Of a DNA stretch of 64,000 nt, positions 1 through 64,000 are shown in pieces. Under the pieces are notes generated by a model that was not told the DNA's origin, made no database searches, and worked only from the letters and a program-made list of their open reading frames with translations. This DNA comes from Rhizomicrobium sp. (GTDB lineage: Bacteria > Pseudomonadota > Alphaproteobacteria > Micropepsales > Micropepsaceae): positions 3,239,418-3,303,417 of the forward strand of contig JBBCGL010000001.1 of NCBI GenBank assembly GCA_037200385.1, in the 5' to 3' direction. How positions within the stretch are numbered: position 1 is the stretch's first letter; each line of letters starts with the position of its first letter. The position numbers were made by a program, and so were the translations under genes.

Positions 1-993
1 CGCGATCAGGGCTGCCATCACCACGATGCCGATATGCTGATGAATCAGATAAAGCGAATAGGAGGCGCGGCCGAGCGCGACGATCCAAGCGCCCCGGAAA
101 AACCGCAGCGCCGGGCTCCGGCGCAGAAACAGCGCGAACAGGGCGAAGATCGCCAGATTTGCGACGATGCTTACCGGCGCGGATATGTCCTCGAACAACC
201 CCTGCTGCCAGGCGGCGCTCCAAAGGACCAGCGCGCCGCCGAACAAGGCGCCGGCCAGCGCAAGCCGACGCTCCAGCCCCTTTCGATAGATCTCGAACAC
301 GCAGATGCCGATGGTGAAGTAAGGCAGATAATCGCGCAGCAAGAATTGCGGTACAGCTTCGAGCGTGCCGGTCCTGTCGGCAATCCCGGACAACAGGACG
401 AGTGCCGCCTGGAAGACCAGCCAATCCAGCACGAAACGCCGCCGGCGGCCGAAAAGATAGATGATCGCCGCGAGGATGTAGAAGCGAAGCTCGACCCAGA
501 GGCTCCAATACGCGCCGTCGACCCAGTAGATGCCGGGCTGGTGCGTGAGCTTCGCCATGACGTCGGGGCCGAGCAGAAGGATGCTGGTGAGATAGCTCAG
601 CGGGTTCACCTGCCACTCGGGCGGACCGATCAGATGCACGACGATCGTGGTGAGGGTGGCCGCCACGAGGAGCGGCGGCCACAGCCTGGCAAATCTGCGC
701 AGCGCGAAGTCCACGGGATTGCGACAGCGCGCCAGCGTCATCGCGATGACGAAGCCGGAGATGATGAAAAAAAGCTCGACGCCCAGCCAGCCATAGGCGA
801 AGGGCAGGAAGCCGCTGAACACCGCGCCGCCCGGCAGACGCGTGGAGGGATCGTGCGGCGGCGCCCAACGCACCGTATAGTGATAGAGAAGCACCGCAAG
901 AACGGCGAGCGCGCGGTAGCCGTCGAGGATCGCGATGCGGCGGTCGGTCGTTGCGTCTGCCAAATCTTGCCCGCGCGCCCCGTCTTTCGCCAC
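1..993 (-). CDS. Acyltransferase 3 family membrane protein (3' end beyond the window)
   Basis: Integral membrane O-acyltransferase of the OafA/acyltransferase-3 type, which moves acyl groups onto cell-surface sugars or lipids. Reading the minus strand from a GTG at 993 gives 331 codons open to the window edge. The N-terminus has the family signature ILDGYRALAVLAVLLYHY followed by GWLGVELFFIISGF, and the last part has the typical LGRASYSLYLIHQH. About nine hydrophobic helices are visible. The GTG is preceded by GGGG at a usable distance; a TTG at 963 is the alternative start, and no ATG fits. The acceptor substrate cannot be inferred. The C-terminus is missing because the window begins here. 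Confidence 0.85.
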   Translation of the reverse strand, partial: MAKDGARGQDLADATTDRRIAILDGYRALAVLAVLLYHYTVRWAPPHDPSTRLPGGAVFSGFLPFAYGWLGVELFFIISGFVIAMTLARCRNPVDFALRRFARLWPPLLVAATLTTIVVHLIGPPEWQVNPLSYLTSILLLGPDVMAKLTHQPGIYWVDGAYWSLWVELRFYILAAIIYLFGRRRRFVLDWLVFQAALVLLSGIADRTGTLEAVPQFLLRDYLPYFTIGICVFEIYRKGLERRLALAGALFGGALVLWSAAWQQGLFEDISAPVSIVANLAIFALFALFLRRSPALRFFRGAWIVALGRASYSLYLIHQHIGIVVMAALIA

Positions 994-1045
994 GCGAAAT
1001 ACCCCAAGCCCTGCGGGGCTGGCAACGCACCGGACAGGGGAAGGT

Positions 1046-1246
1046 TCAGAAGTCCGAAATGATTCCCTTTCTTTCCCAATCGCCGTACCGCGTGGGCTCG
1101 GGGCCTTTGGGACCGCCTTGTTCCGGGGGCCGTTCGGGCGGCGCCGCAGCCTGGCGCCGGGCCGCGGCTTCGGCGTTGGCGCGCTCGCCGGCGGCGCGGA
1201 TCCGGGCGGCGATCTCGGCTTTACTGGGCTTACGCTTGGCTGGCAC
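1046..1246 (-). CDS. DUF1674 protein (SdhAF4-like)
   Basis: A 66-residue protein with the DUF1674 signature at its C-terminus (GPKGPEPTRYGDWERKG, then ISDF), preceded by a basic Ala/Arg-rich N-terminus. Eukaryotic members (SdhAF4) help flavinylate and assemble succinate dehydrogenase; a similar role in bacteria is inference. It lies divergent to htpX with 49 bp between starts, an arrangement I recall from other alphaproteobacteria. The motif is complete. Confidence 0.85.
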   Translation of the reverse strand: MPAKRKPSKAEIAARIRAAGERANAEAAARRQAAAPPERPPEQGGPKGPEPTRYGDWERKGIISDF

Positions 1247-1295
1247 GGCGGGCTCCGCTTGACGCTGGACAGCGCGAGCTTACATCAATCCCGCT

Positions 1296-2165
1296 ATGAA
1301 CGTCCTGCGCACCGGTTTGCTGATGGCGGCACTGACCGCCCTGTTCGTCTTCGTCGGCTTCCTGATCGGGGGCAAGACCGGCATGGTCTTCGCCTTCCTG
1401 TTCGCGGCGGGAACCAATCTGTTCGCCTACTGGAATTCCGACAAGATGCTGCTGTCGATGTATGGCGCAAGGCCGGTCGACGACGCGAGCGCGCCCGACC
1501 TCGTGCACCTGGTGCGGCAGCTGGCGCAGCAGGCGGGCCTGCCCATGCCCAAGGTCTATATCGTCGAGAACGACCAGCCCAACGCCTTCGCGACGGGACG
1601 CAATCCGGCGCATGCCGCGGTCTGCGTCACAAGCGGGCTTTTGCGGCGGGTGAACTCGGAAGAGCTGGCGGGCGTGCTCGCGCATGAGCTGGGGCACGTC
1701 AAGCACCGCGACACGCTGACCATGACGATCACCGCGACCATCGCGGGCGCGGTGTCGATGCTGGCGAATTTCACGCTGTTCTTCGGCGGCGGCAACGACC
1801 GTCGGGGCGGGCTGGGCGTGATCGGCGCCCTGCTGGTCGCGATCCTCGCGCCCATCGCGGCCATGCTGGTGCAGATGGCGATCAGCCGGACGCGCGAATT
1901 CGAAGCGGACCGCGAAGGGGCGGAGATCTCGGGCCGGCCGCTCTGGCTCGCCTCGGCGCTGCAGAAGATCGAGCGGGCCGCCGACGTGATCCCCAATCCG
2001 GAAGCGGAGGCCAATCCCGCGACGGCGCATATGTTCATCATCAACCCGCTGCAGGGCGGCGGCCTGGCCGGGCTGTTCGCGAGCCATCCCTCCACCGAAG
2101 AGCGCATCGCGCGCCTGCGCGCCATGGCGGGAGAGCCCGCGGCCCAGCCCGGGCCCTGGGCGTGA
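1296..2165 (+). CDS. htpX: M48 family zinc metalloprotease HtpX
   Basis: Membrane-bound protease that degrades misfolded inner-membrane proteins. The 289-residue length fits HtpX. Two TM helices lie near residues 7-24 and 28-46, the zinc motif HELGH at 130-134, two further hydrophobic segments at about 145-165 and 175-195, and EFEAD at 201-205 supplies the third zinc ligand. The start is ATG. The stop overlaps the GTG start of rsmB by 4 bp, so the two genes are probably translationally coupled. Confidence 0.96.
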
Positions 2166-3439
2166 ACGCGGGACAGGCGGCGCGCAGCGCGGCGTTACGG
2201 GCCCTCTCCGACGTGCTGCGCAAACGGCGGCCGCTCGACGTCGCCTTCGAAAGCGGCCCGCCGCTGCCGCCGCGCGACGCCGGCTTCGCGCGCGCCATCG
2301 CCAGCGAAACGCTGCGCCGCTTCGGCCAGATCGAGGCGCTGATCCGGCATTTCATGCCCAAGACGCCGCCGCCGCACAAATCCGGTCCGACGCTGGAGAT
2401 CCTGTATGCGGGCGCCTGCGAATTGCTGTTCCTGGACGTCGCGCCGCATGCCGCGGTCGACGCCGCGAACCGGCTGGCGCAGGCGGACGGCAAGGCGGTG
2501 CATTTCAAATCGCTGATCAACGCGGTGCTGCGGCGGGTGGCGCGCGAGGGCAAGGCCGTGCTCGCCGGCCAGGACGCGGCGCGGCTGAACACGCCGGACT
2601 GGCTGTGGCGGCGCTGGTGCGAGGCCTTCGGCGAGGACACGGCGCGCGCGATCGCGGCGGCGCACCTGCATCCCGCGCCGATCGATCTGGTGTTGAAGGA
2701 CGGCGCCGTGGCGCCGCCGGGCGAAGCGCTGTTCGGCTCTGTCCTGCGGCTGAAGGATGCCGGCCGCGTCGAGGACCTGCCGGGCTTCGCGGAGGGTGCG
2801 TGGTGGGTGCAGGACGCAGCGGCGACGCTGCCGGTGCACCTGCTCGGCGCGATCGGCGGCCAGCGCGTGATCGATCTGTGCGCCGCGCCGGGCGGCAAGA
2901 CGATGCAGCTGGCGGCGCTGGGCGCGCAGGTGACGGCGGTGGAGCGGGACGCGGCGCGGGCGGCGCGCATCCGGGAGAACCTGGCGCGCACTGGGCTCGC
3001 GGCAACGCTGGTCGAATCCGACATGCGCGATTTCGTGCCCGACGCGCCGGCGCCCTTCGTTCTGCTCGACGCGCCCTGCACGGCGACCGGCACGATCCGG
3101 CGTCATCCCGAACTGCCCTGGATCAAGAGCGCGTCGGACGTGACGCTGTGCGAGAACGCCGCGAGCGAATTGCTCGATGCGGCGGCGAACATGGTGGCGC
3201 CGGGCGGCACGCTGGTGTTTGCCGTGTGCTCCCTGGAGCCCGAGGAAGGCATCGAACAGGCCGAGCGCTTCCTGGCGCGCGATGCACGCTTTGCCCGCCA
3301 GCCCGTGACGGCGGACGAGGTGTTCGGGATGCCCGAGCTGATCGGCGCACAAGGCGATCTGCGGACGCTGCCGTGCCACCTGGGCGGCAAGGGCGGGATG
3401 GACGGTTTCTATGCGGCGCGATTCAGGCGGGTGGCCTGA
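2162..3439 (+). CDS. rsmB: 16S rRNA (cytosine-967-C5)-methyltransferase RsmB
   Basis: SAM-dependent m5C methyltransferase of the NOL1/NOP2/Sun family acting on 16S rRNA. Residues 1-140 form a NusB-like RNA-binding domain. The catalytic domain has the SAM loop [12 protein letters not shown] at about 236-247, DAPC with Cys306, and [11 protein letters not shown] with Cys356, the usual pair of catalytic cysteines. The GTG start lies inside the end of htpX (GTGA overlap). Length of 425 residues is normal. It is the last core gene before the AT-rich island. Confidence 0.95.
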
Positions 3440-3444
3440 AGGTG

Positions 3445-3494
3445 TTCACGCGGAGCGGCGGAGATTCTCCGCCATTATGGCGCAAACACATCTT
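3445..3494 (+). repeat. Palindromic repeat, left copy flanking the island
   Basis: A 50-bp unit just after rsmB. It starts TTCACGCGGAGC, then has GGCGGAGATTCTCCGCC (an 8-bp stem around one base), overlapped by CGCCATTATGGCG, then CAAACACATCTT. A second copy lies inverted at 7193-7251 and matches at nearly all positions, except that it has 9 extra bases after GGAGC. It may be an extragenic palindromic repeat, or the terminal repeat of the segment between the copies. Confidence 0.8.
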
Positions 3495-3536
3495 ACGCTC
3501 CTAGGTTCCTAAAACGTTCAGAGCTATCTAATCGGT

Positions 3537-3875
3537 ATGGCCGAACGGCACGTCATCGCCGCATTAGCCGCAAAGCGTAAAGAGATTAAGCGCTCGATCC
3601 GCCTGCTTACAAAGCGCCTGAACGCCGCAAACGCCGAACTGGAAACCATCGAAGCGGCATCCCGAATCTTTAGGTCCGATGTTGCTCCGCCAGCACCGCC
3701 AACGGGCCGTCCAGCATTCACAGCATCTAAAGGTGAGTCTTTCCGAGCGGCACTTACAGCTCTGCGCGTGGCCGGCAAACCATTGAGCACATGGCATCTC
3801 ACCGAACTTCTCATGAAGGAGCGCGGGCTACCGGATCGAATCGCAAGGCGGCGTCTTTGTGAGCTACGTCGATGA
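3537..3875 (+). pseudogene. Small hypothetical protein of an alphaproteobacterial family, possibly frameshifted
   Basis: The 112-codon frame begins MAERHVIAALAAKRKEI, resembling a widespread uncharacterised family with an N-terminal coiled coil, a ...FRSD... segment near residue 45 and a C-terminal winged-helix-like part (FRAALTALRVAGKPLSTWHL). Family members, as I recall them, continue about 30 residues after the ...MKERGLPD segment. Here the frame stops at RRRLCELRR, while the +1 frame stays open to a TAA at 3934-3936. A frameshift near 3850-3870 is therefore likely but not proven. No clear Shine-Dalgarno sequence is seen. First gene in the island. Confidence 0.45.
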
Positions 3876-4057
3876 CGTTCCGACAGCGATCTCGAAGCGA
3901 GGTGCGAACCAGCCATACGCGAGAGTCGCCCACTAACTGTTAAAACACGTCAAAAGAAGCTGCCCAACCGCCAGTAAAAGTCGGAATCAGGACATTCCGA
4001 ACTGAGCCAGCCCGCGCTGGGGTGCTCGACGACAAGTCTCGCGTTGATGCTGAAATA

Positions 4058-4086
4058 TTGACAGTAAACAATCTGTCTTATTAGGT
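4058..4086 (+). promoter_or_regulatory. Possible sigma70-type promoter for the two-TM gene
   Basis: A perfect TTGACA at 4058-4063 is followed 17 bp later by TTAGGT, a weak -10, in an AT-rich stretch about 50 bp before the ATG at 4137. The -35 is strong and the -10 poor, so this is tentative. Confidence 0.3.
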
Positions 4087-4136
4087 TATCAAAAGCTTGG
4101 GGGCGCGGCCTAGATTACAAGGCTGTCGGGCTAGGT

Positions 4137-4805
4137 ATGTCGATACTCATTCCTGAGCGTATAAAAAATTGGTGGAGCGGCGTTCGCGCCGGAGCACCCC
4201 AAAATCCTCTTATCGTATTGCCAGTAACGTTCTTTTTTGGAGGGCTGGGCCTAACTGCGTGGCTGCTAATTCGCGAGACCCGCCTGTTTATCATGGCGGG
4301 CAACGATTCTGCATTGGTGTTTGCTACATACGTTCTAGCGTTCGCCACTTTTGTGCTGGTCGTTGTGACTTATTTGGCTGCTCGGATGCAGTCACGGCTG
4401 CCCGAACGCGATTACGAAAGTCGCGTCCACTACATGCGCGGAGAACTAAAGCAAACCGTCAGCGATACTGGCGGTCGGCTGTTCGCGATAAAGGCGGTAT
4501 TCACCAGTGAGATCCAAGACGAACCCGATGCAAAAAATCGAGTGATCCAGGGCCTGACTAGCGGGTTGAAGAAGATACATAAACGGATGCAGCACGATCC
4601 TTCTGACCAGGATGAGATCGATAGTTTGAATGATGCAATTGGCAAAATTCTGACGACCATGAGTGGGATGCAGCATCCGCCATCCGATAATGCACTCAGG
4701 TGGTATAACGAGCAGGGGCAAACTATTGCTCGCCTTTGCGGAGAGGCCGAACAGCAGTGCGACGAGCTGGAAGATAAAATCCTCTCCCGCCAAAGAGGTC
4801 GATGA
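4137..4805 (+). CDS. Hypothetical protein with two N-terminal TM helices
   Basis: A 222-residue protein with TM segments at about 25-46 and 60-81, then a soluble, charged, helical region of about 135 residues. I do not recognise the family. The C-terminal part includes RVIQGLTSGLKKIHKRM and ends with a probable coiled coil. It lies in the AT-richer island and converges with the minus-strand cluster, with its stop only 10 bp from that of the next gene. A structural or sensor role at the membrane is possible, but nothing in the sequence identifies it. Confidence 0.75.
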   Translation: MSILIPERIKNWWSGVRAGAPQNPLIVLPVTFFFGGLGLTAWLLIRETRLFIMAGNDSALVFATYVLAFATFVLVVVTYLAARMQSRLPERDYESRVHYMRGELKQTVSDTGGRLFAIKAVFTSEIQDEPDAKNRVIQGLTSGLKKIHKRMQHDPSDQDEIDSLNDAIGKILTTMSGMQHPPSDNALRWYNEQGQTIARLCGEAEQQCDELEDKILSRQRGR

Positions 4806-4815
4806 CGTCCTATTG

Positions 4816-5460
4816 CTACGGACGACTTAAGAGCGGGAAATCTTGGAACGTCGTGATCATAGCAGGATTCAAATAGTAACGTGCAATACCAATCGGTATT
4901 CCAAAGCGCCGAGCTGCCTCTCTAACTGAAGGTCTATCTGGGTCCTCAGCATAAATTTTAAGTCTCTCTCTAAAAGGGAATAGGAACTCAGCGGCGGCGG
5001 CATCTGATAGCGTATCGAGTAAACTCGCTGTATTTAATTCCTTCAGATTCTCCGACATCAGATTATCGATTAGCAGGTTGATCTCGGTGACCGCACCTGG
5101 AGTTTCAAGCTGATCTGGCGGCAATGTATTTTTCAGAATTACTTCAAATACCGAGCGCGTAACGACAAAAGTATATTCATCGCCCAGGTCATCATCGGTG
5201 TTCAATATCACTCTCGCTCTCCAGGGGCCTTCGAGCAAAGTTATTGCTCTAACCAACTCGGTGTGGAATGGCTTATCAATTCGCTGAAGTGCGATATCGA
5301 GCTTTGGGAAGACAGCTTTTGCGCATTTGAGAAATTTTTCAAAGGGGCGTGGATATGCAGCTTCGCCAATATCAGTTTTTAGATATTCGGCCTCAATAAG
5401 CCGCTCGATCTCCAGCGTACGCCGAAGCATGCCGTCAAAACTTTGCATCGGTTGTGACAT
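4816..5460 (-). CDS. Uncharacterised island protein B1, possible degenerate M78 (ImmA/IrrE-like) protein
   Basis: A 214-residue protein from ATG 5460, which has GGTGG upstream; a GTG at 5472 is the alternative start. Its C-terminal half aligns by eye with the next gene upstream (B2). Shared features are a hydrophobic strand (RARVILN), a helix where M78 peptidases carry HExxH (here TFVVTRSVFEVIL, no His), AAAAEFLFPFRERL resembling the M78 EANxFAxxLLxP helix, and a closing AARRFGIPIGIARYYL helix pair. If the relationship holds, the zinc site is lost and it is a non-catalytic relative. The gene is real (coherent composition, close packing), but its function is unknown. Last gene of the cluster. 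Confidence 0.7.
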   Translation of the reverse strand: MSQPMQSFDGMLRRTLEIERLIEAEYLKTDIGEAAYPRPFEKFLKCAKAVFPKLDIALQRIDKPFHTELVRAITLLEGPWRARVILNTDDDLGDEYTFVVTRSVFEVILKNTLPPDQLETPGAVTEINLLIDNLMSENLKELNTASLLDTLSDAAAAEFLFPFRERLKIYAEDPDRPSVREAARRFGIPIGIARYYLNPAMITTFQDFPLLSRP

Positions 5461-5525
5461 GGTGCGCGCCACCCTTATGCCAAATTATAGCATGAAATCA
5501 GCGTCAATGCTCAAAGCCAAATGGC

Positions 5526-6194
5526 TCAAGCCGATTGGACGGCGGCGGAGTCCTGATACTTCTCGAAGTACGCGATGTAGCCGAAGCTGAGATAACGCCC
5601 CGCATGATCGAGCGGGACTTGATACTCGGCAGCGATCTCCTGAATTAGGACCATGCGGCGCGAATGCGGCAGGTAATATTCGATAGCCGCGATCTCAGAC
5701 AGATACTCAAGGACAACCGGAAGCTCGGCGGTGAACCAATCAGGCTCCTGCCGGTAGTTGTACATGCCGTCTACAATCTGCCTTAGGGGGGTCGGCCCGA
5801 GTTCGGGAACATCCAATACGCGCTGGAATAGCTCCTGGACCAATACGAGCCTGTTGCGAGGATGGCTTCGTGACGCTGTCAAAACAGCGGGACCGGAACG
5901 ACGCCCATGGACAAGAATTCCGCCGACCATGGGGTAGGTGTATCCCCAAATCAAATCGGCAGTTTGCTCCGAGAGATGTTCTTCGCGGACTTCGGTTATG
6001 AGTCCCGGATATCGGTAATTGACGACTTTTTCGAGCGCGTCGGGAGATCTCGGAAAGACTTCGGGGTCTTCCCCAACGTCCTTTAGATGATCAACTAAAT
6101 CGCGGACGCACTTATGCGCAAAATCGACAAGTGCGTCCACGAGCTGGTCGCGGTCCTCCGTCTTCTCTGGAAGTCGCGGTGGGTTAGTCATCAT
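5526..6194 (-). CDS. Uncharacterised island protein B2, paralogue of B1, possible degenerate M78 protein
   Basis: A 222-residue protein with two consecutive ATG codons (6194, 6191) after AGGGG. The region PRNRLVLVQELFQRVLD looks like the M78 active helix (normally ..RFTLAHELGHLLL), with the Glu kept but both His replaced (QELFQ). Then come EIAAIEYYLPHSRRM and EIAAEYQVPLDHAGRYL, matching the same regions in B1. The residues before about 100 do not align clearly with B1. It lies 65 bp upstream of B1 and 112 bp downstream of A2. A regulatory role paired with the small A proteins is speculation. Confidence 0.7.
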   Translation of the reverse strand: MMTNPPRLPEKTEDRDQLVDALVDFAHKCVRDLVDHLKDVGEDPEVFPRSPDALEKVVNYRYPGLITEVREEHLSEQTADLIWGYTYPMVGGILVHGRRSGPAVLTASRSHPRNRLVLVQELFQRVLDVPELGPTPLRQIVDGMYNYRQEPDWFTAELPVVLEYLSEIAAIEYYLPHSRRMVLIQEIAAEYQVPLDHAGRYLSFGYIAYFEKYQDSAAVQSA

Positions 6195-6306
6195 CCCCTA
6201 CAGGTTTTGATGGTTCTTCATCCAATACAAAGTTTTTCCGCCAGTGCCTTCACTGGTGCTACGAAAGCTTATAGTTGTGACTGGAGAGGAAACGTTGCAG
6301 TCGCTT

Positions 6307-6519
6307 TTATTTTCCTTCGGCGCGAAGCACGGCCTCTAGGACTTCAGCAACAGCTCCGTAGATGGTATCGCGAGAATGCTTTCGCATTCCCGCGAGAGAA
6401 AACCGCATATCGTCAATGCCAGCCTGCTTCAGCGCCGCCTCAGCAGCGTGCAGACGAGTCGCGCCCGCGCCATTGGCGAGGTCGTTGCCGTTCTCGATCT
6501 TCTTCGCGTGCTCAGACAT
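6307..6519 (-). CDS. Small island protein A2, paralogue of A1
   Basis: A 70-residue protein with an excellent ribosome site (AAGGAAG 5-6 bp before ATG 6519). After a polar N-terminus it reads LHAAEAALKQAGIDDM, a strand, then GAVAEVLEAVL. The upstream gene A1 has the same plan: LEHAERLLKERGISDLHL, then LAVAEVVGRIL. No HTH, metal-binding or known toxin/antitoxin motif is visible. It sits directly upstream of B2 on the same strand. Confidence 0.65.
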   Translation of the reverse strand: MSEHAKKIENGNDLANGAGATRLHAAEAALKQAGIDDMRFSLAGMRKHSRDTIYGAVAEVLEAVLRAEGK

Positions 6520-6658
6520 CCAACTTCCTTAGGCCCCGATCCACGGTTGCAATAGCGTAATTTGGTTCCAACAGGCACCAAAATACTAGACGTTCACAGA
6601 TTATTCAAGAGTTGTGGCAAAATAGCCACTGGATATCTTTCTCTTTATGAGAAAAACT

Positions 6659-6895
6659 TTATTCAGGGAGTGATTCGCCAAGGATACGCCCAACAACTTC
6701 AGCCACTGCAAGGCGAAGGTCATCAGCTCGGTAATGTGTGGTGGACCCGAACGCCAGGTGCAGATCCGAAATGCCTCTCTCTTTGAGAAGACGTTCGGCA
6801 TGCTCTAGCTGATGCAACGCGGGGCATCCCCCAGTTTTATCGGCGAGGCGAGGAATTTTGTCTCTTTCCATATCGATCCGAGCCTTTTCGATCAA
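6659..6895 (-). CDS. Small island protein A1, paralogue of A2, first gene of the cluster
   Basis: A 78-residue frame from TTG 6895; a stop lies a few codons upstream, so the start is this TTG or the ATG at 6871 (70 residues, the same size as A2). The C-terminal 50 residues parallel A2 (AE-x2-LK-x2-GI-x-D, a short strand, AVAEV helix). A palindrome array at 6917-6937 lies just upstream and may be its operator. A 139-bp AT-rich gap separates it from A2, so A2 could have its own promoter. Function unknown. Confidence 0.6.
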   Translation of the reverse strand: MIEKARIDMERDKIPRLADKTGGCPALHQLEHAERLLKERGISDLHLAFGSTTHYRADDLRLAVAEVVGRILGESLPE

Positions 6896-6916
6896 TTCTT
6901 CGATATGGGCATGCTA

Positions 6917-6937
6917 CCAAGGTCTTGGTTAACCAAG
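6917..6937. promoter_or_regulatory. Operator-like palindrome array upstream of A1
   Basis: Three alternating 5-mers, CCAAG (6917-6921), CTTGG (6924-6928) and CCAAG (6933-6937), form two overlapping inverted repeats. The right pair makes the perfect 14-bp palindrome CTTGGTTAACCAAG. It lies about 22-42 bp before the TTG start of A1 on the minus strand, where a repressor could bind. No regulator is identified in the island. Confidence 0.45.
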
Positions 6938-7192
6938 CGGCCACAAGAAATCAGTAGAAAACCACAATTACTGTCCCATTTCGAGACGGCCTTCGAGCCA
7001 TTCCACCTGCTGAAAACGCAGTGGCGCACCCGATTGTTCCGCCGAACCTTCGAGACAGACTACCAGCTTGTGAAATTTATCCTAGCCCCAAATTGCTGGA
7101 GCCAATCCACCCAATGCCACCAAAAACTTTTATCAGTCCCACAGAATTATCATGTCAGAACGATTCGCTGCTTGTCTACCGGTTCAGAGATC

Positions 7193-7251
7193 AAGGTGTG
7201 TTTGCGCCATAATGGCGGAGATTCTCCGCCTGCTCCGCGGCTCCGCGTGAA
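7193..7251 (-). repeat. Palindromic repeat, right copy, inverted relative to the copy at 3445
   Basis: Read on the minus strand this repeats the left copy: TTCACGCGGAGC, then 9 extra bases, then GGCGGAGAATCTCCGCC (a perfect 17-bp palindrome), CATTATGGCG and CAAACACACCTT. Apart from the 9-base insertion, only about two positions differ from the left copy. The copies face each other across 3.7 kb. Confidence 0.8.
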
Positions 7252-7312
7252 AGTAAGCTGGTGCCGACGAGCCGGACCTCGAGAGCAATTTTGGCTCGAG
7301 AAAACCCACCCG

Positions 7313-7379
7313 TCATTGCCCGGCCCCCCGGCTCGCGCGAAGCGCGACCGGAGGACAAGCTTCACGTCCGGGCAATCCA
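7313..7379. repeat. Extragenic palindromic element (ATTGCCCGG..CCGGGCAAT)
   Basis: The outer arms ATTGCCCGG (7315-7323) and CCGGGCAAT (7368-7376) pair perfectly, and inside lies the hairpin TCGCGC-GAA-GCGCGA. It sits beyond the 3' end of the TipN-like gene, where it may act as a weak transcription end. It belongs to the common class of alphaproteobacterial intergenic palindromes and is distinct from the island-end repeat. Confidence 0.7.
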
Positions 7380-7468
7380 TCTCTCCGGGCGCAGAAGACA
7401 AAAATGGCTCGTCCGCATGAAGCGGCCGATGACGGGGATCGAATGGCCAAACCCAAAGCCAATCCGCG

Positions 7469-9508
7469 CTACAGCCGCCCCAGCGCGTAGGCGACCGCGA
7501 GATAGATCTTGCCCGTATCGGCGCTGAGCATCGTCGAGGTGAGGAGGCCGCCGCCGTCGCCTTCCCTGGCGCGGGTCAGCAGCGATTCGAATTCGGCGAT
7601 ATAGGCGTTGGCGGCGTCGCGGAAATTCGGCTCCTCGCGATAGAGCGTCGCGATGCGGTTGACCGTGTCGTCGTCGATCGCGCCCGCCAGGCGGCGCGCG
7701 AACACCGAACGGTCGCCCGCGAGATAGAGACGCCATTCGTCCTCGCCCGGCGCGGCCTGCGCCGTGATGCCTTCGAGATCGACCGCGAGATCGGCCAGCG
7801 CGGCTTCGAGCGCGCCCAGCGCCGCGGCGCCGGTGGCCTTCAATTCGCGCGGCTCGTTGGTCTCGACCGCGGCGAGCAGGGTGCGCATCTCCCATTTGCC
7901 GTCGGCCGGCGGGCCTTCGGGGCGCGGCTTGCGCGGCGCCGGCTTGCGCTGGGTCAGCCGTTTGGCCATGCCGAGCAGGCCTTCGCTTTCGGGCTGTTCG
8001 AGAACCGGCGGTTCGGACGGCTTGCGCGGAGCGCGGGGCGCGGTGCGGGCCTGGATCGTCGAAAGCGTGCGAGCCGACAGGTCGAGGATCTCCTCGGTCT
8101 CGCCGCGCACCATGTCGCGCACCCGGCGCGCTTCCTGCTGGGCGATGCCGGGCAGGGTGAGCAGATGATGCTGCACGTCCTCGACCGTCTTGGCCAGCGT
8201 CGAGCGGATGTCGGAGGCCTGCGCCGCCAGCTCGCCCGAGGCGCGCAGCAGCCGCTCGCATTCCGCCATCGCCTCGCCGACCAGGGCGCGGGCATTGGTC
8301 TTGGCCTCGTTCGCGGTCTCGCCGATCAGGGTCTGGGCGCCCGCATTGGCATGCTGGAGCGCGTTGATCATGTTGGCGAGGGTGGTGTTGGCGGAGTCGG
8401 ACGCCTCCTTTAGCTTTTCGGCTTCGCGCATGAAATTGCCGGTGAGCTGTGCGGCGCGCGCGGCGGCGTTTCCCATGATGAGCTCGAGATGGCGCTCGGT
8501 GTCGCCGGTGACGGTCTCGAATTTCTGCGCTTCGCCGCCCAGCGACTGGATCGCCTGCTCCATCGCCGAGCGTTCCCGGGCGAGCGCCTGCTCAAAGGAC
8601 GCGCTTTCGTCCTTCAGGCGGTGCAGCAGGTCGCTCATCCCGGCGCGATGGCGTTCCTGGCGGCCGAGCACGAATTCGGCGCGCGCCATCGCGGCGTCGG
8701 CGACGGCTTCGATGCGCTTGGCCTGGCGGTCGAGCTCGACCGCGGCGGCATGCGGCGCGTCGGCGGCGGCGCCCGCCGCGGCGCGGAAGCCGGCGGCCTG
8801 GGCGTCGAGCGTGGTCCCGGCGGCCTTGAGCGCGCTCTCGGCGGATTCGATCGAGGCCTTGAGCTGCGCGGTGCGGCCCGCGACGGTCTCGGCGGCGCGC
8901 GCCGCGGCGTCGCTGAGCGAGCCGGCCACGCTCTCGATGCGCTCGCGCTCCGCGGTCAGGCGCGCGGCGACCGCCTCGCCACGTATATCGGCGCGGGCGC
9001 CGGCCTCGTCGAGGGCGGCGATCTGGTTCTCCAGCACGCTCTCGAGCGCGCGCAGGCGGGTGAAGGCACCGTCGAGGCCGGCATTGAGGGCGTCGAGCTC
9101 GCGGCGGACCGCGCGGCCCAGGCGCTGGGCGGTGCGTCCGGCCGTCTCGTCTGCCGCGAAGAGCCGGTCGGTGGCCTCTGCCAGCGTCTGGGAGGCGAGG
9201 GCCATCTGCTGCGCCTTGGCCAGCGCCCAGGCGGCGGCGATGAAGAGCAGCGGCGGGATGAAGATTGTGGCGACGAACAGAGCCAGCGCCTGAACGTCCA
9301 GCCCGGCCAGGCCCTTGGGTCCGAGATAGCCCCACAGATAGCCGGCGGCGGAGCCCGCCCAGAAGAACGAGAGGACGATCGAGAAGATCAGCGCCGCGAT
9401 GCCGAATTTGGGTTCGGTCTGGCGGGTGAGCCGCGCCTCGACCTCGCCCAGCGGCTCGGCAGTCTGGAGCAGCACGGGCTGGCCGCGGTCCGGTCCGGCG
9501 TTTGCCAT
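7469..9508 (-). CDS. Membrane-anchored long coiled-coil protein, TipN-like
   Basis: A 679-residue protein. Two TM helices lie at about 36-58 and 74-97, then about 400 residues of Ala/Glu/Arg-rich coiled coil, a proline-rich linker near 470-510, and a compact C-terminal domain ending ADTGKIYLAVAYALGRL. This plan resembles the polarity factor TipN of Caulobacter, which marks the new pole; the assignment rests on architecture and is not certain. The ATG at 9508 is chosen because GAGG sits 6 bp upstream; a TTG lies one codon earlier. Other long coiled-coil membrane proteins with apolipoprotein-like repeats remain possible. Confidence 0.7.
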   Translation of the reverse strand: MANAGPDRGQPVLLQTAEPLGEVEARLTRQTEPKFGIAALIFSIVLSFFWAGSAAGYLWGYLGPKGLAGLDVQALALFVATIFIPPLLFIAAAWALAKAQQMALASQTLAEATDRLFAADETAGRTAQRLGRAVRRELDALNAGLDGAFTRLRALESVLENQIAALDEAGARADIRGEAVAARLTAERERIESVAGSLSDAAARAAETVAGRTAQLKASIESAESALKAAGTTLDAQAAGFRAAAGAAADAPHAAAVELDRQAKRIEAVADAAMARAEFVLGRQERHRAGMSDLLHRLKDESASFEQALARERSAMEQAIQSLGGEAQKFETVTGDTERHLELIMGNAAARAAQLTGNFMREAEKLKEASDSANTTLANMINALQHANAGAQTLIGETANEAKTNARALVGEAMAECERLLRASGELAAQASDIRSTLAKTVEDVQHHLLTLPGIAQQEARRVRDMVRGETEEILDLSARTLSTIQARTAPRAPRKPSEPPVLEQPESEGLLGMAKRLTQRKPAPRKPRPEGPPADGKWEMRTLLAAVETNEPRELKATGAAALGALEAALADLAVDLEGITAQAAPGEDEWRLYLAGDRSVFARRLAGAIDDDTVNRIATLYREEPNFRDAANAYIAEFESLLTRAREGDGGGLLTSTMLSADTGKIYLAVAYALGRL

Positions 9509-9652
9509 CAATCCCTCGATAAATTTAACGAAAGCGGGCGCACTTTAACCATCGAATGCCGTGCGGCGCGAGTGCCCGGGGAGAGTCTCGCTTGGTATTC
9601 GCCTGCAGGTGCCCTATATCTTACATCGTAAATATGAAACGAGGGCCATGCC

Positions 9653-10363
9653 ATGTCCATGCTCTATGCAGCTGCGGCCGTGTTCCTCGGCATCCATCTG
9701 CTGATCGCGGGAACGCGGCTTCGCGACGCGATCACCGCGACGATCGGTGAGGGGATCTATCTCGCGCTGTTCTCGCTGGCCTCGCTCGGCGCGATCGCCT
9801 GGCTGTGCATCGCCTACAATGCGGCGCAAGCAAGCGGCGCGAACCGGGCGCTCTACGATCTGGGCACCGGCGTGCGTGACGCAGGCATCGCGGTCGTCCT
9901 GCTCGCCTTCCTGATCGGCGTGCCGGGGCTGATGATGGCGAACCCCACCTCGGTCAAGCAGGAAGGCGCGGCGGCGAAGGACGGCACGGTGCGCGGCATC
10001 CTGCGCGTGACGCGCCATCCCTTCCTGTGGGGCGTGGCGCTCTGGGCCGCATTCCATCTGGCGGCGAATGGCGATCTCGCCTCGGTCGTGCTGTTCGGGA
10101 CGTTCTTCGCGCTGGCCCTCTTCGGCACCGTCTCCATCGATGCCAAGCGACGGCGCAAGCTGGGCGCGGCCTGGGAGGGCTTCGCGGCCAGGACGTCGAA
10201 CGTTCCATTTGCCGCGATCCTCGCGGGACGCAACACGTTCAAGGCCCGCGAATATTTCGACTGGCGCTTCGTCCTGGCGCTGCTGATTTTCGCCGCCGTG
10301 CTGTTCGGCCATGCGCGGGTGATCGGCGTCTCGCCGTTCCCCAATGGCTGGGTCCCGTTCTAG
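9653..10363 (+). CDS. NnrU family membrane protein
   Basis: A 236-residue integral membrane protein with about six TM helices. It has the NnrU region with a conserved TRHPFLWGVALWA segment near residues 122-134, related to the isoprenylcysteine methyltransferase-like fold. NnrU-family genes were first linked to nitric oxide metabolism, but members are widespread and their exact function is unsettled. No nor or nir genes are nearby, so no denitrification role can be claimed. Start ATG; the product is strongly hydrophobic from residue 2. Confidence 0.85.
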   Translation: MSMLYAAAAVFLGIHLLIAGTRLRDAITATIGEGIYLALFSLASLGAIAWLCIAYNAAQASGANRALYDLGTGVRDAGIAVVLLAFLIGVPGLMMANPTSVKQEGAAAKDGTVRGILRVTRHPFLWGVALWAAFHLAANGDLASVVLFGTFFALALFGTVSIDAKRRRKLGAAWEGFAARTSNVPFAAILAGRNTFKAREYFDWRFVLALLIFAAVLFGHARVIGVSPFPNGWVPF

Positions 10364-10374
10364 CGGCGACTTGC

Positions 10375-10394
10375 ACAGGCCGTTAACGGCCTGT
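10375..10394. promoter_or_regulatory. Perfect 20-bp palindrome before the HPt gene
   Basis: ACAGGCCGTTAACGGCCTGT is identical to its reverse complement. It lies 12 bp after the NnrU stop and 49 bp before the HPt ATG. It could bind a dimeric regulator of the HPt gene or form a hairpin ending nnrU transcription; the absence of a T-tract argues against a standard terminator. Confidence 0.5.
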
Positions 10395-10442
10395 TGAGCG
10401 TTATTGGGCACGATCTCCTGTCTTGAACCGGGAGCAGAGGCC

Positions 10443-10777
10443 ATGGGCGACGGGCCCAATACGGTCATCGATCTGGAACACCTTGCCCGCTACACCGGCG
10501 GCGACAAGGCGATCAACGCCGAGATCATGCGTCTGTTCGACAGCCAGACCGCCGAGATGGTCGGGCGGCTTCACCAGATCCTCGAGGCGCGCGACGCGAA
10601 ATCCTGGAAGGAAGTCACCCACACGCTCAAAGGCGCGGCGCGCGGCATCGGCGCCTTCGCGATGGGCGAGGCGGCGGCGCAGTGCGAGCCGATCGATCTG
10701 TCCGACCGCACCATCGCGGCAGGCGCCATCGCCATCCTGGAGACGCGGGCGCAGGCGGTGCAGGCGTTCATCCGCGA

Positions 10778-10793
<16 letters not shown>
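10443..10793 (+). CDS. HPt (histidine phosphotransfer) domain protein
   Basis: A 116-residue single-domain phosphotransfer protein. The motif THTLKGAARGIGAF contains the phospho-accepting His60, and the rest is a four-helix bundle of HPt length. Such proteins relay phosphate between hybrid kinases and response regulators. No kinase or regulator is adjacent, so partners are unknown. ATG 10443 is chosen over an upstream in-frame start because GGAGCAGAGG precedes it. Its 3' end overlaps the convergent chorismate mutase gene by 16 bp. Confidence 0.88.
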
Positions 10794-12624
<1,831 letters not shown>

Positions 12625-12625
12625 A

Positions 12626-12642
12626 TTATCGCTTGACGATAA
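12626..12642. promoter_or_regulatory. Inverted repeat upstream of the DUF2975-Xre pair
   Basis: TTATCG (12626-12631) and CGATAA (12637-12642) are perfect arms around CTTGA, in a short AT-rich stretch (..CGATAATAATATTC..) 26 bp before the DUF2975 ATG. An operator for the Xre regulator encoded downstream is plausible. Confidence 0.4.
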
Positions 12643-12667
12643 TAATATTCTGAGAGACGGTCTCCGC

Positions 12668-13231
12668 ATGTCGACGGAGACCGCGATGACGGACGAACCC
12701 GCCGCGAACCTGGCCTGGTTGAGCCGGACCATGGCCGCGCTGACCACCATCGGGCTGATCGTCTCGCCCGTGGTCCTGGTCTCAGCCTATCTGTTTCCCG
12801 GCAGGGCCAATGGCTTCCTGCTCAATGTGGACGATCTGGGCGGCGACCTGACGGCGGCGACGCCCCTGGCCTGGCGCATCGCGGCGCTTGCCTGCTCGCT
12901 TGCCGGGGAAGCCTTCACCCTGTGGGCGCTGTGGTCGCTCCGCAGCATGCTGCTGCTCTATGCGAAGGGCGAGGTGTTCTCGCTGCGCGCCCTGAGCCTG
13001 ATGCACACTATCGCGGTGGCGCTGTTCGCCGGGGTGATCGTCGGCTTCGCGATGCGCGCGCCGATCACACTGCTGCTGAGCTGGCCGCTCGGCGCCGACC
13101 ATCGCCACATCTCGCTGGCCTTCGGATCGGGCGACGTGGTCACGCTTTTCGAGGCGGGCGTCGTGCTGGTGATCGCGCGGGTGATGCGCGAAGCGGCCCG
13201 GCTCGCCGACGAAAACGCGAAATTCGTCTGA
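12668..13231 (+). CDS. DUF2975 domain membrane protein
   Basis: A 187-residue protein with four TM helices (about 22-42, 66-92, 110-130, 160-178), matching the DUF2975 family, which is usually paired with a small Cro/C1-like regulator exactly as here. The paired regulator starts inside the stop codon (TGATG). The family is thought to act as membrane partners of YozG-like regulators; the mechanism is unknown. Confidence 0.8.
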   Translation: MSTETAMTDEPAANLAWLSRTMAALTTIGLIVSPVVLVSAYLFPGRANGFLLNVDDLGGDLTAATPLAWRIAALACSLAGEAFTLWALWSLRSMLLLYAKGEVFSLRALSLMHTIAVALFAGVIVGFAMRAPITLLLSWPLGADHRHISLAFGSGDVVTLFEAGVVLVIARVMREAARLADENAKFV

Positions 13232-13440
13232 TGGCGATCGTCGTCAGTCTTGACGTGATGCTGGCCAGGCGGAAAATCCGCTCCAAGGAATTGGCCGAGA
13301 GCATCGGCATCACCGAAGCCAATCTCTCGCTGCTCAAATCCGGCAAGGTCAAAGGCGTGCGCTTCGAGACCCTGGAGAAGATCTGCAAGGCGCTCGACTG
13401 TCAGCCGGGCGATCTTCTGGAATACCGGCCGGACCCGTGA
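13231..13440 (+). CDS. Xre/YozG-like helix-turn-helix regulator
   Basis: A 69-residue DNA-binding protein consisting of one HTH: RKIRSKELAESIGITEANLS followed by LKSGKVKGVRFETLEKIC. It is characteristic of the small YozG-type regulators that follow DUF2975 genes. It overlaps the DUF2975 stop by one base and its own stop overlaps the start of the next gene, so three genes form a tight operon. Likely target: the inverted repeat at 12626-12642. Confidence 0.88.
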   Translation: MAIVVSLDVMLARRKIRSKELAESIGITEANLSLLKSGKVKGVRFETLEKICKALDCQPGDLLEYRPDP

Positions 13441-14084
13441 TGGACGCCGCGCGATGGCGCAGGCTGTCCGGCGCGGCCGCCGTCGCGCTGTTGCATGCCG
13501 CGCTGGTCTGGGCGTTGCTGGTCTATTCTCACGCCGGACGCGACCGGCCCGCGGCGGCCGTCGCGGAGCGCGAGATAATCTTCTTTTTCCCGCCGCCCCC
13601 ACCGCATCCGGCGCGGCCACGCGATCGCGACGCGGCGTCTCGTTCGGCTGCGCCGACGCCATCGGCCGCGACCACCTATCCGGACTTTCGCGGCATCACG
13701 ATTCCGGATGCCGGCGGATCGCCCGCGCTCGGCCGATCCCTGTTCGGATGCTCGCCGGAGGAGAAGGCAGACCTGTCGCCGGAGATGCGCGCTCGCTGCG
13801 GCAATGGGTTCGCGTTCGACAATTCCGTCGACATCCGCGACGGGACGGCACGGTCGCGCGCGGCGGCGCTCTGGGAGCGCGGCCGTGAGCGCAAGAACGC
13901 GCCGCTTCTGTTGCCCTGCATGAGCCCGAACGCGCCGCCGGGCCTCAGCATCGGCACGGTGATCTGCCTCGCCAAAGGCGCCATCGAGGGTTTCGACCCC
14001 AACGCCCAGCCGAGCTATGCCGACCAGCCGGGGCAGGCCCTTCACATCCCGAACAACGGCAACCCGCCGGACCATCCTGACTGA
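13440..14084 (+). CDS. Hypothetical membrane-anchored protein with Pro-rich linker
   Basis: A 214-residue protein with one N-terminal TM helix (about 9-28), a TonB-like proline stretch (PPPPPHPARP) near residue 52, and a soluble domain with LFGCSPEEKADLSPEMRARC and several further cysteines. I know this only as a conserved hypothetical of alphaproteobacteria. ATG 13440 overlaps the Xre stop (TGATG); a GTG lies one codon earlier. Probably periplasmic; function unknown. Confidence 0.7.
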   Translation: MDAARWRRLSGAAAVALLHAALVWALLVYSHAGRDRPAAAVAEREIIFFFPPPPPHPARPRDRDAASRSAAPTPSAATTYPDFRGITIPDAGGSPALGRSLFGCSPEEKADLSPEMRARCGNGFAFDNSVDIRDGTARSRAAALWERGRERKNAPLLLPCMSPNAPPGLSIGTVICLAKGAIEGFDPNAQPSYADQPGQALHIPNNGNPPDHPD

Positions 14085-14244
14085 CCAGCGTTTGCGATGG
14101 GGTGGCGCGATTAACGACGAGCGAGCTTTTGCTGTCTTTGGAGGCTATAAGCGGTTGATCAATAGAGGCATGCCGTCGAAGACCCTCGAACCCGGATCAA
14201 TAAATATAGGGAACCGCTGCGACGGTTCGCTTATAGGTGACGCC

Positions 14245-14865
14245 ATGGGCTTCTACGCGCGCCACATCCTGCCGCGGCTGCTCGATGCCGCGATGTCGAC
14301 CAAGCCGATCACCTACCAGCGGCGCAAGGTCGTGCCGCGGGCGGAGGGCCGGGTGCTCGAAGTCGGATTCGGCGCCGGCCACAACCTGCCGTTCTATGAC
14401 CCCGCCAGGGTCGAAAGCATCTGGGCCCTGGAGCCGGCGGCGGAGATGCGGGCGCGGGCGGGCGAGCGGGCCGCCGCGTCGCCCATTCCGCTCGAATTCC
14501 TCGGCCTGCCCGGCGAGCACATTCCGCTGGACGCGCAAGCGGCGGACACGATCCTGATCACCTATACGCTGTGCACCATTCCCGACGTCGCGAAAGCGCT
14601 GGGCGAGATGCGCCGGGTGCTCAAACCCGCCGGCCGGATGATCTTCTGCGAGCATGGCGCGGCGCCCGATGCGGCGGTGCGGCGCTGGCAGCGCCGGCTT
14701 ACGCCCCTGTGGAAACGGATCGGCGGCGGCTGTCACCTCGACCGGCCGATTCCCGACCTGATACGGGACGGCGGCTTCATTATCGACGACATGGAGACGA
14801 TGTATTTACCCGGCACCGCGCAGATTGCGGGCTTCAATTATTGGGGCAGTGCCTCCAAGGCGTGA
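14245..14865 (+). CDS. Class I SAM-dependent methyltransferase
   Basis: A 206-residue methyltransferase of the UbiE/SmtA-like group. The SAM loop is VLEVGFGAGHNLPFY (about residues 39-53), the acidic post-strand-2 region ALEPAAEM, motif IV TILITYTLCTIPD, and RVLKPAGRMIFCEHG is the typical strand-5 region. AGGTGA lies 5 bp before ATG 14245. Substrate unknown. The following gene may be co-transcribed. Confidence 0.85.
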   Translation: MGFYARHILPRLLDAAMSTKPITYQRRKVVPRAEGRVLEVGFGAGHNLPFYDPARVESIWALEPAAEMRARAGERAAASPIPLEFLGLPGEHIPLDAQAADTILITYTLCTIPDVAKALGEMRRVLKPAGRMIFCEHGAAPDAAVRRWQRRLTPLWKRIGGGCHLDRPIPDLIRDGGFIIDDMETMYLPGTAQIAGFNYWGSASKA

Positions 14866-14902
14866 CCGGTCGCGCTGGGAGACCGCGCCCGGGAGTCGCC
14901 AC

Positions 14903-15385
14903 ATGGAACATCCGACCACCGTCGTTCCGGGCCGCATGACGGCCGCGTTCGACAAGCCCGTCGTCCTCTTCCTGATCGGCATGCGCTTCAACAAGCTGCG
15001 CAACTTCCCCAAATTCCTGTGGTTCGCGCGCACCATGCCGTCGATGCTGGCGGAGCTGGAGAAGAAGCCCGAGGCGGGGCTTCTGTGGTACCGGCAATGG
15101 ATCTCCTATCCGAACCTGATGGTGCAGCAATATTGGGAGAGCTTCGACAAGCTGCTGGCCTATTCGAACGACAAGGGCGCGCTGCACAGTCCCGCCTGGG
15201 GCCGCTATATGCGCGAACTGGCGGGTGAGCCGTCGCTCGGCATCTGGCACGAGACCTATCTGGTCGAGCCCGGCCGCAACGAGTGCATCTACAGCAACAT
15301 GCCGCCCTTCGGCCTGGGGGCCGCGACCGCGCTGACCAAAGCGGAAGGACGTCTCGCCGCCGCGAAGCAGCGCTTGGCCGCCTAG
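14903..15385 (+). CDS. DUF4188 family protein
   Basis: A 160-residue protein related to the DUF4188 / monooxygenase-like (dimeric alpha+beta barrel) group, with VLFLIGMRFNKLRNFPKF near the N-terminus, YWESFDKLLAYS in the middle and HETYLVEPGRNECIYSNMPP near the end. ATG 14903 has GGGAG upstream. The fold suggests a heme or small-molecule oxygenase-like protein, but no member function is firmly established. Confidence 0.8.
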   Translation: MEHPTTVVPGRMTAAFDKPVVLFLIGMRFNKLRNFPKFLWFARTMPSMLAELEKKPEAGLLWYRQWISYPNLMVQQYWESFDKLLAYSNDKGALHSPAWGRYMRELAGEPSLGIWHETYLVEPGRNECIYSNMPPFGLGAATALTKAEGRLAAAKQRLAA

Positions 15386-15495
15386 TTCGTGCCCATGCCG
15401 GGTACGCGCACGGGAACGTGAAGCGGCGCGGGGCTTGCTCCCTTGTCGAGTGCCGGGGCACTGCCTAGCTTTCGGTCAAGCCCGAGGGATATGCC

Positions 15496-17316
15496 ATGCT
15501 GAGCCGCCGTTCCGTCCTCAAATCGGGCGCCGCCAGCGCCGCCGCCGTGGCCCTGATGCGTCCAGCTTTCGCCGCCGATCCCACGCCCAGCGCGACGCTG
15601 AACGCGCTGTTCGACACGTTCATAGACGAGAATCTTGACGTGTCCCCGACCTTCGCGACCGCCCTGGGCGTCGATACCGGCAAGCGGGCGCACCAGAAGA
15701 GCGAGGTCGACGACGCCTCGCTCGCCGGCATCGCGCGCCAGCAGGCGCAGACGGCCAGCCAGCTGGCGCGGCTCAAGGCCTTCGACCGCAATTCGGTCGG
15801 CGGCGACGACCAGGTCAGCTATGACGTGGTGCTGTTCGGCCTGCAGACCCAGGCCGATGCCAATGCGCGCTATGCCTATGGCGGCGGCCGCGCCGGGGCG
15901 CCCTATGTGATCAGCCAGCTCGGCGGCCTCTACAATGGCGCGCCGTCCTTCCTCGACAATCAGCATACGATCGAGAGCAAGGCGGATGCCGATGCCTATC
16001 TTGCACGCCTCGACGTGCTCGCGACACGGCTCGACCAGGAAGCCGACGTCGTACGCCACGACGTGGCACTGGGCGTCGTGCCGCCCGACTTCGCGCTCGA
16101 CAAGACACTGATCCAGATGAAGGCGCTGCGCGCCTTCGCGCCCGATGCCGCGCCGCTGACGCAATCGGTGGTCCGGCGGACGAAGGAGAAGAATATTCCC
16201 GGCGACTGGCAGACGCCGGCGGCGAAGATCCTGCGCGACAAGGTCTACCCGGCGCTCGACCGTCAGATCGCATTGATGACGCAGCTGCGCACCAAGGCGA
16301 CGCATGACGCGGGCGTCTGGAAGCTTCCCGACGGCGAGGCCTATTACCGCGACAGCCTGCTGCAGTGGACGACCTCGAGCATGAGTCCGGCGCAGATCCA
16401 CCAGACCGGCCTCGACATCATCCAGGACCACAGCGCCCGGATCGACGCGCTGATGCGGGCGCAGGGCATGACGAGCGGCACGGTGGGACAGCGGCTGCGC
16501 GCGCTCTATGACGATCCGAAGATGCTCTATCCCAATACCGACGCGGGCAAGGAACAGCTGATCGCCGACCTCAATGTGAAGGTCGCGACGGTGCGGGCGA
16601 AGCTGCCGGGCTATTTCGGCGTGTTGCCCAAGGCGGACGTCCTGATCAAGCGCGTGCCCAAGGAGATCGAGACGTCGCAGGCCGGCGGCTATTACAATTC
16701 GCCGTCGCTCGACGGGAAGATTCCCGGCATCTACTGGATCAACCTGCGCGACACCGCCGAGCAGCCGCGCTGGCTGCTGCCGACCCTGACCTATCATGAG
16801 AGCATTCCCGGCCATCATCTGCAGTTGTCGATCCAGCGCGAGGCGAAGATGCCGCTGATCCGGCGGGTCTCGTATTTCTCGTCCTTTATCGAAGGCTGGG
16901 CGCTCTATGCCGAGCAGCTGGCCGACGAGATGGGGATGTATGACGACGATCCCTTCGGCCGCATCGGCTTCCTGCACGACGCGATGTTCCGTGCGGTGCG
17001 GCTGGTCGTCGACAGCGGCCTGCATGCGATGAAATGGAGCCGCGAGCAGGCGATCACGTTCATGGTCGACACGCTGGGCGACCAGGAGGCGTCGGCGGTC
17101 TCGGAGACCGAGCGCTATTGCGTGGAGCCGGGCCAGGCCTGCGGCTACATGCTGGGCAAGCTCACCCTGCTGGCGGCGCGCAAGAAGGCGCAGGACGCGC
17201 TGGGCGGCAAGTTCGACATCCGCAGCTTCCACGACGCGATGCTGATCGGCGGTGCGGTGCCGCTGGCGATGGTGGACCCCATGGCGGACCGCTATGTCGC
17301 CAGCCGGAAGGGTTAG
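15496..17316 (+). CDS. DUF885 family secreted metallopeptidase-like protein
   Basis: A 606-residue exported protein with a Tat signal (SRRSVLKSGAAS, cleavage near residue 26). The DUF885 zinc motif HESIPGHH begins at residue 434 and EGWALYAEQL follows about 30 residues later, the two metal-binding elements of this gluzincin-like family. Periplasmic dipeptide or oligopeptide hydrolysis is the usual assignment. The gene stands alone between DUF4188 and a convergent VOC gene, separated from the latter by a palindromic element. Confidence 0.9.
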   Translation: MLSRRSVLKSGAASAAAVALMRPAFAADPTPSATLNALFDTFIDENLDVSPTFATALGVDTGKRAHQKSEVDDASLAGIARQQAQTASQLARLKAFDRNSVGGDDQVSYDVVLFGLQTQADANARYAYGGGRAGAPYVISQLGGLYNGAPSFLDNQHTIESKADADAYLARLDVLATRLDQEADVVRHDVALGVVPPDFALDKTLIQMKALRAFAPDAAPLTQSVVRRTKEKNIPGDWQTPAAKILRDKVYPALDRQIALMTQLRTKATHDAGVWKLPDGEAYYRDSLLQWTTSSMSPAQIHQTGLDIIQDHSARIDALMRAQGMTSGTVGQRLRALYDDPKMLYPNTDAGKEQLIADLNVKVATVRAKLPGYFGVLPKADVLIKRVPKEIETSQAGGYYNSPSLDGKIPGIYWINLRDTAEQPRWLLPTLTYHESIPGHHLQLSIQREAKMPLIRRVSYFSSFIEGWALYAEQLADEMGMYDDDPFGRIGFLHDAMFRAVRLVVDSGLHAMKWSREQAITFMVDTLGDQEASAVSETERYCVEPGQACGYMLGKLTLLAARKKAQDALGGKFDIRSFHDAMLIGGAVPLAMVDPMADRYVASRKG

Positions 17317-17344
17317 AGAGGCGCGCGACCCAATCAAGCACGGA

Positions 17345-17447
17345 TGTCATCCCGGCCAAGCGATGCGTGAGCATCGCGCAGAGCCGGGACCCATCGCGAC
17401 ACTTGCGCAATGGGTCCCGGCTCTCGCTGCGCTCGGCCGGGATGACA
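17345..17447. repeat. Extragenic palindromic element (TGTCATCCCGGCC family)
   Basis: The outer arms TGTCATCCCGGCC (17345-17357) and GGCCGGGATGACA (17435-17447) pair over 13 bp. Inside, GAGCCGGGACCCAT pairs with ATGGGTCCCGGCTC. It sits exactly between two convergent genes and may end transcription from both sides. Same class as 55332-55522. Confidence 0.85.
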
Positions 17448-17475
17448 TTGCGGCACGAACCGCGCGCGACTCGCG

Positions 17476-17850
17476 CTACGTCGGAAACGCGACTGCTTCG
17501 AGCTTGTTGCCGTCGGGATCGAAGACGAAGGCGCCGTAATAGGTCGTCATCGCCGCCTGGCGCGGCCCGGGCGCGCCGGCATCGGCACCGCCCTGTGCCA
17601 ACGCCGCGGCATGGAAGGCGCGCACCGCGTCTTCGCTGCGGGTACGCAGGCAGATATGCACGCCGGTCGTGGCGGGGACCGGTGCCAGCCCGGCGCGCAG
17701 ATTGATCCAGAATTCGGGATAGGCCTTGCCGAAGCCGACCGTCGCTGCACGCGTCACGAGCCTGGTGAGGCCGAGCGGCGCGAGGACCGCCTCGTAGAAC
17801 GCAGCGCTGCGCGCCAGGTCCGCGACCGCGACGGAGACGTGGTCGATCAT
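17476..17850 (-). CDS. VOC family (glyoxalase/dioxygenase-like) protein
   Basis: A 124-residue single-module vicinal-oxygen-chelate protein: MIDHVSVAVADLARSAAFYE at the start, GVHICLRTRS in the middle and YYGAFVFDPDGNKLEAVAF at the end, with the His and Glu metal positions preserved. Substrate unknown. ATG 17850 overlaps the stop of the upstream gene (ATGA), so the two are coupled. Confidence 0.88.
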   Translation of the reverse strand: MIDHVSVAVADLARSAAFYEAVLAPLGLTRLVTRAATVGFGKAYPEFWINLRAGLAPVPATTGVHICLRTRSEDAVRAFHAAALAQGGADAGAPGPRQAAMTTYYGAFVFDPDGNKLEAVAFPT

Positions 17851-18425
17851 GGTGCAGGCTCGAAACTGGTCGCCCAGGCCGCGGTTTCCGCATCGCCGAG
17901 GCCCAGCGTGGCGCGGAGGCCTTCGCCGTTCAGGGTGTGAACCTCGCCGATCAGCGCGATCCCCTTGCCGGGGAAGAACAGCACGAAGCCCTGCCAGGCC
18001 GAGGGAAGGTCGCGGTAGCGGCCATGGGCTTGGAAGATGCGATAGAGCCGGCCCGAGGCAGTGCGCGCCGAGAGCCGCACGTCGACCGAAAAACCGCCCT
18101 GCGGGAAACGGTCCGAGAGATAGGCGTTCACCAGCCCCGTCGCCGCGGTGTCGGGATCGGGAACGAGATCGGTCGTCGCGCTCCATACGATGCTGCGCTC
18201 GCCAGAGGCGCCATGCGCGGGCGTGCCGGGCGCGAATTTGAACACGACGAAGACATGCGCGGCGTCGGACTGCTCTTTCTCGATGGTGAAGGCGCGGTCG
18301 GGCGGCGCCGCCATCGCGATGGAGAAGACGCCGCCCGGCGCGGTATAGCGCCCGGCCGTCTGGGCGGCCGCACCGGTGGCGAGCAGGCAAAGTCCTGCCA
18401 CGGCCAACGGCGCGACGCCGCGCAT
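17847..18425 (-). CDS. Hypothetical secreted protein
   Basis: A 192-residue protein with a clear signal peptide (hydrophobic 5-16, cleavage near AAA-Q). The mature part has no recognised domain; it is beta-rich with GRYTAPGGVFSIAM and FKFAPGTPAHG segments. The start 18425 lies 2 bp from the stop of the GST gene and the end overlaps the VOC gene, placing it in a GST-secreted-VOC run. Probably periplasmic, function unknown. Confidence 0.7.
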   Translation of the reverse strand: MRGVAPLAVAGLCLLATGAAAQTAGRYTAPGGVFSIAMAAPPDRAFTIEKEQSDAAHVFVVFKFAPGTPAHGASGERSIVWSATTDLVPDPDTAATGLVNAYLSDRFPQGGFSVDVRLSARTASGRLYRIFQAHGRYRDLPSAWQGFVLFFPGKGIALIGEVHTLNGEGLRATLGLGDAETAAWATSFEPAP

Positions 18426-18427
18426 CG

Positions 18428-19054
18428 CTAGCGGCTCATCAGGGCGTATTCGCCGCCCTTCTCGATGCCGCGCCGATAGGCCGGACGGTCCTGCAGGCGG
18501 GCGCGGTATTCGACGAGCTCGGCATAGGGCTCGAGCCGCGCGCCGGCGGCTTCGAGCACGAACAGCATCTGCACGTCGGCGCCGGTCAGGTCGTTGCCGA
18601 CGAGGAAATCGCGGCCTTTGATGCCCGCTTCCAGATAGGCGAGGTTGTTGGCGATCTCGCTGTCGACCCGCGGCTTCAGCAGCGCGGCGGCGTCGCCCAG
18701 CATGCCGGTATAGAGCGCCATCAGCAGCGGCAGCATCGCGGAGCCCTCCGCGTAATGCATCCATTCGATGTAGCGCCAGTAATCGTCGGTGCCGGGCTTC
18801 GGCTTGAAGCGGCCCTTGCCATAAGTATCGATCAGATATTCGACGATGGCGCCGGATTCCGCGATCGTCTTGCCGCCATCGGTGATCACCGGCGATTTGC
18901 CGAGCGGATGCACCGCCTTGAGCTCCGGCGGCGCGAAGGGCACGGGCGACATGCGCTGGTATTTCACGATCTCGTAGGGCGTCCCCAGCTCCTCCAGGAG
19001 CCAGAGGATGCGCTGCGAGCGCGAATTGTTGAGATGATGGACCTGGATGGTCAT
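18428..19054 (-). CDS. Glutathione S-transferase
   Basis: A 208-residue GST. The N-terminal thioredoxin-like domain has NNSRSQRILWLLEELGTPYE (Ser/Asn at the catalytic N-terminal position), cis-Pro in GKSPVITD and the ESGAIVEYLIDTYG glutathione-binding segment; the C-terminal domain is all-helical with LTGADVQMLFVLE. Class and substrate cannot be set. Confidence 0.92.
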   Translation of the reverse strand: MTIQVHHLNNSRSQRILWLLEELGTPYEIVKYQRMSPVPFAPPELKAVHPLGKSPVITDGGKTIAESGAIVEYLIDTYGKGRFKPKPGTDDYWRYIEWMHYAEGSAMLPLLMALYTGMLGDAAALLKPRVDSEIANNLAYLEAGIKGRDFLVGNDLTGADVQMLFVLEAAGARLEPYAELVEYRARLQDRPAYRRGIEKGGEYALMSR

Positions 19055-19137
19055 GGCGCTTCCCCGTAGGTGTTCTGCGCGACAGGGGAACAGGATTGCC
19101 GGGTCCGCGCAATACGGGCCGCGTCGGACGGACGGGC

Positions 19138-19602
19138 CTACTGCACCTCGATATCGGTGACGTCGCGCACCTCGCGCGCCGCCTTCAGATCGCCGGGCAC
19201 GATCAGGCGCGGCTGCGCCAGCTTCTGGCCGTCCTGCTCGGTGGCGAGGATGACCTGGCCATTGCCGAGCTCGGGATGGATCTCGCCCAGGCTGACGATG
19301 GTGGCGTATTGATCGGCGGCCGCGGACACCAGGATCGCATGGCGCAGGATGGCGTGGCGGTTCGGCCCGTTCTCGAGCCCCGCAGCGTTGACGAGGGTCC
19401 ACAGCAGCACGCCGTGGAAGGTGCCGGTGAAGGCGCCCTTCTCGGTCTTCTGGTCGACCGTCACGTCGATGGCCGGCATGGCGCGCAGCTGGGCCATGGT
19501 GAAGCTGGCGGGATGCTGGACATGGCCGCCGAGGACGATGCCGTCCGCACAGGCGGGGGCGGCAAACAGAAACGCCAGCAGCAGCGCGGCGATCGTCTTC
19601 AT
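19138..19602 (-). CDS. Secreted protein of the molybdopterin-oxidoreductase (sulfite oxidase) fold
   Basis: A 154-residue protein with a signal peptide (about 1-19). The mature part matches the core of the oxidoreductase molybdopterin-binding domain family: VQHPASFTMAQLRAMP, FTGTFHGVLLWTLVNAAGL, and ending PGDLKAAREVRDVTDIEV. Such short members lack the cofactor-ligating Cys (the expected position reads TFHGVLLW), so catalytic activity is doubtful. Role unknown. Confidence 0.75.
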   Translation of the reverse strand: MKTIAALLLAFLFAAPACADGIVLGGHVQHPASFTMAQLRAMPAIDVTVDQKTEKGAFTGTFHGVLLWTLVNAAGLENGPNRHAILRHAILVSAAADQYATIVSLGEIHPELGNGQVILATEQDGQKLAQPRLIVPGDLKAAREVRDVTDIEVQ

Positions 19603-19606
19603 GGCC

Positions 19607-20215
19607 TCATGCCCGCGGTTCGCGCCACATCGGCCAGAGGGTCGGGCCGCCGGGGATCTTGATCTCGCCGGTCACTTCGAAGCCGAAGCTGCGATAGATC
19701 GGCAGGTTCGTGTCCTTGCTGGATTCGAGATAGCACGGCATGCGCGCGGCGTCGGCGACGGCGAGCTGCCGGCGCATGATGCGGCTGCCGAAGCCCTTGC
19801 CCTGTTTGTCCGGATCGGTGCCGATGGTCTGCAGATACCAGTTCGGCTTGTGCGGGTGGGCCTTTTCGATCCGGTCCATCGTGGCCATCACGTTGAACAC
19901 GCCGCCGCCGAAGGTGCGCAGCAGCTCGGGTGCGTTGACGATGTATTGCCAGAACGGCACGCGCCACAGATCCGGCGGCCGCCACAGCGCCACCGCCTCA
20001 TAGCCCTCGGTCACGAAACAGGCGCCGTAAGGCAGGCCGAGCTTGAAGAGCAGCCGGAACATCCGCGGCAGCGCCCCGGCCCGCGTCGCCGGATCGGGCA
20101 GCAGATGGATGGCCACCGGATCGTCGTGGAAGGCGCGCCCCAGCGTCGCGGCGAGCGGCCCGGCATCGGCCCAGCTCGCAGCGCGGACTGTCGTGGCGTC
20201 GGCCCGCGCGCTCAT
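19607..20215 (-). CDS. GNAT family N-acetyltransferase
   Basis: A 202-residue acetyltransferase. WYLQTIGTDPDKQGKGFGSRIM is the acetyl-CoA binding strand-loop-helix (Q/RxxGxG/A), followed by CYLESSKDTNLPIYRSFGFEVTGEI. ATG 20215 lies 2 bp past the stop of the vWA gene, suggesting co-transcription. The large N-terminal half resembles the group that includes puromycin-type acetyltransferases. Substrate unknown. Confidence 0.88.
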   Translation of the reverse strand: MSARADATTVRAASWADAGPLAATLGRAFHDDPVAIHLLPDPATRAGALPRMFRLLFKLGLPYGACFVTEGYEAVALWRPPDLWRVPFWQYIVNAPELLRTFGGGVFNVMATMDRIEKAHPHKPNWYLQTIGTDPDKQGKGFGSRIMRRQLAVADAARMPCYLESSKDTNLPIYRSFGFEVTGEIKIPGGPTLWPMWREPRA

Positions 20216-20217
20216 GC

Positions 20218-21393
20218 CTACCGGTTCAATTCCCGCATCGCGTTGTCGAGGCCGCCCAGGGTCAGGGGATACATGCGGCCGCCCAAGAGCTGCTGCATCA
20301 AGGCGATCGACGGAGTGTACTCCCAGTGCTTCTCCGCCACCGGGTTCAGCCACACCGCATGCTCGAACAGAGTGGTCACGCGGTCGAGCCAGACCGCGCC
20401 CGGCTCCTCGTTCCAGTGCTCGACGCTGCCGCCGGGATAGGTGACCTCATAAGGGCTCATCGTCGCGTCGCCGACGAAGATGACCTTGTAGTCCTTCGGA
20501 TATTTGTGGAGCACGTCCCAGGTCGGGATCTTCTCGTTGTGGCGGCGGCGATTGTCCTTCCAGACGTCCTCATAGAGGCAGTTGTGGAAGTAGTAGAAAT
20601 CCATGTGCTTGAATTCGGTCTTGGCGGCGCTGAACAGCTCCTCGCAGAGCTTGATGTGCGCGTCCATCGAGCCGCCGATGTCGAAGAACAGCAGCACCTT
20701 CACCGTGTTGTGGCGCTCGGGCACCAGGCGCAGATCGAGATAGCCCTTGTTGGCGGTGTCGGCGATCGTGCCGGGCATGTCGAGCTCGGTCTCGGCGCCC
20801 TGGCGGGCCCATTTGCGCAACCGGCGTAGCGCCACCTTGATGTTGCGGGTGCCGAGTTCGACGGAGTCGTCGAGGTTCTTGTATTCGCGCTTGTCCCAGA
20901 CCTTCACCGCCTTGCCGTGGCGCGACTTGTCCTGGCCGATGCGCACGCCTTCGGGATTGTAGCCGCCGTTGCCATAAGGCGACGTGCCGCCGGTGCCGAT
21001 CGCCTTGTTGCCCTTCTCGTGGCGCTTCTTCTGTTCCTCGAGGCGTTCCTTGAGCTGCGCCATCAGCTTGTCCCAGCCGCCGGCCGCCTCGATCGCCTTC
21101 TTCTCCTCCTCGGTGAGGAATTTCTCGGTCAGGGCTTTCAGCCACTCTTCCGGGATCTGCGCGATGAGCGAGCCGTCGAGCCCTTCGAGCCCCTTGAAAA
21201 CATGGCCGAAGACGCGGTCGAACTTGTCGAGATTGCGCTCGTCCTTCACCAGCGCGGTGCGCGACAGGTAGTAGAAATCGTCGATCTTCATGTCGATGAC
21301 GCCCTTGTCCAAGGCATCCATCAGCGCGAGATATTCCTTCAGCGTGACGGGGATCTTGGCGGCGCGGAGCTCGTCGAAGAACTGGAAGAACAT
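20218..21393 (-). CDS. vWA domain protein (CoxE-like), partner of MoxR
   Basis: A 391-residue protein. A charged helical N-terminal half (about 1-225) is followed by a von Willebrand A domain starting VKVLLFFDIGGSMDAH. The metal-site motif reads D-x-G-x-S (238-242) instead of the classical D-x-S-x-S, a variant I recall as usual in this subfamily. These proteins act with MoxR AAA+ ATPases as chaperone or metal-insertion machines. The MoxR gene lies upstream in the same direction with one secreted-protein gene between. Confidence 0.88.
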   Translation of the reverse strand: MFFQFFDELRAAKIPVTLKEYLALMDALDKGVIDMKIDDFYYLSRTALVKDERNLDKFDRVFGHVFKGLEGLDGSLIAQIPEEWLKALTEKFLTEEEKKAIEAAGGWDKLMAQLKERLEEQKKRHEKGNKAIGTGGTSPYGNGGYNPEGVRIGQDKSRHGKAVKVWDKREYKNLDDSVELGTRNIKVALRRLRKWARQGAETELDMPGTIADTANKGYLDLRLVPERHNTVKVLLFFDIGGSMDAHIKLCEELFSAAKTEFKHMDFYYFHNCLYEDVWKDNRRRHNEKIPTWDVLHKYPKDYKVIFVGDATMSPYEVTYPGGSVEHWNEEPGAVWLDRVTTLFEHAVWLNPVAEKHWEYTPSIALMQQLLGGRMYPLTLGGLDNAMRELNR

Positions 21394-21472
21394 GGGAACC
21401 TTCCGGGCAGGCGATAGCGGTTGGGCAAGTGTAGCGCGCGCCGCGGCAAGGGGCCAAGTGGGCGCAAAACCG

Positions 21473-22087
21473 CTATTTCGCGGGCGTCGGCGGAGGAGCG
21501 GACACAGCAGGGGGCGCCTTGGCGACATGTGCCAGGGCTTCGGCATAGACGGCGTCGAGGAAGGCGCGCTGGGCGTCGTCGTCGCGCGGGGTGGCGAACT
21601 CGACCGTGGCCTCCAGCGCCCAGCTTCCGATCGTGCCGCTGGAGAACAGGATGCGGTAGTGGCCGGATTCCAGCGCGCCGGTCTCGTAGGTGCGGGTGTA
21701 GATGGGCAGCGGGGCCTTGCCGCCGCCGAGCTTGAGGGCGCCTTCGCCGATCAGCTTGCTGCCGGTGCCTTCCTGCTCGGTGAATTCCTGCGCCAGCGCC
21801 GTCTTGGGATCATAGGCGCCCTTGAGCGGCGTCAGGGTGATGGTGCCATAGACGCCGTCGCGCGCCGAATAGGCGCAGAAATCCGAGCCGATCGAGGGAT
21901 CGCGCTCGCCATAGGCGTCGCGCTCGAACCGCCCGATATATTGCGGGCAGACGAAGCCCGAGGCGGTGTGCAGCTTGGCCTCGTCGCCCGCGTCCTTGAA
22001 GGTGTCGATATCGGTGGTCTGGGCGAGGGCTGGCGCGGCCGCGAAAGCCAGCACGGCCAGGGCGAGGCGGAGCGAGGTCGGCATCAT
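21473..22087 (-). CDS. Hypothetical secreted protein between MoxR and vWA genes
   Basis: A 204-residue protein (MM start at 22087/22084) with a signal peptide ending near ALAQ-T and a mature beta-rich domain containing SGFVCPQYIGRFERDAY and DFCAYSARDGVYGTITL. It ends in a proline-rich tail. I know no function. Its place between moxR and the vWA gene hints at a shared process but does not prove it. Confidence 0.7.
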   Translation of the reverse strand: MMPTSLRLALAVLAFAAAPALAQTTDIDTFKDAGDEAKLHTASGFVCPQYIGRFERDAYGERDPSIGSDFCAYSARDGVYGTITLTPLKGAYDPKTALAQEFTEQEGTGSKLIGEGALKLGGGKAPLPIYTRTYETGALESGHYRILFSSGTIGSWALEATVEFATPRDDDAQRAFLDAVYAEALAHVAKAPPAVSAPPPTPAK

Positions 22088-22223
22088 GCAGCGTTTCCGG
22101 CGTTGGTCGCGGCCGATCCTATCAGATGTCGGCACAGCAGCGGAAAAGATGGCGGTCCCCGATGGAATGGCGGCCGCGCGACCTTTCCTTCCCACCCTGG
22201 ATGAAGCGACGCCAAGCTCCGGT

Positions 22224-22238
22224 TGTCATCCCCGGCCG
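22224..22238 (+). repeat. Orphan half of a TGTCATCCCCGGCC element
   Basis: One arm, TGTCATCCCCGGCCG, lies just after the MoxR stop, with no matching second arm nearby. It looks like a decayed or partial copy of the family seen at 17345 and 55332. Confidence 0.5.
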
Positions 22239-22257
22239 AACGGAAATCGCTCCAGCT

Positions 22258-23118
<861 letters not shown>

Positions 23119-23219
23119 GAGATCTCTCGTTTAGGAAATAGCGGAAGGTAAAGCGTAGGTTGCGGCGGCAGGCGGCGCAAGGGTGCGCCGGCCCAGGCCG
23201 TTTGCACGAACGGGGCAGC

Positions 23220-25043
23220 ATGAGCGGACCGCCGGACAGCCAGATCGCCGCGCCCATCGCGCAGGCCATCGCCCTGATGAACCAGGGTCAATGGGCCTTC
23301 GCCGAGACGGTGTTGACGCAGGTGCTGCGCCAGCGGCCGGGCGAGCCGGACGGGCTGCAGCTGCTGGGCCTGGTCCGCGCCAACCAGGGACGGCTCGGCG
23401 AGGCCGAGGCACTCTATCGCCGATCGCTGGCGGCCAAGCCGAAGCAGCCGCATGTGCAGATCAATCTCGGCAAGCTGCTGGCGATGACCGGCCGGGCGGC
23501 GGAGGGCATCGCGCTGCTCCGTGCCGTGGTGCGCGCCCATCCGGACAATGTCGATGCGCTGGTCGTGCTGGGCCAGGCGCAGAACGAAGCGGGCGATACG
23601 GTGTTCGCCGAGAAGAACCTGCGCGCCGCGCTGGCACGCGCCCCGGGCGACCTGACCGCGGCGCTCAGCCTCGGCTCGCTGCTGAGCGAGACGGAGCGGC
23701 CGGCGGAAGGCGAGGCCGTCCTGCGCGACGCCTTGAAGCGCGACGCGCCCGCCGGAATGCGCGCGGCGCTGGAACACAATCTGGGCGTCGCGCTCAAGAT
23801 GCAGAAACGCCATGCGGAGGCGCTCGCGGCGTTCGACGCGGCGATCGCGCGGATGCCCGACCTGCCGCTCGCCGAATACAACCGTGCCAACACCTTGCTG
23901 CATCTGGGACGCGACGGCGAAGCCGTGGCGGGCTATCGCCGCTATCTGGTGCGCGATCCGGCGAACGTCGCGGTGCATCACGAGCTGAACGCGCTGCTCT
24001 ACCGCATGGGCGACGACGCCGCCTTCCTCGAATCCTTCGCCGCATCGCCGCCGCATGCGGCGGCGCTGCTGCCGCACAAGGGCGGCCTGCTGATCCGCGT
24101 CGGGCGCTTCGAAGAGGCGCTCGATTGCTTCGAGCGGACCGTGGGGCGCGATGCGGGCAATCCCGAGGCGCATAACGGCAAAGGCTTGGCGCTGGCGGGA
24201 CTGGGACGGCTGGACGACGCGATCGTCGCGTACGAGACATCACTGGCGCTGCGGCCGGACGATGTGCCGACCACGACCAATCTCGCCTGCCTGATGTTGC
24301 GGGTGGGAGAGGACCGGCGGGCTCTCGCCCTGACCGAGCAGGCTGTGGCGCGCGCGCCTTTCGACCAGGCGGCGCTGGGCGCGCATGAACTGGCGCTGCG
24401 GGTGAATCGCGATCCGCGCGCGGCGTGGCTGGCCGATTACGAGCGGCATGTGCAGGTCTTCGATCTCGCGCCGCCGGACGGCTTCGCGGACATGGCCGCG
24501 TTCAACACGGCGTTGAACCGGCATCTCGACACGCTGCATCGCGACCGGCGCGAGCATATCGACCAGACGTTGCGGCGCGGCACGCAGACCATCGAGCCGC
24601 TGTTCGACGGCGACAATCCGCTGATCCTCGCCTTGCGCGAGCGCATAGAGGCGGCGACGACACGCTATATCGCGCAGATGGACGACGGCGGGGCACACCC
24701 GCTGACCTCGCGCCGTGCGGAGGGATTTCGCTTCGCCGGCTCGTGGTCGTCGCGCCTGCACGACGAGGGCTTCCACACCAACCACGTCCATCCCAAGGGC
24801 TGGATCAGCTCCTGCTATTATGTGGAGGTGCCGGCCGCCGCCGAGGATCCGCAGGCGCAGCAGGGCTGGATCAAATTCGGCGAACCGACTTTCAACACGT
24901 CGCTGAACGACCCGGTGCGGCGGACCGTGAAGCCCGTGCCGGGACGGCTCGTGCTTTTTCCTTCCTATATGTGGCACGGCACGGTGCCGTTCCGCGCGCC
25001 GACGGCCCGCACCACCATCGCCTTCGACGCGATTCCCCGCTAA
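23220..25043 (+). CDS. TPR protein with C-terminal putative 2OG-Fe(II) oxygenase domain
   Basis: A 607-residue protein. Residues about 15-400 are tandem tetratricopeptide repeats. The C-terminal 110 residues match the 2OG-FeII_Oxy_5 family: FHTNHVHPKGWISSCYYV (iron-ligand His region, about 517-534) and PGRLVLFPSYMWHGTVPF (second His). Such fusions probably hydroxylate a protein or sugar bound by the TPR array. ATG 23220 is chosen because the upstream 20 codons read as basic non-domain sequence. Confidence 0.85.
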   Translation: MSGPPDSQIAAPIAQAIALMNQGQWAFAETVLTQVLRQRPGEPDGLQLLGLVRANQGRLGEAEALYRRSLAAKPKQPHVQINLGKLLAMTGRAAEGIALLRAVVRAHPDNVDALVVLGQAQNEAGDTVFAEKNLRAALARAPGDLTAALSLGSLLSETERPAEGEAVLRDALKRDAPAGMRAALEHNLGVALKMQKRHAEALAAFDAAIARMPDLPLAEYNRANTLLHLGRDGEAVAGYRRYLVRDPANVAVHHELNALLYRMGDDAAFLESFAASPPHAAALLPHKGGLLIRVGRFEEALDCFERTVGRDAGNPEAHNGKGLALAGLGRLDDAIVAYETSLALRPDDVPTTTNLACLMLRVGEDRRALALTEQAVARAPFDQAALGAHELALRVNRDPRAAWLADYERHVQVFDLAPPDGFADMAAFNTALNRHLDTLHRDRREHIDQTLRRGTQTIEPLFDGDNPLILALRERIEAATTRYIAQMDDGGAHPLTSRRAEGFRFAGSWSSRLHDEGFHTNHVHPKGWISSCYYVEVPAAAEDPQAQQGWIKFGEPTFNTSLNDPVRRTVKPVPGRLVLFPSYMWHGTVPFRAPTARTTIAFDAIPR

Positions 25044-25068
25044 TTTGGCGCGGTGCAGGGAGAAACCG

Positions 25069-25470
25069 ATGGAAGGGGCTCTGGTGGTCGCATGGCTTGT
25101 CGCCGTGGCGGCAGGCGTGATCTTGGACTTGCTCGTCATGCCGGCCTTGGGCGCCGGACCGCAGCAGAGCCTGCGCGTCCATCCGGATCCCGATCCCCGG
25201 GCAGCGTCGGCGCTGTTCATCGAATGGACCCTGCTCGTCCATGCCATGGCCGGCGTCGTCATCGTGGCGTGCGCCCTCAGCGACGTGCGCGACATCGCGA
25301 TGGGGCTTCAGATCGGCGTGCTGGTCTGGCTCGTCGTGCCTTGCCTGATTCTCATACTCAACGGCCTGTTCGCCCGGCTCGATAGCGGCATCGCATTCGC
25401 CTATGGCTTGGGGAGCCTGGCGCGACTGGAACTGGCAGGCCTTGCCGCCGGCTATGTGCTGTCGCCATGA
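25069..25470 (+). CDS. Small membrane protein, paralogue of the next gene
   Basis: A 133-residue protein with four TM helices. It ends NGLFARLDSGIAFAYGLGSLARLELAG, which lines up with NGFFIKLDAKITFAHSLGWLARMAIAG in the following gene, so the two arose by tandem duplication. GGGAGAAACCG precedes ATG 25069. No family recognised. Confidence 0.72.
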   Translation: MEGALVVAWLVAVAAGVILDLLVMPALGAGPQQSLRVHPDPDPRAASALFIEWTLLVHAMAGVVIVACALSDVRDIAMGLQIGVLVWLVVPCLILILNGLFARLDSGIAFAYGLGSLARLELAGLAAGYVLSP

Positions 25471-25486
25471 GCAGCGGGGAGGCCGG

Positions 25487-25894
25487 ATGACCTGGACATT
25501 GGCGGCGGCCGCATTCGGCGCGGGGACGGTGGGCGTGTTCACCGATTGGCTGTTCATGGGGCTGCTGTTCCACGACGCCTATGACCGTTTTCCCGAAGTC
25601 TGGCGCTCCGGCATCCGCGACGGCACCGAGCGCCGGGCGATCCTCTGGTCGAGCGTCCTGGGCTATGTGACGAGCGGCGGCGTGGTGGCGCTCTGCGCGG
25701 CGGCGAACGCCCGCGGAATCGCGGCGGGACTTGCAATCGCGGTGCTGGCCTGGATCGCCGGACCGCTGGTGGTCCTCGCGGTCAACGGCTTTTTCATCAA
25801 GCTGGATGCAAAGATCACCTTCGCCCATAGTCTCGGCTGGCTGGCGCGCATGGCGATCGCCGGAGCCGCTGCGGGGTACGCTCTTTCCATGTAA
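25487..25894 (+). CDS. Small membrane protein, tandem paralogue
   Basis: A 135-residue protein with four TM helices and the same closing segment as its neighbour. It begins MTWTLAAAAFGAGTVGVFTDWLFMGLLFHD; GGGGAGGCC precedes ATG 25487. The gap to the previous stop is 16 bp and to the next start 10 bp, so the pair and the CxxCH protein likely share a transcript. Function unknown. Confidence 0.75.
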   Translation: MTWTLAAAAFGAGTVGVFTDWLFMGLLFHDAYDRFPEVWRSGIRDGTERRAILWSSVLGYVTSGGVVALCAAANARGIAAGLAIAVLAWIAGPLVVLAVNGFFIKLDAKITFAHSLGWLARMAIAGAAAGYALSM

Positions 25895-25904
25895 CGAGGC
25901 TGCA

Positions 25905-27011
25905 ATGACCAGATTCAAATGGTTTGCGTTGCTTGGCGTTGCGTTTGCGTTGTCGTCCTCTTCCAGCGGTGCGCCGGCACCGACGCCCGACCGGATGGCA
26001 TGGGACGTCTTCCTCCAGATGACGGCGCCGGCGAGCACGCCGCGTGCCAAGGCCGTCGCCTTCGAGACCTGGGCGGCGGACGACGATATCTACACCGCGA
26101 CGCCGCACTGGCCGGCCCATGCCGGATTGCGGACGCTGCGGCGCAGTCTCGCGGCGCAAGCGGAAGACATCGCGGTGCATGCGGCGCCGGCCGCGGATTG
26201 CCTGCCGAAGGACGGCAAGGCGGGGAATTTCCCGCCCGGCGCCTGCATCGGCGAGGAGGTGCAGCACAACCGGCCGGTCTACGACTACATCGTCCGCAAC
26301 GGGCTCTACACCACGGCGGGCCTGCAGAAGGCTTATGCGGACGGGATGGGCATCGACTTCCCCGGGGACGCCATCGTGGTGAAGGCCGATTGGGTGCTGG
26401 TCGGCGACATCCTTCGCTGGCTGCCGCAAGCCTACAAGACCGCCGACGACGTCCGCCGCGCCTATTACACCAACATCGCGACGATGAACGGACGCAGCGG
26501 CGAATACGCGCTCGCCGGGATGTCGGTGCAGAGCAAGCAGCAACCCTATTGGGTGTGGTCGACCTTCGAGCATCGCAGCAATCCGGGGCGTTGCGACATC
26601 ATCGGCTGCCATGACGATTTCGGCGCGATCGCCGCCGATGTGCCGTCGCGCGCAATGCCCAACACGGACTACGGCCCCTGCGCGAAGACGCCGGCCCTTG
26701 CGGCACTGCTGGCGGCGCACCGGATCGATGCGATCTGGAGCAATTACTGCCTCAAGGGGACGCAGGTGACGTTCGTCACGCCGGGCGGTCGGCCGACCAT
26801 CCTCGCCAACTCGGTGATCGAGCGGATGAACAAGGGCGTCGCCGTGCCCGACACGTCCTGCATCACCTGCCACGCCTATGCCGCGTTCGACCGCCACGGC
26901 ACGCCGAACTATGCGGCGCTGCCCGGGCGTCCGACGGGTGGGATCATCCCTTCCAAGCTGCATGGCTACAGGCAGCACGATTATCTCTGGGGGATCGTCG
27001 CGGCGCATTGA
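25905..27011 (+). CDS. Secreted protein with a C-terminal CxxCH motif
   Basis: A 368-residue exported protein (signal peptide about 1-23). It contains a single CITCH at 319-323, the covalent heme c attachment pattern, in DTSCITCHAYAAFDRHG, plus other Cys and His residues (CDIIGCHDDF near 230). It could be a c-type cytochrome domain with one heme or a secreted redox protein. No close family is recalled. It follows two small membrane proteins in the same direction. Confidence 0.72.
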   Translation: MTRFKWFALLGVAFALSSSSSGAPAPTPDRMAWDVFLQMTAPASTPRAKAVAFETWAADDDIYTATPHWPAHAGLRTLRRSLAAQAEDIAVHAAPAADCLPKDGKAGNFPPGACIGEEVQHNRPVYDYIVRNGLYTTAGLQKAYADGMGIDFPGDAIVVKADWVLVGDILRWLPQAYKTADDVRRAYYTNIATMNGRSGEYALAGMSVQSKQQPYWVWSTFEHRSNPGRCDIIGCHDDFGAIAADVPSRAMPNTDYGPCAKTPALAALLAAHRIDAIWSNYCLKGTQVTFVTPGGRPTILANSVIERMNKGVAVPDTSCITCHAYAAFDRHGTPNYAALPGRPTGGIIPSKLHGYRQHDYLWGIVAAH

Positions 27012-27039
27012 TCGGCGGGCGGCGGCGCCTTTATGCTGC

Positions 27040-27074
27040 GGACGCAACGCTGCGTTGCAACCTGCGTTGCGTCC
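27040..27074. repeat. Inverted repeat between the CxxCH gene and yifB
   Basis: GGACGCAACG (27040-27049) pairs perfectly with CGTTGCGTCC (27065-27074). No T-tract follows, so it could be an extragenic palindrome or a site affecting yifB rather than an intrinsic terminator. Confidence 0.5.
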
Positions 27075-27117
27075 TTCCACTCGACCTGATCCGATCCCAT
27101 GCGAGGGACCCGCCGCG

Positions 27118-28632
27118 ATGACGCTTGCGCATGTCTATACCGTTGCGTTCCAGGGCATCGAGGCTCGCGAGGTCGACGTCCAGGTCCATATCGGCGAAGG
27201 CGGCGGCGGGATCTTCAACATCGTCGGGCTCGGCGACAAGGCGGTCGCCGAGAGCAAGGAGCGGGTGCGTGCGGCGCTGGCCGCGATCGGCCTGGCGCTG
27301 CCCTATCAGCGCATCACGGTGAACCTCGCGCCGGCCGACCTGCCCAAGGAGGGCAGCCACTACGACCTGCCGATCGCCCTCGGGCTCCTGGCGGCGCTGG
27401 GCGTGCTGCCGGCCAGCGAGCTCGCGAACTATGTCGCGCTGGGCGAGCTGTCGCTCGATGCGCAGGTCGCGCCGGTGGCCGGCGTGCTGCCGGCGGCGCT
27501 CGCGGCGGCAGAGCAGAGCCGCGGGCTCATCTGTCCCGCCGCGTGCGGCGCCGAAGCGGCCTGGGCCGGCGATGTCGAGATCATCGCCGCGCCGTCGGTG
27601 ATCGCGCTGGTCAATCACATGAAGGGCGTCGCGGTGCTCAACCGGCCGGCGGCGCGGCTGGCCGAGGACGACGTCCGCGCCCCGGACCTGCGCGACGTGA
27701 AGGGTCAGGAGACCGCCAAGCGCGCGGTCGAGATCGTCGCCGCCGGCGGACACAACCTGCTGATGATCGGACCGCCCGGCGCCGGCAAGTCGATGCTGGC
27801 GCAGCGCCTGCCGGGCCTTCTGCCGCCGCTCGACGCGCGCGAAGCGCTCGAATTGTCGATGGTGCAGAGCCTGGCGGGCGAATTGCCGGACGGGACGATC
27901 TCGCGGCGGCGGCCCTTCCGCAATCCGCATCACTCCGCGTCGATGGCGGCGCTGACCGGCGGCGGGCTGCGCGTCAAGCCGGGCGAGGTGAGCCTCGCGC
28001 ATCTGGGCGTCCTCTTCCTCGACGAGCTTCCCGAATTCCAGCGCGGCGTGCTCGATTCGCTGCGCCAGCCGATCGAGACCGGTGAGGCGGTGGTGGCGCG
28101 CGCCAATGCGCATGTGCGCTTTCCGGCGCGCTTCCAGCTCGTCGCCGCGATGAATCCCTGCCGCTGCGGCTATCTGAGCGATCCGGCGCAGGCCTGCGGC
28201 CGGGCGCCGAAATGCGCCGTGGACTACCAGTCGCGGATCTCCGGTCCGCTGTTCGACCGCATCGACGTGCATGTGGAGGTCGCGAGCGTCTCGGCCGCGG
28301 ACCTCGCCCTGCCGCCACCCGCGGAAGGCAGTGCCGAGGTCGCGAAACGCGTCGCCAAGGCGCGGGACATCCAGCGCGCACGCTATGAAGGCAAGGGCAT
28401 ACGCACCAACGCGGAAGCCGAAGGCGAACTACTCGACCAGGTCGCGGGGCCCGACGCGGCAGGGGCGCGGCTCCTCGCCGAGGCGGCGGATGTCATGCGG
28501 CTGACGGCGCGGGGCTATCATCGCGTGCTGCGCGTGGCCCGCACCATTGCCGACCTTGCGGGCCTGGAGCGCGTGGGCCGGCCGCATATCGCCGAAGCGC
28601 TGTCCTATCGGCGGATCGTGCAGCCGCGCTGA
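27118..28632 (+). CDS. YifB/ComM family Mg-chelatase-like AAA+ ATPase
   Basis: A 504-residue protein. The N-terminal Lon-like domain has GEGGGGIFNIVGLGDKAVAESKERVRAAL; Walker A is GPPGAGKS near 220; Mg-chelatase domain motifs are PFRNPHHSASMAALTGGG, VLFLDELPEF and AAMNPCRCGY; the C-terminal domain has LTARGYHRVLRVARTIADL. ComM promotes branch migration during natural transformation in species where it has been studied. ATG 27118 begins the conserved N-terminus MTLAHVYTVAFQG. Confidence 0.93.
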   Translation: MTLAHVYTVAFQGIEAREVDVQVHIGEGGGGIFNIVGLGDKAVAESKERVRAALAAIGLALPYQRITVNLAPADLPKEGSHYDLPIALGLLAALGVLPASELANYVALGELSLDAQVAPVAGVLPAALAAAEQSRGLICPAACGAEAAWAGDVEIIAAPSVIALVNHMKGVAVLNRPAARLAEDDVRAPDLRDVKGQETAKRAVEIVAAGGHNLLMIGPPGAGKSMLAQRLPGLLPPLDAREALELSMVQSLAGELPDGTISRRRPFRNPHHSASMAALTGGGLRVKPGEVSLAHLGVLFLDELPEFQRGVLDSLRQPIETGEAVVARANAHVRFPARFQLVAAMNPCRCGYLSDPAQACGRAPKCAVDYQSRISGPLFDRIDVHVEVASVSAADLALPPPAEGSAEVAKRVAKARDIQRARYEGKGIRTNAEAEGELLDQVAGPDAAGARLLAEAADVMRLTARGYHRVLRVARTIADLAGLERVGRPHIAEALSYRRIVQPR

Positions 28633-28692
28633 CGGGAACCTTCGCAGATGCCGTCCGTTGCGTCCTTGGTCCACGAGACGATGCGGGGAATC

Positions 28693-28911
28693 ATGCGCGG
28701 TTTGACGGTATTGGGAGTCGTGCTCGTCGTGCTGGGTGTCGGTGCGCTGCTGTTCGGGCATTTCAGCTACAGCGAAACCAAGCCCGTGCTGAGCGCGGGA
28801 CCGATCCAGGTCAATTCGCAGGAGGACCACACGGTCTGGATTCCGACCGCGGCGGGAATCATCGTGATCCTGGCCGGGCTGGGCATGGTGTTCGCGGGAC
28901 GCCGCGCCTGA
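28693..28911 (+). CDS. Small membrane protein
   Basis: A 72-residue product with two TM helices (about 1-20 and 48-68) from the ATG at 28693, which is preceded by GGGGA; starts at 28681 or 28648 add up to 15 residues. The central segment includes ETKPVLSAGPIQV and DHTVWIPTAAG. Similar tiny two-helix proteins (DUF3185-like) are common; function unknown. Confidence 0.6.
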   Translation: MRGLTVLGVVLVVLGVGALLFGHFSYSETKPVLSAGPIQVNSQEDHTVWIPTAAGIIVILAGLGMVFAGRRA

Positions 28912-28940
28912 ACCCGGCGCAAACCCTTGGCGATCTCGAC

Positions 28941-28966
28941 TCGTGATACCCCTTGCGATATCACGA
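28941..28966. promoter_or_regulatory. Mo-box-like (ModE-type) operator before modA
   Basis: TCGTGATA (28941-28948) and TATCACGA (28959-28966) are perfect 8-bp arms separated by 10 bp. Read as two 10-bp half-sites around 6 bp, it matches the layout of the ModE box (TCGcTATATA-N6-TATATAaCGA) at its outer positions. It ends 26 bp before the modA ATG. Repression by a molybdate-bound ModE-type regulator is inferred; no modE gene is in the window. Confidence 0.55.
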
Positions 28967-28992
28967 TGGGCGATTTCAGCCGGGGAATTTCC

Positions 28993-29763
28993 ATGACATT
29001 CGGACGGTTTTTGCGCGCGGGCTTCGCGGCCGCATTGCTGGTTCTCGCGCCGGTCGCGGCGCAGGCCGGGATCACGGTGTTCGCGGCGGCATCGCTGACC
29101 GATGCGCTGGGCGATGTCGGCAAGGCCTATAAGGCGAAGACCGGCAACGACGTCGTGTTCTCCTTCGCCGCGTCGTCCGTGCTGGCCAAGCAGATCGAGG
29201 CCTCGGGCGGCGCCGACGCCTTCCTGTCGGCCGACACCGACTGGATGGATTATCTCGACAAGAAGGGCCTGATCGCGCCGGGCACGCGCAAGACCCTGCT
29301 GGGCAATCATCTCGTGCTGGTCGCGCCGGCGGACCAGGCCGTCGCCATCGTCATCGCGCCGCATTTCGATCTGCTGGGCGCGCTCAAGGGCGGCAAGCTG
29401 GCGGTGGCCGATCCGGCTTCGGTGCCGGCCGGCAAATATGCCAAGGCGGCACTGACCCAGCTCGGCGTGTGGGACAGCGTTTCGGGCCAGCTCGCGCCGG
29501 GCGAGAATGTGCGTGCCGCCCTCGCCTATGTCGCGCGAGGCGAGGCGCCGCTCGGCATCGTCTACACGACCGATGCGCTGGCCGAGAAAAAGGTGCACAT
29601 CGTCGCGACCTTCCCGGACGGGACGCACGCGCCGATCGTCTATCCCGCCACGCTGGTCAAGGACGGCAAGCCGGAAGCGCAGGCCTTCCTCGCCTTCCTG
29701 TCCGGGCCCGAAGCGCGTGCGATCTTCGAGAAGGACGGCTTCGTCATCCTCGGCAGCCCATAG
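28993..29763 (+). CDS. modA: Molybdate ABC transporter substrate-binding protein ModA
   Basis: A 256-residue periplasmic binding protein: signal peptide about 1-26, then GITVFAAASLTDALGDVGKAY, SFAASSVLAKQIEASGGADAF and VADPASVPAGKYAKAAL, all ModA signatures. It delivers molybdate or tungstate to ModBC. The modB and modC genes are not adjacent, which is unusual. ATG 28993 is chosen because the signal peptide begins there; an in-frame upstream extension adds an implausible polar leader. Confidence 0.92.
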   Translation: MTFGRFLRAGFAAALLVLAPVAAQAGITVFAAASLTDALGDVGKAYKAKTGNDVVFSFAASSVLAKQIEASGGADAFLSADTDWMDYLDKKGLIAPGTRKTLLGNHLVLVAPADQAVAIVIAPHFDLLGALKGGKLAVADPASVPAGKYAKAALTQLGVWDSVSGQLAPGENVRAALAYVARGEAPLGIVYTTDALAEKKVHIVATFPDGTHAPIVYPATLVKDGKPEAQAFLAFLSGPEARAIFEKDGFVILGSP

Positions 29764-29926
29764 CGCGCGGCTCGGTCTCGTGCGACTCCGCATGCCGCGT
29801 CCCCCGAGCGACGCGGCCGCATAGCGCCGCCGCCGGAGCACCTCATGACGCAGATGCGAAGGAGGCGCCACCTTGGCGGGCGCGCCTTCCTGCCTTAAGC
29901 ATCTGGGCAAAGAACCGGGGGGACGC

Positions 29927-30136
29927 ATGGCAGACAAACCGAAGCGCAGGGGGTTTCGCCCGCTCCATCTGCTGCTGCTCGTCCCCTATGCGGCGATCCT
30001 GTGGGTGCCGTCCTACAACCGCATCGAGCCGATGCTGGCCGGCATTCCCTTCTTCTACTGGTACCAGATGCTCTGGATCCTGCTCGGCGCCGCGGTGCTG
30101 ATCCCGATCTATCTGTCGGAGGAGCGGGGCCAGTGA
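29927..30136 (+). CDS. DUF3311 small membrane protein (symporter subunit)
   Basis: A 69-residue protein with two TM helices (about 12-30, 42-62) and the DUF3311 segment ILWVPSYNRIEPMLAGIPFFYWYQM. It is routinely encoded just before SSS-type monocarboxylate symporters and probably helps their assembly. GGGGGGACGC precedes ATG 29927; its stop overlaps the GTG of the symporter (GTGA). Confidence 0.88.
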   Translation: MADKPKRRGFRPLHLLLLVPYAAILWVPSYNRIEPMLAGIPFFYWYQMLWILLGAAVLIPIYLSEERGQ

Positions 30137-31692
30137 AGCAGAACGTCACCGCCATCGTCGTCTTCGTCGTCCTCTTCGCGTTCGTGACGATCATCGGCTT
30201 CTTCGCGGCGCGCTGGCGCCGCGGCGATCTCAACCAGCTCGCCGAGTGGGGCCTGGGCGGGCGGCGCTTCGGCACCGTTGTCACCTGGTTCCTCTTGGGC
30301 GGCGATCTCTACACCGCCTATACCTTCATCGCCGTGCCGGCGGTGCTGTTCGGCGCGGGCGCCACCGGGTTCTTCGCGGTGCCCTATACGATCCTCGTCT
30401 ATCCCCTGCTCTTCGCGGTCTTCCCGCGGCTGTGGGCGGTGGCGCGCGCCAAGGGCTACGTCACGGCGGCGGATTTCGTGCGCGGGCGCTTCGGCAACGG
30501 CACGCTGGCGCTGGCGGTCGCGGTCACCGGCATCGTCGCGACCATGCCCTATATCGCGCTGCAGCTCGTCGGCATGGAGGTCGTGATCGCGGCGCTGGGG
30601 ATCAAGATGGATGTCGCGATGCCGCTGCTGGGCACGGTCCACGACTTCCCGCTGGTGATCGCCTTCGTCGTGCTGGCGCTCTACACCTATTCGAGCGGCT
30701 TGCGGGCGCCGGCGCTGATCGCGGTGGTGAAGGACTTCCTGCTCTATGTGACGGTGATCGCCGCGATCATCATCATCCCGGCGGAGCTCGGCGGCTTCGG
30801 CAAGATCTTCGCCGCGGCCGATCCCAAGACCCTGATCCTGGGTCCGGCGACGGCCACCAGCCTGGGGCCGCAGGCGGGCTATGCGACCTTGGCGCTCGGC
30901 TCGACCCTGGCGCTGTTCCTCTATCCGCACGCGGTGACGGGATTGCTCAGCTCTTCGAGCCGGCATGTCGTGCGGCGCAACGCCGTCGTGCTGCCGGCCT
31001 ATTCCTTCGCGCTGGGGCTGATCGCGCTGCTCGGCACGATGGCGGTGGCGGCCGGGGTGAAGGCGATGCCGGAATATGCCGCGGGCTTCAAAGCCTTCGG
31101 CAACAATTTCGCCGTCGCGGCGCTGCTCCTGCACATGTTCCCGAGCTGGTTCGCCGGCGTCGCCTTCGCGGCGATCGCGATCGGCGCGCTGGTGCCGGCC
31201 GCGATCATGTCGATCGCCTGCGCCAATCTCTTCACCCGCAACATCTACCGCGAATATATCGAGCCCAATTGCGATCCGGCGCGCGAGGCGCAGGTCGCCA
31301 AGATCGTCTCGCTGGTGGTCAAGCTGGGGGCGCTGTTCTTCGTGATCGAGCTGCCGACATCCTATGCGATCAGCCTGCAGCTGCTGGGCGGGATCATCAT
31401 CATCCAGACCCTGCCGAGCGTGCTGTTCGGCCTCTATACCAACCGGCTCAATCCTTGGGCGCTGCTGGCGGGCTGGGGCGCCGGGATCGGCAGCGGCGTC
31501 TGGATGGCGAGCCAGCTTGCGCTGAAGACGCAGATCTATCCGCTGACGCTCTTCGGCTACACCTTCCCGTGCTATGCGGCGCTGTCGTCGCTCGTGCTCA
31601 ACATCGCGGTGAGCGTGGCCCTGAGCTGGGTGTTCAATGCCGTGCTGCGCACCCCGCCCAGCGATGCGACGGCGGAGGCCGATTACGCGTGA
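30133..31692 (+). CDS. Sodium:solute symporter (monocarboxylate/acetate type, MctP-like)
   Basis: A 519-residue SSS-family permease with about 13 TM helices. The loop LAEWGLGGRRFGTVVTWFLLGGDLYTAYTFIAVP is characteristic of the MctP/ActP branch that takes up acetate, pyruvate or lactate. A GTG start overlaps the DUF3311 stop, which favours a joint unit. Substrate within this branch cannot be decided from sequence. Confidence 0.9.
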   Translation: MKQNVTAIVVFVVLFAFVTIIGFFAARWRRGDLNQLAEWGLGGRRFGTVVTWFLLGGDLYTAYTFIAVPAVLFGAGATGFFAVPYTILVYPLLFAVFPRLWAVARAKGYVTAADFVRGRFGNGTLALAVAVTGIVATMPYIALQLVGMEVVIAALGIKMDVAMPLLGTVHDFPLVIAFVVLALYTYSSGLRAPALIAVVKDFLLYVTVIAAIIIIPAELGGFGKIFAAADPKTLILGPATATSLGPQAGYATLALGSTLALFLYPHAVTGLLSSSSRHVVRRNAVVLPAYSFALGLIALLGTMAVAAGVKAMPEYAAGFKAFGNNFAVAALLLHMFPSWFAGVAFAAIAIGALVPAAIMSIACANLFTRNIYREYIEPNCDPAREAQVAKIVSLVVKLGALFFVIELPTSYAISLQLLGGIIIIQTLPSVLFGLYTNRLNPWALLAGWGAGIGSGVWMASQLALKTQIYPLTLFGYTFPCYAALSSLVLNIAVSVALSWVFNAVLRTPPSDATAEADYA

Positions 31693-31696
31693 GCGG

Positions 31697-31900
31697 TCAG
31701 GCGGCGTCCGGCACCCGGGCGGCGAGGCCGTCATGCGCGGGGTCGGGCAGCGCCGGCGTCACGTCGAACACGGCATAGCCGAGCGCGCGGAGCCGCTGGA
31801 CCTGCGCCAAGGCCATGTCGGCCCCGTTGGGCACGACCATGACCACGACGCTCCAGGGCGCCTCGGGCCGGCGGTATCGGATCGTATAGGTGATGCTCAT
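31697..31900 (-). CDS. Small hypothetical protein
   Basis: A 67-residue protein, MSITYTIRYRRPEAPWSVVV..., with alternating hydrophobic strands and GGAA 7 bp before ATG 31900. Its stop lies 4 bp from the convergent symporter stop. No domain recognised. Codon use fits the neighbourhood, so it is probably a real gene. Confidence 0.55.
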   Translation of the reverse strand: MSITYTIRYRRPEAPWSVVVMVVPNGADMALAQVQRLRALGYAVFDVTPALPDPAHDGLAARVPDAA

Positions 31901-31962
31901 GGGAATGTTCCGGCGCGCCGTTCGACGCGCCGGATTTCCGTCGCCGTTGCGGGCGACGTGGT

Positions 31963-32265
31963 CTAGCGGGTCCGCCAGCCCTTGTCATGGTCGCGGGTGT
32001 GCTTCCAGCCGTGGAAATTGGCGCCGTGGCTGCGATAGTTCTGGTAGTCGTTCTGGTTCGCCCAGTTGTGCCAGTGATGCCCGGTATCCCAATAGCCGTC
32101 ATTGTAGCCGAAGGCGACCGTGCCGATGTCGATCGACAGGGCACTGCCATGGCCGCTGTGGCGGTGGCTGTTGTCGCTGCCGAAATCGACGCGGGCGGCA
32201 CTGGCCGCACCGGCGCTCAGCGCGACAGCAGCGGCGGCGAGCAACAGGCTCATCTTGTTCAACAT
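31963..32265 (-). CDS. Small secreted His-rich protein
   Basis: A 100-residue protein with a signal peptide ending ASA-A near residue 23. The 77-residue mature part is rich in His, Trp, Asn and Asp (GYWDTGHHWHNWANQNDYQN) with no domain known to me. Metal binding is possible. A divergent histidine kinase gene lies upstream, with about 175 bp between starts. Confidence 0.65.
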   Translation of the reverse strand: MLNKMSLLLAAAAVALSAGAASAARVDFGSDNSHRHSGHGSALSIDIGTVAFGYNDGYWDTGHHWHNWANQNDYQNYRSHGANFHGWKHTRDHDKGWRTR

Positions 32266-32441
32266 TGTCTTTTCCTTGAGAGATGCCCGCGCGAGGTTCC
32301 GAAGGGAAATAGCGCAGGTTAGGGCGAGCGCCCGAAGCGCCGGCTCGCAGAGGGAACTCGCAGAACCGGCTTTCGATCCGCCGCGCTTTGCTATCGCCCG
32401 CACAAGAGCCTAGGGTCGCGGCGATTTCGGAAAGACAGACG

Positions 32442-33515
32442 TTGCAAAAGCTCTTCGAGCAGGTCGAAGACGCGCGTGCGCTCGCGCAGATCATCGTGGA
32501 CACGGTGCGGGAGCCGGTGCTCGTACTGGACGAGGATTTCCGGATCCTGTTTGCAAGCGCCTCGTTTCGCACCGCGTTCCAGCTCGACCCAAGCGACGTG
32601 ACCGACCGGCAATTGTTCGCGCTGGACGGCGGCGCCTGGGACATCCTGGCCCTGCGCGGCCTGCACGACGCCGTCGGGCGCCGGCAGGACATCGGCGCGC
32701 CCATCGAGATCGCGCACGACTTCCCGCGCATCGGTCACCGCGTCCTGCAGATGCACGCCCGCACCGTGGCGCACAAGCCGAATGCGCGGCCGGCCGTCAT
32801 CCTGAACATCGAGGACATCACCGAGCGCCGCGCGGTCGAAATCGAGAAGGAGCAGCTGAAGCTCCAGGCCGACGAGCTGGTGCTGCACAAGGAGATGCTG
32901 CTGGAGGAGATGCAGCACCGCATCGTCAACAGCCTGCAGATCATCGCGAGCATCCTGATGCTGAAGGCCCGGGCGGTGAATTCGGAAGAGACGCGCCAGC
33001 ATCTGCAGGACGCGCATCGCCGCGTGATCTCGGTCGCGGCGGTCCAGCGCCACCTGCACAGCACCGGCCGCGACGAGATGATCGAGATCAAGCCTTATCT
33101 GACCAAGCTTTGCGCCTCGCTGGCCGAGTCCATGATCGGCGAGGACCAGGCGGCGACGCTGACGGTCCTTGCCGATGCGGGCCAGTTTGCGTCGGCGGAC
33201 GCTGTCAGCCTCGGTCTGATCGTGACCGAGCTCGTCATCAATGCGCTGAAATATGCCTTTCCCAGCCAGCCGGCCGATGCGGCGGTGACGGTCCGGTATG
33301 AGGTGAGCGGCGCCGACTGGAAGCTCACCGTCGGCGACAATGGCGTCGGGCGGCGCGACGGCGCCACGCCGGCCAAGGGCGGGCTCGGCACCAGCCTGGT
33401 GAGCGCGCTGGCCAACCAGCTCAATGCCAAGGTCGAAACGGAGAGTTCGCCGCAGGGCATGGTGGTGACCGTCACCCACACCACCTTCGTCTCGCGCTTT
33501 GCGCCGGTGGCGTGA
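32442..33515 (+). CDS. PAS sensor histidine kinase, HisKA_2 (HWE-related) type
   Basis: A 357-residue cytosolic kinase. A PAS domain (about 10-125: VREPVLVLDEDFRILFAS) is followed by the HisKA_2 dimerisation helix LLEEMQHRIVNSLQIIASIL with His159, the N-box ELVINALKYAF and G-boxes GDNGVG and KGGLGTSLV. This class often acts in alphaproteobacterial stress or light signalling. No ATG is available; TTG 32442 is preferred for its GGAAAG 7 bp upstream, with TTG 32388 as alternative. Its stop overlaps the next gene. Confidence 0.85.
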   Translation: MQKLFEQVEDARALAQIIVDTVREPVLVLDEDFRILFASASFRTAFQLDPSDVTDRQLFALDGGAWDILALRGLHDAVGRRQDIGAPIEIAHDFPRIGHRVLQMHARTVAHKPNARPAVILNIEDITERRAVEIEKEQLKLQADELVLHKEMLLEEMQHRIVNSLQIIASILMLKARAVNSEETRQHLQDAHRRVISVAAVQRHLHSTGRDEMIEIKPYLTKLCASLAESMIGEDQAATLTVLADAGQFASADAVSLGLIVTELVINALKYAFPSQPADAAVTVRYEVSGADWKLTVGDNGVGRRDGATPAKGGLGTSLVSALANQLNAKVETESSPQGMVVTVTHTTFVSRFAPVA

Positions 33516-33718
33516 TGGACCGGATTCCGCGGGCCGACGAGCTGAGCGACGGCGAGATGAAGGCCCTGCGCGACGTCATCACGCGCAGCGTGATCCCCGT
33601 CGCGACCGTGCCGAAAGCGAGCCGCGAGCGCCTGATCGCGCTCGGCCTGATAACGGGCGGCATGGGCCTGCTGATGCCGACGCCGGCCGGGCGGATCGTC
33701 GCGCGGATGCTGCAATAG
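33515..33718 (+). CDS. Small hypothetical protein downstream of the kinase
   Basis: A 67-residue protein (ATG 33515, one base overlap with the kinase stop; a GTG lies one codon earlier). Contains MKALRDVITRSVIPVATVPKA and a C-terminal helix-wing pattern LIALGLITGGMGLLMPTPAGR that could be a small winged helix. Tight overlap with the kinase suggests a linked role. Confidence 0.55.
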   Translation: MDRIPRADELSDGEMKALRDVITRSVIPVATVPKASRERLIALGLITGGMGLLMPTPAGRIVARMLQ

Positions 33719-33742
33719 GCGGCCCGCAGCGCCGAAGCCGCT

Positions 33743-34240
33743 TCAGGCAGGCTTCGGATCGTCGCCGGTCAGGATCGTGTCCAGCGCGAGCAGGAGCACG
33801 CCCAGCGAGATGAAGATGTCGGCCGGGTTGCAGACGAAGAGCGGCCACGCGCCCAGGCGCAGCACCAGGAAATCGAACACCGCGCCATGGCTCAGGCGGT
33901 CGACCATGTTGCCCAGCGCGCCGCCGACGATCAGGCCCAGCCCGCCCGCGACGATCGGCTTGGAGGTGCGGAACGCCATCGCCGCGAAGATGAGAATGAT
34001 GCCGGCCAGCAGCAAGGCCAGCACCGCGCTGCCGGCGGCGCCGCTCTGCCAGAACAGGTTGAACGAGACGCCGTGATTGCGGGCGTAGTGGGTCTCAGCC
34101 AGGCCCGGGATCAGGACGCGATCGTCCCAGTCATGGGCAAGGACCAGCCGCTTGATGGTGATGTCGAGCGCCGCGGCGGCCACGATGGCCGAGGCCGCGA
34201 TCAGCCGCGGCTTTGTGAGATAGGAGCTAATGCGCAGCAT
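33743..34240 (-). CDS. lspA: Lipoprotein signal peptidase LspA
   Basis: A 165-residue aspartyl protease with four TM helices that cleaves lipoprotein signal peptides in the inner membrane. The two catalytic Asp lie in GNMVDRLSHGAVFDF and NPADIFISLG. The early motif LDITIKRLVL matches the conserved D-x-x-x-K region. The start overlaps the end of polA by 14 bp, suggesting they are transcribed together. Confidence 0.93.
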   Translation of the reverse strand: MLRISSYLTKPRLIAASAIVAAAALDITIKRLVLAHDWDDRVLIPGLAETHYARNHGVSFNLFWQSGAAGSAVLALLLAGIILIFAAMAFRTSKPIVAGGLGLIVGGALGNMVDRLSHGAVFDFLVLRLGAWPLFVCNPADIFISLGVLLLALDTILTGDDPKPA

Positions 34241-37124
34241 CCCAATTCAGGGCCGCGCGGGCGTCGACGGTCAGCGGCACCGAGAGCTGGACCGCGGGCA
34301 GCGCCGCCTTTTCCATCACCGACTTCGCGATCGCCTGGGTCTTCTCGACCTCCGCGTCGGTCGCCTCGAAGATCAACTCGTCATGCACCTGCAGCAGCAT
34401 GCGCGCCTTGAGCTTCTTCCCGGCCAGCGCGTCCGGCATGCGGACCATGGCGCGGCGGATGATGTCGGCGGCGGTGCCTTGGATCGGCGCGTTGATCGCG
34501 GCCCGCTCCGCCCCACCGCGATGCGCCGGCACCGGCGAGCGGATTTCGCGGATATGGACGCGGCGGCCGAACAGCGTCTCGACATAGCCGTGCTCGCGCG
34601 CGAAGGCCTTGGTCGCCTCCATGTAGTCGCGGATGCCGGGGAAGCGCAGGAAATATTTCTTGATGTAGTCGTCCGCCTCGCCCCGCGGGATCGAAAGCTG
34701 GTTGGCGAGGCCGAAGGCCGAGATACCGTAAACGATGCCGAAATTGATCGCCTTGGCGCGCCGCCGCGTCTCCGCCGGCATGCCCTTGATCGGGACCTGG
34801 AAGATTTCCGACGCGGTCATCGCGTGGATGTCGAGCTCCTCGGCGAAGGCCTTCTTCAATTGCGGGATGTCGGCGATATGCGCCAGGAGACGCAGCTCGA
34901 TCTGGCTGTAGTCCGCGCTGATCAGCTTGGCGCCCTTCGGCGCGATGAAGGCCTGGCGGATGCGGCGGCCTTCCTCGGTGCGCACCGGGATGTTCTGCAG
35001 GTTGGGATCGGTCGAGGCGAGGCGGCCGGTCGACGTCGCGCCCATCGCGTAAGACGTGTGCACGCGGCCGGTCTTGGCATTGACGTAGGTCGGCAGCGCA
35101 TCGGTGTAGGTGCCGCGCAGCTTGGCGAGGCCGCGCCACTCCAGGACGGTCTTGGCGATGGGATGGCCCTGGGCCGCGACGTCTTCCAGCACGTCGGAAT
35201 CGGTCGACCAGGCGCCGGTCTTGGTCTTGCGCCCGCCTTCGAGCTTGAACTTGCCGAACAGGATGTCACCGAGCTGCTTGGGCGAGCCGATGTTGAATTC
35301 CTCGCCCGCGAGCTTGTGGATCTCGGTCTCCATCTTCGCCTGCGCCTTGGCGAAATCGTTGGAGAGGCGGCGCAGCATGTCGGGATCGATCATCACCCCG
35401 GCCCGCTCCATGTCGGCGAGCACGGTGACGAGGGGACGCTCCAGCGTCTCGTAGACCGTCACTTTCTTCTGGGCCGCCAGGCGCGCCTTCAGCAGCAGCC
35501 AGAGCCGTAGCGTGACGTCGGCATCCTCGCCCGAATAGCGCGTCGCGGCCTTCACCGGCACGCAGTCGAAGGTGACCTTGTCCTTCCCCTTGCCGGCGAC
35601 ATCGGCGAAGGAGATCGGCTTGTGGCTCAGATGCAGCTCCGACAGCTCGTCCATGCCGTGGCCGTGCAGGCCACCGTCGAGGACATAGGAGATCAGCATC
35701 GTGTCGTCGTAAGGCGCGACGCGGATGCCGCGCTGCGCGAAGATCAGGAAATCGTATTTGAGGTTCTGCGCGATCTTGAGGATCGACGGGTCTTCGAGCA
35801 GCGGCTTCAGCCGGGCCAGGACGTCCGCCTCGTCCATCTGCACGATGTCGCCGGCCTGGGCGAGGTCGAGGCCGTCGCCCTTGCGATGGCCGCAGGGGAT
35901 GTAGCAGGCCTCGCCCGGCGCCACCGCCAGCGACACGCCGCACAAGCCGGCCACCATGGCATCCAGGCCCGTCGTCTCGGTGTCGACGCAGACATGGCCC
36001 TCCTCGCGGGCGCGCGCGATCCAGGCGTCGAGGTCCTTGGCGGTCGTGACCGTCTTGTAGGCGTCGAGGTCGATGGGCTTGAGGATCGCGGCACGATCCG
36101 CCACGGCGCCGACCTGGGATTCGACGGTCTGCGGCGTCTCCTTCTCCGCCTGCTTGACCACGCGGTTGGCGGCGGTGGCGGAGGGTTCGACCGTCGGTGC
36201 GATAGCTTCGGTGTCTTCGACACCGAAATGCGCCGCGACCCGCCTGGTGATGGAATTGAACTCCATCCCCTTGAGGAACGCGATCAGGGTCTGCGGCTCG
36301 GGGTCGTGGACCGCGAACCGGTCGATGGTCTCGGGATATTTCGCGTTGTCGTCGAGCGTCACCAGCCGCTTGGAGATGCGGGCGTTCTCGGCGTTCTCGA
36401 TCAGGGTCTCGCGGCGCTTGGGCTGCTTGATCTCGCCGGCATGCGCCAGCAGGGTTTCGAGATCGCCGTACTGGTTGATCAGCTCGGCCGCGGTCTTGAT
36501 GCCGATGCCGCGCACGCCGGGGACGTTGTCGACGCTGTCGCCGGCCAGGGCCTGGACCTCGATCACCTTCGACGGCGGGACGCCGAATTTCTCCATCACC
36601 TCGGCCGAGCCGATGCGCTTGTTCTTCATGGTGTCGAACAGTTCGACCTTGCCGTCCTCCACCAGCTGCATCAGGTCCTTGTCGGAGGAGATGATGGTGC
36701 AGCGCGCCCCGGCCTCGCGCGCCAGCCGCGCATAGGTCGCGATCAGGTCGTCGGCCTCGAAGCCGTCCTGCTCGACGCAGGAGACGCCGAAGGCGCGGGT
36801 CGCGTCGCGCACCAGCGGGAATTGCGGGATCAGGTCCTCCGGCGGCGGCGGACGGTTGGCCTTGTACTGGTCGTAGATCGTGTTGCGGAAGGTCACGGCG
36901 CCGGCGTCGAACACGACCGCCAGATGCGTCGGCGCATCCTCGCCCTTCATGTCCTCGAGGAGCTTCCACATCATGTTGCAGTAGCCGCTGACCGCGCCGA
37001 CCGGCAGGCCGTCGGATTTGCGCGTGAGCGGGGGAAGCGCATGATAGGCGCGGAACAGATAGCCCGAGCCGTCGACCAGGTAGAGGTGATCGCCCGTCTG
37101 CAATGCCTTGACCGGCTTGCTCAA
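34227..37124 (-). CDS. polA: DNA polymerase I
   Basis: A 965-residue Pol I. The N-terminal 5'-3' exonuclease (about 1-300) has HLYLVDGSGYLFRAYHALP. The central 3'-5' exonuclease keeps the D-x-E core (CVDTETTGLDAMV), so proofreading is probably active. The polymerase domain has motif A ISADYSQIELRLLAH and motif C LLQVHDELIFE. The start is inferred as TTG 37124, overlapping the stop of the upstream zf-CHCC gene (TTGA); no ATG fits the conserved N-terminus, and the open frame extends further upstream without meaning. Confidence 0.95.
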   Translation of the reverse strand: MSKPVKALQTGDHLYLVDGSGYLFRAYHALPPLTRKSDGLPVGAVSGYCNMMWKLLEDMKGEDAPTHLAVVFDAGAVTFRNTIYDQYKANRPPPPEDLIPQFPLVRDATRAFGVSCVEQDGFEADDLIATYARLAREAGARCTIISSDKDLMQLVEDGKVELFDTMKNKRIGSAEVMEKFGVPPSKVIEVQALAGDSVDNVPGVRGIGIKTAAELINQYGDLETLLAHAGEIKQPKRRETLIENAENARISKRLVTLDDNAKYPETIDRFAVHDPEPQTLIAFLKGMEFNSITRRVAAHFGVEDTEAIAPTVEPSATAANRVVKQAEKETPQTVESQVGAVADRAAILKPIDLDAYKTVTTAKDLDAWIARAREEGHVCVDTETTGLDAMVAGLCGVSLAVAPGEACYIPCGHRKGDGLDLAQAGDIVQMDEADVLARLKPLLEDPSILKIAQNLKYDFLIFAQRGIRVAPYDDTMLISYVLDGGLHGHGMDELSELHLSHKPISFADVAGKGKDKVTFDCVPVKAATRYSGEDADVTLRLWLLLKARLAAQKKVTVYETLERPLVTVLADMERAGVMIDPDMLRRLSNDFAKAQAKMETEIHKLAGEEFNIGSPKQLGDILFGKFKLEGGRKTKTGAWSTDSDVLEDVAAQGHPIAKTVLEWRGLAKLRGTYTDALPTYVNAKTGRVHTSYAMGATSTGRLASTDPNLQNIPVRTEEGRRIRQAFIAPKGAKLISADYSQIELRLLAHIADIPQLKKAFAEELDIHAMTASEIFQVPIKGMPAETRRRAKAINFGIVYGISAFGLANQLSIPRGEADDYIKKYFLRFPGIRDYMEATKAFAREHGYVETLFGRRVHIREIRSPVPAHRGGAERAAINAPIQGTAADIIRRAMVRMPDALAGKKLKARMLLQVHDELIFEATDAEVEKTQAIAKSVMEKAALPAVQLSVPLTVDARAALNWDAAH

Positions 37125-37297
37125 TGCCGATGCGCTCCCGCCTTCAGGACGAATTTGCGGTCGCAATAGGGACATTCGACGAACGCCTCGTCCCCCATCT
37201 CGAGATAGACGCGGGGATGGCCGAGCGCGCCGCCGCTGCCGTCGCATTTGACACGGGTATCGTCGACTTCGATGATCTCGGGGGCTTCGATCGGCAT
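37121..37297 (-). CDS. Zinc-finger (zf-CHCC, NDUFS6-like) protein
   Basis: A 58-residue protein with the CHCC finger: VKCDGSGGALGHPRVYL then DEAFVECPYCDRKFVL (ligands C, H, C, C). It is the bacterial relative of the complex I subunit NDUFS6, and widespread in alphaproteobacteria. ATG 37297 starts MPIEAPEIIEVDD. Its stop overlaps the polA start by 4 bp. Confidence 0.88.
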   Translation of the reverse strand: MPIEAPEIIEVDDTRVKCDGSGGALGHPRVYLEMGDEAFVECPYCDRKFVLKAGAHRH

Positions 37298-37458
37298 GGC
37301 TTTCCCGCGGCTGATTTGGCAAGGCGGGCGGATCATACAAGTGCGCGGCGGCGCCGCAACGACCGTTTTTCTTCAAGGATTTCAATCGGCTGCGGGGTTC
37401 CCGGGCGGGCGCATACGGACGGGGTGACGGCGCCGGCGCCGGCGGCCTATCCTGTGTC

Positions 37459-38022
37459 ATGGTCACATTGAATCGCATCTATACGAAGACGGGCGACAAG
37501 GGCGAAACCGCGCTGGGCGACGGCACGCGCCGCCTCAAGCACGACTTGCGCGTCGCGGCCTATGGCACGGTGGACGAGACCAACGCCGCGATCGGCGTCG
37601 CGCGGCTGGCGGCGAGCGGCGCGCTCGACGCCATGCTCGGGCGGATCCAGAACGACCTGTTCGACCTGGGCGCCGACCTCGCCGCACCGGAGGACGGCCG
37701 GCGCGGGGCGACGCGTTTGCGCATCCTCGACAGCCAGGTCGAACGGCTGGAGCGCGAGATCGATGCGATGAATGAGAATCTGAAACCGCTCGATTCGTTT
37801 GTTCTACCGGGCGGCACGGCGGCGGCGGCGCATCTGCACCTGGCGCGCGCCATCGCGCGGCGGGCAGAGCGGCTGATCGTCGAGCTGGCACAGGTCGAGA
37901 CGGTGAGCGGCGCGGCGATCCGCTACATCAACCGCTTATCGGACCATCTGTTCGTCGCGAGCCGCTTCGCCAATGACGGCGGCGCCAAGGACGTGCTCTG
38001 GATCCCGGGCGCCAACCGTTAG
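37459..38022 (+). CDS. Cob(I)alamin adenosyltransferase, PduO type
   Basis: A 187-residue enzyme that adenosylates corrinoids with ATP. The N-terminal ATP motif YTKTGDKGETALGDG is followed by AAYGTVDETNAAIG, FVLPGGTAAAAHLHLARAI and RYINRLSDHLFVASRFAN, all PduO signatures. It implies B12-dependent metabolism in the host. It converges with the next gene, overlapping by 4 bp. Confidence 0.93.
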   Translation: MVTLNRIYTKTGDKGETALGDGTRRLKHDLRVAAYGTVDETNAAIGVARLAASGALDAMLGRIQNDLFDLGADLAAPEDGRRGATRLRILDSQVERLEREIDAMNENLKPLDSFVLPGGTAAAAHLHLARAIARRAERLIVELAQVETVSGAAIRYINRLSDHLFVASRFANDGGAKDVLWIPGANR

Positions 38023-38324
38023 GCGACGTCCGCCGTGCGGCGGCCGAACAGGAAGGCGAGGATGATGCCGGGCACGCCGGTCACGGCCCAGCCCGGAAGG
38101 CCGAACAGCCAGGCGATGGCCTGGGCGAGAAGGCCGGGAAGATGCGCCGTGCACCACGCATGGAACGCAGTCACCGCCGACTTGTCGAACAGCGCCCAGA
38201 CCTGATCCAGCGAACGGACCACGACCTTGCCGCCGTTTTCGAGCGACGTGACGACGTCCGCGCCGAGCAGCATCAAAGCCGACACGACGAGAATGAGACT
38301 AAGCAACCGCAACACGACGAACAT
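38019..38324 (-). CDS. Hypothetical membrane protein
   Basis: A 101-residue protein with TM helices at about 1-22 and 70-92, ending LAFLFGRRTADVA. ATG 38324 has GGGGTG upstream; a GTG at 38339 is the alternative. It overlaps the PduO stop tail-to-tail by 4 bp. No family recognised. Confidence 0.65.
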   Translation of the reverse strand: MFVVLRLLSLILVVSALMLLGADVVTSLENGGKVVVRSLDQVWALFDKSAVTAFHAWCTAHLPGLLAQAIAWLFGLPGWAVTGVPGIILAFLFGRRTADVA

Positions 38325-38548
38325 GGCGCACCCCGACACCGACCCCTTGGAACCACGCTAGCGAGGGGTTTTGCGGCGCACAAGCGAGGTTACGTGCGGT
38401 TAACCATCATTCGCGGCGGATGGTTTCCGGCTGTCGCTTTCATGTCGCGGCACTTGCGCAAATGCGCGGCAGGCGCGCCCGCAACTTAGGCAGACGTCGC
38501 ATTTTCGGCGGCGAGATGCGCTTCGCATAGAGCTGAATCACCGCCAAC

Positions 38549-38579
38549 CGTCATGCCCGGCACAAGTCCGGCGATGACG
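38549..38579. repeat. Short palindrome of the GTCAT-CCGG type
   Basis: CGTCATGCCCGG and CCGGCGATGACG pair at 10 of 12 positions around a short loop. A compact relative of the larger palindromic elements at 17345, 42299 and 55332. Confidence 0.55.
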
Positions 38580-38640
38580 AGATTTGATAAAATCCGCTCG
38601 AGCCACCCGATGCCGATCACGCATCGGCGCGCAGCGGCAA

Positions 38641-38674
38641 GAAAAAAGCCGCCCGCGGCTTTCCGCGGGCGGCT
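38641..38674 (-). terminator. Intrinsic terminator after pnp
   Basis: Read on the minus strand, AGCCGCCCGCGG pairs perfectly with CCGCGGGCGGCT (12 bp, 4-base loop), followed by TTTTTT. It lies 23 bp beyond the pnp stop and ends the translation block. Confidence 0.92.
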
Positions 38675-38696
38675 CTCGTTTCTTGGACTTCGAAGC

Positions 38697-40835
<2,139 letters not shown>

Positions 40836-41009
40836 CTTCAGTCTTCTTTCTTCGTCTGCCGCAGCCGGATCGCCGCGCGCAGTTTGCACCCGGGCCTCAT
40901 TGCCCGGCGTGCGGATGCATTCCTCGGCCCATGCCTTGGAACGCGCAGACACGCGCGCCCGCGACCATCGCGAGCGCACGCGAAACATGTTTGAATGCGA
41001 CTCGGCCGC

Positions 41010-41276
41010 TCAGCGACGCAGGCCCAGCCGCTCGATGAGCGACGTGTAGCGCGCCACGTCGGTCGCCTTGACGTAGTCGAGGAGCTTGCGGCGGGTCGAG
41101 ACCATCTTGATCAGGCCGCGGCGCGAATGGTTGTCCTTCGCATGCGTCTTGAAGTGATCGGTCAGGTTGTTGATGCGCTCCGACAACACGGCGACTTGGA
41201 CTTCGGGCGAACCGGTGTCGCCTTCCGTGATGGCGTATTGCGCAACGACTTCTTTCTTGCGTTCAGGCGTAATCAT
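41010..41276 (-). CDS. rpsO: 30S ribosomal protein S15
   Basis: An 88-residue S15, ending [24 protein letters not shown], with the helix [24 protein letters not shown] that binds 16S rRNA. The length is normal. It sits between truB and pnp as in most proteobacteria. Confidence 0.97.
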
Positions 41277-41291
41277 TCGGCGTCGGGTCCT

Positions 41292-42236
41292 TCAGAGGTT
41301 GAAAACACGGAACGGACGGAGCTCGCCGCTTGCGAATTCCGCCAGTGCCACCGGTTCGCCCTCAGAGGTCTGGAGGAAAACCGTGAGCCCTTGAAGATCG
41401 CCGTCCTGGGGTTGGCCTTCCGCGATCCGCGCGAACTGGGTCGCGCGGATCAGGATCGGATTGCCGCTACGCAGACGGACCGCATCCGGGCCCGTGACGG
41501 CCAGCGCCGGGATGCCGTCCAGCGCGGTCGCAATGGGCCTCAAGTGCTCAAAAGCGGCGGGAATATGCACAGAACCCCCCTCCCTGGCTAGGGGGACGGC
41601 CATTTCTTCGGTGAAGCCGCCCACCCGGGTGCGCCGCAGGGCCGAGACATGGCCCAAAGTCCCCAGCGCCAGGGCAATATCGCGCACCCAGGATCGGACG
41701 TAAGTCCCTTTGCCACAACGGATTTCGAACTCGGCATGGTCCGGATCCGAGATGCCGAGCAAGCGCGCCTCATAGACTTGGACCGTGCGAGCGGCGAGTT
41801 CCACGGCAGTCCCCTCGCGGGCCAGGTCATAAGCCCGCTCGCCCTGGACCTTGATCGCGGAGTAGGCGGGCGGCACCTGCAGGAGGGCGCCGGTGAAGCG
41901 CGAAAGGACGGCTTCGATCGCCTCCCGGCTCGGCCGGACCTCGGAGGCGCCGGTCACCTTGCCTTCGGCATCGTCGCTGTCGCGGCCCTCGCCCCAGCAG
42001 GCGGTGAAGCGATAGGTCTTCTCCGAATCCATCGCATAGGGGACGGTCTTGGTCGCTTCGCCCAGCGCGATCGCGAGCACGCCCGTGGCCATGGGATCGA
42101 GCGTGCCGGCATGGCCGGCCTTCTGGGCGTCGAAGATGCGGCGGACCGCACCGACGACCTGGGTGGACGTCATGCCGAGCGGCTTGTCGACGATCACCCA
42201 GCCATGGACGGGCTGGCCTTTTTTGCGGCGTGCCAT
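41292..42236 (-). CDS. truB: tRNA pseudouridine-55 synthase TruB
   Basis: A 314-residue TruB. HGWVIVDKPLGMTSTQVV near the start, catalytic Asp47 in GHAGTLDPMATGVL, GKGTYVRSWVRDIALALG and a C-terminal PUA-like region. ATG 42236 is chosen; a TTG six codons upstream has no ribosome site. It lies 15 bp upstream of rpsO. Confidence 0.95.
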   Translation of the reverse strand: MARRKKGQPVHGWVIVDKPLGMTSTQVVGAVRRIFDAQKAGHAGTLDPMATGVLAIALGEATKTVPYAMDSEKTYRFTACWGEGRDSDDAEGKVTGASEVRPSREAIEAVLSRFTGALLQVPPAYSAIKVQGERAYDLAREGTAVELAARTVQVYEARLLGISDPDHAEFEIRCGKGTYVRSWVRDIALALGTLGHVSALRRTRVGGFTEEMAVPLAREGGSVHIPAAFEHLRPIATALDGIPALAVTGPDAVRLRSGNPILIRATQFARIAEGQPQDGDLQGLTVFLQTSEGEPVALAEFASGELRPFRVFNL

Positions 42237-42298
42237 GCGGCGCGCTTCTGCCAAGGGGGCGAGGGGAAAGCAAGCGGCAGGAATCGAAACCAGAGGGT

Positions 42299-42401
42299 TG
42301 TCATGGCCCGCGACTGCGGGCCATCCAGGTGACGCAGACTCTATTTCGCCGATTTCGCTCTACGCCCAACTGGGTGACCCGCTCTCCGGCGGGCCATGAC
42401 A
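42299..42401. repeat. Extragenic palindromic element upstream of truB
   Basis: TGTCATGGCCCGC (42299-42311) and GCGGGCCATGACA (42389-42401) pair perfectly over 13 bp, with a further GC-rich inner pairing. It fills the gap between truB and the methyltransferase gene and so might end or attenuate transcription of the operon there. Confidence 0.8.
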
Positions 42402-42423
42402 GTGAGAATGTATCGGACCGCGC

Positions 42424-43143
42424 CTAAACCCGCTCCAGCCTAAACGCGATGATGCCTTCTTCGCCTTTCACATGCGGGACCTCGTCCAGCATCGAGGCGT
42501 AGAGATTGTGGTCTTCGCGGACGCCGAAGACGCGGATGTCGTGGGGCTTGAACTCAGGGCCGAATTTCTCCGCGATGCTTTCGTCCAGCCAATGCGGCTC
42601 GGTCGGCGTCGGGGCATGACCGAACTCGACGATGACGAGGATGCGGCCGGCCGGCGCGGTCACGCGCTTGAGCTCGGCGATGGTCGCGTCGACATCGTCG
42701 ACATGGTCGAGGCTGTTGAAGGTGGTGACGATGTCGAAATGGCCGTCGGCATACGGGATCTTCTCCGACGGCGCGGCGCAATAGGTCATCTGCTGCCGGT
42801 CGTCCTCCACCAGCTTGCGATAGGCGTCCGCCAGCGGATCGAGACCGACGCGCTCGGCCGCGCTGTCGGCCCATTCGAGGCTGCCGCAGGGGCCGCAGCC
42901 GATGTCGAGCACCGCCTTGCCGGCATAGTCCGCCTTGGTCAGGCCGAAGAAGGTGGTGAAGAAATGCTCGTAATGCGCCCGCTCATGCGCCTGCTGCGCC
43001 TTGTTGTTTTCCATGGTGGCGGCGACGCCGCGCCAATAGCGCAGCTCGTGATATTCCTTGTATTTGAGCTGAGCGGCCTTGGGCAGGACCGAGAGGGCCG
43101 AGTTGAGCAGCACCTTGGCGGTGGGCTTGAGCGAAGCGAGCAT
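42424..43143 (-). CDS. Class I SAM-dependent methyltransferase
   Basis: A 239-residue methyltransferase. An N-terminal helical cap of about 70 residues (KYKEYHELRYWRGVAATMEN) precedes the SAM motif VLDIGCGPCGSLEWAD and, later, FDIVTTFNSLDHVDDVDATI and VTAPAGRILVIVEFGHAP. AAGGA sits 6 bp before ATG 43143. It lies between rbfA and truB, an insertion into the standard order. Substrate unknown; small molecules or lipids are typical for this group. Confidence 0.85.
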   Translation of the reverse strand: MLASLKPTAKVLLNSALSVLPKAAQLKYKEYHELRYWRGVAATMENNKAQQAHERAHYEHFFTTFFGLTKADYAGKAVLDIGCGPCGSLEWADSAAERVGLDPLADAYRKLVEDDRQQMTYCAAPSEKIPYADGHFDIVTTFNSLDHVDDVDATIAELKRVTAPAGRILVIVEFGHAPTPTEPHWLDESIAEKFGPEFKPHDIRVFGVREDHNLYASMLDEVPHVKGEEGIIAFRLERV

Positions 43144-43236
43144 GGCAAATCCTTCCGCGCCTGTGTCGAACCGGGACGGGGGCCCGTCCTTCGCGTGTCG
43201 CCATGCAAGCCGGCGGCCATCCCGGAACGGGACGTT

Positions 43237-43677
43237 TCAGGCTTCGTCGTCGCCGCCCGGCGTGTCGCCGTCTTCGGCCTTCAGGTCCTGCTGGACGCGG
43301 CTGGATTTGAGGATGGTTTCGATCTTCTGGGCTTCCGCGAAGGACTCGTCCTCGACGAAGCGCAAATCCGGCGTGAACTTCATCGCGATCTGGCGGCCCA
43401 TCTCGCCGCGCAGATAGCCTTTGTGCCGGTTGAGCGCCGCGATGATCGGCTTGGCGTTCTGGCCGCCGAGCGGCTCGCAGAACACCGTCGCATAGCGCAT
43501 GTCCGGCGACGGCTTCACCTGGGTGATGGTCACCGAAACGCCGATCAGGTCGGGATCGCGGATGTCGCCGCGGCGCAGCACGTCGGCCAGCGCGTGCCGC
43601 AGCATCTCGCCGACCCGGAGCTGGCGCTGGGTGGGACCGTTGCGCGCATCGTTGCGGCTGGAGGGGTGGCGCGACAT
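43237..43677 (-). CDS. rbfA: Ribosome-binding factor A
   Basis: A 146-residue RbfA with the KH-like core: VGEMLRHALADVLRRGDIRDPDL, VSVTITQVKPSPDMRYATVF, LRGEMGRQIAMKFTPDLRFVED. It matures 16S rRNA in 30S subunits. It normally follows infB directly; here two TPR-sulfotransferase genes lie between, the nearer one ending 8 bp after the rbfA start region. Confidence 0.95.
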   Translation of the reverse strand: MSRHPSSRNDARNGPTQRQLRVGEMLRHALADVLRRGDIRDPDLIGVSVTITQVKPSPDMRYATVFCEPLGGQNAKPIIAALNRHKGYLRGEMGRQIAMKFTPDLRFVEDESFAEAQKIETILKSSRVQQDLKAEDGDTPGGDDEA

Positions 43678-43685
43678 GGTTTCTC

Positions 43686-45212
43686 CTATGCGTCTGCGTA
43701 GCCCAGACGATCGATCCACGGTCGCAGGACCGGAATCACGCTCTCGAGCTGCGCCTGGTAGCGCCGCCATTGCCCGGGCCCTTCGGCCGACAGGCCGTGG
43801 GCAAGCTGGGGGCCGCTCGGCGTCTTGATGTCGCGCCGGCGCGCGGCGAAATCTTCCAGACCGGCGGTCCAGGGCAATCCGAGAAAATCGCAGATCCGCC
43901 GGGTCTGGGCCGCAAAATCGGCAAGCAGATCCTCGTGGCGCAGTTCGAGGACCGGCAAGCCGAGCGTCCTGCGATAGATCTCCGCCAGGCGCATCACCGC
44001 GTCGTAATAGCCGGCCGTGCGCGCGAGCGTCGTCAGCTCGTACATGGTCTGCGACATGGCGATGCGGCGGCGGAAGGCGCTGAGCACCACGTCGCGCGGA
44101 TCGCGCAGCGCCAAAAGCACCTTGGCTTGCGGGAACAGCCGCGCCGCGACCGGGAGAAACGCGAGGTTCAGCGGCATCTTGTCGACGAAGACCCGCCGGT
44201 CGCGCCGCGCGCCGGTCTGTTGCCAGTAACGCGCACGCAATTGCGCCGTCTCGCCGGCGGACAGCGCGGACAGCCGCGCGAGACCCGCGCCGTTGGCGAC
44301 GAAATCCCTGCCGACGTCGAACAGCGCGTCGGACTCCTCCAGCGTCTCGATGTCGGGATGACCGGCGAGCACCTGCTCCAGCAGTGTGGTGCCGGAGCGG
44401 GGAAAGCCGACCAGGAAGACGTGCAGAGGCGTTTCGGCGCGGCCCTCCACAGGCTGCGCCGGTGCCGCTTTCTCGAACGCGCGCGCCAAACGATCAGCCT
44501 GCGCGCGCGCCGTTTCCACGCCCGGCTGCGCGAAGCGCGGCGCGAACCGCTCCGCCAGCAGATGGCGCGCCGTGGTGTAGGCGGCGAACGCCTCGGACGG
44601 CGTGTCGAGACCGTCGAGCGCATCGCCCGTCAGCGTATAGGCGAGCGAGCGGTTCACCGGACTGATCGTCACCGCATCGAGCAAAGGCCGCAGCCCGTCG
44701 CGCGCGGCCTGGAACTGGCCCTCCGCGAGATCGGCGCTCGCCAGCGCAAGCCGTGCGGCCGGCAGATTCGACAGCGCCAACGTGCGGCGGGCGAAATCGC
44801 GCGCCGCCGTCCAGTCGCCGCGACGCACCGCGAGACCGGCGAGTCGCGCGAGCGCTTCCGCATAGGCCGGCTTCACCGCCAGGGCGCGCTCGAGCATCGC
44901 AGCCGAATCCCGCAGCCGGCCGACCTCTTCCAGCGCGGCACCCTGGTTGAAGAGCAGTGCGGCAGAATCCGGTGCGAGGGCGAGCGCCGCGTCGAACACC
45001 GCCACCGCCTCGCGCGCGCGGCCGAGTCCCGTCAAGCAGGCGCCGAGCCGGTTGAGGACCTGGAGATCGTCCGGCGCCAGGGCGCGCGCCCGTTCCAGCG
45101 CGGCCAGCGCGACGCCGGCACGGCCGGCGGCCATCGCGGCATCGGCTTCCGCCAGAACCTGTTGCGCCGGCCCGGGCGTCACTGCGCGTCCGCTCACCGG
45201 TTCAATCCTCAT
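43686..45212 (-). CDS. TPR-repeat sulfotransferase, paralogue 2
   Basis: A 508-residue protein. Residues about 15-230 are tetratricopeptide repeats; the C-terminal half is a sulfotransferase fold with the PAPS loop HVFLVGFPRSGTTLLEQVLAGHPD, ALRDPRDVVLSAF (3'-phosphate site) and a closing WRRYQAQLESVIPVLRPWI. Such fusions transfer sulfate from PAPS, perhaps to a tyrosine or sugar held by the TPR. ATG 45212 overlaps the upstream paralogue stop by 11 bp. Confidence 0.85.
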   Translation of the reverse strand: MRIEPVSGRAVTPGPAQQVLAEADAAMAAGRAGVALAALERARALAPDDLQVLNRLGACLTGLGRAREAVAVFDAALALAPDSAALLFNQGAALEEVGRLRDSAAMLERALAVKPAYAEALARLAGLAVRRGDWTAARDFARRTLALSNLPAARLALASADLAEGQFQAARDGLRPLLDAVTISPVNRSLAYTLTGDALDGLDTPSEAFAAYTTARHLLAERFAPRFAQPGVETARAQADRLARAFEKAAPAQPVEGRAETPLHVFLVGFPRSGTTLLEQVLAGHPDIETLEESDALFDVGRDFVANGAGLARLSALSAGETAQLRARYWQQTGARRDRRVFVDKMPLNLAFLPVAARLFPQAKVLLALRDPRDVVLSAFRRRIAMSQTMYELTTLARTAGYYDAVMRLAEIYRRTLGLPVLELRHEDLLADFAAQTRRICDFLGLPWTAGLEDFAARRRDIKTPSGPQLAHGLSAEGPGQWRRYQAQLESVIPVLRPWIDRLGYADA

Positions 45213-46854
45213 AGCCGAAGCGCGCGGCCCAGGGCGCCAGCAGCGGCAGCACGTCTGCCATCGGCTGCGCATAATGCCGCCAAGCACCGACACCCTCTTC
45301 GCTCACGCCCTTCGCGATCTGGCCGCTCGACGGCGTGTCGACCGCGCGCGCCCGGAGGCGCTCGGCGACCTGCGTCATGCCGGCGGTCCAGGCGAGCCCC
45401 AGCCGGTCGCACAGCGCGCGAACCTGTGGCTCGTAATCGGCGACGAAATCCTCGTGCCGGACATCGTGCCAATCCAGGCCGAGCTGCTCGCGATAGGCGG
45501 CGCAGGCGCCCATCACCACGTCGTAATAGCGGGCCGCGCCGTCCAGCGTCACCAGTTGGTACATCTGGTTCGACATCGCGAAGCGACGGCGGAAGCAGGA
45601 GAACACGACGTCGCGCGGATCGCGCAGCGCGAACAGGATCTTCGCCGTCGGGAAGAGCTTCGCCACCAGCGGCAGCAGCAGCGCATTGAGCGGCAGCTTG
45701 TCGACGAAGACCCGCCCTTTGGCGTCCAGGCCGGCCGCCGCGGCGCGTTTCCAATACATCTCGCGATATTGCGCGGCCATCGCCGGCGTCAGCGCCGCAA
45801 GCGTGTCGAGATCGGCCGGACTGCGCGCGAAGGCATGGGCCGCATCGGCGAGCAGATCGCGCTCCTCGCTCGTCACCACGTCGGGATGGCCGGCCAGGGT
45901 CTGCTCCAGCAGCGTCGTGCCCGAGCGCGGGAAGCCGACCAGGAAGACATGGCCGAGCACGCCATCCTGTGCGCCGGCGGCGCGATCGGCCGCCCAGGCC
46001 TCGGGCGCCGCCTGCTCGAAATACCGCCGCAGCATCTGCGCGCTCTGCAGGGCGTGGTCCGCACCGAAGCTGGGGGCATAGATCTGGCGCAGCAGGTCGC
46101 CGGACGCCGCATAGGCCTCGAAAGCCGGTGTGTATTGCCCGGCGCCGTCCAGCGCATCGCCCAGCAAGCCGCTGGCGATGGCGCGGTTGACGTTGCCGAG
46201 TTCGGGATCGCGCAGCAGCACCGTGAGCCGGGCGATCGCGGCCTCGAACCGGCCGAGCGCGACCTCGGCCATGGCGGACGCCAATCGCCCGAGCGCATCG
46301 CGCGGATTGGCGGCGAGCGCGCGTTCGGCATAGCCAAGCGCCAGCGCGTGCCGGCCGCGCATCGTTTCCGCATAGGCGAGCCGCGACAGCGCATCGGGGT
46401 AATTCGGCTGCAGCGTCGCCGCGCGCTCGAAATCGGCATGGGCGCGACCGAGATCGCCCAGACCCTCGAACGACAAGCCGCGATTGTAGAAGGGCGGCGC
46501 GAAGTCGGGGAACGCGGTGATCGCCGTATCCAGCGCGCCGATCGCGTCGCGATATTCCTGCAAGTGATTGTGGGCGACGCCCAGGAGATTGAGCAGATTG
46601 GCGTCCTGCGGCGCCATGGTCAGGCCGTTGCGCAGCAGCGCGATGGCTTCGCGGTAGCGGCCCTGCGTCAGGTCGCGATAGGCGAGCAGGTTGAAGAACC
46701 CCGGATGGCCGAAGCCCTCCTTGACCGCCCGCTCGGCACCGGCGACGGCGCGCGGCATGTCCTGCGCCCTTATGGCGGCATCGACCTCGTCCGCCAGCCG
46801 CTTGAAGCGCGCGGCACGGTTGGGATCGGCTGGACCTCTCGTGATTTCGACCAT
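45202..46854 (-). CDS. TPR-repeat sulfotransferase, paralogue 1
   Basis: A 550-residue tandem paralogue of the next gene: TPR repeats about 20-280, then HVFLVGFPRSGTTLLEQTLAGHPD, ALRDPRDVVFSCFRRRF and a C-terminal WRHYAQPMADVLPLLAPWA. It starts 54 bp after the infB stop at ATG 46854 (a second ATG at 46896 lacks any ribosome site). Co-transcription with infB and rbfA is likely from the spacing. Confidence 0.82.
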   Translation of the reverse strand: MVEITRGPADPNRAARFKRLADEVDAAIRAQDMPRAVAGAERAVKEGFGHPGFFNLLAYRDLTQGRYREAIALLRNGLTMAPQDANLLNLLGVAHNHLQEYRDAIGALDTAITAFPDFAPPFYNRGLSFEGLGDLGRAHADFERAATLQPNYPDALSRLAYAETMRGRHALALGYAERALAANPRDALGRLASAMAEVALGRFEAAIARLTVLLRDPELGNVNRAIASGLLGDALDGAGQYTPAFEAYAASGDLLRQIYAPSFGADHALQSAQMLRRYFEQAAPEAWAADRAAGAQDGVLGHVFLVGFPRSGTTLLEQTLAGHPDVVTSEERDLLADAAHAFARSPADLDTLAALTPAMAAQYREMYWKRAAAAGLDAKGRVFVDKLPLNALLLPLVAKLFPTAKILFALRDPRDVVFSCFRRRFAMSNQMYQLVTLDGAARYYDVVMGACAAYREQLGLDWHDVRHEDFVADYEPQVRALCDRLGLAWTAGMTQVAERLRARAVDTPSSGQIAKGVSEEGVGAWRHYAQPMADVLPLLAPWAARFGYED

Positions 46855-46908
46855 CGGCCTGACCTGCGCGCGGGCGGCGCACCGGGACCGGACCATCGCA
46901 GCGGCGCG

Positions 46909-49470
46909 CTACAGCGCGCGCTGGATGGTCTCGACCTCGAAGCACTCGATGACGTCGCCCTTCTTCATGTCCTGATAGTTCGCGAAGGCCATGCCGCATT
47001 CCTGGCCGGTCTGGACCTCACGCACTTCGTCCTTGAAGCGCTTGAGGGTGGAGAGCTCGCCTTCGTGGATCACGACGTTGTCGCGGATCAGGCGGACCTT
47101 GGCGCCGCGGCGCACCACGCCGTCGGTGACGCGGCAGCCCGCGACCTTGCCGACCTTGGAGATGTCGAAGACCTCCAGGATCTCGGCATTGCCGAGGAAC
47201 TTCTCGCGCACTTCCGGCGCCAGCATGCCCGACAGCACCGCCTTCACGTCGTCCACGACGTTGTAGATGATGTTGTAGTAGCGGATGTCGACGCCGTCGC
47301 GCTTCGCCCGCTCGCGCGCAAGTTTATCCGCGCGGACGTTGAAGCCGATCACCGCGGCGCCCGAGGCGTGCGCCAGGATGACGTCGCTCTCGGTGATGCC
47401 GCCGACGCCGGCCTGCAGGATCTGCGCCGCGACCTCGTCGGTGCCGAGCTTGGCGAGCGAGCCCTGGATCGCTTCCGACGAGCCCTGCACGTCGGACTTG
47501 ATGACCAGCGGCAGCAGGCGCTTCTCGCCCGAATCCTTGGTCTTGAGCAGCTGGTCCAACGTCTGGCGCGACGAGGACGCCTGGCGCGCCTCTCGGCGCT
47601 TGCGCTCGCGATATTCGGTGACCTCGCGGGCGCGCGCCTCGTTCTCCACCACGACCATCTCGTCGCCGGCTTCCGGCACGCCGGAAAGGCCGAGCACTTC
47701 GATGGGCGTCGCGGGGCCGGCCGTCGGCACGGTCTCGCCGCGGTCGTTCTGCAGCAGGCGCACGCGGCCCCATTCCGAACCAGCCACCACGATGTCGCCG
47801 ACATGCAGCGTGCCGCGCTGGACCAGCACGGTCGCCACGGGACCGCGGCCGCGGTCGAGCTTGGCCTCGATCACCGTGCCTTCGGCGGTGCGATCGGGAT
47901 TGGCCTTGAGGTCGAGCAGTTCGGCCTGGAGCAGGATCGCTTCCTCGAGCTTGTCGAGGTTGATGGCCTTGGTAGCCGAGACGTCGATGGCAAGGGTCTC
48001 GCCGCCGAGCTCTTCGACCTGGATCTCGTGCTGCAGCAGCTCGGTCTTGACGCGCATCGGATCGGCGTCGCCTTTGTCGACCTTGTTGACCGCCACGATG
48101 ATCGGGACATGCGCCGCCTTGGCGTGCGCGATGGCCTCGACGGTCTGCGGCATGACGCCGTCGTCCGCCGCCACCACCAGGATGACCAGATCGGTGACCT
48201 TGGCGCCGCGGCCGCGCATCGCGGTGAACGCGGCATGGCCCGGCGTGTCGAGGAAGGTGATCTTCTGCCCGCCACGCAGCTGCACCTGGTAGGCGCCGAT
48301 GTGCTGGGTGATGCCGCCGGCCTCGCCCGCGACCACGTCGGTCTTGCGCAGCGCGTCGAGCAGCGAGGTCTTGCCGTGGTCGACATGGCCCATGACGGTG
48401 ACGACCGGCGGGCGCGAGATCATGTGCTCCGCGTCGTCGTCGCCGCCCTTGAGGCCTTCGAGCACGTCGGACTCGGCGACGCGTTTGACGGTATGTCCGT
48501 ATTCGGCGGCCACCAGTTCGGCGGTGTCGGCGTCGATCACGTCGTTGACCGTCGCCATATGGCCGTTCTTCATCAGCACCTTGATGATGTCGACCGAGCG
48601 GCGCGCCATGCGGTTGGCAAGCTCCGCCACCGTGATGGTTTCCGGAATGATGACTTCGCGCGGGCCGGCGGGGCCGGCCGGCTGGGCCTGAACGCCCTTC
48701 ACGCGCTGGAGATGACGGCGATAGGAGGCGACCGAACGCATGCGCTCGTCGTCGCCCGACAACGCGCGGGTCACGGTCAGCTTGCCGCGGCGGCGATTGT
48801 CCTCGCCGATCTTCTTGGCCGGCGGGGCCTTGGCGGGCGTCTTCACGCCTTTCTTGGTCGTCGCCTCTTCTTCTTCCTCTTCGACCGGACGGCGGGCGCG
48901 CGCGGCTGCGGCGGCCGCAGCAGCGGCGGCCGGCGTCGCGGGTGCCGGCGCGGCGGCGGGCGCAGCGGCGCCTTCCTGCTTGGGCTCGCGGCGCGCGACT
49001 TCCTCGTCGGCATGGCGGCGCAGTTCGGCTTCCTGGGCCTTGCGCGCATCTTCCTCCGCCTTGCGGCGTTCGGCGGCGGCGCGTTCGATCTTCAGCTTCT
49101 CTTCTTCGGCGGCACGCAGGCGGGCCTCTTCCTCGGCGCGCTTGCGGGCTTCGGTCTCATAGACGCGGGCATCGGCGAGAGCGGCGCCGCGGCGGGCCTT
49201 CTCCTCCTCGGTCAGCTGGCGCAGCACGACGCCGCGCGGCGCGGAAGGCGGCGGTGCGGACGGCGCCGGCGCGGCGGCCGACGGCTTGACGGGCGCCGCC
49301 GGTGCTTTCGGCGCGACAGGCGCCGGGCCCAGCGTGCGCTTCTTCTCGACCACGACCGCCTTGGTGCGGCCATGGCTGAAGCTCTGCTTGACGGTCGAGG
49401 TCTCGACCTTCTTCAGGGTCAGCGGCGTCCGGCCGCCCGGCTTCTTCGTGGTGTCGTTCGTATCGCTCAT
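46909..49470 (-). CDS. infB: Translation initiation factor IF-2
   Basis: An 853-residue GTPase that brings fMet-tRNA to the 30S subunit. A long charged Ala/Lys/Glu-rich N-terminus (about 1-270) with IF2-associated start [20 protein letters not shown], then the G domain: [12 protein letters not shown] (about 360), DTPGHAAF and [10 protein letters not shown], and beta-barrel domains to the end. ATG 49470 overlaps the ylxR stop (ATGA). Confidence 0.97.
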
Positions 49471-50108
49471 ACGTCTCTTTCATCGTCCCGAACGGAACGA
49501 AAACCGCGAAGCCGTCCGGCATCGAAGCTCAACCGTTCCTGAAGGCGCCCGGATTTAAGGGCTGCATGTATCACATTCTCGCGCCCCACCGCCAAGCCGA
49601 TTTCGGCGGAGGTAAGGCATTCAATCGTCTCGATTTTCAGCCCGCGGGCATGGCTCGCGCCGAACAGCTTGCGCTTGCCGTCGGCGGCGCCGTCGGAAGC
49701 TTCGAGCAGGGCCGCAGGGGGTTCCGCCGACTGGATCTGCTTGAGGACATTGTCGAAGCCGAACAGGATCGCGCCGGCGCGCCGCGCCAGGCCGAGATCG
49801 GCCGACATCCGCGCCACGAGCAGTTTCTCGACACGCTCCGCCAGGTCGGGCGCGACCTTGACCTGTGCCTTCGCCGCCTTGGCGAACAGGTTCTTCTTCG
49901 CCGCGAGCGCGACGGAGGCGGCATCGGCGCCGACCCAGATGCCGCGGCCGGGCAGGATCGCGGCGACGTCCGGCGTGACCTCGCCATCGGGCGCTATGAC
50001 GAAGCGGATCAGGCCGCCCTCCGGCAAGACCTCTCCGCGGACGATGCAGCGTCTCTCACGCATGGCATCGTCCTCGTCGTTCATCGCGATGGCGACCGCC
50101 GAACTCAA
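49467..50108 (-). CDS. YlxR (DUF448) / L7Ae-like RNA-binding protein
   Basis: A 213-residue protein with two parts: DUF448 ([20 protein letters not shown], then [15 protein letters not shown]) and an L7Ae-like domain ([20 protein letters not shown]). It is encoded between nusA and infB, the usual place. The start is best placed at TTG 50108, overlapping the nusA stop and preceded by GGAGGAAG; ATG 50084 lacks a ribosome site. An RNA-binding role in the transcription-translation block is likely. Confidence 0.88.
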
Positions 50109-51712
50109 GCCTGTTCTTCCTCCGTCCCTTCGGTCTCTTCGGCTGCAGCCGCCTCGGGAAGCTCTTCGATCCAGCCCGCCTTGACGCGCGCCTTCATGAC
50201 GATCGCGTTGGCGTCTTCGTTGCTGAGATTGAAGCCTTCGAGGGCGCCCGGAACGCGCACGCGCTCCTTCTCCTTGTTGACCTCGTAATAGCCGAGCAGG
50301 TCGTCGGTGGCGCAACCCGCCAGGTCCTCGAGCGACTTGATGCCGGCCTCGCCGAGCGCGACCGCCATGCCGGCGGTGACGCCTTCGACTTCGAGAACAT
50401 CGTCCTCGACGCCCAGTTCCTTACGCTTGTCGTCCATTTCCTTGTTCTTCGCCTCGATGAATTCGAGCGCGCGCTGCTGCAGCTCGGTTGCGGTTTCCTC
50501 GTCGAAGCCTTCGACGGAGGCAAGCTCGTTCAACGGCACATAGGCCACGTCCTCGATGGTCGCGAACCCTTCCGACGCCAGGAGCTGCGCCACGGTCTCG
50601 TCGACGTCGAGCGATTCCATGTACAGCTTGGTGCGTTCGGTGAATTCCTTCTGGCGGCGCTCCGATTCCTCGGCCTCGGTCAGGATGTCGAGCTGCCAGC
50701 CGGTGAGCTGCGACGCAAGGCGGACGTTCTGGCCGCGGCGGCCGATGGCGAGAGACAGTTGTTCATCCGGAACGACCACCTCGGTCCGGTGCGTGTCCTC
50801 GTCGAGCACGACCTTGGAGACCTCCGCCGGCGCCAGGGCGTTGACGATGAAGGTCGCCGCTTCGTTGTTCCACGGGATGATGTCGATGCGCTCGCCCTGC
50901 AGCTCCTGCACCACGGCCTGGACGCGCACGCCGCGCATGCCGACGCAGGCGCCGACCGGATCGATGCTGGAATCCTTGGAGATCACCGCGATCTTGGCGC
51001 GGCTGCCCGGATCGCGCGCCACGGCGCGGATCTCGATGATGCCGTCATAGATCTCCGGCACTTCCTGCGCAAAGAGCCGGACCATGAACTGCGGATGCGA
51101 ACGCGAAAGGAAAATCTGCGGCCCGCGGGTCTCGCGGCGCACGTCGTAGATATAGGCGCGGATGCGGTCGCCGGCGCGGAAATTCTCCCGCGGAATCATC
51201 TCGTCGCGGCGCACCACGCCCTCGGCGCGGCCGAGGTCGACGACCACCGAGCCGAACTCCGAGCGCTTGACGATGCCGTGCACGATCTCGCCGATGCGGT
51301 CCTTGTACTCGTCGAACTGGCGCTCGCGTTCCGCGTCGCGCACTTTCTGCACGATCACCTGCTTGGCGTTCTGCGCATTGATGCGGTTGAAGTCGACCGG
51401 CGGCAGGGTCTCGGCGATGATGTCGCCGACCTGGGCGGCAGGGTTGCGGGCGCGCGCATCGGCCAGCGAAATCTCGGTCTTGTCGTTGTCGACCAGCTCG
51501 ACGACGTGCAGATAGCGCGAGACATGGGTCTCGCCGGTCTTGGGGTCGATGTCGACCTTGATGTCGTTCTCGCTGCCGTAATGGGCCTTGGCGGCGCGCT
51601 GCATCGCCTCTTCCATCGCGGTCAGAACGACCTGCTTGTCGATCGACTTGTCGCGCGCGACCGCGTCCGCGATCTGCAGAAGCTCGGTCCGGTTGGCGGC
51701 AATGGTGGCCAT
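50105..51712 (-). CDS. nusA: Transcription termination/antitermination factor NusA
   Basis: A 535-residue NusA: N-terminal RNAP-binding domain (about 1-125), S1 domain (about 130-200), two KH domains ([25 protein letters not shown], then [19 protein letters not shown]), and a C-terminal helix-hairpin-helix region with an acidic end (EEEQA). ATG 51712. It follows rimP by 15 bp and runs into ylxR. Confidence 0.97.
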
Positions 51713-51727
51713 GATGGTTCTCTCTCC

Positions 51728-52216
51728 TTAAGAGCTTGCGCGCTTGCGCGCCTTCAAATCTTCCGCGATCAGCGCATCGGTCAGCACCAGCTTCGCCTCC
51801 GCGATACCGCGGAACGGCAGGACGAGGCGCTGACCCTGCGTCTCGATTGTGACATCCTGTCCTTCGAGGCCGAGCAGGCGGCCGCGGAACCGCTTGCGGC
51901 CGTCGATCGGCGCATGGAGTTCCAGCTTGGCCTCATGGCCCGCCCAGCGGGCGAAATCGGTGAGCCGGGTGAGCGGCCGGTCGATCCCCGGCGACGACAC
52001 TTCGAGCTCGAAATCGCCTTCCAGCGGGCTCTCCTTGTCCAGGAAATCCTGCAGCGCGCGGGCGAGGATGGCGCAGCCTTCGACGTTCATCGTGCCGTCC
52101 GGCCGCTCGGCCATGATCTGCAGGGTCTTGGTGTTGCCGCCCATCAGGCGCAGGCGCACGAGCCGGAACCCAGCCGCTTCCACGGCGGGTTCGATGATCG
52201 GCTCAAGATGGGCCAT
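51728..52216 (-). CDS. rimP: Ribosome maturation factor RimP
   Basis: A 162-residue RimP: LEPIIEPAVEAAGFRLVRLRL, EGCAILARALQDFLD, FELEVSSPGIDRPLTRLTDFARWAG. It is needed for 30S maturation. No convincing ribosome site precedes ATG 52216; the open frame runs further up to 52360 with unrelated sequence. First gene of the rimP-nusA-infB block. Confidence 0.93.
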   Translation of the reverse strand: MAHLEPIIEPAVEAAGFRLVRLRLMGGNTKTLQIMAERPDGTMNVEGCAILARALQDFLDKESPLEGDFELEVSSPGIDRPLTRLTDFARWAGHEAKLELHAPIDGRKRFRGRLLGLEGQDVTIETQGQRLVLPFRGIAEAKLVLTDALIAEDLKARKRASS

Positions 52217-52369
52217 GGCAGTGATCAAACGGACGCTGTCTTTCCGGTTGGCCGGGTCTGCCCGGCCGAAACCAATGTTTTTCCCGCGCGGCGATCCTTC
52301 CGGACCGCCACACAACAGTACGTTCTGTTGTCTGGGATGAGCGCTATGTACGCCCGGCAAGGGCCTATT

Positions 52370-52645
52370 TCAAGGCTGTTCTTGCGGCTTGCCGGCCGGC
52401 ACGGGCCGGAGGTTGGAATTCACCGGCTGTGCGTCGGGATGGATGGTGCTGCCGTCGCCGACCCCGATCGTCACCTCGGCCGGCTGCCGGGCGACCGCCT
52501 TGTCGCCCGAAACGGTAAACGTAAAAAAGCACATGGCGAGACCGCAAAAGGTCAGCGTCGCGGCGATCAGCACCACGCCCATGTCCCAGATCGGGCTGGG
52601 TTGCTTGATATTGCCCTCGTCGTCGACCACGCCCATGAACAGCAT
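52370..52645 (-). CDS. Small single-TM protein
   Basis: A 91-residue protein with one TM helix (about 21-46) and a soluble C-terminus (ending GKPQEQP). It starts ATG 52645, with a second ATG at 52636. It is about 150 bp upstream of rimP, downstream of trmB. No family recognised; the composition supports a real gene. Confidence 0.6.
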   Translation of the reverse strand: MLFMGVVDDEGNIKQPSPIWDMGVVLIAATLTFCGLAMCFFTFTVSGDKAVARQPAEVTIGVGDGSTIHPDAQPVNSNLRPVPAGKPQEQP

Positions 52646-52675
52646 TGTAACAAATCCTTTGCGGCAGAAAAACGG

Positions 52676-53503
52676 TCAGCGGCGCACAAAGCGAAGGAAG
52701 GCCGGCGGGCCGTGCAATTCCTTGGCTTCATAGCGGGTCGGCGGCCAGTCGGCCGGGCGGGTGTGCCAGTCGGACGGACCGGTCGCGGTCCAGCGGAAGG
52801 CGGGATGTGCCGCCAGCCGCTCCAGCGCGTAGGCGAGGTAGCCGGCGTCGTCGCTTGCGAAGCGCAGCTCCGCGCCGGGTTTGAGGATGCGGGCGAGCCT
52901 GTCGAGCATCTCCATCTGCAGAAAGCGGCGCTTGTGATGCCGCGTCTTGGGCCAGGGATCGGGGAACAGCAGGAAGAAGCGGCCGATGCTGGCATCGGGC
53001 AGCGCATCGATGATGTCGCGCGCGTCGTTCTCATAGAGACGGATGTTGGGGAGCGGGTGTTCCGCCAGCCGCGACAGGAGCTTGGCGGTGCCGGATTCGT
53101 AAGGCTCCGCGCCGAGCAGGCCGATATCCGGATGTTGCTCCGCCTGCCAATGCAGATGCTCGCCGCCGCCATAACCGACTTCGAGCCAGACGTCGGCGAC
53201 CGTGAAATCACCTCCCCCTTGTGGGGAAGTCGAAAAATCGCACAGCGGAGCGACGCGATTTTTCGGGTGGGGGGCGGTGCCGGACGGAGCGAGCGGCCCC
53301 CCACCCGAAACGCTTCGCGCTTCGACCTCCCCACAAGGGGGAGGTGAAAAGTAGACGCGCGGATCGCTACCAGACTGAAGCCGCAGCGCCAGCTGCGGCA
53401 GCAGCGTTTCGCGCAGGTCCTGCTGATACGCCGAAAGCCTCGGCCCTTTGCGGCGGCCGTAGAGCTGGCCGCGCCGGCGCTCCTGGTGTTCGGTGTCGGT
53501 CAT
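52676..53503 (-). CDS. trmB: tRNA (guanine-46-N7)-methyltransferase TrmB carrying an inserted palindromic element
   Basis: TrmB methylates G46 in the tRNA variable loop with SAM. The core is complete: VWLEVGYGGGEHLHWQAEQHP, LYENDARDIIDALPDASI, FLLFPDPWPKTRHHKRRF and the C-terminal TRYEAKELHGPP. At 275 residues it is about 45 longer than usual TrmB. The excess is residues 53-99, encoded by a 140-bp palindromic repeat (53208-53347) whose translation (CGEVEARSVSGGGPLAP..) has no TrmB character. The frame stays open through it. ATG 53503 directly follows AAGG with no spacer; the upstream sequence is a second palindromic element. Confidence 0.9.
   Translation of the reverse strand: MTDTEHQERRRGQLYGRRKGPRLSAYQQDLRETLLPQLALRLQSGSDPRVYFSPPPCGEVEARSVSGGGPLAPSGTAPHPKNRVAPLCDFSTSPQGGGDFTVADVWLEVGYGGGEHLHWQAEQHPDIGLLGAEPYESGTAKLLSRLAEHPLPNIRLYENDARDIIDALPDASIGRFFLLFPDPWPKTRHHKRRFLQMEMLDRLARILKPGAELRFASDDAGYLAYALERLAAHPAFRWTATGPSDWHTRPADWPPTRYEAKELHGPPAFLRFVRR
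53208..53347. repeat. 140-bp palindromic element inside trmB
   Basis: The left arm TCACCTCCCCCTTGTGGGG (then AAGTCGAA, 53208-53234) and the right arm (53321-53347) are inverted repeats matching at 26 of 27 positions. A second inner pair is TCGGGTGGGGGGC / GCCCCCCACCCGA. In the trmB frame it encodes residues 53-99 without a stop. Related GC-rich elements are normally intergenic. Confidence 0.9.
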
Positions 53504-53504
53504 C

Positions 53505-53590
53505 CTTCGAGGGCCGCTACGCGGCCACCTCAGCATGACGCATTCCGGCTCGCGTCATGCTGAGGTGCTCCGCGAAGCGGAGCCTCGAAG
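53505..53590. repeat. 86-bp palindromic element between metK and trmB
   Basis: Outer arms CTTCGAGG (53505-53512) and CCTCGAAG (53583-53590) plus a perfect 15-bp inner stem CACCTCAGCATGACG (53526-53540) / CGTCATGCTGAGGTG (53553-53567). It begins 1 bp from the trmB start codon, so it supplies the trmB leader, and ends 9 bp from the metK stop, where it may end metK transcription. Confidence 0.88.
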
Positions 53591-53599
53591 CACGCATTG

Positions 53600-54790
53600 T
53601 CACACCGCGCTTTTCAGCGCGTCCGCGAGGTCGGTCTTCTCCCAGGAGAAGCCGCCTTCCGCGTCGGGCTCACGGCCGAAATGGCCATAGGCCGAGGTGC
53701 GGGCATAGATCGCCTTGTTGAGGCCCAGATGCGTGCGGATGCCGCGCGGCTTCAGGCTCATCAGCTCGGGCAGGATCTTCTCGAGCTTGGCCTCGTCGAT
53801 CTTGCCGGTGCCGTGGGTGTCGACATAGACCGACAGCGGATCGGCGACGCCGATGGCATAAGCGATCTGGATGGTGCAGCGGTCGGCGAGGCCCGCGGCC
53901 ACGACGTTCTTCGCCAGATAGCGCGCCGCATAGGCGGCCGAGCGGTCGACCTTGGTCGGATCCTTGCCGGAGAACGCGCCGCCGCCATGCGGGGCCGCGC
54001 CGCCATAGGTGTCGACGATGATCTTGCGCCCGGTGAGGCCGCAATCGCCGTCCGGACCGCCGATCACGAAGCTGCCGGTCGGGTTCACGTGCCACGCCGT
54101 CTTGTCGTTGATCCATTCGGCGGGCAGCGCCTTGCGGATATAGGGCTCGACGATCTTGCGGATGTCGTTCGAGGTCTGGCTCTCCTCGGTATGCTGGGTC
54201 GAAAGCACGATCTGCGTCGCCTCGACCGGCTTGCCGTTCTCATAGCGCAGCGTGACCTGGCTCTTGGCGTCGGGGGCGAGCGTCGGCTCCTTGCCGCCAT
54301 GGCGCGCCGCGGCGAGCAGTTCGAGGATCTTGTGGCTGTAGAACAGCGGCGCCGGCATCAGCGCCGGGGTCTCGCGGCAGGCATAGCCGAACATGATGCC
54401 CTGGTCGCCCGCGCCTTCGTCCTTGTTGCCCGACGCATCGACGCCCTGCGCGATATGCGCGGACTGGGCGTGCAGCAGCACCTCGACCTTGGCGTTCTTC
54501 CAGTGGAAGCCGTCCTGCTCGTAGCCGATGGCCTTGATCGCCTGGCGCGCGGTCTCTTCGACCATCTCGGGCGTGATCGTCTTGGCGCCGCGGGTCTCGC
54601 CGGCGATCACCACGCGGTTGGTGGTGCACAGGGTCTCGCACGCGACGCGGATGTCCCACGGGCTCATCCCGGCCTTGACGCCCTCGCGGAAAAACAGGTC
54701 CACCACTTCGTCGGAAATGCGGTCGCTGACCTTGTCGGGATGCCCTTCGGACACGCTTTCACTGGTGAAGAGGTAGTTCTGCCGCGCCAT
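53600..54790 (-). CDS. metK: S-adenosylmethionine synthase
   Basis: A 396-residue MetK making SAM from methionine and ATP. Signatures [37 protein letters not shown] and the P-loop-like [25 protein letters not shown] 54790 starts [10 protein letters not shown]. The gene supplies SAM to the adjacent trmB product among others. I did not see a riboswitch pattern I could defend in the leader. Confidence 0.97.
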
Positions 54791-54911
54791 GCCTTTGAAC
54801 CCTTCTGAGCTTGGCGCCGCTTTTTGCAACAAATGCCCGTGGGGTCAACTGGCGCGCGCGGCCGGGCCGGATATAGAGTGTTCCACACCAAATCGGCTGG
54901 AGGAAAAGCCC

Positions 54912-55331
54912 ATGACCGCGCCATTCGAGGGTGGATGCCGCTGCGGCGCCGTGCGCTACACGGTATCGGCCGAGCCGCTGGCGGTGATGAATTGCCATTG
55001 CCGCGATTGCCAATACGCCTCGGGCGGCGGATTTTCGACGGTGGCGGTCGTGCCGGCGGCGGCCTTCGCCGTGACCAAGGGAGCGCCGAAGCCGTTCACC
55101 GTCACCGGCGATTCCGGCAAGGAGATCACCCGCAGCTTCTGCGAGACCTGCGGCACGCCGCTCTACACGCAGCAGCCGGGCAGCCCGCTGGCGATCATCA
55201 AGGCCGGCACGCTGGACGATCCGAGCTGGCTGACGCTCGGCGGCGCGCTCTACACAAGTTCGGCCCAGCCTTGGTCGCATATCGACCCGGCCCTGATGCA
55301 GTTCGAGAAGATGCCGCCGGGGGCGGGATAA
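54912..55331 (+). CDS. GFA family (glutathione-dependent formaldehyde-activating-like) protein
   Basis: A 139-residue zinc-binding protein: GGCRCGAVRY, MNCHCRDCQYASGGGFST and SFCETCGTPLYTQ place the metal cysteines. Most GFA members are not formaldehyde enzymes, so the family name does not give the function. GGAGGAAAAGCCC precedes ATG 54912. Divergent from metK. Confidence 0.88.
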   Translation: MTAPFEGGCRCGAVRYTVSAEPLAVMNCHCRDCQYASGGGFSTVAVVPAAAFAVTKGAPKPFTVTGDSGKEITRSFCETCGTPLYTQQPGSPLAIIKAGTLDDPSWLTLGGALYTSSAQPWSHIDPALMQFEKMPPGAG

Positions 55332-55522
55332 AACACCGCTGTCATCCCCGGCTGAGCGCGAGCGGAGCGAGCGCGAAGGGAAGGGGACCCAGGCGTCAAA
55401 GTCCGAACGGTGGCGAAAGAAAAACACGGCCCAAATCGTCGACGCCGAAACAGATTTCGTCGCCTGGGTCCCCTTCCCCTCATGCCGCTTCGCGGCATTC
55501 GGCCGGGGATGACAGCGGTGTT
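55332..55522. repeat. 191-bp long-hairpin element with 21-bp perfect inverted ends
   Basis: AACACCGCTGTCATCCCCGGC (one base over 20; 55332-55352) is perfectly repeated in inverted form at 55502-55522. Inside, an AGGGAAGGGGACCCAGGCG arm pairs with CGCCTGGGTCCCCTTCCC. It fills the gap between the convergent GFA and hslU genes, starting at the GFA stop, and may act on transcript ends. Largest of the GTCAT..CCGG family here. Confidence 0.88.
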
Positions 55523-55541
55523 GGTGTCGCGGTAGCAGCAA

Positions 55542-56849
55542 TCACAAAATAAACCGCGACAGGTCCTGATCCTTGGCGAGATCGTCGACGCGGCTGTGCA
55601 CATAGGCGCCGTCGACCGTGATCGTCTCGCCGCCGCGCTCGCTGGCGGAGAAGCTGACCTCGTCGAGCACCCGCTCCATGATGGTCTGCAGGCGGCGGGC
55701 GCCGATGTTCTCGAGGCTGGCATTCACCTGCGCCGCGAGATCGGCGATGGCGGCGATGCCGTCCTCGGTGAAATCGAGCGCCATGTCCTCGGTCTTCAGC
55801 AGCGCCACATATTGCTTGATGAGGCTGGCCTCCGGCTCGGTGAGGATGCGGCGGAAATCCTCGCGGGTCAGCGCCTTGAGCTCGACGCGGATCGGCAGGC
55901 GGCCCTGCAGCTCCGGCAAAAGGTCCGACGGCTTGGCGATGTGGAAGGCGCCCGAGGCGATGAACAGGATGTGATCGGTCTTCACCTGGCCGTGCTTGGT
56001 GGCGACGGTGGTGCCCTCGATCAGCGGCAGCAGGTCGCGCTGCACGCCCTCGCGCGAAACGTCGCCGCCGCCGCGCATCTCGCTGCGGGCACAGATCTTG
56101 TCGATCTCATCGAGGAAGACGATGCCGTGATTCTCCACCGTGTGGATCGCATCGCGGACGATGGCGTCCTCATCGAGCAGCTTGTCAGCCTCCTCGGCGA
56201 CCAGCGGGGCATGCGCGTCGGCGACGGTCATGCGCCGCTTCTTGCCCTTCTGGCCGAACGCCTTGCCGAACATGTCCGAGAGGTTGACCATCGAGATCTG
56301 GGCGCTGGGCATGCCGGGGATCTCGAACATCGGCGCGCCGCCGGCCTCCTTCATCTCGAGCTCGACCTCCTTGCCGTCGAGCTCGCCTTGGCGCAGCGAT
56401 TTGCGGAAGCTCTCGCGCGTCGCGCCGCTCGACGATCCCACCAGCGCATCGAGCAGGCGCTCCTCGGCGCGGGCCTCGGCCTGGGCCTCGACCTCGCGGC
56501 GGCGCGCGGTGCGGACCTGTGCGATGCCGACCTCCAGCAGGTCGCGCACGATCTGGTCGACGTCGCGGCCGACATAACCGACCTCGGTGAACTTCGTCGC
56601 TTCCACTTTCAGGAACGGCGCCTGCGCCAGCTTGGCGAGGCGGCGCGAGATCTCGGTCTTGCCGACCCCGGTGGGGCCGATCATCAGGATGTTCTTCGGC
56701 AGCACTTCCTCGCGCAGCTCGGGGCCGAGCTGCTGGCGGCGCCAGCGGTTGCGCAGCGCGATGGCGACGGCCCGCTTGGCATCGTGCTGGCCGACGATGT
56801 AGCGGTCGAGCTCGGAGACGATCTCGCGCGGGGTGAAGGACGAGCTCAT
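55542..56849 (-). CDS. hslU: HslU (ClpY) AAA+ ATPase of the HslUV protease
   Basis: A 435-residue unfoldase: Walker A GPTGVGKT (58-65), pore loop GYVGRD (91-96), I-domain about 110-240, Walker [13 protein letters not shown], sensor [14 protein letters not shown] and a C-terminal ..SRFIL tail that docks into HslV. ATG 56849 overlaps the hslV stop (ATGA). Confidence 0.97.
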
Positions 56850-57382
56850 GCGGTGCCCAGGCTTTCGATGACGATGTTCTTGTTGGTGTAGATGTCGATC
56901 CCGGCGGCGATCTCGAGCGCGCGCCGGGCGATCGCCTCGGCCGGCAGGTCGCCATCCAGGATGGCGCGGGCCGCGGCCAGCGCAAAGGCGCCGCCCGAGC
57001 CGATGCCGATCAGACCGTCCTCCGGCTCGACCACGTCGCCGGTGCCCGAGAGGATGAACGAGGTCCTGGCATCGGCCACCGCCATCATCGCTTCGAGACG
57101 GCGCAGATAGCGGTCGGTGCGCCAGTCCTTGGCGAGCTCGACGCAGGCGCGCGCGAGATTGCCGGGATGCTGTTCGAGCTTGGCCTCCAGGCGCTCGGAC
57201 AAAGCGAAGGCATCGGCGGTGGCGCCCGCGAAGCCGACCAGGACATCGCCTCCATTGGCACCCTTGCCGATGCGGCGCACCTTGCGCGCATTGGCCTTCA
57301 TCACCGTCGTGCCCGCCGTGACCTGGCCGTCGCCCGCCACGACCACCTGGCCGCCCTTGCGCACCGAGAGGATCGTCGTCAT
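56846..57382 (-). CDS. hslV: HslV (ClpQ) peptidase
   Basis: A 178-residue proteasome-like peptidase. With ATG 57382 the product begins [21 protein letters not shown], so Thr is exposed after Met removal as the nucleophile, and there is no propeptide. GGAAAAAG precedes the start. A GTG at 57409 would add an unlikely leader. Paired with hslU; overlap suggests coupled translation. Confidence 0.96.
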
Positions 57383-57443
57383 TTCGCTTTTTCCGTCATG
57401 GCAACCCACCTAGTGTTGCGCGCCGTCCTTGTGAAGGTCACGC

Positions 57444-58268
57444 ATGAAGTCCGGGATGTTCGTCGGCGCCATGGTCCTTGGCGCGATCGCGTTCGCCGCC
57501 GCGCCGGCCGCCGCCGCACCCCTGACCTATGACTGCCAGGCGCGGATGACAAGGGTCGAGACGATTCCGCCGGTCGCGCCGGGCGACACCCATCCCTGGC
57601 AGTGTCCGATGCCGGGCAAAAACCCCTCCAGCGCGGTGCATTGGCAGCGCAATTCGCTGGAATATTGCCGCATGGCGCTCAACGTCTACGACCAGGCCCT
57701 GAGTGCCGCGCGCCGGATGGCGAAGAAATATAAAGCGCATCAATGGATCGTGCTGATGGATGCCGACGAGACCGTGCTCGACAATTCGCTGTTCGAGCGC
57801 GAGCGCCTGTCCTGCGGCGGCGACTTCCAGGATGCGCAATGGGAAAGCTGGGTGGCGGCCGACATGGCGCGCGACGTGCCGGGGGCGGCGGCGTTCACCG
57901 CCGCGGTCCAGCATCTGGGCGGCCTGGTCGGCATCGTGACAAACCGCAAGGCTTCGGACGATGCGATCACCCAGGACACCCTCAAAAAAGCCGGAATCCA
58001 TTTCGACTATGAGGTCGGCATGACGGATTCATCCGACAAGACGACACGCTGGCGCGGCGCGGTGACGGCGCTGGCGCGCAGATTCGGCGGCCATCCGAAG
58101 GCCGTGTTGTGGATCGGCGACCAGGTGACCGACTTCGCCGTCGTCGATGCGCAGGACGCGATCCTGCGCGCGATGGGCCAGGACGATCGCGGCGACGGTG
58201 GCGGCGACCACCTCTTCCTGCTGCCCAATCCGATGTATGGCGGCTGGTCGGACAATCCGGACCGCTGA
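57444..58268 (+). CDS. HAD-type acid phosphatase (class B/e(P4)-like)
   Basis: A 274-residue secreted phosphatase: signal peptide to about 25, motif I Asp106-x-Asp108 in MDADETVLDNS, motif II VGIVTNRK, motif III/IV in VLWIGDQVTDF. It resembles the periplasmic or lipoprotein acid phosphatases (PF03767). Divergent from hslV with 61 bp between. Confidence 0.88.
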   Translation: MKSGMFVGAMVLGAIAFAAAPAAAAPLTYDCQARMTRVETIPPVAPGDTHPWQCPMPGKNPSSAVHWQRNSLEYCRMALNVYDQALSAARRMAKKYKAHQWIVLMDADETVLDNSLFERERLSCGGDFQDAQWESWVAADMARDVPGAAAFTAAVQHLGGLVGIVTNRKASDDAITQDTLKKAGIHFDYEVGMTDSSDKTTRWRGAVTALARRFGGHPKAVLWIGDQVTDFAVVDAQDAILRAMGQDDRGDGGGDHLFLLPNPMYGGWSDNPDR

Positions 58269-58272
58269 CGCG

Positions 58273-59307
58273 ATGAAGACACTGCCCGAGATACCGTTCG
58301 CGGACATCCGCGGTGGAACATCGCTCGATCTGCTGAAGCGCTATCCCGACGGAGCACGGGCGCTGGCGCGCGCCGCGACCAATTCCTTCGGCTTCGCATC
58401 GCGCGTCGCGAGCGCCCTGGCGCTGCCGCTCGGCGACCGCGCCTCGCGCGCCTGGCTGGTGCGCGCCGGCAATCCCTTTCTTCCGGAGATCGATGCGCTG
58501 GCCGAGCTGCTGCAGATCCGCGGCGTCTATTTCCTCAATCTCTGTTTCGAATGGGGCTGCACCGGCGGCGTGTGGACCGGGCCGGACGGGCCGGTGATGC
58601 GCCGCGTGCTCGACTGGCCGTTCCCCGGCCTGGGCACCAGCATGGTGGTCGCGCTGCAATCCGGGCCGGCCGGCGATTTCTACAACATCACCTGGCCGGG
58701 TCTCAGCGGCAGCTTCCAGGGCTTTGCGCCCGGGCGCTTCGCCGCCGCGATCAACCAGGCGCCGATGCGCGGCCATCGCGCGGGCTATGCCGGCGACTGG
58801 CTGAAGAATCGCATCCAGGCGCGCAACGAATCGGGATTGCCGCCGGCGCATCTGCTGCGGCAGGTTCTGGAGCAGGCACCCGACTATGCGGCCGCACGGA
58901 CGATGCTGAGCGAGACGCGGCTCGCCGTGCCGGCGCTCTTCCTGCTGTCGGGCACGCGCGACGGCGAAGGCTGCGTCATCGAGCGCACCGAGACCGAGGT
59001 CGTCCTGCGCCCGCTCGAGAGCCGCGCCGTCTGCGTCGCCAATCATTTCGAGAGCCGCATCGGCATGGGCGCCGCGGGCTGGCGCGCCCGGCCGATCGAC
59101 AGCCTGGGCCGGGCCGCGGCGGCGCGGTCGCTGCAGGGCGGCGCGGAAGACTTCGCCTGGTTCCAGCCGCCCATCGCCAACCACAACAGCCGCCTCGCTT
59201 TCGTCGCCAATGCGGCGAATGGCGCGCTCGCGCTGATGGGCACGGCGGGCGCGGCGCCCGCGACGCAGGTCTTCCGCCTGCCGATGGGAACCTTCGGCAA
59301 GGATTGA
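58273..59307 (+). CDS. Ntn-type linear-amide hydrolase (NAAA/acid ceramidase-like)
   Basis: A 344-residue protein. WGCTGGVWTGPDGPVMRRVLDW suggests the N-terminal nucleophile Cys96 followed by the conserved Arg-x-x-Asp (R111..D114) of the cholylglycine/acid-ceramidase group. The residues before it would act as a propeptide. Substrate unknown (N-acyl amides or lactone-type). It starts 4 bp after the phosphatase stop. Confidence 0.72.
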   Translation: MKTLPEIPFADIRGGTSLDLLKRYPDGARALARAATNSFGFASRVASALALPLGDRASRAWLVRAGNPFLPEIDALAELLQIRGVYFLNLCFEWGCTGGVWTGPDGPVMRRVLDWPFPGLGTSMVVALQSGPAGDFYNITWPGLSGSFQGFAPGRFAAAINQAPMRGHRAGYAGDWLKNRIQARNESGLPPAHLLRQVLEQAPDYAAARTMLSETRLAVPALFLLSGTRDGEGCVIERTETEVVLRPLESRAVCVANHFESRIGMGAAGWRARPIDSLGRAAAARSLQGGAEDFAWFQPPIANHNSRLAFVANAANGALALMGTAGAAPATQVFRLPMGTFGKD

Positions 59308-59385
59308 TTAACCACCGGCCCCGATGCGGCATGCATCGCCTGCCGCGTAGCGAACGGTTAACGGCCACGGGCGCAAGCTGTCGCC

Positions 59386-61176
59386 ATGGACGCGTCGCAA
59401 GGCATCTTCGCGGGCGCGCGGTGGCGTACCGGATTGGGCAAGCGGGTCTTCGCCTGGCTCGCGCTGGCGAGCCTCATCTTCGCGGCCGTCACCGCCGGCC
59501 TGTTCGCCAGCATCGCACAGCTCGTCAGCAGCGCCGGCTGGATGGCGCACAGCTATCAGGTGATCGATGCGCTCGACCGCACCGAAGACGTCTTCACCGA
59601 TGCGCAATCGGCCGAGCGCGGCTATGTCGCGACCTGCAAGCTCGCCCTGATCTCGCCGTTCCGCTCCGATCTGCCGCGGCTCTATTCGCAGATCTCGGTC
59701 CTGCGCGGGCTGACCGCCGACAATCCCGCGCAGCAGCGCCGCGTCGCGAGCCTGCATGCCGCGCTCAACGACGAGCTGACGCGCATGAGCGCGGTGGTGG
59801 CGGAGAATCTCGGCGGCGACTTGAAGGGCGCGCAGACGGCGCTCTCCGCGCCGGCCGACATCCATGCGACGCGCACGATCTTCACGATCATCGACGCGAT
59901 GGAAGCGGAAGAGCGCAACCTGCTCGCCACGCGTCTTCACAACATCCAGCGCAATGCCGTGCTTGCGGTCACAACGTGCAGCATCGGTGTCGCCGGGAGT
60001 TTGGCGATCCTCGGCTTCCTGTTCTGGCTGATCCGGCGCGAAGTCCGGCGGCGCGAGGACAGCGAGCTGTCGCTGCACCAGAGCAACAGCCGGCTGGTCG
60101 GCTCGCTCGCGGCGCTGAAGCGCTACAACGAGACCGCGCGCTCGGTCGCCGTGCTCGGCGAATTGCTGCAGACCTGCCGCAACAAGGACGAGGCCATTGC
60201 GATCGCGGCACAGCATATCGAGCAGCTCCTGCCCGGCACGTCCGGGACCATCGCGGAGCTGCAGTCGTCTCGCGATCTCGTGGAAGTGATATGCACGATC
60301 GGCGACGCCAGCGGCTTTGCCACGCGCTTCGCGCCCGATGACTGCTGGGCGCTGCGGCGCGGCCGGTCGCATCGCTATCGGCCGGGAAGCGGCGAGCCGT
60401 GCTGCGCGCACCTGACCTGCGGCGGCGGCATGTCCGTTTGCCTGACCCTGTCGGCGCACAACGAGATGCTGGGCGTGCTCAGCCTGCAGACCGCGGATCC
60501 GGCGGGCCTCGACGGCGCAGCGGAGCAGGCGGTGCAGACCATCGTCGAACAGCTGTCGCTGACCCTGTCGAATCTCAGGCTCCAGGAGACGCTGCGCAAC
60601 CAATCGATCCGCGATCCGCTGACCGACCTCTTCAACCGCCGCTACATGGACGAAGCGCTGGCGCGCGAGATCGCGCGCGCCGAACGGCATGGGCATCCCA
60701 TGGCCGTCGCCATGCTCGATATCGATCACTTCAAGCGCTTCAACGACGCCCATGGCCATGACGGCGGCGACGCGCTGCTGGCCGCTTTCGGGCGCATGCT
60801 GACGGAGAATGCGCGGGCCGAGGACATCGTCTGCCGCTATGGCGGCGAAGAGTTCGCGGTGATCCTGCCGGGCGCCGGCCTGCGTGTGGCGAAGGATCGC
60901 CTCGAAACGCTGCGCCAGAAAACCAAGCATCTCGCCGTCCAGCTTCGCGGCCAGACGCTGGGCGGCGTCACCCTCTCGGCGGGCATCGCGATGTTTCCCG
61001 AGCATGGGCCGAACGGTGCCGTCCTGCTGCATGTCGCCGATACCGCGCTCTATCAGGCCAAACAGGAAGGTCGCGACCGCGTCGTGGCGGCGCCGACCGC
61101 CGAGGCGCTGCACGCGCTCGGCCGCCCTGCTGCCGCCGGCAGAGGCTCGCGCACCGGCACCGAAGGCGGGACGTAG
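59386..61176 (+). CDS. Membrane diguanylate cyclase with CHASE3, GAF and GGDEF domains
   Basis: A 596-residue sensor enzyme making c-di-GMP. TM helices at about 20-44 and 192-216 bracket a periplasmic CHASE3-like domain (FTDAQSAERGYVATC); a GAF domain lies at about 250-405; the GGDEF domain has RYGGEEFAVILPGA with GGEEF at 486-490. The RAED 5 residues before it (477-480) is an intact RxxD inhibitory site, so product inhibition is expected. Likely active. Confidence 0.92.
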   Translation: MDASQGIFAGARWRTGLGKRVFAWLALASLIFAAVTAGLFASIAQLVSSAGWMAHSYQVIDALDRTEDVFTDAQSAERGYVATCKLALISPFRSDLPRLYSQISVLRGLTADNPAQQRRVASLHAALNDELTRMSAVVAENLGGDLKGAQTALSAPADIHATRTIFTIIDAMEAEERNLLATRLHNIQRNAVLAVTTCSIGVAGSLAILGFLFWLIRREVRRREDSELSLHQSNSRLVGSLAALKRYNETARSVAVLGELLQTCRNKDEAIAIAAQHIEQLLPGTSGTIAELQSSRDLVEVICTIGDASGFATRFAPDDCWALRRGRSHRYRPGSGEPCCAHLTCGGGMSVCLTLSAHNEMLGVLSLQTADPAGLDGAAEQAVQTIVEQLSLTLSNLRLQETLRNQSIRDPLTDLFNRRYMDEALAREIARAERHGHPMAVAMLDIDHFKRFNDAHGHDGGDALLAAFGRMLTENARAEDIVCRYGGEEFAVILPGAGLRVAKDRLETLRQKTKHLAVQLRGQTLGGVTLSAGIAMFPEHGPNGAVLLHVADTALYQAKQEGRDRVVAAPTAEALHALGRPAAAGRGSRTGTEGGT

Positions 61177-61245
61177 CCTCGGCCCTTCGACACCATGCGG
61201 CGATTGCGATAATAAGCCTTGATTGCTTTGTTCGGGACAGGACGC

Positions 61246-61845
61246 ATGCGCACCGCCACGGTGGAAAGAAAGACGCGGGAGACCGAGATCGCGGTTTCGC
61301 TCGACCTCGATGGGGCGGGCGAGGCCGACATCGATACCGGCATCGGCTTCCTCGACCACATGCTGGAGAGTTTCGGGCGCCACTCCATGATCGACCTGAA
61401 GGTCCGCGCCCAAGGCGACCTGCATGTCGACTTCCATCACACGACCGAGGACACGGCGATCGTGATCGGCCAGGCCGTGAAGAAGGCGCTGGGCGATTTC
61501 GCCGGCATCACGCGGTTCGGCGCGGCGACCATCCCGATGGACGAGACGCTGACCCGCGTGGCGCTCGACGTTTCGAACCGGCCCTACCTGGTCTGGAAGG
61601 TCGCGATCCCCAAGCCGAAGCTGGGGGAGATGGACACCGAGCTCTTCAAGGAATGGTTCCAGGCCTTCGCCCAGAACGCCGGCATCTGCCTGCACATCGA
61701 GAATCTCTACGGCGAGAACAGCCATCACATCGTCGAGACCTGCTTCAAGGGCCTCGCCCGCGCCCTGCGCCAGGCGATCGAACCCGATGAGCGGCTCGAA
61801 GGCGGCGTCGCATCGACCAAGGGGTCGTTGAGCGAAAAGATCTGA
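61246..61845 (+). CDS. hisB: Imidazoleglycerol-phosphate dehydratase HisB
   Basis: A 199-residue manganese enzyme of histidine synthesis. [41 protein letters not shown] and [18 protein letters not shown] show the duplicated His-rich metal sites. ATG 61246 has AGGA upstream. It is the only his gene in the window; hisHAF do not follow. Confidence 0.96.
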
Positions 61846-61880
61846 GCGAGAGAGCCGGACCATTTTCCCCCGTCACAACT

Positions 61881-61945
61881 GTGACGCCAGCGTCATCTTT
61901 TCTTGACTTTTGGGGGCTGAGCCTTCACAGTGACGCCATCGTCAC
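61881..61945. promoter_or_regulatory. Two operator-like palindromes flanking a promoter before the diiron-protein gene
   Basis: GTGACGCCAGCGTCAT (61881-61896) and AGTGACGCCATCGTCACT (61929-61946; perfect 7-bp arms) are near-identical units 49 bp apart. A related GTCACA-AC-TGTGAC sits at 61872-61885. TTGACT at 61904-61909 lies between the two main units, 68 bp before the ATG. A TetR/GntR-type repressor is a good guess, not shown. Confidence 0.55.
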
Positions 61946-61976
61946 TATTTCCACTGCGAAGCTTGCGGAGCCGCCC

Positions 61977-63092
61977 ATGGTCCAGATCACCAAAGACAAC
62001 GCCTATGACGCGGTGGCGCCCGACGATTTCCCGTCGATGCTGAATCCGGGCCGCTATGGCGTGCGCACGACGGCGTTCGACAAGATCATCAGCGCGACCC
62101 ACGATCATTTCTGGGATCCGCTCGACAAGAAATACATCGATTTCACCGAGCCGTTCGACATCACCAGGGACATGATCCTCCCGCCGGATTTCTTCCCGAT
62201 CTTCCACACCAAGCTCGGCGAGACGATGACCGAGGCGCAGAAGGTCAAATTCGCCAACGAAGCCGCGCGCTGGCAGCTTTCCGCCATCCTGCATGGCGAG
62301 CAGGGGGCGCTGTCGCTCTCGGCCTCGCTGTGCCACATCCTGCGCGACCCGGGCGCCCAGGAATATGCCGCCAACCAGGCGCGCGAGGAGGCCCGCCACG
62401 TCACCGGCTTCTCCAACTACATCCATGCCCGCTGGGGCTCGCCGCTGCCCTGCGGCCCGACGCTGCAGGCGCTGCTGACCGAAATGGTCGGGGCGCCGGA
62501 GGTCTACAAGAAGATCGTCGGGATGCAGATGCTGGTCGAGGGCCTCGCCATGGGCGCCTTCGCGACGCTGTACCAGAAGTCGCGCGATCCGCTGCTGGTC
62601 AAGCTGTGCCAGCTCGTGATGACCGACGAAGCCTTCCATCACAAATTCGGAAAGATCTGGGCCGACCGCACCATCCCCAAGCTGTCGAAGGAAGAGCAGG
62701 AGCTGGTCGAGGACTGGGCCGCGCAGTGCTTCCAGACGCTGCTGTTCAACCTGATCAATGCCGAGCAGATGCAGGTCGTCTATGCCAGCGTCGGCATCCG
62801 CTGGGAAGACGCCCGCGACGCGATCATGGCGGCCTTCACCGACGACGACCGCCGCGAGAGCATGAAGCAGTCCGCCAACATCTTCCGCGTCCTCGTCAAG
62901 ACGCTGCTGAACGCCGGCATCATCACCGAGCGTACGCGCGCCTTCTACGGCATGTATGTCGACATGGACGAGCTCAAGAACGAAGGCGACCGCATGGTCG
63001 GCGACGACATCGCCGAGGAGGGGATCAAATATCTCCAGACCATCAATTTCGGCGACCGCAGCAAGGGCAACACACTGCTCGCAGCGGAGTGA
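61977..63092 (+). CDS. Ferritin-like diiron protein, AurF-like
   Basis: A 371-residue helical protein with the ferritin-type diiron ligands: E108 (HGEQG), E138..H141 (EEARH), E188 (LVEGLA) and E218..H221 (TDEAFHH). The AurF/diiron-oxygenase class oxidises amines or fatty-acid-like substrates, but this subgroup has no firm substrate. ATG 61977 has GGAG 6 bp upstream. It follows an operator-rich region, so it is probably inducible. Confidence 0.82.
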   Translation: MVQITKDNAYDAVAPDDFPSMLNPGRYGVRTTAFDKIISATHDHFWDPLDKKYIDFTEPFDITRDMILPPDFFPIFHTKLGETMTEAQKVKFANEAARWQLSAILHGEQGALSLSASLCHILRDPGAQEYAANQAREEARHVTGFSNYIHARWGSPLPCGPTLQALLTEMVGAPEVYKKIVGMQMLVEGLAMGAFATLYQKSRDPLLVKLCQLVMTDEAFHHKFGKIWADRTIPKLSKEEQELVEDWAAQCFQTLLFNLINAEQMQVVYASVGIRWEDARDAIMAAFTDDDRRESMKQSANIFRVLVKTLLNAGIITERTRAFYGMYVDMDELKNEGDRMVGDDIAEEGIKYLQTINFGDRSKGNTLLAAE

Positions 63093-63118
63093 TTGCCAGG
63101 GCATTTGGAATGCGCGAA

Positions 63119-63142
63119 CGGGCGGATCTCGCGATCCGCCCG
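63119..63142 (+). terminator. Probable terminator after the diiron-protein gene
   Basis: CGGGCGGATC and GATCCGCCCG form a perfect 10-bp stem with a TCGC loop, followed by CTTTGCATT. The T-run is weak. Located between convergent genes, 27 bp after the diiron-protein stop and 9 bp beyond the GNAT stop. Confidence 0.5.
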
Positions 63143-63150
63143 CTTTGCAT

Positions 63151-63618
63151 TCAGAGCCGCTTTTCCATCGCATAGTTGTGGATCGCGACACCGCGCACCG
63201 CGAAATCGCGGCGCTGCACCACCGCAAAGCCCTTCTTGATAAAGAACCGGCGCGCCGCTTCGCTCGCCTCGGTGTAGAGCCGCGGCAAGCGGCGCGTCTG
63301 CGCCACTTCTTCCAGCGCGTCGTAGAGCGCCGACGCGACGCCCGTGCCCGCCACCTCCGGCAGCGCGTAGAGGAAATCGATGTGGCCGTCGGTCTCCAGG
63401 TCGCCGAAGGCGAGGACCCGATCCGCGTCGTCGACCGCGACCAAGGCGTGGCGCCCGTCGCTCAGCTTTCCGTGCAGGCGCAGGCCGGCGTCCTCCGGTC
63501 CGGCCCAGGCCGCCACCTGCCCAGCCGTGTAGTCCTTCGCGCCGATCTCGAGGATCGCGCGGCGAAACACCATGCCGAGCTGCGCCGCGTCGCGCACGTC
63601 ATAGGAGCGTATCCGCAT
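63151..63618 (-). CDS. GNAT family N-acetyltransferase
   Basis: A 155-residue acetyltransferase: HIDFLYALPEVAGTGVASALYDALEE (acetyl-CoA loop G-T-G-V-A) and LYTEASEAARRFFIKKGFAVVQRRDF. It resembles the YafP-like group. ATG 63618 begins MRIRSYDVRDA. Substrate unknown. Confidence 0.88.
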   Translation of the reverse strand: MRIRSYDVRDAAQLGMVFRRAILEIGAKDYTAGQVAAWAGPEDAGLRLHGKLSDGRHALVAVDDADRVLAFGDLETDGHIDFLYALPEVAGTGVASALYDALEEVAQTRRLPRLYTEASEAARRFFIKKGFAVVQRRDFAVRGVAIHNYAMEKRL

Positions 63619-63683
63619 GCGGCAAACCTGGCATGCCGGCCGCGCCATGGCCAAGCCGGAACGCTTGGCTTAAGCCGGAGGAC

Positions 63684-64000
63684 ATGACCGAGCGACATCA
63701 CGACGGTAGAGTGGGCGACGGCAGTGCGGGCGACGCGAATTACGGCGTCATCGGGCAGGATTACGCGAAATTCCGCCAGCCCGATCCGCGCATCGCGGCG
63801 CTGATCCATGCCGCGCTGGGGGATGCCAGAACGGTGCTGAATGTCGGCGCCGGTGCCGGCTCCTACGAGCCCACGGACCGCGACGTTACGGCGGTCGAGC
63901 CCTCCGCGGCGATGCGGGCGCAGCGCCCGGCGCATCTGCCGCGCGCCATCGACGCGGTTGCGGAGCGCCTGCCCTTCCCCGACAAGAGCTTCGACGCGGC
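63684..64000 (+). CDS. Class I SAM-dependent methyltransferase (3' end beyond the window)
   Basis: ATG 63684 (GGAG 4-5 bp upstream) opens a frame to the window edge, 105 codons. It contains QDYAKFRQPDPRIAALIHAAL, the SAM loop VLNVGAGAGSYEP, AVEPSAAMRAQRP and FPDKSFDA, the early part of a UbiE/SmtA-type methyltransferase. The C-terminus is not in the window. Confidence 0.85.
   Translation, partial: MTERHHDGRVGDGSAGDANYGVIGQDYAKFRQPDPRIAALIHAALGDARTVLNVGAGAGSYEPTDRDVTAVEPSAAMRAQRPAHLPRAIDAVAERLPFPDKSFDA

Follow-up and report, generated by a model that had tools for sequence, protein, structure and literature searches.

The trmB gene of a Rhizomicrobium genome carries a 140-bp palindromic element in frame, directly after a conserved pair of Tyr-Phe codons. 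This palindrome is one copy of a multi-copy repeat family, and we consider it probable that the versions found at the same site in related genomes are several to many independent insertions. The gain and tolerance of a mobile-palindrome segment had already been proposed in a first-pass annotation of the locus, and it is now supported by close relatives both with and without the insert; recurrent targeting of the site goes beyond what that annotation saw.

A palindromic element lies in frame within trmB

The window, that is the whole stretch of 64,000 nucleotides that was analyzed, contains the following features:

52676..53503, minus strand: trmB, tRNA (guanosine(46)-N7)-methyltransferase, 275-residue form (open reading frame with profile and structure matches)
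53348..53353, minus strand: conserved Tyr-Phe codons (TAC TTT), with the element at their 3' edge
53208..53347, minus strand: palindromic element of 140 bp, in frame in trmB, encoding about residues 53-99 (S-PPPCGEVEARSVSGGG...DFSTSPQGGG-D)
53321..53347, minus strand: outer arm, 5' in gene sense, containing hairpin 1 (CCTCCCCCTTGTGGGGAGG)
53307..53323, minus strand: hairpin 2 (GAAGCGC-GAA-GCGTTTC, stem with one G-T pair), which differs strongly among the TrmB inserts of different species
53296..53310, no strand assigned: inner inverted repeat, other arm of the central stem
53261..53275, no strand assigned: inner inverted repeat, one arm of the central stem
53232..53264, no strand assigned: hairpin 4 (GAAAAATCGC ... 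GCGATTTTTC), a module also present in other copies in the genome
53208..53234, minus strand: outer arm, 3' in gene sense, 26/27 complementary

The outer arms pair at 26 of their 27 nucleotides (96%) and the inner arms at all 15 (15/15, 100%). The modules follow each other in the order hairpin 1 (CCTCCCC..GGGGAGG), hairpin 2, central stem with a variable loop, hairpin 4 and hairpin 5, which mirrors hairpin 1, and the element ends in TCACC...GGTGA. Folded as RNA of the coding strand, it reaches -104.3 kcal/mol against a mean of -58.4 for shuffled sequences (z -12.3), and none of 200 shuffles was as stable. The element shares terminal inverted repeats, short length and multiple copies with MITEs, and an Rfam scan of the window returned no match to any family. 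The 27-bp inverted ends and the inner pair described at first pass were thus recovered, as was the open frame, since the trmB ORF (52676-53536, minus strand) runs through the whole element. The earlier figure of about 47 added residues at positions 53-99 holds for the 275-residue protein (P0001); the ORF has an alternative start at 53536 that yields a 286-residue form, in which the insert occupies residues 64-110. The net gain is about 46 residues, the distance from the GRRK motif to the core being 88 residues as compared to 40-43 in 141 of 144 insert-free relatives. Ahead of the insert, Phe 52 is invariant and Tyr 51 nearly so among 61 TrmBs.

A second, different palindrome (CACCTCAGCATGACGC ... 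GCGTCATGCTGAGGTG, arms 16/16) lies at 53526-53567, where the trmB ORF begins. It overlaps the start codon that gives the 286-residue form, the upstream one of the two, and precedes a gene that, by eye, resembles metK.

The host protein has intact TrmB motifs, as first reported. The Pfam domain Methyltransf_4 (PF02390) matches residues 116-272 with 124.7 bits and includes the SAM-binding and catalytic motifs, solved TrmB structures are retrieved by sequence search of the PDB, and the best solved match to the AlphaFold2 model is E. coli TrmB (3dxz). Names among the relatives of the protein include Rhizomicrobium sp. and many Alphaproteobacteria. The score against the NCBIfam equivalog TIGR00091 (103.8 bits) falls below the curated cut-off of 112.65, and the likely reason is the insert. 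The TIGR00091 match begins at residue 114, past the insert, and the best profile and PDB stretches likewise begin at residue 114 or later, with the exception of NF002421 (25-249). Despite the score below the cut-off, the remaining evidence all points to TrmB. Inserts of this kind may lower the score of a conserved enzyme below its cut-offs, and automatic annotation may overlook such TrmBs. Residues 55-113 also gave weak PDB matches to designed beta-trefoils (E about 4e-4, none passing as a single stretch), which were taken as chance effects of composition.

Since palindromes can misassemble and the TIGR00091 score is low, we considered whether the insert is an artefact of assembly or gene finding, or trmB a pseudogene. 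This is very improbable: the genome is a single contig, the same arrangement recurs in 10 other genomes and in dozens of metagenome proteins, and the TrmB core is intact. A search of the genome for a second TrmB found none, its two further matches overlapping copies of the repeat elsewhere.

The repeat family and its other host genes

Searching the 5.0-Mb single-contig genome with the trmB copy by blastn gave 54 hits in 36 places, trmB included; many of them are part-elements, and the count is a lower bound. The arm-hairpin pattern occurs 49 times, as compared to 0 for a reversed control pattern. Codon usage on both flanks assigned two of the 36 places to reading frames. One is trmB and the other an SDR oxidoreductase gene (G000:C1:200494-201511), where the copy is in frame and the extra segment is absent from six and partly aligned in one of the seven relatives aligned out of nine fetched. 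The claim that the repeat is otherwise intergenic therefore stands for 34 of the at least 36 places and fails for the SDR gene. The codon-usage screen is rough and its in-gene counts are lower bounds: applied to 51 loci it flagged two and missed the known TrmB insert of genome G035 (L232, 5' flank -0.2). One locus that it flagged, L206, was a coordinate artefact at a contig edge.

We also searched the insert segment alone against 5.8 billion proteins, with a length window that hides other hosts. Seven of the 10 scored candidates matched, namely five TrmBs (the window's own included), a Mur ligase and a hypothetical protein. In the Mur ligase (P0007, 500 residues) the same palindrome-coded segment occupies residues 265-306 in frame, where the middle-domain match (115-274) ends and ahead of the C-terminal domain (352-484). 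CtaA of G035 was weakened as a clean insertion by relatives in which the corresponding loop is variable and similarly long; a replacement of the loop by the element is possible. This COX15/CtaA loop has element-like residues in G035 (L241) and another repeat-like segment in G011 (L259), and is possibly a second recurrent acceptor loop.

The window insert has closer matches elsewhere than among the full-length copies of its own genome: the best of the latter share 73-76% identity with it, as compared to 81% for the best copy in G082 and 80% in G035. At G000:C1:2976380-2976933 two part-elements lie about 410 bp apart, and they may bound a longer, composite element that has an interior between them.

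The same site is occupied patchily across the order

To describe occupancy of the site we used 96 genomes of the order from seven genera, with the window's own genome as G000. TrmB was matched in 90 of them, and the junction was readable in 89 (G110 is cut). Element-derived inserts are present at 11 of the 89 junctions, all in one frame and all with lengths that are multiples of three. Seven are full (G000, G028, G035, G080, G034, G082, G087) and four short (G022, G002, G097, G098). They begin directly after the Tyr-Phe codons in nine of the 11 genomes; in G034 and G087 the start is shifted downstream by 3 and 9 nt, respectively. A further 76 junctions have no insert, and two have inserts of other kinds, a different palindrome in G036 and a proline-rich segment in G065. 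The palindrome-coded insert of G036 (QTSPLREAQKGEG..., L031) occupies the same loop in a genome devoid of the arm hairpins of the family, and unrelated repeats may therefore use the TrmB loop too.

When 120 TrmB proteins were ranked by their core only, seven had full inserts, eight short ones and 103 none, while two were unreadable. For some proteins counted as short, P0054 and P0055, an origin from the element is not clear. A list of 120 proteins ranked by whole-protein similarity holds many more insert-bearers and is biased toward them because the query itself bears the insert, so we took rates from the core-only ranking and the genomes. An insert-free form in close relatives, which the first-pass annotation had proposed to look for, was found in P0012, the nearest protein by core (90% core identity), although others nearly as close, such as P0008 (87%), carry an insert. 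Rather than an ancient conserved segment, relatives show a site that is filled patchily and with differing subtypes.

Arm hairpins occur in 44 genomes of the order. All 11 insert-bearing genomes have at least nine arm hairpins, the insert's own counted, as do 26 of the 89 readable genomes overall, the other 63 having fewer (P-value 2e-7, Fisher test, with a threshold of nine arms chosen post hoc and relatedness ignored). We rejected the possibility that the single frame is imposed by a single open phase of the element. Among genomic copies the three phases are open with similar frequency (33, 37 and 28 of 68 strand-copies, from 34 full copies; 5, 7 and 10 of 14 in the window's own genome alone), yet the TrmB inserts use one.

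Repeated insertion or one old insertion

The alternative that competes most directly with repeated insertion is that the ancestor of the genus received a single insertion, which was kept or deleted lineage by lineage and whose inner hairpins were overwritten through gene conversion by repeat copies elsewhere, so that it now looks young and subtype-matched. The identical frame and nearly identical nucleotide in 11 of 11 genomes are what it would leave, and the short remnants (eight of 120 proteins in the core-only ranking, some of uncertain derivation) suggest that deletion happens. We nevertheless judge it unlikely. In a tree of 69 genome TrmBs, built with the insert left out, the insert label needs 10 changes, at least six of which are forced by well-supported branches, and an origin of all insert-bearers in one clade is rejected (P-value 1.6e-38, AU test). 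Insert-bearing proteins and insert-free sisters are joined under well-supported forks in G028/G029, G035/G091 and G097/G089+G090, and G028 (with insert) and G029 (without) are identical at 157 of 172 core residues. A tree of 251 proteins, built after removal of duplicate cores, of fragments that could not be read and of rows with fewer than 150 core residues, needs 26 changes, or eight once branches with SH-aLRT under 95 are collapsed. These trees rest on at most 209 columns of one protein, and G036 and G065, whose inserts are of other kinds, were counted as having no insert.

The changes, 10 or 26, mix gains and losses, and in any given case a loss is possible. On the 69-protein tree the insert label is no more clustered than when shuffled (189 of 500 shuffles gave as low a value). 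Repeated gain is compatible with this, and so is frequent loss. Some of the inserts were probably inherited, within the clade of G034, G082, G087 and G095 and within that of P0003, P0002, G035, P0005 and P0116. If species exchanged the 5' part of trmB, the insert would be scattered likewise and repeated insertion mimicked. Two further observations speak against the single old insertion. The insert-free junctions are tight in length, with the 40-43 residues between GRRK and the core given above, and this extends to lineages without any arm hairpin in their genomes. In addition, the offsets of the inserts from the Tyr-Phe codons vary (0, 3 and 9 nt).

Inserts differ in subtype, integrity and modules

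In two cases the insert is of a subtype that typifies its own genome. The loop of the G022 insert (CATCGTGG) occurs in 17 of 22 rows from G022 and in none from other genomes, among the matches listed. The G082 insert has CCTCTCC arms, of which the G082 genome holds 39, two being the insert itself; elsewhere there is one in G000 and none in G034, G035, G080, G087, G095 and G097, while G028 has 22 of a longer-loop form. G082 is also rich in CCTCCCC arms (132 arms of both kinds together).

All seven full inserts fold as strong hairpins from differing sequences (z -5.8 to -13.8). Among the short ones the fold is partly kept in G002 (z -2.1) and G097 (z -3.2), and no hairpin is left in G022 (z -0.7) and G098 (z -0.6). 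The outer stems of the full inserts are uneven, pairing at 26/27, 9/9, 15/17, 17/17, 22/23, 25/26 and 23/26 positions; that of G028 is intact for nine pairs only and therefore broken early. Between G000 and G028, 30 of 86 four-fold sites differ, while the outer stem of the window insert keeps 26 of 27 pairs, and we counted this, together with the strong folds of the full inserts, as a sign of youth.

Within one clade, some TrmB inserts share their flanks and differ in hairpin 2 (P0040 and P0063; P0036, P0064 and P0039), as a single old insertion with overwritten hairpins would also predict. Their sequences suggest that inserted copies may keep swapping hairpin-2 modules with other copies of the repeat. 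Given such module exchange, the matching of subtypes could also stem from conversion.

The added residues are predicted to form a disordered loop

In an AlphaFold2 model that draws on 61 sequences and reaches a mean pLDDT of 82.8, residues 53-103 contain neither helix nor strand. Confidence drops from block means of 95-97 at residues 21-50 to 72 (51-60) and 45-55 (61-100), returns to 96 at residues 101-110 and is 90 or higher in most later blocks; residues 1-20 and 181-190 are low as well. The suggestion that the insert forms a disordered loop agrees with this model, in which most of it is low-confidence coil. The prediction is that the approximately 46 added residues link the N-terminal helix region to the SAM-binding core as a disordered loop and leave the fold of the enzyme unchanged. 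Insert-free relatives have only few variable residues at the junction.

The hairpin or the added peptide might instead be kept for a function, such as slowing trmB translation or serving as a tRNA-binding tail. Strong hairpins in seven of seven full inserts of quite different sequence would fit such a role, and tRNA binding is described to involve the N-terminal extension of E. coli TrmB in the relevant passages of PMC10130221. We regard a retained function as quite improbable, however, as 76 of 89 junctions do without any insert, some short remnants (those of G022 and G098) have lost the hairpin, and the peptide is highly variable in sequence and predicted to be mostly disordered.

Possible target preference and mobility

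At the ends of the repeats, the base at position -1 is C in 0 of 26 cases in G000 and 0 of 52 in G082, but in 8 of 14 in G035, and the trmB site of G028 also has C there. These counts weakly suggest a target preference. By eye, no target-site duplication was evident in the flanks of the element.

We favor the following course of events under repeated insertion. An AT-leaning insertion preference of the element would meet the conserved, AT-rich Tyr-Phe codons, and the next two to four residues, a variable and tolerant loop, would allow in-frame insertions to survive. The trmB site may thus be a hot spot because the AT-rich codons suit the target preference and a variable loop follows. Inserts would later shrink by in-frame deletion, as the short remnants suggest, and may sometimes swap hairpin modules with other copies. 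A bolder form of this proposal, which we offer tentatively and think has less than an even chance, is that trmB is a homing-like landing site. The target preference would make one codon boundary of a universal tRNA-modification gene a recurrent dock, occupied in one frame in 11 of 26 genomes with a readable junction and at least nine arms, and the docked copies would still exchange modules with the rest of the genome. If true, a bacterial mobile palindrome returns to one coding site and lives there as a translated loop.

Membership of the REP/RAYT systems is recognized by a Y1 transposase in the genome together with a GTAG or CGTC foot. The trmB family departs from this: its full elements are about 130-150 bp long and end in TCACC...GGTGA, and a search of the window's genome for Y1_Tnp (PF01797) gave no match, so we rejected a RAYT/Y1 transposase as the mover in that genome. 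PF01797 is present in three of 13 genomes searched (G002, G080 and G082), all among the nine insert-bearers in that set, and because all three hold TrmB inserts a role of a Y1 transposase is possible in some lineages. The two kinds of repeat are alike in being small palindromes in high copy number, those of REP/RAYT being tagged with GTAG or CGTC (PMC3733652).

Relation to known palindromic repeats

In-frame insertion of palindromes has been described in Rickettsia. The palindromic elements of Ogata and Claverie (RPEs) are multi-copy repeats of about 150 bp that add in-frame fused peptides to unrelated protein genes, with nearly half of the copies in genes, according to the sections of PMC10969869 that deal with them. 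As described there, RPEs resemble the trmB element in being multi-copy, open in frame and inserted into protein genes. They differ in the host group and in the share of copies in genes, judged to be two of 36 in the trmB family. Our family likewise has in-frame palindromes in genes of unrelated function (TrmB, the SDR oxidoreductase and the Mur ligase P0007; less clearly the CtaA loop). The trmB element thus appears to work like an RPE, and we do not file it as one, the likeness being one of behavior. The recurrent occupation of a single site, proposed for the trmB element, has no counterpart in what those sections of PMC10969869 say on RPEs.

Outside Rickettsia, the enterobacterial repeats RU-1 (ERIC), RU-2 and RU-3 (Delihas 2007) are MITE-like and fused into ORFs (PMC2759123, in the portion concerned with such fusions). 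By their description they are a different repeat from the trmB element, and that portion of PMC2759123 makes no mention of repeated insertion at the same site, as proposed for the trmB element. Among Alphaproteobacteria, Br-REP1 and Br-REP2 of Bradyrhizobium and Rhodopseudomonas are palindromic repeats with many intergenic copies, Br-REP1 consisting of three palindromes (the account in PMC5082802, in the part that introduces them). They resemble the trmB family in host group, palindromic nature and many intergenic copies, and differ from it in the printed consensus and in being described, in that part, from intergenic regions and 3'-UTRs. Among the titles and abstract openings searched in the open-licence literature, none dealt with this element, with such TrmB inserts or with repeated insertion at the same site. 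In-frame palindromic insertion is already known from Rickettsia and enterobacteria; its recurrence at a single site appears to be new within the literature searched.

The idea that palindromic elements read in frame supply proteins with new segments has been discussed chiefly for Rickettsia. In trmB, the gene of a housekeeping enzyme, they form a natural replicate series, with what appear to be many separate insertions of related hairpins, empty sister sites, fresh full inserts and shrunken remnants. In such a series one can measure directly where selfish DNA prefers to insert in a protein, how it is tolerated and how it decays.
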